Below, piece by piece: positions 1-23,609 of a stretch of DNA of 23,609 nt. Both the position numbers and the translations under genes were made by a program. Position 1 is the stretch's first letter. The number at the start of each line of letters is the position of its first letter. This stretch comes from a virus. The notes under the pieces are model-generated. The model had not been told where the DNA came from. It saw nothing but the letters and a program-made list of their open reading frames with translations, and made no database searches. The stretch lies in IMG/VR virus record IMGVR_UViG_3300034418_000308, positions 1-23,609 of that record, one strand, 5' to 3'.

Positions 1-2
1 CG

Positions 3-98
3 GGGCTATCAACTCAAACCGTGTACGCTTACTTTGCTGGCGAGAGGGTCAGCGTAAGAACACAAGAAACAATAATCAATTACATAAATCAGAACTGA
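3..98 (+). CDS. C-terminal end of a helix-turn-helix regulator (5' partial)
   Basis: The frame is open from the left edge to a TGA at 96-98 and gives a 31-residue tail. It begins GLSTQTVYAYFAGERVSV and continues with a helix ending in IINYINQN. The pattern small-hydrophobic-STxTVYxYFxGxRxxVxxxT resembles the recognition helix and following helix of Cro/CI-like or other phage HTH regulators. The stop codon overlaps the next start as TGATG, which is typical of translational coupling and supports a real gene. The N-terminus lies outside the window, so the exact family cannot be named. Confidence 0.55.
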   Translation, partial: GLSTQTVYAYFAGERVSVRTQETIINYINQN

Positions 99-403
99 TG
101 TACTACAACACGAACAACGAAATAGGGACAGAACTCAAGAAGTCCCAAGAGAAAGCGAAAAGTCAGGACGAACTTGTCTTGATTTACTTCAGAAACCATG
201 ACCAGCTCGGTGTAACACCTGAGCGAGTTCTGCGGCACTTTCAGATAATGGAGCCGTTATCTTCCGACAAGTGGGCAAAGACACCTATTACTTCCATAAG
301 AAGGTCGTTCTCGAACCTGCACAAGAAAGGATTGATTGAGAAGACAGGTTACAAGATAGAAGGCGATTTTGGCAAACAGATAAACGTTTGGAGATGCAAG
401 TGA
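98..403 (+). CDS. Small winged-helix DNA-binding-like protein
   Basis: A 101-residue protein. The N-terminal 25 residues are polar, followed by a helical segment (DELVLIYFRNHDQLGVTPERV) and then SIRRSFSNLHKKGLIEKTG at about residues 67-85, which has the look of a recognition helix leading into a wing. Such small winged-helix proteins are common in Bacteroidetes phage early regions, where they may regulate transcription or act in replication. The start is coupled to the upstream regulator by TGATG, and the end overlaps the DnaA-like gene. I recognise the fold pattern but no named family. Confidence 0.7.
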   Translation: MYYNTNNEIGTELKKSQEKAKSQDELVLIYFRNHDQLGVTPERVLRHFQIMEPLSSDKWAKTPITSIRRSFSNLHKKGLIEKTGYKIEGDFGKQINVWRCK

Positions 404-828
404 GATTGAACGACAATATGAGGCAGCAACTGACAGACATCATTGAGCTGCACAAGGGTTACTTCGGTGGGGATGTTGAACATTTACTTGATGCTCTGAA
501 TGGAGTAAAAGCCAGCAGATACATCGGACAGGAAGCCAAAGAGATAATATCAAACATCGAACAGGCTACAGGAATAGCTTACTCCGAACTGAAGTCAAAG
601 AACCGAGAACGCAACACCGTAATAGCAAGGCAATACGCCATGTTTCAGCTCTACGACATTCTTTATCCGTTGGGTTATACCTTGACCGAGATAGGCAAGA
701 TGTTCAATAGAGACCACTCTACGGTCATCTACTCCATTCGACAGGTCGAAGATGCCCTGAGTGCTGGCGACTTTTTAGTAACCAAAATACACGAGAACTA
801 TGGAAAGCTGGAAGCTAAGAGTGCTTGA
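394..828 (+). CDS. Stand-alone DnaA domain IV-like protein
   Basis: A 144-residue protein. Its C-terminal half carries the DnaA C-terminal signature: VIARQYAMFQLYD at about residues 77-89, a helix-turn-helix TLTEIGKMFNRDHSTV at about 96-111, then a helix with YSIRQ. RDHSTV is the conserved DnaA-box recognition motif of bacterial DnaA domain IV (Bac_DnaA_C). There is no AAA+ ATPase domain and no room for one. It therefore probably binds DnaA-box-like DNA, as a phage replication or regulatory factor or a competitor of host DnaA. The frame is open from a TTG at 388; I chose the ATG at 394, and ATG 418 is an alternative. It overlaps the end of the winged-helix gene by 10 bases. Confidence 0.85.
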   Translation: MQVRLNDNMRQQLTDIIELHKGYFGGDVEHLLDALNGVKASRYIGQEAKEIISNIEQATGIAYSELKSKNRERNTVIARQYAMFQLYDILYPLGYTLTEIGKMFNRDHSTVIYSIRQVEDALSAGDFLVTKIHENYGKLEAKSA

Positions 829-851
829 CTTTGTAATGTGGACACTCGGAT

Positions 852-1523
852 ATGAAAGAGATGAAGAAGTTTAAAGTGTTGAACCTATACGCTTGTCTTG
901 GAGGTAACCGATACAAGTGGGACGAAGTAGCTGAAGAAGCTGGTATTGATATGCAAGTTACTGCTGTTGAGTTAGACCCTGAGTTGGCTAAGTTGTATCA
1001 AGAGAGGTTTCCTAATGATACAGTAGTAGTAGCTGATGCACATCAGTATTTACTTGACCACTACAAGGAGTTTGATTTCATTTGGACTTCTCCGCCTTGT
1101 CCGAGTCATAGTAGGGCGAGGTTTGCAAGGAGAGATACAACTGCAAATATTTATCCTGACCTGAGATTATACGAGGAGGTAATATTTCTCGAAAACTACT
1201 TTGAAGGTCAATATGTTGTTGAGAACGTGATTCCTTTTTACGAACCATTGATACCTGCGAAGAAGCGCGGAAGACATTTGTATTGGACAAACTTCAATTT
1301 ACCGAGCGATTTGAAAGAGAGAAAAAGCGGAATAATGGAGGGCTCTGATGAGGTTAGTAGATGGTGTGAATTTCACGACTACGACTTCAGAAAGTACAAA
1401 GGTCATCAGCGAACCGACAAAATAGCCCGTAACCTCGTAGATTACGAAGCTGGTAGAACTATTTTTGCAACGGCTCTCGGGATAATTCGCAAGAAAGACG
1501 TAAGGCAAACAGAATTATTTTAA
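852..1523 (+). CDS. C5-cytosine DNA methyltransferase
   Basis: A 223-residue enzyme that would transfer methyl from S-adenosylmethionine to carbon 5 of cytosine in DNA. Motif I is VLNLYACLGGNRYKW (residues 9-23, a variant of the usual FxGxGG), the acidic motif II residue lies in TAVELDPELAKLY, motif IV is TSPPCPSHSRAR with catalytic Cys83, motif VI is ENV at 124-126, and a motif VIII-like KKRGRHLYW follows at about 137-145. The protein is short and leaves little space for a classical target-recognition domain. Compact enzymes of this kind are frequent orphan methyltransferases in Bacteroidetes phages, usually protecting against host restriction. No restriction enzyme is adjacent. ATG 861 is an alternative start. 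Confidence 0.92.
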   Translation: MKEMKKFKVLNLYACLGGNRYKWDEVAEEAGIDMQVTAVELDPELAKLYQERFPNDTVVVADAHQYLLDHYKEFDFIWTSPPCPSHSRARFARRDTTANIYPDLRLYEEVIFLENYFEGQYVVENVIPFYEPLIPAKKRGRHLYWTNFNLPSDLKERKSGIMEGSDEVSRWCEFHDYDFRKYKGHQRTDKIARNLVDYEAGRTIFATALGIIRKKDVRQTELF

Positions 1524-1531
1524 CTTCCAAG

Positions 1532-1559
1532 TGGCACAATTTTGTATATTTGCTACTTA
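1532..1559 (+). promoter_or_regulatory. Promoter of replication module (TGGCAC-N12-TTGC class)
   Basis: TGGCAC at 1532-1537 is followed after 7 bases by TATATTTG at 1545-1552, a perfect match to the Bacteroidetes TAnnTTTG box, and then CTACTTA. The same TGGCAC and TTGCTAYTTA elements with the same 12-base gap recur at 16563 and 18840, and in weaker form at 7954, each just before a gene. Transcription would begin near 1558-1563, directly ahead of the structured leader. The preceding bases CCAAG are identical to those at the 16563 site. Confidence 0.75.
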
Positions 1560-1565
1560 CTAATG

Positions 1566-1712
1566 AACGCTAAGGCAAAAGAGCGTTTGTCGTAAACCCT
1601 GAGTTATGAACAGATACATAAACCGATACGGGAAAAACAACATTCGACCTTCTCAGGTGGTCATGTTGGGCGTTGCCTCGCCTCCCGTTCGGTTACCTTT
1701 AAACCCTGAGAC
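1566..1712 (+). ncRNA. Candidate structured 5' leader RNA (three-way junction with kissing loop)
   Basis: Read by eye. Hairpin P0 pairs 1566-1571 (AACGCT) with 1582-1587 (AGCGTT). P1 pairs 1621-1633 with 1683-1694, 12 base pairs and one bulged T. Inside it, after AAAA, P2 pairs CAACAT 1638-1643 with ATGTTG 1663-1668 and GACC 1646-1649 with GGTC 1659-1662. P3 pairs GGCG 1669-1672 with CGCC 1679-1682. P2, P3 and the 3' arm of P1 abut with no spare base. The whole P3 loop TTGCCT (1673-1678) is the exact complement of AGGCAA (1573-1578) in the P0 loop. The P2 loop CTCAGG (1652-1657) complements CCTGAG at 1598-1603 and 1705-1710, the latter two bases before the start codon at 1713. This suggests a cis-regulatory RNA controlling the replication gene. 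Confidence 0.6.
1594..1710 (+). repeat. Pair of AAACCCTGAG repeats flanking the leader fold
   Basis: AAACCCTGAG occurs at 1594-1603 and 1701-1710, 107 bases apart. Each copy is followed by two bases and an ATG (1606 and 1713). The second ATG starts the replication-initiator-like gene. The first opens a 64-codon frame with no recognisable protein character. The two copies bracket the three-way junction, and both can pair with its P2 loop. Confidence 0.7.
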
Positions 1713-2453
1713 ATGGCTGAAAACAAAAAGTCATTTATCCTGTACTGCGACCAAAAAGGAGTGTGGGACAAACTGGATGACGCTCAAGCTGGGCGTTTAA
1801 TCAAACACATTATTTCTTACGTCAACGATGACAACCCGGTTGCTCCTGACTTTATAACTGAGTTAGCGTTTGAGCCGATTAAACAATCGTTGAAGCGTGA
1901 CCTAAAGAAGTGGGAGAAGCAACAAGAACAACGCTCTGAAGCTGGTAAACGCTCTGCTGAAGTTCGTAAACTAAACGCTAAACTCGCTAAACGAGATTCA
2001 ACGACCGTTAACGACCGTTCAATTTCGTCTACTGTTAATGGTAATGTAAATGTAAATGATAATGTTAATGTTAATGAGAGTCTAATTAAAACGCCCACAC
2101 GCGAGGAGGTAGAAAAGGAAATTTGTAATAACCTATTTACTCGCGGCATTGCATCGGTATCATTTCCAGTTGAAGACCTTGCGCAGAGATTCCACGACAA
2201 TTATGAATCGAAAGGCTGGGAGATAAACGGGCAACGTATCTACAAGTGGCAGCCGAAACTGAACCAATGGATTTCGGAGGAGTTAAAAAACAAATCCTCA
2301 TCTTTAGAAACACAGGAAGAAAAGGAAGCCCGCGAGTTCATGCAGATGATAAATGACTACAACACGCACAAAACACTCTACGGAGAGGATTCCGCTAACG
2401 CTAAATTTAAATTCGATGTACAACCTGATATCAACAATAACAGAATTGCCTAA
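1713..2453 (+). CDS. DUF6291-like phage replication initiator-type protein
   Basis: A 246-residue protein. The N-terminal block (about 1-75) contains SFILYCDQKGVWDKLDDAQA, GRLIKHIISYVND and FEPIKQSLKRDLKKWE, matching the DUF6291 pattern common in Bacteroidetes phages and prophages. A charged helix and an Asn/Val-rich linker (about 105-125) follow. A C-terminal module with FHDNYESKGWEINGQRIYKW (about 163-182) resembles the end domain of DnaD/initiator-like phage proteins. That two-domain layout with a low-complexity linker is usual for phage replication initiators. DUF6291 itself has no established activity, so the role is inferred. It starts directly after the structured leader and overlaps the next gene by 38 bases. 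Confidence 0.75.
   Translation: MAENKKSFILYCDQKGVWDKLDDAQAGRLIKHIISYVNDDNPVAPDFITELAFEPIKQSLKRDLKKWEKQQEQRSEAGKRSAEVRKLNAKLAKRDSTTVNDRSISSTVNGNVNVNDNVNVNESLIKTPTREEVEKEICNNLFTRGIASVSFPVEDLAQRFHDNYESKGWEINGQRIYKWQPKLNQWISEELKNKSSSLETQEEKEAREFMQMINDYNTHKTLYGEDSANAKFKFDVQPDINNNRIA
1968..2076 (+). repeat. Iteron-like and AT-rich tandem repeats, candidate replication origin
   Basis: Three kinds of repeat cluster inside the linker coding region of the initiator-like gene. CTAAAC recurs three times between about 1971 and 1995. AACGACCGTT is present as two exact adjacent copies (2000-2009 and 2010-2019). An AT-rich array has AATG exactly every 6 bases, seven times (2037, 2043, 2049, 2055, 2061, 2067, 2073). 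Origins placed as iterons beside an AT-rich segment within the initiator gene are known from lambda O and several other phages. A pure protein-level Asn-Val linker could explain the AATG array but not the 10-mer pair so readily. Confidence 0.4.
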
Positions 2454-2979
2454 GCTCATAGGCTGTGCAGATTTCCCGAACTCTCCTCAGGGAATGGGTC
2501 TTATCAAAATGATACAGGACTTCATTAACTCGGAGTACAGATACACGGGGGCACAGGTAAAAGAAGCGTTTACGATGGCAGTAAAACGGGAGCTTTACTT
2601 GGATGGCAAACGAGTAGACCCTTCTACCTTTGGACAACACCTATCTGTTAACGTGGTCGGTCAGGTGCTGACGGCATACAAGGAACACAAGCGGCAAGGC
2701 AAAGCAAATCATGGTTACAACCCTATTCAGTTGCCTGAGTACAAAAAGAAACCTATCACTCCAGCAGAAGCGCATGACATGATACTTAAATGGATTAAAA
2801 AGGATGGTGAACTTCCAGCATTCGCACCGTACAACATAGCTTATCTTTACCTACTCGAAAAGGGTCAGGTCAAACCAGTAAGCGAAGAAACAAGCAGAAT
2901 GAGATTGATGGGCGCAAACGTAGAGGTGAGTGCAAAGAGAAAAGCTGCGGAAGATTGGTATAAGAAAAATTGTTTGTAG
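2416..2979 (+). CDS. Uncharacterised protein of the replication module
   Basis: A 187-residue soluble protein with no signal or membrane segment. The start ATG at 2416 overlaps the initiator-like gene by 38 bases; the frame is open farther upstream, but that part is the overlap in another frame. Recognisable stretches are FPNSPQGMGLIKMIQDFINS near the N-terminus, a segment with LDGKRVDPSTFGQHLSV, and KKPITPAEAHDMILKWIKKD with LPAFAPYNIAYLYLLEKGQV in the C-terminal half. The pattern recalls conserved hypothetical proteins that follow the initiator in Bacteroidetes phages. Position suggests a helicase-loader or replisome accessory role, but no motif proves it. Confidence 0.75.
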   Translation: MYNLISTITELPKLIGCADFPNSPQGMGLIKMIQDFINSEYRYTGAQVKEAFTMAVKRELYLDGKRVDPSTFGQHLSVNVVGQVLTAYKEHKRQGKANHGYNPIQLPEYKKKPITPAEAHDMILKWIKKDGELPAFAPYNIAYLYLLEKGQVKPVSEETSRMRLMGANVEVSAKRKAAEDWYKKNCL

Positions 2980-2989
2980 ATTTAAGCCC

Positions 2990-3514
2990 GTGAAAGACCA
3001 AGCGGCAATCGACCTACTATCTGACGAGGAACTACACGAACTCGCTCAGAAGTTATGCAATTGCCCTGATGACCTGATCCAAGAGGTGGTTCTTCTTTTG
3101 CTGGAAATGCCCGAAGAAAAGTGGCAACAGATAAACGAAGGCGGCTATCTGAGGTTCTACGTGGTTAGAACTATGATGACAATGGCAACATCCAAACGCT
3201 CCAGCTTCTCCAAGTTATACGACCTCCACAACCACAATAAGGTAGACCACGAGCGAGAGGACTACGACTGGGAAAAAGAGGACGATATTGCACTTTTGGA
3301 AACACTTATGGATGAGCTGCATTGGTATGACCGCGAGGTTCTGAAATTGTGGCTTGAAGAAGGCAGCTACCGAAAGGTCGGCAAAAAGGTCGACATACCC
3401 TACAAATCAATCGGAAACACAGTTAATAAAGCACTTGACCAACTAAGAGACAACTACTATGCTATACATCTTGAGCGCATTATCCGCGAGCGTTGCCGCT
3501 TACCTATGGATTGA
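2990..3514 (+). CDS. Sigma-70-like (ECF-like) protein
   Basis: A 174-residue protein from GTG 2990, ten bases after the previous stop; the frame is also open from a GTG at 2930. Residues about 28-60 (DDLIQEVVLLLLEMPEE, then LRFYVVRTM) resemble sigma region 2, where DxxQEV is common. Residues about 108-153 (ELHWYDREVLKLWLEEGSYR followed by KVGKKVDIPYKSIGNTVNKA) resemble the region 4 helix-turn-helix that reads the upstream promoter element. A strongly acidic linker (about 85-100) joins the two. Such proteins in Bacteroidetes phages are annotated as sigma factor-like. It could direct the shared TGGCAC-class promoters of this window, which is inference. Its end overlaps the next gene by 56 bases. 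Confidence 0.65.
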   Translation: MKDQAAIDLLSDEELHELAQKLCNCPDDLIQEVVLLLLEMPEEKWQQINEGGYLRFYVVRTMMTMATSKRSSFSKLYDLHNHNKVDHEREDYDWEKEDDIALLETLMDELHWYDREVLKLWLEEGSYRKVGKKVDIPYKSIGNTVNKALDQLRDNYYAIHLERIIRERCRLPMD

Positions 3515-3713
3515 GGTATTCGGAATTGACCTACTGATTAAAAAGTGGCTAGGAATGGACGAGAGCCAGTCTTTTAAGCCATTGGACTGTCGGCTGTGTA
3601 TGTCGTTTTGGTTCGGGGTTGCGATGTGTTGCTTCCATACTCCTGAGGCACTTCTTTACGTTCCTCTTCTAAGTGTGTTATTTGAGCGTTTAATGTGGAG
3701 GTTTGAGATATGA
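3459..3713 (+). CDS. Small membrane protein with CxxCxxFW motif
   Basis: An 84-residue protein with a hydrophobic N-terminus (MLYILSALSASVAAYLWIEV), an amphipathic stretch, the motif PLDCRLCMSFWFG near residues 42-54, and a second hydrophobic segment to the C-terminus. The Cys-x-x-Cys followed by FW and a membrane segment resembles DUF1360-like small inner-membrane proteins, some of which are found in phages. Holin or membrane-remodelling function is possible but unproven; no endolysin is visible nearby. The start lies inside the sigma-like gene and the stop overlaps the following microprotein start as ATGA. Confidence 0.7.
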   Translation: MLYILSALSASVAAYLWIEVFGIDLLIKKWLGMDESQSFKPLDCRLCMSFWFGVAMCCFHTPEALLYVPLLSVLFERLMWRFEI

Positions 3714-3793
3714 GCGATGCGATTACATTCTGTTGCATATTGCTTTTATTGGTTTGGATTGTACGAATTTTAAAAGGCGAAAATTTTAACTGA
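3710..3793 (+). CDS. 27-residue single-span membrane microprotein
   Basis: ATG at 3710 opens a frame of 27 codons ending at TGA 3791-3793. The product is MSDAITFCCILLLLVWIVRI followed by LKGENFN: one hydrophobic span with a positively charged end. It is coupled on both sides, overlapping the upstream stop by ATGA and the downstream start by TGATG, and it exactly fills the gap between two genes. That placement and the clean membrane helix make it likely to be translated. Function is unknown; partnership with the preceding membrane protein is a reasonable guess. Confidence 0.55.
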   Translation: MSDAITFCCILLLLVWIVRILKGENFN

Positions 3794-4119
3794 TGGACAA
3801 AAACGAAGTTCTGCTATTTATAGCTGAGAGGCTCGACCAAATTACAATGATGGAACAGGGGCGGTACTCGGGACGGATAACACGAGAAGAGCAGAAGCTC
3901 TATCAAGAAGCGTGGAGTTACATCGACCCGAAAGCTAAGGTCTGTTTCACTTGTGGGCGAACGCCTCAGTTAATGAGTGTTGCACTTTTAAACTTTTACC
4001 AATGCCAGCAAGACAATGCACTAACGGAAAGTGGAGATGGGGACAAGGCGACTGCATCTACGAAACCAAAAAGGAAGCGGAGAAAGCGGGGGTCGCAATC
4101 GAAATCAAAAGGAGGTTAG
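3793..4119 (+). CDS. Uncharacterised small protein with CxxC motif and basic tail
   Basis: A 108-residue protein. The N-terminal helix (NEVLLFIAERLDQI), a middle segment with YSGRITREEQKLYQEAWSYI, and VCFTCGRTPQ near residues 49-58 suggest a small helical fold with a possible metal or redox CxxC. The last 30 or so residues are low complexity and very basic (KPKRKRRKRGSQSKSKGG). That tail coincides with a second gene in another frame (4002-4133), so its sequence may be constrained by the overlap. I recognise no family. Confidence 0.65.
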   Translation: MDKNEVLLFIAERLDQITMMEQGRYSGRITREEQKLYQEAWSYIDPKAKVCFTCGRTPQLMSVALLNFYQCQQDNALTESGDGDKATASTKPKRKRRKRGSQSKSKGG

Positions 4120-4133
4120 ATGAAAAGAAGTGA
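4002..4133 (+). CDS. 43-residue overlapping small protein (KWxWG type)
   Basis: The frame from ATG 4002 encodes MPARQCTNGKWRWGQGDCIY followed by ETKKEAEKAGVAIEIKRRLD and EKK. The pattern MPxxxCxNGKWxWGxxxCxYxTKxEAEKA is one I associate with short conserved phage proteins annotated as hypothetical. It runs in a different frame through the last third of the preceding gene and ends 14 bases into the next. The protein-like character here is stronger than that of the overlapping basic tail. Function unknown; two cysteines could bind a metal or form a disulfide. Confidence 0.55.
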   Translation: MPARQCTNGKWRWGQGDCIYETKKEAEKAGVAIEIKRRLDEKK

Positions 4134-4302
4134 GAACTACGGGCTTTACATCACGCAGAATACCTATCAAATGAAATGGTACTGCTTCAACAGAGAAGCC
4201 GCAACAGCATACTGGAACGGAGAACCTTGCAAGAAAGCAATGGGAGACACTCCACAACAAGCACTTTCAAACTACAAGAATGGAAAGTTTACCGATAAGT
4301 AA
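4120..4302 (+). CDS. Uncharacterised 60-residue protein
   Basis: A short polar protein rich in aromatic residues (YGLYITQNTYQMKWYCFNRE) with MGDTPQQALSNYKNGKF at the end. The aromatic spacing resembles a small beta-sheet plus helix fold. It overlaps both neighbours by a few codons, in line with the packed early operon. No family recognised. Confidence 0.55.
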   Translation: MKRSENYGLYITQNTYQMKWYCFNREAATAYWNGEPCKKAMGDTPQQALSNYKNGKFTDK

Positions 4303-4990
4303 AGTTAGACCCAACTCGGAAAACCCGAGATACATAAAGGACGAGAAGTTCAAGAAGCTGGTTCAGTCTATTAAGGAGTTCCCCGAAATGATGCCAGTCC
4401 GTCCGATTGTCGTCAACAAAGAAATGGTTGTCTTGGGCGGTAATATGCGACTCAAAGCAATGCAAGAAGCGGGACTCGACAAAGTATGGGTTGAGGTTGT
4501 GGACTGGTCAGAAGAAAAGCAGCGCGAGTTCATCATCAAAGATAACGTAGGCTTCGGGGAATGGGATTGGGACGAACTGGCGAATACTTGGGATGCGGAG
4601 GAGTTGGACCGCTGGGGTTTGGATGTGCCAAAAGAAGAAGAACAAGACGAGGCTTATACGACTAAAATTGAAAGCCCTATTTACGAGCCAAAGAACGTTA
4701 TACCAAATGAATCAGAACTATACGATACAAAAGTTTACGATAGACTGATTAAAGAAATTGATTCGTCAACATTAGACGATAAAGAAAAGGAGTTTTTAAA
4801 ATTAGCGGCAACTCGCCACATTGAGTTTAACTATCGCAAAATAGCTGACCTCTATGCTCATTCAAGTAATGAACTCCAAAGCCTAATGGAGAACTCAGCA
4901 CTTGTTATAATTGACTACGATAAAGCGATTGAACTTGGTTTCGTTAAGCTGTTCCACGAATTAGAAACACTTGCAGAACTCGATGAATGA
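4280..4990 (+). CDS. ParB/Srx-domain protein with a distinct C-terminal half
   Basis: A 236-residue protein. Residues about 4-90 form a ParB-like domain: LPISKVRPNSENPRYI, VRPIVVNKEMVVLGGNMRLK with the GGNMRLKA core (53-60), then VEVVDWSEEKQREFIIKDN. ParB-fold domains bind or cut DNA or hydrolyse nucleotides, and in phages they often sit beside DNA-modifying enzymes. From about residue 125 (IESPIYEPKNVIPNESELYD onward) the protein becomes helical and the DNA abruptly AT-rich: I count 34 G+C of 60 at 4561-4620 and 16 of 60 at 4741-4800. The AT-rich block runs on through the glycosyltransferase gene, so the C-terminal half and the next gene may have been acquired together. The stop overlaps the next start. 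Confidence 0.75.
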   Translation: MESLPISKVRPNSENPRYIKDEKFKKLVQSIKEFPEMMPVRPIVVNKEMVVLGGNMRLKAMQEAGLDKVWVEVVDWSEEKQREFIIKDNVGFGEWDWDELANTWDAEELDRWGLDVPKEEEQDEAYTTKIESPIYEPKNVIPNESELYDTKVYDRLIKEIDSSTLDDKEKEFLKLAATRHIEFNYRKIADLYAHSSNELQSLMENSALVIIDYDKAIELGFVKLFHELETLAELDE

Positions 4991-5834
4991 TTTCGTTGTT
5001 TTTATATTAACGAACGGCAGACCAAATAACGTGCATACGGCAAGAAGTTTGCGTAATCACGGTTATACTGGCAAGATAATATTAGTTGTTGATGACGAGG
5101 ATAAAAGCGCACAAGAGTATTTAGATAAATTCGAAGATGTTGAGATTTTCAGCAAGAAGGAAATCTCTAAAGAGTTTGATGAAGCCGACAATTTCGATGA
5201 CCGTAGGGCTATTGTTTATGCAAGAAATGCTTGTTTTAAAATAGCTGAAAAGCTGGGAATTAAATACTTTGTTCAAATGGATGACGACTACACTCGTTTT
5301 GAATATCGATTATACACTAAAGAAAGACAGAAGCCTTCTTTTATTGCAAATTTAGATTCTGTATTTGCTGCTTTGCTAAACTTTTATAAGTGTAGTAATT
5401 TCTCAACTATTTCAATGGCTCAAGGCGGAGACTTTATCGGAGGCAAAAATAATAGAATGGCAAAGCGACCGACCTTGTTTCGAAAGTGTATGAACTCTTT
5501 TATATGCTCAACAGATAGACCGTTTAAATTTGTTGGAAGAATAAATGAAGACGTTAATACATACGTAAATAAGCAGAGTATTGGCTTGTTGATGGGTACT
5601 GTACCGTTCGTATCTTTAGTTCAGAACCAAACTCAATCAAATAAGGGCGGTATGACTGAGTTATACTTAGACAGCGGAACTTACGTTAAATCTTTTTACT
5701 CTGTAATTTTCAGTCCGTCAAGTGTTTACATCAAACCAATGGGCGATAAGCATCTAAGGTTACACCATCACGTTAAATGGGACAATGCAGTGCCGAAATT
5801 CATTGCTGAAAAACACAAGAAAACAGTGAGTTAA
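4983..5834 (+). CDS. TAGT-like DNA-base glycosyltransferase
   Basis: A 283-residue protein from ATG 4983; the frame is open a little upstream. The N-terminus FVVFILTNGRPNNVHTARSL, then GKIILVVDDEDKSAQEYLDK, YARNACFKIAEKLGIKYF (79-96) and QMDDDYTRFEYR with the acidic triad D100-D102 fit the GT-A-like glycosyltransferases described as TET-associated glycosyltransferases (TAGT). These are predicted to add sugars to hydroxylated pyrimidines in phage DNA. DxD would bind the metal and nucleotide sugar. No TET/JBP oxygenase or hydroxymethylase is in the window, so the acceptor is unknown. Base composition is AT-rich (18 G+C of 60 at 5221-5280 against 28 of 60 at 5881-5940). Overlap with the ParB gene suggests they are co-translated. 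Confidence 0.65.
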   Translation: MNDFVVFILTNGRPNNVHTARSLRNHGYTGKIILVVDDEDKSAQEYLDKFEDVEIFSKKEISKEFDEADNFDDRRAIVYARNACFKIAEKLGIKYFVQMDDDYTRFEYRLYTKERQKPSFIANLDSVFAALLNFYKCSNFSTISMAQGGDFIGGKNNRMAKRPTLFRKCMNSFICSTDRPFKFVGRINEDVNTYVNKQSIGLLMGTVPFVSLVQNQTQSNKGGMTELYLDSGTYVKSFYSVIFSPSSVYIKPMGDKHLRLHHHVKWDNAVPKFIAEKHKKTVS

Positions 5835-5836
5835 CA

Positions 5837-6229
5837 ATGGCGAAAGAAGACAACCTAAAACCCTTCAAGAAAGGACAGAGCGGCAACCCGAAAGGCAGAC
5901 CGAAGAAAGTCGAGACGATTCTAAAAGAACATTTCCTTGATGAGCATAACGTCAAGCTATCAAAGGGGCAAGTTCAGGACATCATAAAGAATGTACTCGG
6001 CAAGTCAAGAAGCGAGTTAGTGGAGCTGGCAAAGAACGACCAGCTACCGTTCTGGATTGCGTTGATAGCCAAGAAAGCGCAAAGGGACTACGAGAAGGGT
6101 TCGATTCATATTCTCGATGTGTTATTCGATAGGGTCTACGGCAAGCCTAAAGAAGAGGTAGAGCAGACCGTGAACGGTGGCAAGCCTGACAAGGTGGAGA
6201 TAGTAATACACAGACCTGAGAAGAAATGA
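5837..6229 (+). CDS. terS: Terminase small subunit (DUF5681-type)
   Basis: A 130-residue protein beginning with the hallmark FKKGQSGNPKGRPKKVETIL (residues 9-28), the DUF5681 signature seen in many small terminases and DNA-packaging proteins. The rest is helical (VQDIIKNVLGKSRSELVELA), including WIALIAKKAQRDYEKGSIHI and VLFDRVYGKPKEEVEQTVNG, as in DNA-recognition subunits that form rings and mark the packaging start. It lies just upstream of the large terminase and two bases after the glycosyltransferase, where the composition returns to the level of the core phage genes. Confidence 0.85.
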   Translation: MAKEDNLKPFKKGQSGNPKGRPKKVETILKEHFLDEHNVKLSKGQVQDIIKNVLGKSRSELVELAKNDQLPFWIALIAKKAQRDYEKGSIHILDVLFDRVYGKPKEEVEQTVNGGKPDKVEIVIHRPEKK

Positions 6230-6390
6230 CAGAGTGCCCAATATGCCATAAAGTAGGCTTCCATAAGATGAGCTGCTCAACGCAAAAGGTAACTGTATTG
6301 CTTTCTAAATCGCGAATCGCGAATCGCAAATTGAAGTACGGAAAAGGTGAAGCACCTAAAGTGAAACGAAGTAAAGACGTAGAACCTTAG
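6226..6390 (+). CDS. 54-residue zinc-knuckle microprotein
   Basis: ATG 6226 overlaps the small terminase stop as ATGA and opens a 54-codon frame to TAG at 6388-6390. It begins MTECPICHKVGFHKMSCST, with CPxCxxxxxHxxxC spacing that could bind one zinc ion, and continues with a basic tail (KSRIANRKLKYGKGEAPKVK). Position between the terminase subunits and the basic, zinc-knuckle character suggest a small nucleic-acid-binding packaging accessory, but this is inference. The gene also contains the tandem ATCGCGA repeats. Confidence 0.5.
   Translation: MTECPICHKVGFHKMSCSTQKVTVLLSKSRIANRKLKYGKGEAPKVKRSKDVEP
6309..6329 (+). repeat. Tandem 7-base repeat ATCGCGA between terminase genes
   Basis: ATCGCGA at 6309-6315 and 6316-6322 is followed by the one-mismatch copy ATCGCAA at 6323-6329. 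Each exact unit contains the palindrome TCGCGA. Short tandem sites in or beside small terminase genes are often the packaging (pac or cos) recognition site. No experimental evidence is visible here. Confidence 0.4.
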
Positions 6391-6429
6391 ACTGACGAAA
6401 CCGACCAAAAAGTCAACCAATAACCTTAC

Positions 6430-7614
6430 GTGAAGATTGAAGGAACTGGCGTATTTGATGACCTGTGGCAAGCCCTTAATGATAAATCCGTTCGGGGAAT
6501 TGTGCTTGAGGGTGGAAGCCGTAGTTCCAAGACGTGGAGCATCTGCCAAGCCATCTACCTTACGGGACTTCAAGAACCGAAGAGAATTGCAATTGCGAGG
6601 TTTAGGCGTACGTGGATTAAGCCGACCGTACTCGATACGTTCAAGAAAGTACTGCAAGGGCTTGAGGTATGGGAGGACGAGGCGTTTAACAAGACCGATT
6701 TAATCTACTCCGCTCACGGGTCTACATTTGAGTTCTACGGGCTTGACGATTCGCAGAAGCTACACGGTATTGAAACCGATTACTTTTGGCTGAATGAGGC
6801 GATTGAAACAAGCAAGGATGACTTCGACCAACTGGAGCAGAGATGCAAAGGGAAATGGATTCTTGACTACAACCCTTCCACCGATGAGCACTGGATTTAC
6901 GACAACGTTCTTAAACGGGACGATGTTGTTTTAATTCATTCCACGATGCTGGACAACACCTTCTTAGACCAGCACATCCGCGACAAGATTAACAGCTACG
7001 AGCCGACACCTTTCAATGTATCACGAGGCACGGCAGATGAGTACAAGTGGAAGGTCTACGGACTTGGGCAAAGGTCAAGAAGAGAAGGCGCGATTTACGA
7101 GAACTGGCAAGAAACCAAAGAGTTTCCTTCCGGGTACAAGTGGAAAGCATACGGGCTGGATTTCGGGTTTACCAACGACCCGACTGCATTGGTGGAGGTG
7201 CTCTATCAAGAAGGCAAACTGTGGGTTCGTGAGGTGCTTTACGAAACGGGGTTAACGAACGCGGACATAGCCCGAAAGTGTGGGCTACAAAGGTCAGACG
7301 AAATCATAGCCGACTCAGCAGAGCCAAAGAGCATCGAGGAAATCCGAAGGGCTGGATTCAGAATCCGACCAGTTGCCAAAGGTCAGGACTCGGTAAGGTC
7401 AGGAATCGACAAGCTGAAATCTGTACAGATAATGGTACATCAAGACAGCGTTAACATCATTCGCGAGTTGAGGAACTACGCATGGAAACGGGACTACAAA
7501 ACCAACGCAGTAACCAACTTGCCTGAGGATGACAATAATCATGCGCTTGATGCGCTGAGGTACGTGGCAATGGAGAAGCTGAAGGCAAACGCTGGGAAGT
7601 ATACGATACGATAA
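6430..7614 (+). CDS. terL: Terminase large subunit (PBSX-type)
   Basis: A 394-residue packaging motor that pumps DNA into the prohead through the portal and cuts concatemers. The ATPase domain has Walker A GGSRSSKT (28-35) and a Walker B-like ETDYFWLNEA (115-124, catalytic Glu123), with a later coupling-type segment DYNPSTDEHW. The RNase H-like nuclease domain has YGLDFGFTNDPTALVEV (D244), IIADSAEPKSIEEIRRAG (D295) and NNHALDALRYVA (D374), as in the PBSX/Terminase_3 family. Length is normal. The start is a GTG at 6430; no in-frame ATG fits before Walker A. It is 39 bases after the zinc-knuckle gene, with no terminator or clear promoter between. Confidence 0.95.
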   Translation: MKIEGTGVFDDLWQALNDKSVRGIVLEGGSRSSKTWSICQAIYLTGLQEPKRIAIARFRRTWIKPTVLDTFKKVLQGLEVWEDEAFNKTDLIYSAHGSTFEFYGLDDSQKLHGIETDYFWLNEAIETSKDDFDQLEQRCKGKWILDYNPSTDEHWIYDNVLKRDDVVLIHSTMLDNTFLDQHIRDKINSYEPTPFNVSRGTADEYKWKVYGLGQRSRREGAIYENWQETKEFPSGYKWKAYGLDFGFTNDPTALVEVLYQEGKLWVREVLYETGLTNADIARKCGLQRSDEIIADSAEPKSIEEIRRAGFRIRPVAKGQDSVRSGIDKLKSVQIMVHQDSVNIIRELRNYAWKRDYKTNAVTNLPEDDNNHALDALRYVAMEKLKANAGKYTIR

Positions 7615-7633
7615 ATATTTTTTTCTCAAAATG

Positions 7634-7664
7634 TTGTGAGTATTCAAAAGAGTTGTATATTTAC
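7634..7664 (+). promoter_or_regulatory. Host-type Bacteroidetes promoter of the moron gene
   Basis: TTG at 7634-7636 is separated by 19 bases from TATATTTA at 7656-7663, close to the canonical Bacteroidetes TTG-N17-23-TAnnTTTG. It lacks the TGGCAC element of the other promoters in this window. The A-rich leader with AAACAAACAAACAAACAG runs to the ATG at 7693. Confidence 0.6.
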
Positions 7665-7692
7665 ACTCAGAAACAAACAAACAAACAGAACC

Positions 7693-7902
7693 ATGACAAC
7701 TTCATCAGACTTAAAAGAAGGACAACAAGTAAAACTTAACGCTGCTATTCTTGACGAACCTATTTTTGGAAAAGTAGTTTTTCAAGACAATCAAGTAACC
7801 GTTAAATTTATAAACTGGAGAAACGAAATATCCACAATAGAGCAAAATCCAACAGACAACTCTAACGAACTTGATTGGTACAACATTGAAATAATTGGTT
7901 AA
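7693..7902 (+). CDS. 69-residue moron protein of unknown function
   Basis: The frame is open from GTG 7636, but that codon lies inside the promoter, so I take ATG 7693 after the A-rich leader. The product (MTTSSDLKEGQQVKLNAAIL at the start) alternates polar and hydrophobic residues with LDEPIFGKVVFQDNQVTVKF and a WRNEI segment, suggesting a small beta-barrel of the KOW/SH3-like type. The gene is AT-rich (19 G+C of 60 at 7801-7860). It has its own host-type promoter and a strong terminator and sits between terminase and the tail operon. That is the definition of a moron, usually expressed independently, often in a lysogen. Function unknown. Confidence 0.7.
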   Translation: MTTSSDLKEGQQVKLNAAILDEPIFGKVVFQDNQVTVKFINWRNEISTIEQNPTDNSNELDWYNIEIIG

Positions 7903-7922
7903 GAAACAAAGACTCAAATAAG

Positions 7923-7949
7923 AGCCTCCAATTAGGGGGCTTTTTTTTT
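7923..7949 (+). terminator. Intrinsic terminator after moron gene
   Basis: AGCCTCC (7923-7929) pairs with GGGGGCT (7935-7941), seven pairs with one G-T, across loop AATTA, followed by a run of nine T (7941-7949). It ends the moron transcript and also shields the downstream tail promoter from readthrough. Confidence 0.9.
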
Positions 7950-7953
7950 GCTC

Positions 7954-7981
7954 AGACACAGATTCGTAAATTCGCTATTTA
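7954..7981 (+). promoter_or_regulatory. Promoter of tail module (weaker TGGCAC-class copy)
   Basis: AGACAC at 7954-7959 matches TGGCAC at four of six bases. TAAATTCG at 7967-7974 matches TAnnTTTG with one mismatch, and GCTATTTA ends at 7981. Spacing is identical to the 1532, 16563 and 18840 sites. It lies between a terminator and the first gene of the tail operon (ATG 7990), so the mRNA leader would be very short. Confidence 0.6.
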
Positions 7982-7989
7982 TTACTGAG

Positions 7990-8331
7990 ATGCTTGAAAG
8001 ACTAAATAAGATATGGCGAATGCAGGAGGCGTACACGGATTACCCCAAAGCCGCGAGCGAGAACGCCAAAGCCGCTCTGAGATGGGCGGAGAAGAACGGA
8101 TGGGGTGGTTGCGGAACTTCTGTTGGAAAAGCAAGGGCTAACCAACTCGCAAAGCGTGAGCCTATCAGTTTAGAAACCATTGAGCGAATGGCTGCATTCA
8201 TTAGGCACAAGCGGAACTCTAAAAGGAAACTGGGAGAAGGTTGCGGTCGTTTGATGTGGCTTGCATGGGGCGGAGACGCTGGGGTCAATTGGGCAATCAG
8301 AAAAATAAAGCAGATAAAGAATGAAGATTGA
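7990..8331 (+). CDS. Small phage protein with RANQLAxxExIS / WxxWGGDxG domain
   Basis: A 113-residue protein; ATG 7990 was chosen because it follows the promoter, though the frame is open back to 7948. It contains VGKARANQLAKREPISLETI (about 51-70), MAAFIRHKRNSKRKLGEGCG and RLMWLAWGGDAGVNWAIRKI. I recognise this pattern as a small domain recurring in phage and prophage head or head-maturation proteins, often fused to proteases or portal-related proteins; its exact function is not established. Here it is free-standing at the head of the tail operon. It overlaps the chaperone gene by 11 bases. Confidence 0.75.
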   Translation: MLERLNKIWRMQEAYTDYPKAASENAKAALRWAEKNGWGGCGTSVGKARANQLAKREPISLETIERMAAFIRHKRNSKRKLGEGCGRLMWLAWGGDAGVNWAIRKIKQIKNED

Positions 8332-8941
8332 ACTACCTAATAGCTGGGCTGGTGTAACTGTTGAGCAGTTCCAAGCACTTCAGCGAATCCTCGCAGAAAA
8401 AGGAGACGAGTACCCGACAAACGTGGCTATCATTTCGATAATGTCAGGCGTTCCAGTTGACGAGATTGAAACTTACTCACTAAAGACATACGCCAAGTGT
8501 ATGCAGACGCTTTCTTTCCTTACCGAGCAACTCGTAGGACAAGTACAGAAGGCGGTTGAATTTGGAGGCGTTAGATACGATGTTATTACAGACGTTTATA
8601 ACTTGAACGGAGGGCAGTACATTACATTGATGCACTTGATGAAAGACCCCGATAAAGTGATAGACCAGCTCCACGAGGTTATGGCGGTGTTTCTTATTCC
8701 CAAAAAGAAAACTTGGTATGGCTGGAAAAAAGGTAAGTATGACCCTGAGAAACACAAGGAAATATCGGAGGCAATGCTTCAAGCACCAATGACAATCGTG
8801 CAACCGTTGTCGGCTTTTTTTTTAACCAGTTATCTCAAGTCCGCCAAACATATACTGGAATCTTCGGTGAAGAAAGCGGAGAAAATCAAGAGACAAGCGG
8901 AAAGAAGGTTGAAACGTTTGAATCGAAATATGGCTGGCTGA
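8321..8941 (+). CDS. Tail assembly chaperone, unshifted product (gpG-like)
   Basis: A 206-residue protein that would bind the tape measure and tail tube subunits during assembly. It begins MKIELPNSWAGVTVEQFQAL, contains FLTEQLVGQVQKAVEFGGVR and a WYGWKKGKYDPEK segment, and ends in a basic helix with KSAKHILESSVKKAEKIKRQ. The call rests on position before the structural tail genes and tape measure, the fold-like resemblance to Bacteroidetes phage chaperones, and above all the frameshift site near the end. Nine T at 8815-8823 create the heptamer T TTT TTA in the correct frame, giving a second, longer product. Confidence 0.7.
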   Translation: MKIELPNSWAGVTVEQFQALQRILAEKGDEYPTNVAIISIMSGVPVDEIETYSLKTYAKCMQTLSFLTEQLVGQVQKAVEFGGVRYDVITDVYNLNGGQYITLMHLMKDPDKVIDQLHEVMAVFLIPKKKTWYGWKKGKYDPEKHKEISEAMLQAPMTIVQPLSAFFLTSYLKSAKHILESSVKKAEKIKRQAERRLKRLNRNMAG

Positions 8942-9090
8942 ACGTGGTTAACAACCTATCAAATAACGATGCGACCAAGTGGGGTTACTTCTTTGCTCTA
9001 CCATTGCGGGAGTTCCTCAACCTTATCTCCTTCCAAAAGGCGAAACAGAACCACGAGTACCACCAAATGAAACAGAATGGCGTTCGATAA
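8321..9090 (+). CDS. Tail assembly chaperone, -1 frameshift product (gpGT-like)
   Basis: Slippage by -1 at T TTT TTA (8818-8824, codons TTT and TTA in frame 0) lets translation continue in the -1 frame to TAA at 9088-9090. It replaces the basic tail with about 88 residues, giving a fusion of about 256. The new part reads like real protein: YTGIFGEESGENQETSGKKV, FESKYGWLNVVNNLSNN and ATKWGYFFALPLREFLNLIS, ending QKAKQNHEYHQMKQNGVR. It has the KxGWxxxxxxLxxxD and LxxFLNxLxFxKxK pattern of tail chaperone C-terminal parts. It lacks its own plausible start codon at the right place and overlaps the next gene's ATG at 9077. Confidence 0.75.
8815..8824 (+). promoter_or_regulatory. Programmed -1 ribosomal frameshift site T TTT TTA
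   Basis: A nine-T run followed by A, inside codons GCT TTT TTT TTA of the chaperone. The heptamer X XXY YYZ is satisfied in frame 0 by T TTT TTA, the same heptamer used by the HIV-1 gag-pol site. A small hairpin TCTTC-GGT-GAAGA lies at 8861-8873, which may be too far to be the main stimulator. Confidence 0.8.
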
Positions 9091-9577
9091 GTTAATAGAT
9101 GCTCTGAATGAGTTTCGGGGCGAGTACGTCCGAGAGTTGACCAATTCGTTAACCGAGAAGAATCTTATCGCTTCGGGTAATCTTGGGGATTCCATCAAGC
9201 TGAACGTACAGCCAAAGGTCAAATTATTCGGTCAGATATACCGTATGCAGATACGAATGGCGGAATATGGGGAGAATGTGGACAAAGGTAGAAAACCAGG
9301 CAAAGGTCTGCCCGTTGGTGTTCTTGAAGGGTGGTTGAAATACCCGAACGTTCTTCAGAAGGTAACGGGTCAGGACAAGCAATTGAAAGACTACGAGCGA
9401 AAGTCTTTGGCGTTCGTCATCAACAGAAGCATCAAGCGCAAAGGGATCAAGCCGAAGAACTGGATTCAACCAGCATTCGACAAGGTAACGCCTAAAATCG
9501 CGGGAGTGGTTGAGGCGGCACTTGCAGAGGACATAGAAATCACATTTGAAGAAATCAAGAAACTAATCGAAAGCTAA
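9077..9577 (+). CDS. Neck / tail completion protein (HK97 gp10-like)
   Basis: A 166-residue protein with an N-terminal helix (FDKLIDALNEFRGEYVRELT), SGNLGDSIKLNVQPKVKLFG, then IRMAEYGENVDKGRKPGKGL (about 59-78) and SLAFVINRSIKRKGIKPKNW (about 115-134). The YGxxVDxGRKPGKG-P and IxRKGIKPxxWI patterns are typical of HK97 gp10-like neck or tail-completion proteins, which join tail to capsid. The start overlaps the frameshifted chaperone tail and the stop overlaps the next ATG. Confidence 0.75.
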   Translation: MAFDKLIDALNEFRGEYVRELTNSLTEKNLIASGNLGDSIKLNVQPKVKLFGQIYRMQIRMAEYGENVDKGRKPGKGLPVGVLEGWLKYPNVLQKVTGQDKQLKDYERKSLAFVINRSIKRKGIKPKNWIQPAFDKVTPKIAGVVEAALAEDIEITFEEIKKLIES

Positions 9578-10866
9578 TGGCTATCTTCTTAACACAGAAC
9601 GGAGAACCTGAACAGTTTGCCCTTGCGTACAATGACAACGCCTACGTTATCAAGACAACGAACTACACGCCAACGGTTCGGTTCAGGGTCGCGATGCTTC
9701 CAACGGATTACCCTATTTCTCCAGCCATTGGACAGGTCAGGGTGTATCCTACTCGGTCAAACGATGGGCAATACTTCGACCGTGCTTTCTTCGACCCTTC
9801 GAGATTCTTGCAAAGCTACGTTAGCGGAATTGTAAACATAAGAGGCGCGAACCATAACGGGTTCTACGTTTCTAATCAGATGCACAAGGAATACTATCTT
9901 GTCATTCAAGAGGAAGAAAAAAACGCGTCTGGCTTTTATCAATCGGGGGACCTATTCATCTCGAAAGTGAAGAGCGTATGGAACGGGGTTCGTAACGAGA
10001 TTGAATGGCTGGACTTCGACTATACCGACTACATCATAAACAACACACCAAGCACTACAAAGAAGTTCCTTACTGATTCTCCAAGAACAATCAGAATAGA
10101 CACCGACCAGTCTTACCATCTGTACTTCATAGCGAATGAACGGTTCGGGGCGTATCAGTACAACATCAAAGCCTACTCAGGGTATAACGCAACGGGAACG
10201 CTTTTAGCCGATGGCATCATTTCCAATAACATAGCGGTTGCCGATTCGTGGGACAAGATTTACTTCAGAATACCAGTAGGAACTTACGACATCGGGAACA
10301 TCGACCCAGCACTTTACACCGATTCGCTACTTGGGTCTACACCTTCAACGGCTCTCAATGGTGCGGCATCCTACACGATTCATTTAGAGGACAACACCAA
10401 CGCGCAGACGAGCGAAAGGTTCACCTTCAACGTGAATCAAACCTGTTCAAAGTACAACGAGGTTCGGGTGCATTGGCTTAATCGTTTGGGTGGCTACGAT
10501 GCGTTTAATTTCTATATGAAGTCAGTCCACACGACCGACATCAAAAAGGACAAATACGACCAGCAGCATCACGACTGGACGGGCAACGCCTACACCTACG
10601 ACAAGAAGAATAGAGGCACGACAGACTACAACGTGGTACTAAACAAGAAGGTTACAATCAACACCGACTACCTTACAGAGGACGAAAGCACTTGGCTTGA
10701 AGATTTAGCAACATCTCCGAGCGTCTACATTGAGGAGAATAACGAGTTGATTGCGGTTAATCTTGACCCTCGCAGAATCCAACGCAAGACAAGTCTGAAC
10801 GACAAGCTTATGCAGTACACTTTCGAACTGAATTACTCCATTAAAAACAGACGACAACGTGGTTGA
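9577..10866 (+). CDS. Beta-rich virion structural (tail) protein
   Basis: A 429-residue protein without signal peptide or membrane segment. The first 170 residues (AIFLTQNGEPEQFALAYNDN, then VRFRVAMLPTDYPISPAI, FDPSRFLQSYVSG) are rich in beta-forming residues. The later part contains TCSKYNEVRVHWLNRLGGYD and a C-terminal block ending YTFELNYSIKNRRQRG. Position between the neck protein and the tail hub and the closely coupled overlaps suggest a tail-tip or distal-tail component. Similar proteins in Bacteroidetes phages are annotated only as structural. I cannot name the exact role. Confidence 0.65.
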   Translation: MAIFLTQNGEPEQFALAYNDNAYVIKTTNYTPTVRFRVAMLPTDYPISPAIGQVRVYPTRSNDGQYFDRAFFDPSRFLQSYVSGIVNIRGANHNGFYVSNQMHKEYYLVIQEEEKNASGFYQSGDLFISKVKSVWNGVRNEIEWLDFDYTDYIINNTPSTTKKFLTDSPRTIRIDTDQSYHLYFIANERFGAYQYNIKAYSGYNATGTLLADGIISNNIAVADSWDKIYFRIPVGTYDIGNIDPALYTDSLLGSTPSTALNGAASYTIHLEDNTNAQTSERFTFNVNQTCSKYNEVRVHWLNRLGGYDAFNFYMKSVHTTDIKKDKYDQQHHDWTGNAYTYDKKNRGTTDYNVVLNKKVTINTDYLTEDESTWLEDLATSPSVYIEENNELIAVNLDPRRIQRKTSLNDKLMQYTFELNYSIKNRRQRG

Positions 10867-13540
10867 GGTTAGAATAGAGGGCAGGCGTTTAGATGTATTT
10901 GAGGGTTTCGACTTCTCCTTTAATTACGGTATTGCTGACATCCGTAACCCTGAGAAGAGAAGCACGGAGTACTCCAAGACCATCAAGTGTCCAGCAACGA
11001 AGAACAATGACGAACTCTTCGGGCATATCTATGACGTTAACATCTCAAACAACTACGATGCTAACACTACTAACATTAGCGTTAATTTCAATCCTAACAA
11101 GAAAGCTGAAGCGCGAGTAATAGCTGACGGTGTAGAGGTAATGGCTGGAGTTGTCCAACTCCGCAAGATAGTCCAAAAGGGACACGCATACACTTACGAG
11201 GTGGTGTTTATCGGCAAGCTGGTAAATATCTTCTCGGTGTTGGGAGACAAGAAGATAAACGAGGAACTTGACTTCAGCGACCTGAACCACGAACTGACTC
11301 AGGCAAATGTTGTCAGCAGTTGGTCAAACACGGACGGCTATGTTTACCCATACATTGACTACGGCAAGCGGATAGAGTTCAACAATGTTGGAAGAGTGTT
11401 CTACCCTAACGATTTACGACCAGCGATATTTGCCAAGACCATACTGAACAAGATTTTCGACTTTGCCGGGTTTAGCTATCAGAGTTCGTTCTTCAGTTCG
11501 CAGCTTTGGAATCAGTTGATAGTTCCTTTTACTGGATTGAATGTATACGCAGACCAAGCTCAAGTTCAAAGCAGAGGCTTAAGGGCTTCGTTGTCTTCAC
11601 CTACCGACCCTTTTACTACATCGAACACAATTCCAAGCCAATCAAATTCTGACTGGGACAGATTCAACCTTATATGCGATAATGACTCAACGGGAGGTAA
11701 CTATGATGGCGGAAACAATTACACATCAGGTACTTACTTTGTTCCAGCGGGAGGCATCTACACTTTCTCTTCTGAGGTCAAACTTAAATTAGTAAGAACC
11801 TTATTTTCCCCTCAAAGAACGTATGATGGTGTATTGTTAATTCATTCAAGAATAAGAAAACTTGACACTTCTTTCGCTCTTTCAACAGTTGCGGAAAGTA
11901 CTCTTTCATTTCAGTTGGTCAATAACCCTCAGTCAGTACTTGAAGAAATAACTATAAATGTTACGGCTGATGAGTTAACATTGTTTCAAAACGAAAGGAT
12001 ATACATTGACGTTATCGTTGACTTTTCCGAGTTGCTTGTTCAGAACCTAAGCGGTCAGGAAATAAGCGGTCGAAACTTATACACAGACTTCGCGTTAACA
12101 ATTGAAACGGCTAAAATAGAATGTAACGCTTCCAATACCATATTTGAGGGGGATAATGTTTTGATGACTGAAATATCGCCTCAATGCACTATGGCTGACT
12201 TCCTGACCTCGATTTTCAAGATGTTCAATTTGTTCGTGGAGGTCGACACGAATAACGAGCGCAACCTACTGATTGAAACGCGAGACACGTTCTATTCTAA
12301 GGGAGGAACGAAGGACTGGACGTATAAACTTGCAAGGGACAAAGATATAACGCTTGAACCTTTGGGAGTTCTTACTGACCGCGAATACATCTACACCTAT
12401 TCGGAGGATGGGGACTATTACAACGAGCGTTATCAGTCAAACAGAGGGCACGTTTACGGAAGGGCTAGAATAGAAGTGGATAACGATTTCGTGCAGAGTT
12501 CCAAAGAGGTAGAGGTCATCTTTTCGCCTTCGCCATTGGTCAATGACACCCCAAGTAATAGACTGATTCCGAAAATATACGATGCTGATATTTCAGAGGG
12601 CGCACAGCCTACGGATGCCAACATTCGTATTCTGTACTTTCAGAACCTTCCGAGTAGCCCATCGTGGGAGTTGGCGAGTTACTTCAACCCTACACTAACG
12701 CAAACAACATACCCTTATGCTGGGCATTGGGACAACCCGATAACGCCAACTGTCGACATCAACTTCGGGCTGCCTTTGGAATTGTTCTATCAAGCTAACA
12801 GCTACACGGGAACGCTGCAAGTAACGAACGCGAACCTTTACAATATCTACCATCGCAACTACATCAACGAGGTAACGGATAAGGACAGCAAGGTAATGAC
12901 AGGAATGTTCTACTTAGAGCCAACGGACATCAACACCTTGGACTTCCGCGACCAAATAGTGATAGATAATAGCTACTGGAGACTCAACAAGGTAATGAAT
13001 TACAACCCTTTTAAAGAGGGGTTAACGAAGGTTGAGTTAATTAAAATTAAGGAAGCCGTTACGTTCCAAAAATCAGAAAAGAGTTTAAATAGCGGAGGTT
13101 ATTTAGGCAAGGAAAAGATGCCTTCACCTTCCACCGAAATAAAGACCAACGGGAACAAGTACCCACCGTTTCAAGGGAAGGTTAGCGGAGCAGACAACAG
13201 AGTAGGCGATAGCGTTACAGCTTTCAAAATAGTAGGAAGCAGAAACACAATAGGCGAAGGCTCAAAGAACATCACCATTTTCGGCAATGATAACGAGGTA
13301 GCTGGAGGGCTGCACAACGTCCAACTGATAAACACCAACGGAGTAATTATAACAGAATCAAACAAGACGTTTGTCAACGGCAAGGAACAGGACAACGTGG
13401 AGATATTGGATGGTGGATTGAATGAAGTCAGGGCATTGAATGGTGGCACAAACATCTTCGCGGTTGATGGAGGCGAGGACATCGTGCAGACACAATTTTC
13501 TGAAATAGCTATTTATAACATAGAAGGAGGAGTAGACTAA
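10859..13540 (+). CDS. Tail hub / tip protein with C-terminal repeat region
   Basis: An 893-residue protein starting with GTG, overlapping the previous stop by 8 bases. The N-terminal 150 residues (FSFNYGIADIRNPEKRSTEY, SKTIKCPATKNNDELFGHIY, then YEVVFIGKLVNIFSVLGDKK and INEELDFSDLNHE) match a pattern of large tail-tip proteins in Bacteroidetes phages. Residues about 300-440 form a separate beta-domain in AT-rich DNA. Residues about 470-740 contain tail-hub-like strands. The end (about 765-893) has SRNTIGEGSKNITIFGNDNE, looking like a beta-solenoid, and three short DGG-type repeats (LDGGLNEV, LNGGTNIF, VDGGEDIV). It probably forms the tail tip and carries host-interacting appendages. Confidence 0.7.
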   Translation: MVEVRIEGRRLDVFEGFDFSFNYGIADIRNPEKRSTEYSKTIKCPATKNNDELFGHIYDVNISNNYDANTTNISVNFNPNKKAEARVIADGVEVMAGVVQLRKIVQKGHAYTYEVVFIGKLVNIFSVLGDKKINEELDFSDLNHELTQANVVSSWSNTDGYVYPYIDYGKRIEFNNVGRVFYPNDLRPAIFAKTILNKIFDFAGFSYQSSFFSSQLWNQLIVPFTGLNVYADQAQVQSRGLRASLSSPTDPFTTSNTIPSQSNSDWDRFNLICDNDSTGGNYDGGNNYTSGTYFVPAGGIYTFSSEVKLKLVRTLFSPQRTYDGVLLIHSRIRKLDTSFALSTVAESTLSFQLVNNPQSVLEEITINVTADELTLFQNERIYIDVIVDFSELLVQNLSGQEISGRNLYTDFALTIETAKIECNASNTIFEGDNVLMTEISPQCTMADFLTSIFKMFNLFVEVDTNNERNLLIETRDTFYSKGGTKDWTYKLARDKDITLEPLGVLTDREYIYTYSEDGDYYNERYQSNRGHVYGRARIEVDNDFVQSSKEVEVIFSPSPLVNDTPSNRLIPKIYDADISEGAQPTDANIRILYFQNLPSSPSWELASYFNPTLTQTTYPYAGHWDNPITPTVDINFGLPLELFYQANSYTGTLQVTNANLYNIYHRNYINEVTDKDSKVMTGMFYLEPTDINTLDFRDQIVIDNSYWRLNKVMNYNPFKEGLTKVELIKIKEAVTFQKSEKSLNSGGYLGKEKMPSPSTEIKTNGNKYPPFQGKVSGADNRVGDSVTAFKIVGSRNTIGEGSKNITIFGNDNEVAGGLHNVQLINTNGVIITESNKTFVNGKEQDNVEILDGGLNEVRALNGGTNIFAVDGGEDIVQTQFSEIAIYNIEGGVD

Positions 13541-14112
13541 TGGCAACACAAGACTCACGCATCAAGATTAAACGGTCAACCATAACGGGAACCGTTCCAA
13601 CCGTACCAAGTAGCAACGACCACACAGATGGAACTTGGATAGCTACGGACATCTACAAGGGCGAACTTTTCTATAACCAAGCGGACAACTGCCTGTGGAC
13701 AAGAAGCGACAACGGTGTGGAATGTTTAGCGTGCAGCACGGGGTGGCAATCGTTCACTAACCAAGATTTAAACTCTAACCCAGTTGACATTGTAGGGTTG
13801 GAGGCAAGAGGCGCTGGCGTAGCAGTCATTCCAGTTGGCATTGACTTCGCGGTTGATGCTGGTGTAACAGCTTACGACTTTCCTGTAAAAGGCATAGAAC
13901 TTGTATATAATGGTTTCACAGACACAATCGTAAACGTAAGTCAATCTCTTATCAATTCGGGAACGGACGCTTATGGTACTTTCAATGTTCAAGATAGCAC
14001 AGACATAAAGACCAACACCAAGATTCAGTTATACGCTTCAGCGGACGCGACTCAGGGAACTGGCACGTATTACGTGAAGACGTATTACAAAATAGTAACA
14101 ATGCCATTCTAA
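13540..14112 (+). CDS. Tail fibre / tail-tip accessory protein
   Basis: A 190-residue protein. The N-terminus SRIKIKRSTITGTVPTVPSS followed by DGTWIATDIYKGELFYNQAD and NCLWTRSDNG resembles the short attachment domain found at the start of many phage tail fibres (KxRxSxxxGxxPxxxxLxxGExxxNxxDxxLWxR). The remainder (IPVGIDFAVDAGVTAYDFPV and the C-terminal YYVKTYYKIV) is beta-rich and could be a small carbohydrate-contacting domain. The start overlaps the hub gene stop as TAATG. An AGGAGG upstream lies within the hub coding sequence and need not be a ribosome site. Confidence 0.65.
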   Translation: MATQDSRIKIKRSTITGTVPTVPSSNDHTDGTWIATDIYKGELFYNQADNCLWTRSDNGVECLACSTGWQSFTNQDLNSNPVDIVGLEARGAGVAVIPVGIDFAVDAGVTAYDFPVKGIELVYNGFTDTIVNVSQSLINSGTDAYGTFNVQDSTDIKTNTKIQLYASADATQGTGTYYVKTYYKIVTMPF

Positions 14113-14125
14113 TTAACTCGAACTA

Positions 14126-15997
14126 ATGGCGACCAAAGTAGCAATAGAAGTAGACGTAAAAACGGGCGAAGCCAATGACGACATAATTGCGTTAAGGGAA
14201 GAACTCGAAAAGGTCAAGTCTACCCAAGAGAAACTTTCTAACGAAATGAAAGCGGGCTTTCAGTCTGCTGAGAAAGGAGCAAAGGGAGCGTCTAAGGGAA
14301 TGAAAGGGTTTGGCACTTCAATCGGAGGGGTGCTTAAGTCTTTGGGGTTAATTGCGGTCGCTATGGAGGTTTTCAACTTCTTGAAGGAGTTGTTAATGAA
14401 GAACCAAAAGGTAGTCGACACTTTAGCCATTGCGTTCAAAGCTATCGAAGTTTTATTCAATCAACTATTCAAAGCCGTTGAGCCTTTGGGTGGCGCGTTA
14501 ATGGACGCATTTGAGAACCCTCAACAAGCCCTTGAAGATTTATGGGAAGCAATTAAAACCAATTTCTTAAATAGAGTAAATGGAATTGCAGTAGCTGCTG
14601 AAGGGGTCGGAAAGGTGATAAAGGCAGCTTTTGAACTTGATTGGGATGGGGTTAAAGAAGGAATGCAGCAATATGGTCAAGCATTAGTGCAAGTTACTAC
14701 TGGTCTTGGCATTGAGCAACAGAATGAGTTTGTGAATGGCATTGCAAACGCTGGAAGAGAAGCGATTGACACAGCTACCAAGATTGAGACACTCCGAAAA
14801 GAGGTAAAACTTGCCGAAGCGCAACAAGGACTTTTAATCTTAGAGTATCAACGAGAAGCGGAGATTCAAAGACAGATTCGGGACGATGTGAGCCTAACCC
14901 TTGAAAAAAGGAAAGCGGCAAACAAAGAACTTGGGCGAATACTTGATGAACAAACACAAGAGGAGTTAAAGTTAGCCAACAAGCGTTTGGAGTTGGCACT
15001 ACTTGAGCAGTCAACTAACAAGGACTCAGTAGATGCTGAGATTGAAGTAATCAACGCAAGAAAGGAAATAGCCGACATCAATGAGCGTATAACTGGACAG
15101 CGTTCAGAGCAGTTAACGAATGAGAACGCGCTGATTCAAGAGAATATTGATAAGCAAAAAGAAAAGGCAGAACTTGAAGCAGAGGCGGCACTAGCAGCCG
15201 CAGAGCGTAGACTACAAATAGAAAGGGAATTAGCTGATAGCCGAATTGCGTTAATCCAAGACGAGGAACTCCGTAGAATTATGGAGGTAGAAGCAAATCT
15301 TGAAAGGAAACTTGCCGAAATAGTTGAAGAGGATGCACAAGCGAAAGAGTTAAAGGCGAACCTTGAACAAATTGCACAAGCTGAAATACTGCAAATCCAA
15401 CAAGAGTTCAGAGATAAGGAACTTGAGTTACTTGAGGCACAAGCCAAGAAGAAAAAGGAACTCGAAGATAAGGCGGTTGCAGATGTTAAGAAAGCAGAGG
15501 AAGAAAAACAGAAAGCACGAGAAGCTGGATTGAAGGGAACGAGCGATGTTCTTGGTGCTTTGGGCGGTTTAATTGAGGCGAGCGGAAACAACTCAAAACA
15601 GGCGGTAGCAATACAAAAGACTTTGGCTATTGCTCAAATTGCTATTGATACGGCAACCGCTGTTTCAGGAGCAATTGCACAAGCGCAAAAGACTGGGCCG
15701 TTTCCAGCGAACATAGCGGCTATTGCTACGGGTGTCGCTGCGGTCATAGCTGGTATTTCTTCGGCAGTTTCAACATTAAACACGGCTAATGTACCGGGTG
15801 GCTCTGCGCCTGCACCTACACCTCCACAAATAACATCAGCTCCAGCTATTCAACCAGTAACGACAAACACAACCGAACTCGGAGGAGCGGAACAAGCCCA
15901 ACTCGCGCCAATACAGGCCTATGTCGTGGAGACAGAAGTCACGGGCAACCAAAACAACATAAGTCAAATTGAATCACAAGCAACATTCCCCGGATAA
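14126..15997 (+). CDS. Tail tape measure protein
   Basis: A 623-residue protein that sets tail length and is ejected with DNA. An N-terminal coiled coil (about 20-45) is followed by a hydrophobic segment (GFGTSIGGVLKSLGLIAVAM, 61-80). A long charged coiled coil spans about 220-480, and a second hydrophobic region lies at about 490-555 (PANIAAIATGVAAVIAGISS). The Pro/Ala-rich end finishes with QAYVVETEVTGNQNNISQIE, a C-terminal motif I associate with Bacteroidetes phage tape measures. At this length the tail would be relatively short. It is the last gene of the tail module and overlaps the XkdF gene by one base. Confidence 0.85.
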   Translation: MATKVAIEVDVKTGEANDDIIALREELEKVKSTQEKLSNEMKAGFQSAEKGAKGASKGMKGFGTSIGGVLKSLGLIAVAMEVFNFLKELLMKNQKVVDTLAIAFKAIEVLFNQLFKAVEPLGGALMDAFENPQQALEDLWEAIKTNFLNRVNGIAVAAEGVGKVIKAAFELDWDGVKEGMQQYGQALVQVTTGLGIEQQNEFVNGIANAGREAIDTATKIETLRKEVKLAEAQQGLLILEYQREAEIQRQIRDDVSLTLEKRKAANKELGRILDEQTQEELKLANKRLELALLEQSTNKDSVDAEIEVINARKEIADINERITGQRSEQLTNENALIQENIDKQKEKAELEAEAALAAAERRLQIERELADSRIALIQDEELRRIMEVEANLERKLAEIVEEDAQAKELKANLEQIAQAEILQIQQEFRDKELELLEAQAKKKKELEDKAVADVKKAEEEKQKAREAGLKGTSDVLGALGGLIEASGNNSKQAVAIQKTLAIAQIAIDTATAVSGAIAQAQKTGPFPANIAAIATGVAAVIAGISSAVSTLNTANVPGGSAPAPTPPQITSAPAIQPVTTNTTELGGAEQAQLAPIQAYVVETEVTGNQNNISQIESQATFPG

Positions 15998-16557
15998 TGG
16001 AAAAACTACCAGTAATCTATTTAACAATTGACGAAGACCACGAAACGGGTCTTGATGCAATCTCTTTAGTTGACCATCCAGCCATTGAGCGTAATTGGAT
16101 GGCGTTTAACAAGAAGCACAAGTTCGCATTGAACGAAGAGAAACGAATCGTGTCAGGCGCGGCAATGGTTGCCGATTACCCAATCTATCGCAGAGATGAG
16201 GACGGGCGCGAGTACTACGTTGTATTCGATTCGGATGCCATACGTAAGATAGCCTACAAGTTTATGAAGGAGGGCAAGACCAACGCGACCAACTTAGACC
16301 ACTCAACAGATGTGGAAGGCGTGTTTATGTTTGAGTCATTCCTAATTGACGAGATGAAGCCAACACCAAAAGGATTCGACAAGCTGCCTAACGGTTCTTG
16401 GTTCGTGAGTTACAAGGTCGACAACGATGAGGTATGGGAGGATGTTAAGAAAGGCACTTTCAAAGGGTTCAGCGTTGAGGGCGTGTTCTCGGAGTCTCGC
16501 CAAATGGACGTTGACAAAATGATAATCGAAGAGGTGGAGAAAGCACTAAGAGCATAG
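15997..16557 (+). CDS. XkdF-type prohead serine protease
   Basis: A 186-residue protein of the Peptidase_S78_2 / XkdF family, predicted to mature the capsid by cleaving scaffold or coat. It has PVIYLTIDEDHETGLDAISL and VDHPAIERNWMAF at the N-terminus, RIVSGAAMVADYPIYRRDED, TNLDHSTDVEG with probable catalytic His102, and FKGFSVEGVF with probable nucleophile Ser159. Length is normal for the free-standing form. It precedes scaffold and major capsid protein as expected, although a promoter separates it from them, so it may be made at lower level with the tail genes. Confidence 0.85.
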   Translation: MEKLPVIYLTIDEDHETGLDAISLVDHPAIERNWMAFNKKHKFALNEEKRIVSGAAMVADYPIYRRDEDGREYYVVFDSDAIRKIAYKFMKEGKTNATNLDHSTDVEGVFMFESFLIDEMKPTPKGFDKLPNGSWFVSYKVDNDEVWEDVKKGTFKGFSVEGVFSESRQMDVDKMIIEEVEKALRA

Positions 16558-16562
16558 CCAAG

Positions 16563-16590
16563 TGGCACACCTTTCTTGAATTGCTATTTA
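16563..16590 (+). promoter_or_regulatory. Promoter of capsid module (TGGCAC-N12-TTGC class)
   Basis: TGGCAC at 16563-16568 and TTGCTATTTA at 16581-16590, with CCAAG directly upstream as at 1532. It lies in the 48-base gap between the protease and scaffold genes, 15 bases before ATG 16606, and would give extra transcription of scaffold, coat and tube genes. The central box TTGAATTG is a poorer fit to TAnnTTTG than at 1532. Confidence 0.7.
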
Positions 16591-16605
16591 CTAAAAAAAC
16601 AACCT

Positions 16606-17181
16606 ATGAACATTTCAGAACTTGTTGGGTCTAAGTTGCCCGAAATCAAGAAGCTACTTTTCAGCGAGACTGAGGAGAAGTTTGAAGATGCCAAACTCGT
16701 TGATGGCACTATTGTACGTTACGAATCTTTGGAAATCGGAGCTGCTCTTTCCGTAGTTGGAGAGGATGGCGAAGTAGTACCAGCACCAGATGGCGAACAC
16801 GAACTTGAAAGCGGAGATATCGTAAGAACTGAAGGCGGTGTTATCGTTGAGATTATGAGCCCTGAGCCAGTTGAGGAAGAAGCAGAAGAAGAGAAAGAGG
16901 AAGAAATGGCTGCTGAGGAAGTTGCTGCATTTGACCCTGAGGCGTTCAAGTTGGACATTATGGATTCAGTTGCTACGTTAATTCAGTCAGAGGTTGCCAA
17001 GTTTGCAAAGACTGAGAAGGTAAGCGACATCGAGAAAGCTGTTGGACTAATTACCGACATCGTTGAGAAGATGGCAGCTACTCCAAAGGAAGAGCCTTCT
17101 AAGAAGGTAGCTAACCCATTTAACAAAGGCATCGACTACACCGAGATGGTAGAGAAGATGCGCGCAATAACCAAGAAATAA
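16606..17181 (+). CDS. Capsid scaffold-like protein
   Basis: A 191-residue acidic protein; ATG 16606 follows the promoter and an A-rich leader. The first 90 residues (MNISELVGSKLPEIKKLLFS, then FEDAKLVDGTIVRYE and HELESGDIVRTEGGVIVEIM) form a small beta-domain. A run of Glu follows (about 92-108), then a helical C-terminus with VATLIQSEVAKFAKTEKVSD and FNKGIDYTEMVEKMRAITKK. Location between protease and major capsid protein, acidity and the helical end match phage scaffolding proteins of this arrangement. It would guide coat assembly and be removed by the protease. Confidence 0.75.
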   Translation: MNISELVGSKLPEIKKLLFSETEEKFEDAKLVDGTIVRYESLEIGAALSVVGEDGEVVPAPDGEHELESGDIVRTEGGVIVEIMSPEPVEEEAEEEKEEEMAAEEVAAFDPEAFKLDIMDSVATLIQSEVAKFAKTEKVSDIEKAVGLITDIVEKMAATPKEEPSKKVANPFNKGIDYTEMVEKMRAITKK

Positions 17182-17202
17182 ACCAAAAAACATTATACTA
17201 AA

Positions 17203-18201
17203 ATGCCATTTGCACCATCACCACTAACGAGCGGACTTCAAGCTTACATTGAAGAGCAGAATTTTCCGCTAATTGCTAAAGCCCTAACTTCTTCGCCAAC
17301 TATGGCACTTGTTGAAAAGCAAGTTGGAGTAAAAGGTAAAAGTGCTATCAACTTAGCCGACATTGACGTTACTTTCCAAGATGGAAGCGGTTGTGCTTGG
17401 AATGAAGATGGAGACATCACTCTAACGCAGAGATTCATCGACCCAGCTAAACTGAAGTTGAATATGGAGTTCTGCCCAAAGGAACTTGAGGCTATCTACC
17501 TTAGAACTCAACTACCTTCAGGAGCGCATTACGAAACAATTCCTTTCGAGGAGTTCTTCGCTAACTACTTGGTAAGCAAAATCGCTGCTGAGTTGGAGAA
17601 GATGATTTGGAAATCAGTTGGTGCTGTACCAACTTCGGGACTTCCAACTGGGTCGGGTAACTTCCAATTCTTTAACGGTTTCCGAGATGCTATTCTTGGT
17701 GGTTCTTACATCGATGCAAACACAACTGCATTCGGTTCGGGTTCTGTTTTAACTACAGCATTGACTGCTAACAATATGATTGAGGCAGTACAAAGAGTTT
17801 ACGAAGCTGCTGCTGATGCTGTTATCGAAAACGATGATGCTGTTGTATTCGTTGGTGCTGACAAATTCAGAGCGTTGGCTATTGCTATTCAGAACGGTCT
17901 TGGCGCATCTTACGTAACTGCTGGAGGTCAGCTTCAAGGTTACCAAACTGACATGGGTTCATTGTCAATGGTTATGCCTGGTACTAACTTGAAGATTCAA
18001 GCTACAAGCGGACTTAGCGCAGTAAACGATGTTTACCTTGCTCGTACCAGCAATATGTACGTTGGCATGGACTTGGAAGAAGATGCTTCACGCATCGAGT
18101 CTTGGTACTCTCAGGACGACCGAAAATTCAAAATTGCGGTTGAATTGACAGTAGGCGCACAGGTAGCTTTCCCTGACCAAGTTTCTGTTATATCTCTTTA
18201 A
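17203..18201 (+). CDS. Major capsid protein
   Basis: A 332-residue protein, placed after protease and scaffold. The N-terminus (SPLTSGLQAYIEEQNFPLIA), a long E-loop-like middle (INLADIDVTFQDGSGCAWNE), IPFEEFFANYLVSKIAAELE, an A-domain segment (ENDDAVVFVGADKFRALAIA) and VAFPDQVSVISL at the end are consistent with an HK97-type coat. Codon choice favours simple GCT, GTT and ACT codons more than the neighbours, as expected of the most abundant protein. The leader is A-rich with no Shine-Dalgarno. A strong hairpin follows the stop codon. Confidence 0.85.
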   Translation: MPFAPSPLTSGLQAYIEEQNFPLIAKALTSSPTMALVEKQVGVKGKSAINLADIDVTFQDGSGCAWNEDGDITLTQRFIDPAKLKLNMEFCPKELEAIYLRTQLPSGAHYETIPFEEFFANYLVSKIAAELEKMIWKSVGAVPTSGLPTGSGNFQFFNGFRDAILGGSYIDANTTAFGSGSVLTTALTANNMIEAVQRVYEAAADAVIENDDAVVFVGADKFRALAIAIQNGLGASYVTAGGQLQGYQTDMGSLSMVMPGTNLKIQATSGLSAVNDVYLARTSNMYVGMDLEEDASRIESWYSQDDRKFKIAVELTVGAQVAFPDQVSVISL

Positions 18202-18208
18202 TCTAATC

Positions 18209-18230
18209 GGGGCGGCTTTCGGGTCGCCCC
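18209..18230 (+). terminator. Strong hairpin after major capsid gene (partial terminator or 3' stabiliser)
   Basis: GGGGCGGCT (18209-18217) pairs with GGTCGCCCC (18222-18230), nine pairs including two G-T, closed by TTCG. It is followed by TTCACTC rather than a T run. Full termination is therefore doubtful; it may lower readthrough into the next gene or protect the coat mRNA 3' end. Confidence 0.7.
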
Positions 18231-18251
18231 TTCACTCTAAAAACTAAAAAA

Positions 18252-18773
18252 ATGGCATATACTGGATGCGCACTAACTACGGGTTTCGACCTTGACTGCC
18301 GCGATGCCGTAGGCGGAGTGAAGAGCGTTAGATTTGCGAACCTTGACGATTACCTTGCTTTAACTCCTGTTGTATCTGCTGGAGCAGTTACATCAATTAC
18401 TGCAACGGCTACATTCTACAATTACGAGCAGCTAAAGGAAACATCTTCTTTGACCGAAACCATCAACGGAAACAGTCAGAACGGAACAGTTTACTACACT
18501 CCAGAGGTGGTTGTGGTGCTTTCAAAGTTGGATGTTGACAAGCGAAATGAAATCAAGGTATTGGCTCAGCAGCGTTTGGTGGCTATCGTTGAAACTAACG
18601 ATGGCTCTTATTGGGTTGTTGGCTGGCAAAATGGTCTTGAGTTGAACGCTGGAACTTCTGCAACTGGAACGGCTTTCGCAGACCTTAGCGGTTACAGCTT
18701 GACGTTTAGCGGAATGGAAGCGGAGCAAATGCTTTCAATTGATGCCGCAGACGTAACTGCGATTACAAATTAA
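18252..18773 (+). CDS. Probable major tail tube protein
   Basis: A 173-residue protein beginning AYTGCALTTGFDLDCRDAVG followed by GVKSVRFANLDDY. It contains FYNYEQLKETSSLTETINGN, a strand block VVVVLSKLDVDKRNEIKVLA and a C-terminal GTAFADLSGYSLTFSGMEAE. The pattern GC-LxxGxxLDCxDxxGG and (K/Q)ETxSLTET matches abundant structural proteins next to the coat gene in Bacteroidetes phages, usually annotated as tail tube. Expression with the coat protein from the same promoter suits a high-copy component. A decoration protein is the alternative. The leader is A-rich. Confidence 0.6.
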   Translation: MAYTGCALTTGFDLDCRDAVGGVKSVRFANLDDYLALTPVVSAGAVTSITATATFYNYEQLKETSSLTETINGNSQNGTVYYTPEVVVVLSKLDVDKRNEIKVLAQQRLVAIVETNDGSYWVVGWQNGLELNAGTSATGTAFADLSGYSLTFSGMEAEQMLSIDAADVTAITN

Positions 18774-18807
18774 TTCGTATCTTCACTTTTTCATTGTTCT
18801 GTTTGAG

Positions 18808-18835
18808 AAGGGGTCGGCTAACGCTGACCCTTTTT
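18808..18835 (+). terminator. Intrinsic terminator closing capsid/tube operon
   Basis: AAGGGGTCGGC (18808-18818) pairs with GCTGACCCTTT (18823-18833) across loop TAAC, with eight strong pairs GGGTCGGC/GCTGACCC (one G-T) extended by a G-T and two A-T. A run of five T (18831-18835) follows. It lies directly before the next TGGCAC-class promoter. Confidence 0.9.
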
Positions 18836-18839
18836 CGTT

Positions 18840-18867
18840 TGGCACAATTTCGTCTTTTTGCTATTTA
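18840..18867 (+). promoter_or_regulatory. Promoter of portal module (TGGCAC-N12-TTGC class)
   Basis: TGGCAC at 18840-18845 and TTGCTATTTA at 18858-18867 with the same 12-base gap as at 1532 and 16563; the AATTT after TGGCAC is shared with the 1532 site. It sits five bases after the terminator T run and 13 bases before ATG 18881. Confidence 0.75.
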
Positions 18868-18880
18868 AAGAAAAACAAGC

Positions 18881-19333
18881 ATGGCATCGACCGTAACACC
18901 AGCAACCGCAACGGTTCAAATCGTTGAATCTCTAACGCTCGGAGGAGTTGACCGAGGAGGCTCACACACACGTTCAATTGACAACGTGGCGGAGGCTGAC
19001 CGAAGAGTAATGACCGTTGACTCAGCAAATGAGATAGACCTAATAGAACTTAATACAGCAAACGGGCAAGGGAAGTTTGTACGTTCGTCAATCAAGTACA
19101 TCCGCATAACCAACTTGGATAACACTAACTTCATTCGGGTAAGATTCAAGAATAGCGGGGCAGAAACGGCAGACGTGAAAGTTGATGCTGGGGCTACCTT
19201 TATGCTATCGACTGGCAGTATGGATGCAGATACTGCGGCTGGAGCGTTCAGCGCATTTGTGGATATCGACAACATAAGCGCACAAGCAGATACGGCAGAT
19301 TGCGACATCGAATACGTAGTGTTTGCAGTTTGA
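18881..19333 (+). CDS. Uncharacterised virion-like beta protein
   Basis: A 150-residue protein of alternating beta character: TATVQIVESLTLGGVDRGGS, VDSANEIDLIELNTANGQ, IKYIRITNLDNTNFIRVRFK, and VDAGATFMLSTGS. The FVRxSIKYIRITNLDxxNFIRVRF section looks like a jelly-roll or Ig-like strand pair. It is the first gene of the portal transcription unit. Similar small proteins in Bacteroidetes phages are called structural; it could be a decoration or tail component. No specific family recognised. The long frame on the opposite strand here is a shadow. Confidence 0.6.
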   Translation: MASTVTPATATVQIVESLTLGGVDRGGSHTRSIDNVAEADRRVMTVDSANEIDLIELNTANGQGKFVRSSIKYIRITNLDNTNFIRVRFKNSGAETADVKVDAGATFMLSTGSMDADTAAGAFSAFVDIDNISAQADTADCDIEYVVFAV

Positions 19334-19716
19334 TAAACATCGAACGAAATAGCGCAAACGAGATAGCTTTGACCCTTACTGAAAAGGGAACGGCTACTTA
19401 TTACCTGTTCAAGTTCCAATCGGACAACACGGAGGCGGTGGAGTACTGCATTGCTACGGATTCAAGTCTTTACCCTGAGCGGTTTAACAAGTTTACCATT
19501 ACAGAACAGACAAGCCCGGACAACTTGAACGCAGAGGTAGAACTACCAACGGAGGGACAATGGCGGTATTTTGTTTACGCGAACTCATCAAGCTCAAATT
19601 TAGACCCGACTGGATTGACTGAATTAGAATCGGGAATAGTCAAAGTAACGGGAACATCAACACCAGTTACCACCTACTCAGGCGGCAACTCTAACTATGT
19701 AGTATATGGCTCTTAA
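19330..19716 (+). CDS. Uncharacterised structural-type protein (TTG start)
   Basis: A 128-residue protein. The frame is open from 19300, but protein-like sequence begins at TTG 19330 (INIERNSANEIALTLTEKGT), whose TTGA overlap with the preceding stop suggests coupled initiation. It contains YYLFKFQSDNTEAVEYCIAT and YPERFNKFTITEQ, and ends in a Thr/Ser/Gly-rich tail. The IxRNxxNxxxLTLTEKxT--YYLFxF pattern is common in small proteins of Bacteroidetes phage structural operons, with unknown role. Its end overlaps the portal start by 11 bases. Confidence 0.6.
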   Translation: MINIERNSANEIALTLTEKGTATYYLFKFQSDNTEAVEYCIATDSSLYPERFNKFTITEQTSPDNLNAEVELPTEGQWRYFVYANSSSSNLDPTGLTELESGIVKVTGTSTPVTTYSGGNSNYVVYGS

Positions 19717-21547
19717 GATATTGAATTTCGGAGCGCATAAAGTACCGACCTTTAAAGAGGCGAGGGGCAAGGATTGGATTCTGTTCGGAGACGAAGGGGA
19801 GTACAAAAATAGATACCCTGAGTACCTTCTGAACCTTTACCGTAGAAGCGCGAAGCATCACGCTATAATTAACTCCAAAAAAGACTACGTTGTCGGTCAG
19901 GGTTGGTCAGTAGATGCGGAAGGGTTGGACACTATGGGTCTTGCGAGACTTCAGCAGTTCATCAACGAGCCGAACCAATACGAGAGCCTTAACGACATCT
20001 TAGAGAAGGTTGCGCTTGATTACGAGTTATACAACGGCTTTGCGCTGGAAATCGTTTACAACCAACTCAATGACAAGATTGCCGCGATATACCACGCTGA
20101 CTTTGCGAGATATCGGTCAAACGAGGATGGTACGAAGTACTACTATTCAGAGGATTGGAAGAAGCACAACCCAGTAGTTGAGGAGATAGACGCTTTTAAT
20201 TGGAAAGAGCCAAGCGGTAAGCAGCTACTTTATGTAAAAGGGTACTCGCCTGACTGCAAGTACTACCCATTGCCTACTTACTTGGGGTCAACGGGTTACA
20301 TTGAGTTGGACGTAGAAATAGCCAACTTCCACCTCAACGCAGTTAAGAATAACTTTGTAGGCGGGACAATCGTGTCTTTCTACAATGGCGAACCGACACT
20401 TGAGGAGCAAGAAGAAATCGAACGACAGATAAAGGACAAGTTCACGGGAACGGACAATGCTAATTCAATCGTTCTGAACTTTGCCGATTCACGCGACAGA
20501 GGAGTAGAAATTCAGCAGCTTAATGGTAACGACTTCGACAAGCGTTTCGACATCTTAAATAAGACCGTTCAAAGGGAAATCTACGCTGGTCATCAAGTAA
20601 CTGACCCAGCACTCTTTGGAATTAAAGAGGACGGAATCTTCACGAGCAGAAACCAGCTTGTTGATTCTTTTGAGTTATTCCAAAACACCTACGTAAACAA
20701 CCGACAGCAGTTCATCGAAAGGGTGTTTAACGAGTTGGCAGCATTGCAAGGACTTTCGAATAGGTTGTTCATCCAAGACACCGAGCCTATTTCAATTCAG
20801 TTCAGCGAGAACACGGTTGTGAGCGTAATGACTCAGGAAGAAATACGTGAGAAAATCGGACTTCCTAAACTTGAGCAACCACTAAAAGCTGCAAAGACTT
20901 CAAAGGACGAGGACGATGTTCTTATTGAGTACTTCAAGAACTGCGGCTCTACGGACTATGAACCAGTAGGAAACGGCAAGGCGTTAAACTTTGAATCTGA
21001 AACCTCCGCAAGACTTCACGAGGAACTGAACCGAAAGTATTGGTTTGCTGAGATAGACCCGTTAGATACGGCTATCCTGAACATCCTTAAAGAGAATCCA
21101 GCTACTCCATTTCTTGCGATTGCTGAACAATTACAGCTATCGATTGAAAGGGTAATGTCTGGGCTTCAAAGATTGAACGAAGCGAACGCTATCAAGATAG
21201 CCATTGACGAGGTTCTTGATTCTACGCAAAGAGCCGTAGAAGTAACCAAAGAAGGCGAACGGTTACTTGAAGAGATACCACCAGTCGAGGAGGAGTTCGT
21301 TATTCGTTACGTTTATGCAAAAAGACCAGGTGTTGCTGGAGATGCTATCATTCCAACTACACGAGAGTTTTGTAGGAAACTGATAGAATTAGTTGAAAAG
21401 GAGAACAGAACTTGGACACTAACTGAGATTCAAGACATCGGAGTGTCAGCTAACCGTAATGTATGGATGCGAGGCGGTGGCTTTTGGGGCAAGTCTTACC
21501 ATTGCAGACACTACTGGGAGCAGAAACTTATGAGAATTAAGAAGTAA
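19706..21547 (+). CDS. Portal protein with winged-helix and MuF-like C-terminal extension
   Basis: A 613-residue protein. Residues about 1-390 have the features of phage portals: RRSAKHHAIINSKKDYVVGQ, NDILEKVALDYELYNGFALE, LDVEIANFHLNAVKNNFVGG, and an ITAM-like end with QFIERVFNELAALQGL. It forms the twelve-fold ring through which DNA passes. Beyond it lies a winged-helix-like segment (about 454-498, DTAILNILKENPATPFLAIA). A C-terminal block at about 531-613 includes IIPTTREFCRKLIELVEKEN, VWMRGGGFWGKSYHCRHYW, resembling the end of MuF-like head morphogenesis proteins (TRxFC...GGxW...CRHxW). A separate MuF gene is not seen, so the fusion may supply that function. Confidence 0.8.
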   Translation: MALKILNFGAHKVPTFKEARGKDWILFGDEGEYKNRYPEYLLNLYRRSAKHHAIINSKKDYVVGQGWSVDAEGLDTMGLARLQQFINEPNQYESLNDILEKVALDYELYNGFALEIVYNQLNDKIAAIYHADFARYRSNEDGTKYYYSEDWKKHNPVVEEIDAFNWKEPSGKQLLYVKGYSPDCKYYPLPTYLGSTGYIELDVEIANFHLNAVKNNFVGGTIVSFYNGEPTLEEQEEIERQIKDKFTGTDNANSIVLNFADSRDRGVEIQQLNGNDFDKRFDILNKTVQREIYAGHQVTDPALFGIKEDGIFTSRNQLVDSFELFQNTYVNNRQQFIERVFNELAALQGLSNRLFIQDTEPISIQFSENTVVSVMTQEEIREKIGLPKLEQPLKAAKTSKDEDDVLIEYFKNCGSTDYEPVGNGKALNFESETSARLHEELNRKYWFAEIDPLDTAILNILKENPATPFLAIAEQLQLSIERVMSGLQRLNEANAIKIAIDEVLDSTQRAVEVTKEGERLLEEIPPVEEEFVIRYVYAKRPGVAGDAIIPTTREFCRKLIELVEKENRTWTLTEIQDIGVSANRNVWMRGGGFWGKSYHCRHYWEQKLMRIKK

Positions 21548-22107
21548 TGGCGAACGTCTTATTCATATCGGAAACATTCCTCAAGGACAACACTTTGCTC
21601 CACGAGAATATCGACTTTAAGTATCTACGTCCTGTGGTTTTGATGTGCCAAGACATACACATCCAGCACAAAATCGGGACTACTCTTTACAACGAACTCA
21701 AGACACAGATAACCAACTCTACGTTAACGGCTGCGAACCTTACACTTTTGGAGGATTACATTCAGCCTTCTTTACTTTATTGGGTTCAAGCCGAAGCACC
21801 GACCGCCATAAGCTACAAGTTCTTAAATAAGGGCGTACACCAACAGAGTTCCGAGAACAGCTCCAACGCTTCACTTGATGAAATCAACTTCATATCCAAG
21901 CGGTACAAGGACAAAGCGGAATGGTACACCGAGAGGCTCGTTACTTTCCTTTTAGAGAACGAATCTGACTACCCAGCTTACGCGAATCCTGACGATGGTC
22001 TTGATACTATCCAGCCCGATACACGAACCTACACGACAGGAATGTTCTTAGGACGCAGACCGAAGTTCATATCACTTGAAGATAAATATGAGTACAAACG
22101 CAAGTAG
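21547..22107 (+). CDS. Head-tail connector (adaptor) protein
   Basis: A 186-residue, mostly helical protein: NVLFISETFLKDNTLLHENI, then DFKYLRPVVLMCQDIHIQHK, IGTTLYNELKTQITN and LEDYIQPSLLYWVQAEAPTA. The pattern LKxxTxIxxNVDxKxLxPxIxxAQDxxIxxxLGTxLYxxL is typical of DUF6712-like or gp6-like connectors in Bacteroidetes phages, which sit beneath the portal. It follows the portal with a one-base overlap and precedes the tail-completion gene, fitting a neck operon. Confidence 0.75.
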   Translation: MANVLFISETFLKDNTLLHENIDFKYLRPVVLMCQDIHIQHKIGTTLYNELKTQITNSTLTAANLTLLEDYIQPSLLYWVQAEAPTAISYKFLNKGVHQQSSENSSNASLDEINFISKRYKDKAEWYTERLVTFLLENESDYPAYANPDDGLDTIQPDTRTYTTGMFLGRRPKFISLEDKYEYKRK

Positions 22108-22246
22108 ACGAAATCAAGAGAAGCTGAAAGCATATGTACACGCTCAACGAAATACTAACCCTAATCGAGAACCAAGCAACGGCTCACCTTCAGGTGAATC
22201 AGTACGGTCAGGGGGACGTTTGGGAAATCAACCCGAAAGAACTTGA
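22088..22246 (+). CDS. Possible 52-residue overlapping basic protein
   Basis: ATG 22088 opens a frame MSTNASRRNQEKLKAYVHAQ followed by RNTNPNREPSNGSPSGESV, ending at TGA 22244-22246. The first 25 residues are plausible coding (basic, helical); the rest lies inside the tail-completion gene and is low complexity. It spans the 26-base gap between the connector and the next gene and overlaps both. It could be real or simply a leftover frame. Confidence 0.3.
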   Translation: MSTNASRRNQEKLKAYVHAQRNTNPNREPSNGSPSGESVRSGGRLGNQPERT

Positions 22247-22562
22247 CTATTTAGTTCTGTGGGCTATCGAGGAGAGCGTTGTATTATCGGAAAGGACATT
22301 GACCTACAACATCCGACTGTTGGCAATGGACAGGGTCTTACCGGGTGAAGAGAATGAACAGGAAGTTATGAGCGACACCATACAAGTTCTATTGGACTTC
22401 GTGGCGTACTTTCGACAACTACACACCACAGATTTAAGCATTCAAACGAGCGTTACTCTTGAACCGTTTACTGAGCGATTTGACGACAAGGTGAGCGGGC
22501 ATTCTTGCGTTTTATCAATTACTCAACCATACGACTACAATAAGTGTCAAATACCAACTTAA
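22134..22562 (+). CDS. Tail completion / terminator-like protein
   Basis: A 142-residue protein: MYTLNEILTLIENQATAHLQ, VNQYGQGDVWEINPKELDYL, VLWAIEESVVLSER, NIRLLAMDRVLPGEENEQEV, then DTIQVLLDFVAYFRQ and a C-terminal VTLEPFTERFDDKVSGHSCV with LSITQPYDYNKC. The order I-E-x-x-A-x-x-H, GD-xxEI, (D)R-x-L-x-x-E-N-E-x-E-V-x-SDT, DxVxG matches neck-region proteins in Bacteroidetes phages that cap the tail tube or join it to the connector (gpU/Tc-like role). The position after the connector supports this. Confidence 0.65.
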   Translation: MYTLNEILTLIENQATAHLQVNQYGQGDVWEINPKELDYLVLWAIEESVVLSERTLTYNIRLLAMDRVLPGEENEQEVMSDTIQVLLDFVAYFRQLHTTDLSIQTSVTLEPFTERFDDKVSGHSCVLSITQPYDYNKCQIPT

Positions 22563-22563
22563 A

Positions 22564-22830
22564 ATGACTGAATCACAAAAACTAATAGGAACACGCGGCT
22601 GCAAACTCCTTACAGGAACGGGAGCGCACACATCGCTAACTGGCTACGCAATCATAGCACAAGAAGATACCGTATTCACTACCTTCGAAGTGGATGGAGT
22701 TGATGCTCTTGCTACCTTCGGGTTGACTGGCGCAACCGTGAAAGCTGGAGCGTATATCGTAGTACCTTCGGGCGATGCCATCACAGCCATCACAATGTCA
22801 AGCGGAAGCGTTATCATTTATAACCAATAA
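22564..22830 (+). CDS. Small beta-rich virion protein
   Basis: An 88-residue protein with no charge-rich regions: LIGTRGCKLLTGTGAHTSLT, GYAIIAQEDTVFTTFEVDGV, then ATFGLTGATVKAGAYIVVPS and SGSVIIYNQ. The pattern resembles short capsid-decoration or fibre-base proteins consisting of one beta sandwich (xxIxxxEDTVFTxxxVDGxDxLxxxGLxGxTxKAGxxI). It starts one base after the previous stop and precedes the adhesin-like gene, with which it may work. Not assigned to a family. Confidence 0.6.
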   Translation: MTESQKLIGTRGCKLLTGTGAHTSLTGYAIIAQEDTVFTTFEVDGVDALATFGLTGATVKAGAYIVVPSGDAITAITMSSGSVIIYNQ

Positions 22831-22833
22831 GCT

Positions 22834-23609
22834 ATGCCATCTATTCTAACAAGACCAGTTGGTGGTGGAGGAGGAGGCATTCAAAGCGTTTCTCTTTCGC
22901 TTTCAGACACAACACCTGATTTTGGTGACACGATAACACTAACTGCAACGGCTTCGGATTTTGCAAGTGGCGATAACCTGACATATCAATTCGTTGTAAG
23001 AGATAACGTTGGTAATTGGGAAAAGACAGAACAGACGAATGACAACACGTATGATTGGGCTGTTGCGTTTTCTGGAACGTATATGGTTTGCGTGATAGTG
23101 GAGGATGAAAGCGGAGGTAGTGCCTCAAGTTGCGTTGAAGTTGTTGCCACTACCATCTATACTAAACACGGAATAGACCACGCTTGGAACGGTGAAAATG
23201 CTACGTTGATAGGTGGCTTGGTTGATGAACTAACGGACGTTGGAGACACGGGCGGTCAAGACGCAACAGCACCAGCAGCAGCGAACAGATTGAGGTTCTT
23301 GCAAGATCCAAGAGCATCAACTAACGGGTCATTCAGAAGTATTACAAGCGACTATCTTTCAACCACACTTTCAACGGTTCAAGACAATATAACAATTGCG
23401 GGTGTTTTCGATTGGTCGCAAGCCCAAGATGGCGCTGGATCTTATATGGTGTTTATGGGCGGTACACAAACTACGCTTGATGTAGGGTCAAGATTCAACA
23501 TTGGTTACTTGTTCTCTACTTCAAAGATGCGATTCGCGGTAAGACAGAACAGTGGTGGTGTTGGTTGTGCGGTTCAATTCGATGTTGTGGAGGGTAAGAA
23601 CATATTTGT
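22834..23609 (+). CDS. Adhesin-like tail protein with PKD and lectin-like regions (3' partial)
   Basis: ATG 22834 opens a frame that stays open to the right edge (258 codons). After MPSILTRPVGGGGGGIQSVS, a glycine hinge, residues about 18-105 resemble a PKD/Ig-like domain (FGDTITLTATASDFASGDNL, then YDWAVAFSGTYMVCVIVEDE). From about residue 110 (KHGIDHAWNGENATLIGGLV, later DYLSTTLSTVQDNITIAGVF) the sequence resembles the start of a concanavalin/LamG-type sandwich. Glycine hinge plus PKD plus lectin-like order is usual in phage receptor-binding or head-fibre proteins. It is 3 bases after the previous gene. Confidence 0.7.
   Translation, partial: MPSILTRPVGGGGGGIQSVSLSLSDTTPDFGDTITLTATASDFASGDNLTYQFVVRDNVGNWEKTEQTNDNTYDWAVAFSGTYMVCVIVEDESGGSASSCVEVVATTIYTKHGIDHAWNGENATLIGGLVDELTDVGDTGGQDATAPAAANRLRFLQDPRASTNGSFRSITSDYLSTTLSTVQDNITIAGVFDWSQAQDGAGSYMVFMGGTQTTLDVGSRFNIGYLFSTSKMRFAVRQNSGGVGCAVQFDVVEGKNIF

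Follow-up and report, generated by a model that had tools for sequence, protein, structure and literature searches.

The window, by which we mean the whole 23.6-kb stretch of DNA analyzed here, is a virus record with terminase and structural genes. The leader described below is preceded by a C5 methyltransferase-like gene (852-1523) and followed by one for a DUF6291-domain protein (1713-2453); the promoter, the leader elements, and the DUF6291 gene are on the plus strand. The product of the downstream gene carries an N-terminal DUF6291 domain (PF19808, E = 1.2e-23) and a C-terminal part that weakly resembles lambda P (0.013), and it matches phrog_6451, a primosomal protein (7e-7). The annotation “replication protein” is given to its relatives in phages of Flavobacterium and Olleya, and the gene that comes next in Cellulophaga phage phi13:2 carries the annotation “DNA replication protein.” Judged by these similarities, the gene is of the replication type. 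The DUF6291 domain is present in only 4 of 396 Bacteroidota genomes, and neither this domain nor such a leader is described in the open-licence literature that was searched. Positions 2030-2085 within the gene hold AT-rich direct repeats (GTTAATG/GTAAATG), which encode a NVNVNDNVNVNE-like linker also seen in most relatives, and this array is a candidate replication origin.

A promoter of the Bacteroidota type is predicted at 1532-1552, where TGGCACA (1532-1538) is followed by the -7 element TATATTTG (1545-1552). Both the promoter and the start site were deduced from the consensus match. The initial annotation placed the start of transcription just before a hairpin called P0, and the consensus promoter at 1545-1552 would indeed put it a few bases 5′ of that hairpin. 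This promoter is kept in the leaders of close relatives. In three of these (L003, L005, and L007), the region 5′ of the promoter is divergent while the leader is intact, and therefore the promoter, leader, and gene behave as a separate module. The sequence TGGCACANNTT occurs three times in the window (1532-1542, 16563-16573, and 18840-18850) versus 0.27 copies expected. Each copy precedes a gene start, and two are situated in the late region; the sequence is probably a shared phage promoter element. The minus strand has no TAnnTTTG before position 2915 in a scan that covered this promoter type.

All of the helices listed by the initial annotation were found on direct reading of the sequence. 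Hairpin P0 (1566-1587) is formed by AACGCT (1566-1571) and AGCGTT (1582-1587), and its loop carries the kissing arm AGGCAA (1573-1578). The closing helix P1, which is supported by sequence reading, the minimum free energy (MFE) fold, and hand-placed helices, joins 1621-1633 to 1683-1694 through 12 pairs with T1627 bulged. Enclosed by P1 are P2 (1638-1668; CAACAT 1638-1643 with ATGTTG 1663-1668, plus GACC 1646-1649 with GGTC 1659-1662) and P3 (1669-1682; GGCG 1669-1672 with CGCC 1679-1682). The P3 loop, TTGCCT (1673-1678), is the exact complement of the P0-loop arm AGGCAA, again as originally noted, and would kiss the P0 loop.

A comparison of folding energy with shuffled sequences, which the initial annotation had put forward as a check, also favors the structure. 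The MFE fold of 1555-1715 holds P0 through P3 at -44.6 kcal/mol (z = -2.6), and only 1 of 200 dinucleotide shuffles is as stable. A loop-loop match of the P0/P3 length arises in 1.3% of refolded shuffles. The evidence from the window sequence alone is thus good but modest, and it is the homologues that decide. The window is above no Rfam gathering threshold, in keeping with the original impression that this is no known riboswitch or ribozyme class. Likewise, a search of the relatives with Rfam at E up to 1 gave no match in their leaders; one sub-threshold L20-leader match in L096 is located elsewhere than the leader.

The initial annotation is incomplete in that it lacks the pairing of the P2 loop with start-codon contexts, a leader reading frame, the terminator-like form seen in relatives, and the wider class, which also precedes other genes. 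The apical loop of P2 (seqB, 1650-1658) reads TTCTCAGGT, and its CTCAGG segment (1652-1657) is able to pair with either 1598-1603 or 1705-1710. The first target (seqA, 1594-1603) is AAACCCTGAG, just 5′ of an ATG at 1606, and includes CCTGAG (1598-1603) as the complement of the loop. The second target (seqC, 1701-1711) is AAACCCTGAGA, located 5′ of the gene ATG (1713), and its CCTGAGA (1705-1711) complements TCTCAGG (1651-1657). Both targets are within a 16-nt repeat (TAAACCCTGAGTTATG at 1593-1608 and TAAACCCTGAGACATG at 1700-1715). Because the target is duplicated, the P2 loop could cover either start. The duplex of the loop with the second site is computed at -11.5 kcal/mol, the best for this loop among all types. 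An insertion with target-site duplication was considered as the origin of the 1593/1700 repeat and rejected, since loop pairing explains the repeat and other lineages have unrelated sequences there.

The ATG at 1606, directly 3′ of the first target, opens a leader frame (1606-1800) of 64 codons that spans the structure and overlaps the first 88 nt of the next gene, which is read in a different frame. The initial annotation described the region as noncoding and structured; the structure holds, but the noncoding label is too simple because this frame begins at 1606.

Relatives were gathered through DUF6291-anchored and pattern searches of IMG/VR, GTDB genomes, and annotated phages. When the leader DNA was searched against annotated phages at distant settings, nothing useful was returned, and protein-anchored searches replaced the DNA query. 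The long-class leaders share a plan made up of a promoter, P0, a target, the ATG of the leader frame, P1 around P2 and P3, and the ATG of the gene. Representatives of this plan fall into types A (the window), B (L137), B2 (L041 and L051), C (L044), C′ (L132, L133, and L183), D (L042), E (L045), F (L052), and G (L068). The covariation that the initial annotation had proposed to seek in homologues is present, as the plan is kept in IMG/VR relatives and in cultured phages with compensatory changes.

Among 17 leaders of the same plan, the P0-P3 kissing interaction (K1) pairs at 84 of 85 positions, the helix between the P2 loop and its target (K2) pairs at 120 of 120, and the nested helices pair nearly completely, although these helices were placed by hand and the count leans towards structure. 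Eleven distinct K2 helices are represented in this set. The P0/P3 arms are AGGCAA/UUGCCU in type A and UGACA(A)/U(U)GUCA in the majority of the others, and the outer P2 stem CAACAT/ATGTTG becomes CAGCAT/ATGCTG in L040. In alignment A3, which covers nine relatives of types C and D only, a program count with both pseudoknots included gives 96.4% of cells paired and 10 pairs changed on both sides, a result equaled by none of 500 shuffles, and 5 of 7 K2 pairs have changed on both sides; these counts mix related sequences. The A3 alignment and the hand-placed helices were used for counts, and a MAFFT alignment of all long types (A2), which misplaces P1, was left out of them. Along with the compensatory changes, there are G-U changes in P0 and P2, which fit the transcribed strand.

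A covariance model built from types C, C′, and D only finds leaders of types B, B2, F, and A; it did not find those of E or G. In the window, whose lineage was not part of the model, it matches 1563-1691 with 24.5 bits and an E-value of 0.004 in 120 kb, a rough value because the calibration was short. The structure is real. The core proposal of the initial annotation, a structured leader with a three-way junction and kissing loops before a replication-type gene, is upheld jointly by covariation, shuffle energy, and this covariance-model match.

The strongest test was the reassignment of loops to targets. Across 34 leader types, which are partly related and not all independent, cognate loop-target pairing sums to -401 kcal/mol, whereas the best of 20,000 reassignments reaches -254.6 kcal/mol, which is a large gap. 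Each loop fits its own upstream region far better than those of others, and in all lineages examined a change in the loop is matched by one in its target. Given as target/loop, the pairing is CCUGAG/CUCAGG in type A, GACAAGG/CCUUGUC in L138, GACACAG/CUGUGUC in B2, CUCGAAG/CUUCGAG in L132, GCUCAAG/CUUGAGC in L133, GAAUGAC/GUCAUUC in E, ACAAUGAA/UUCAUUGU in C, CCUCAACA/UGUUGAGG in F, and UCACUAAC/GUUAGUGA in G. A strong second site is found in about 6 of the 34 types (A, B2, C, F, L028, and L096; permutation 4/20,000), and most types lack one.

In 12 of 13 lineages no stop codon interrupts the leader frame within the structure, where shuffles predict 4.2 such lineages, and the other two frames are open in 3 of 26 cases. 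It stops at -4 to +14 relative to the main start in types C, C′, D, and F and in L195, L059, and phi13:2, and in L132 the stop of the leader frame overlaps the main start as TTATTATGA. The corresponding position in the window is +88, which is too far inside the gene for ordinary coupling. Profile searches recognized no protein family in the window frame, and the leader frame shows no regulatory codon run. Conserved coding of a leader peptide was rejected because the types do not share one frame at the homologous P3 loop. Judging from these comparisons, what is kept seems to be translation rather than a peptide.

At least six T residues occur in the eight bases after P1 in 21 of the 34 types, and therefore P1 resembles an intrinsic terminator in most relatives. 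In the window, the 3′ strand of P1 is associated with the weak U-tract ACCTTTAA, with three T residues among the eight bases after P1, and terminator prediction called no terminator in this leader. For these reasons, termination in the window is doubtful, and if the leader is an attenuator, its control there may be mostly translational.

Sequence comparison also indicates that a wider, simpler class exists beside the long class. In the simple class, the gene is immediately preceded by a terminator-like hairpin whose loop pairs with an upstream strand or hairpin loop, and such leaders occur in other DUF6291 phages and before other first genes. Their pairs include GUAAGAG/CUCUUAC (L067) versus GUAGAAG/CUUCUAC (L089), GUUGCAG (L046), CAUCCGAC versus CCUUCGAC (L069 and L082), and CUCUCACA in the cultured phage phi13:2 (L232). 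No leader frame was found on sequence reading in L046, L067, or L069. A promoter-anchored scan that was blind to the downstream gene gave 39 matches at 1,442 sites versus 6 in shuffles. It recovered additional families, among them one in which there are five distinct matching pairs and the P0 stems covary, as well as a leader in the cultured Flavobacterium phage tooticki6-1, where it precedes an HNH endonuclease gene. A cruder descriptor limited to DUF6291 gave 24 matches versus 5.6 in shuffles, but it misses true cases and was not relied on. A DUF6291 gene on a bacterial genome contig (L330) is also preceded by a very strong hairpin whose UGUCAAU matches the P0 loop AUUGACA.

The genes that follow these leaders vary. 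First genes of three kinds follow the C′ leader, encoding an unclassified replication-type protein (L132), a DUF1376-like protein (L140; this assignment is just under the family cut-off), and an HNH endonuclease (L195). In the family with five pairs, DUF6291 is downstream in L263, and small unrelated proteins are encoded there elsewhere. The presence of one leader type before non-homologous first genes suggests that the leader controls any gene placed after it and is not tied to a single protein.

The explanation we favor, to which we assign about an even chance, is that the leader is a cis-acting attenuator that limits expression of the phage replication operon. Comparison of the leaders shows that the start of the transcript folds into P0 through P3, that the P0 loop pairs with the P3 loop, and that the P2 loop pairs with the start context of the leader frame and, in some types including the window, with that of the main gene as well. 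An early ribosome on the leader frame would cover the 5′ side of P1 and P2 and block the hairpin, which would allow RNA polymerase or ribosomes to proceed to the replication gene (the on state). If the ribosome is absent, the P2 loop would capture the start of the leader frame, such that loop and ribosome would compete for that start. The fold, perhaps stabilized by kissing between P0 and P3, would then lock the leader off. Leaders with a strong U-tract would be switched off by termination; in those with a weak one, such as the window, ribosomes would be barred from one or both starts. Of these interactions, simple forms would retain just one, in which the hairpin loop pairs with a loop or strand upstream of it, and the lack of a leader frame in L046, L067, and L069 implies that the ribosome step is not universal. 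Like ribosome-antiterminated attenuators, these leaders combine a promoter, a leader frame, a hairpin that looks terminator-like in most types, and a gene, but they differ from them in having no regulatory codon run and in having an apical loop that pairs back to the region where the leader begins.

There is precedent for parts of this scheme. The C4 RNA of phages P1 and P7 is also made from a leader, and its loops are directed at the region where a short frame before the controlled gene starts. A search of seven records, the window among them, with RF01695 (C4) at E up to 10 found no match, and in the present leaders the first target precedes the antisense loop, in contrast to C4. The plasmid replication leaders repY-repZ of IncI-alpha/IncB and copT-tap-repA of R1 have a leader frame before the replication initiator and use loop-based long-range pairing, with an antisense RNA made from the opposite strand. 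In those plasmids, loop changes set specificity (PMC10724649). The phage leaders likewise have a frame ahead of the replication gene, but their antisense loop is on the same strand. The CI RNA of phage P4 pairs with seqA upstream and seqC downstream in the leader of replication genes, and this causes premature termination (PMC4825925). The present leaders share with P4 the location before replication genes and an antisense segment complementary to an upstream site, to which the window and about five other types add a clear downstream one. They have no known sequence relation to CI, and they differ in the leader-frame start at the first target, in the P0-P3 kissing, and in having a strong second site in only a minority of types. 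By analogy, we infer that the leader works like P4 CI, P1 C4, and the IncI-alpha and R1 leaders, but we assign it to none of these systems.

The main alternative, which is rather unlikely, is a trans-acting antisense RNA like P4 CI or P1/P7 C4, in which a short leader transcript would accumulate and its loop would silence replication genes by pairing with the targets on newly made transcripts of the same phage or of a related one that infects the cell. Loops would then differ between relatives because they set specificity. This idea draws on the target-antisense-target order of the window, which is that of P4 CI (PMC4825925), on the five different pairs within one family, and on L132 versus L133, where 8 of 14 positions in the pairing arms have changed compared with 5 of 111 in the remainder, although such pairs were picked because their arms differ and are biased and only suggestive. 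Against it, each leader bears both target and loop and would satisfy itself, and RF01695 is not matched. Moreover, DUF6291 is rare in bacterial genomes, and no tyrosine integrase is present in the window, in 21 other IMG/VR records (many of them fragments), or in the complete tooticki6-1. The sole integrases seen were a weak one in phi13:2 and one in a bacterial genome. Because integrases are so rare among carriers, lysogenic immunity was not retained as the main role, yet the simple-class leader of L330 is in a bacterial genome. A related and less probable proposal is that loop types define exclusion groups, with the leader RNA of one phage silencing the replication gene of a co-infecting phage that has the same loop, as plasmid antisense RNAs do.

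We consider it improbable that the leader is instead a 5′ structure that stabilizes the mRNA or recruits ribosomes in hosts that rarely use Shine-Dalgarno pairing. The fold does start near the inferred transcript start in all types, and in some types the second target is directly at the start codon, but this reading leaves unexplained the U-tracts, the fast-changing complementary loops, and the open leader frame. The adjoining replication-type gene, with its AT-rich repeats at 2030-2085, might suggest that the element acts as DNA, for example as a single-strand origin or as a cruciform bound by a protein. This is very unlikely, since the element invariably follows a promoter closely and is on the strand that is transcribed, has U-tracts and G-U changes on the sense strand, and also precedes the endonuclease gene in tooticki6-1. 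A pseudoknotted three-way junction ahead of a gene brings to mind a ligand-binding riboswitch, which is equally improbable because no fixed pocket-like core is evident, the loops vary freely if pairing is kept, and Rfam gives no match.

The leader looks like an undescribed switch that would limit when the replication gene is made, with its novelty judged from Rfam and the open-licence literature. It represents a widespread RNA class absent from Rfam that occurs in both cultured and uncultured Bacteroidota phages, and phage gene control in this phylum is little known. Its position is at the gate of phage replication, and its pairing rules are exact and testable by swaps of a few bases. Such leaders may also provide portable control parts for Bacteroidota, and if the loops act in trans too, they would offer an RNA basis for exclusion between phages.

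Two observations concern proteins encoded downstream. Among the products in L132, L140, L016, and the window (1713-2453), the N-terminal domains differ (DUF6291, DUF1376-like, or unclassified) and the C-terminal domains are shared. The N-terminal domains of the replication-type protein appear, on domain comparison, to have been swapped onto shared C-terminal domains along with leader types. Finally, a gene downstream of the leader (2930-3514) has weak similarity to sigma-70 region 4, and its product may recognize the TGGCACA promoters.
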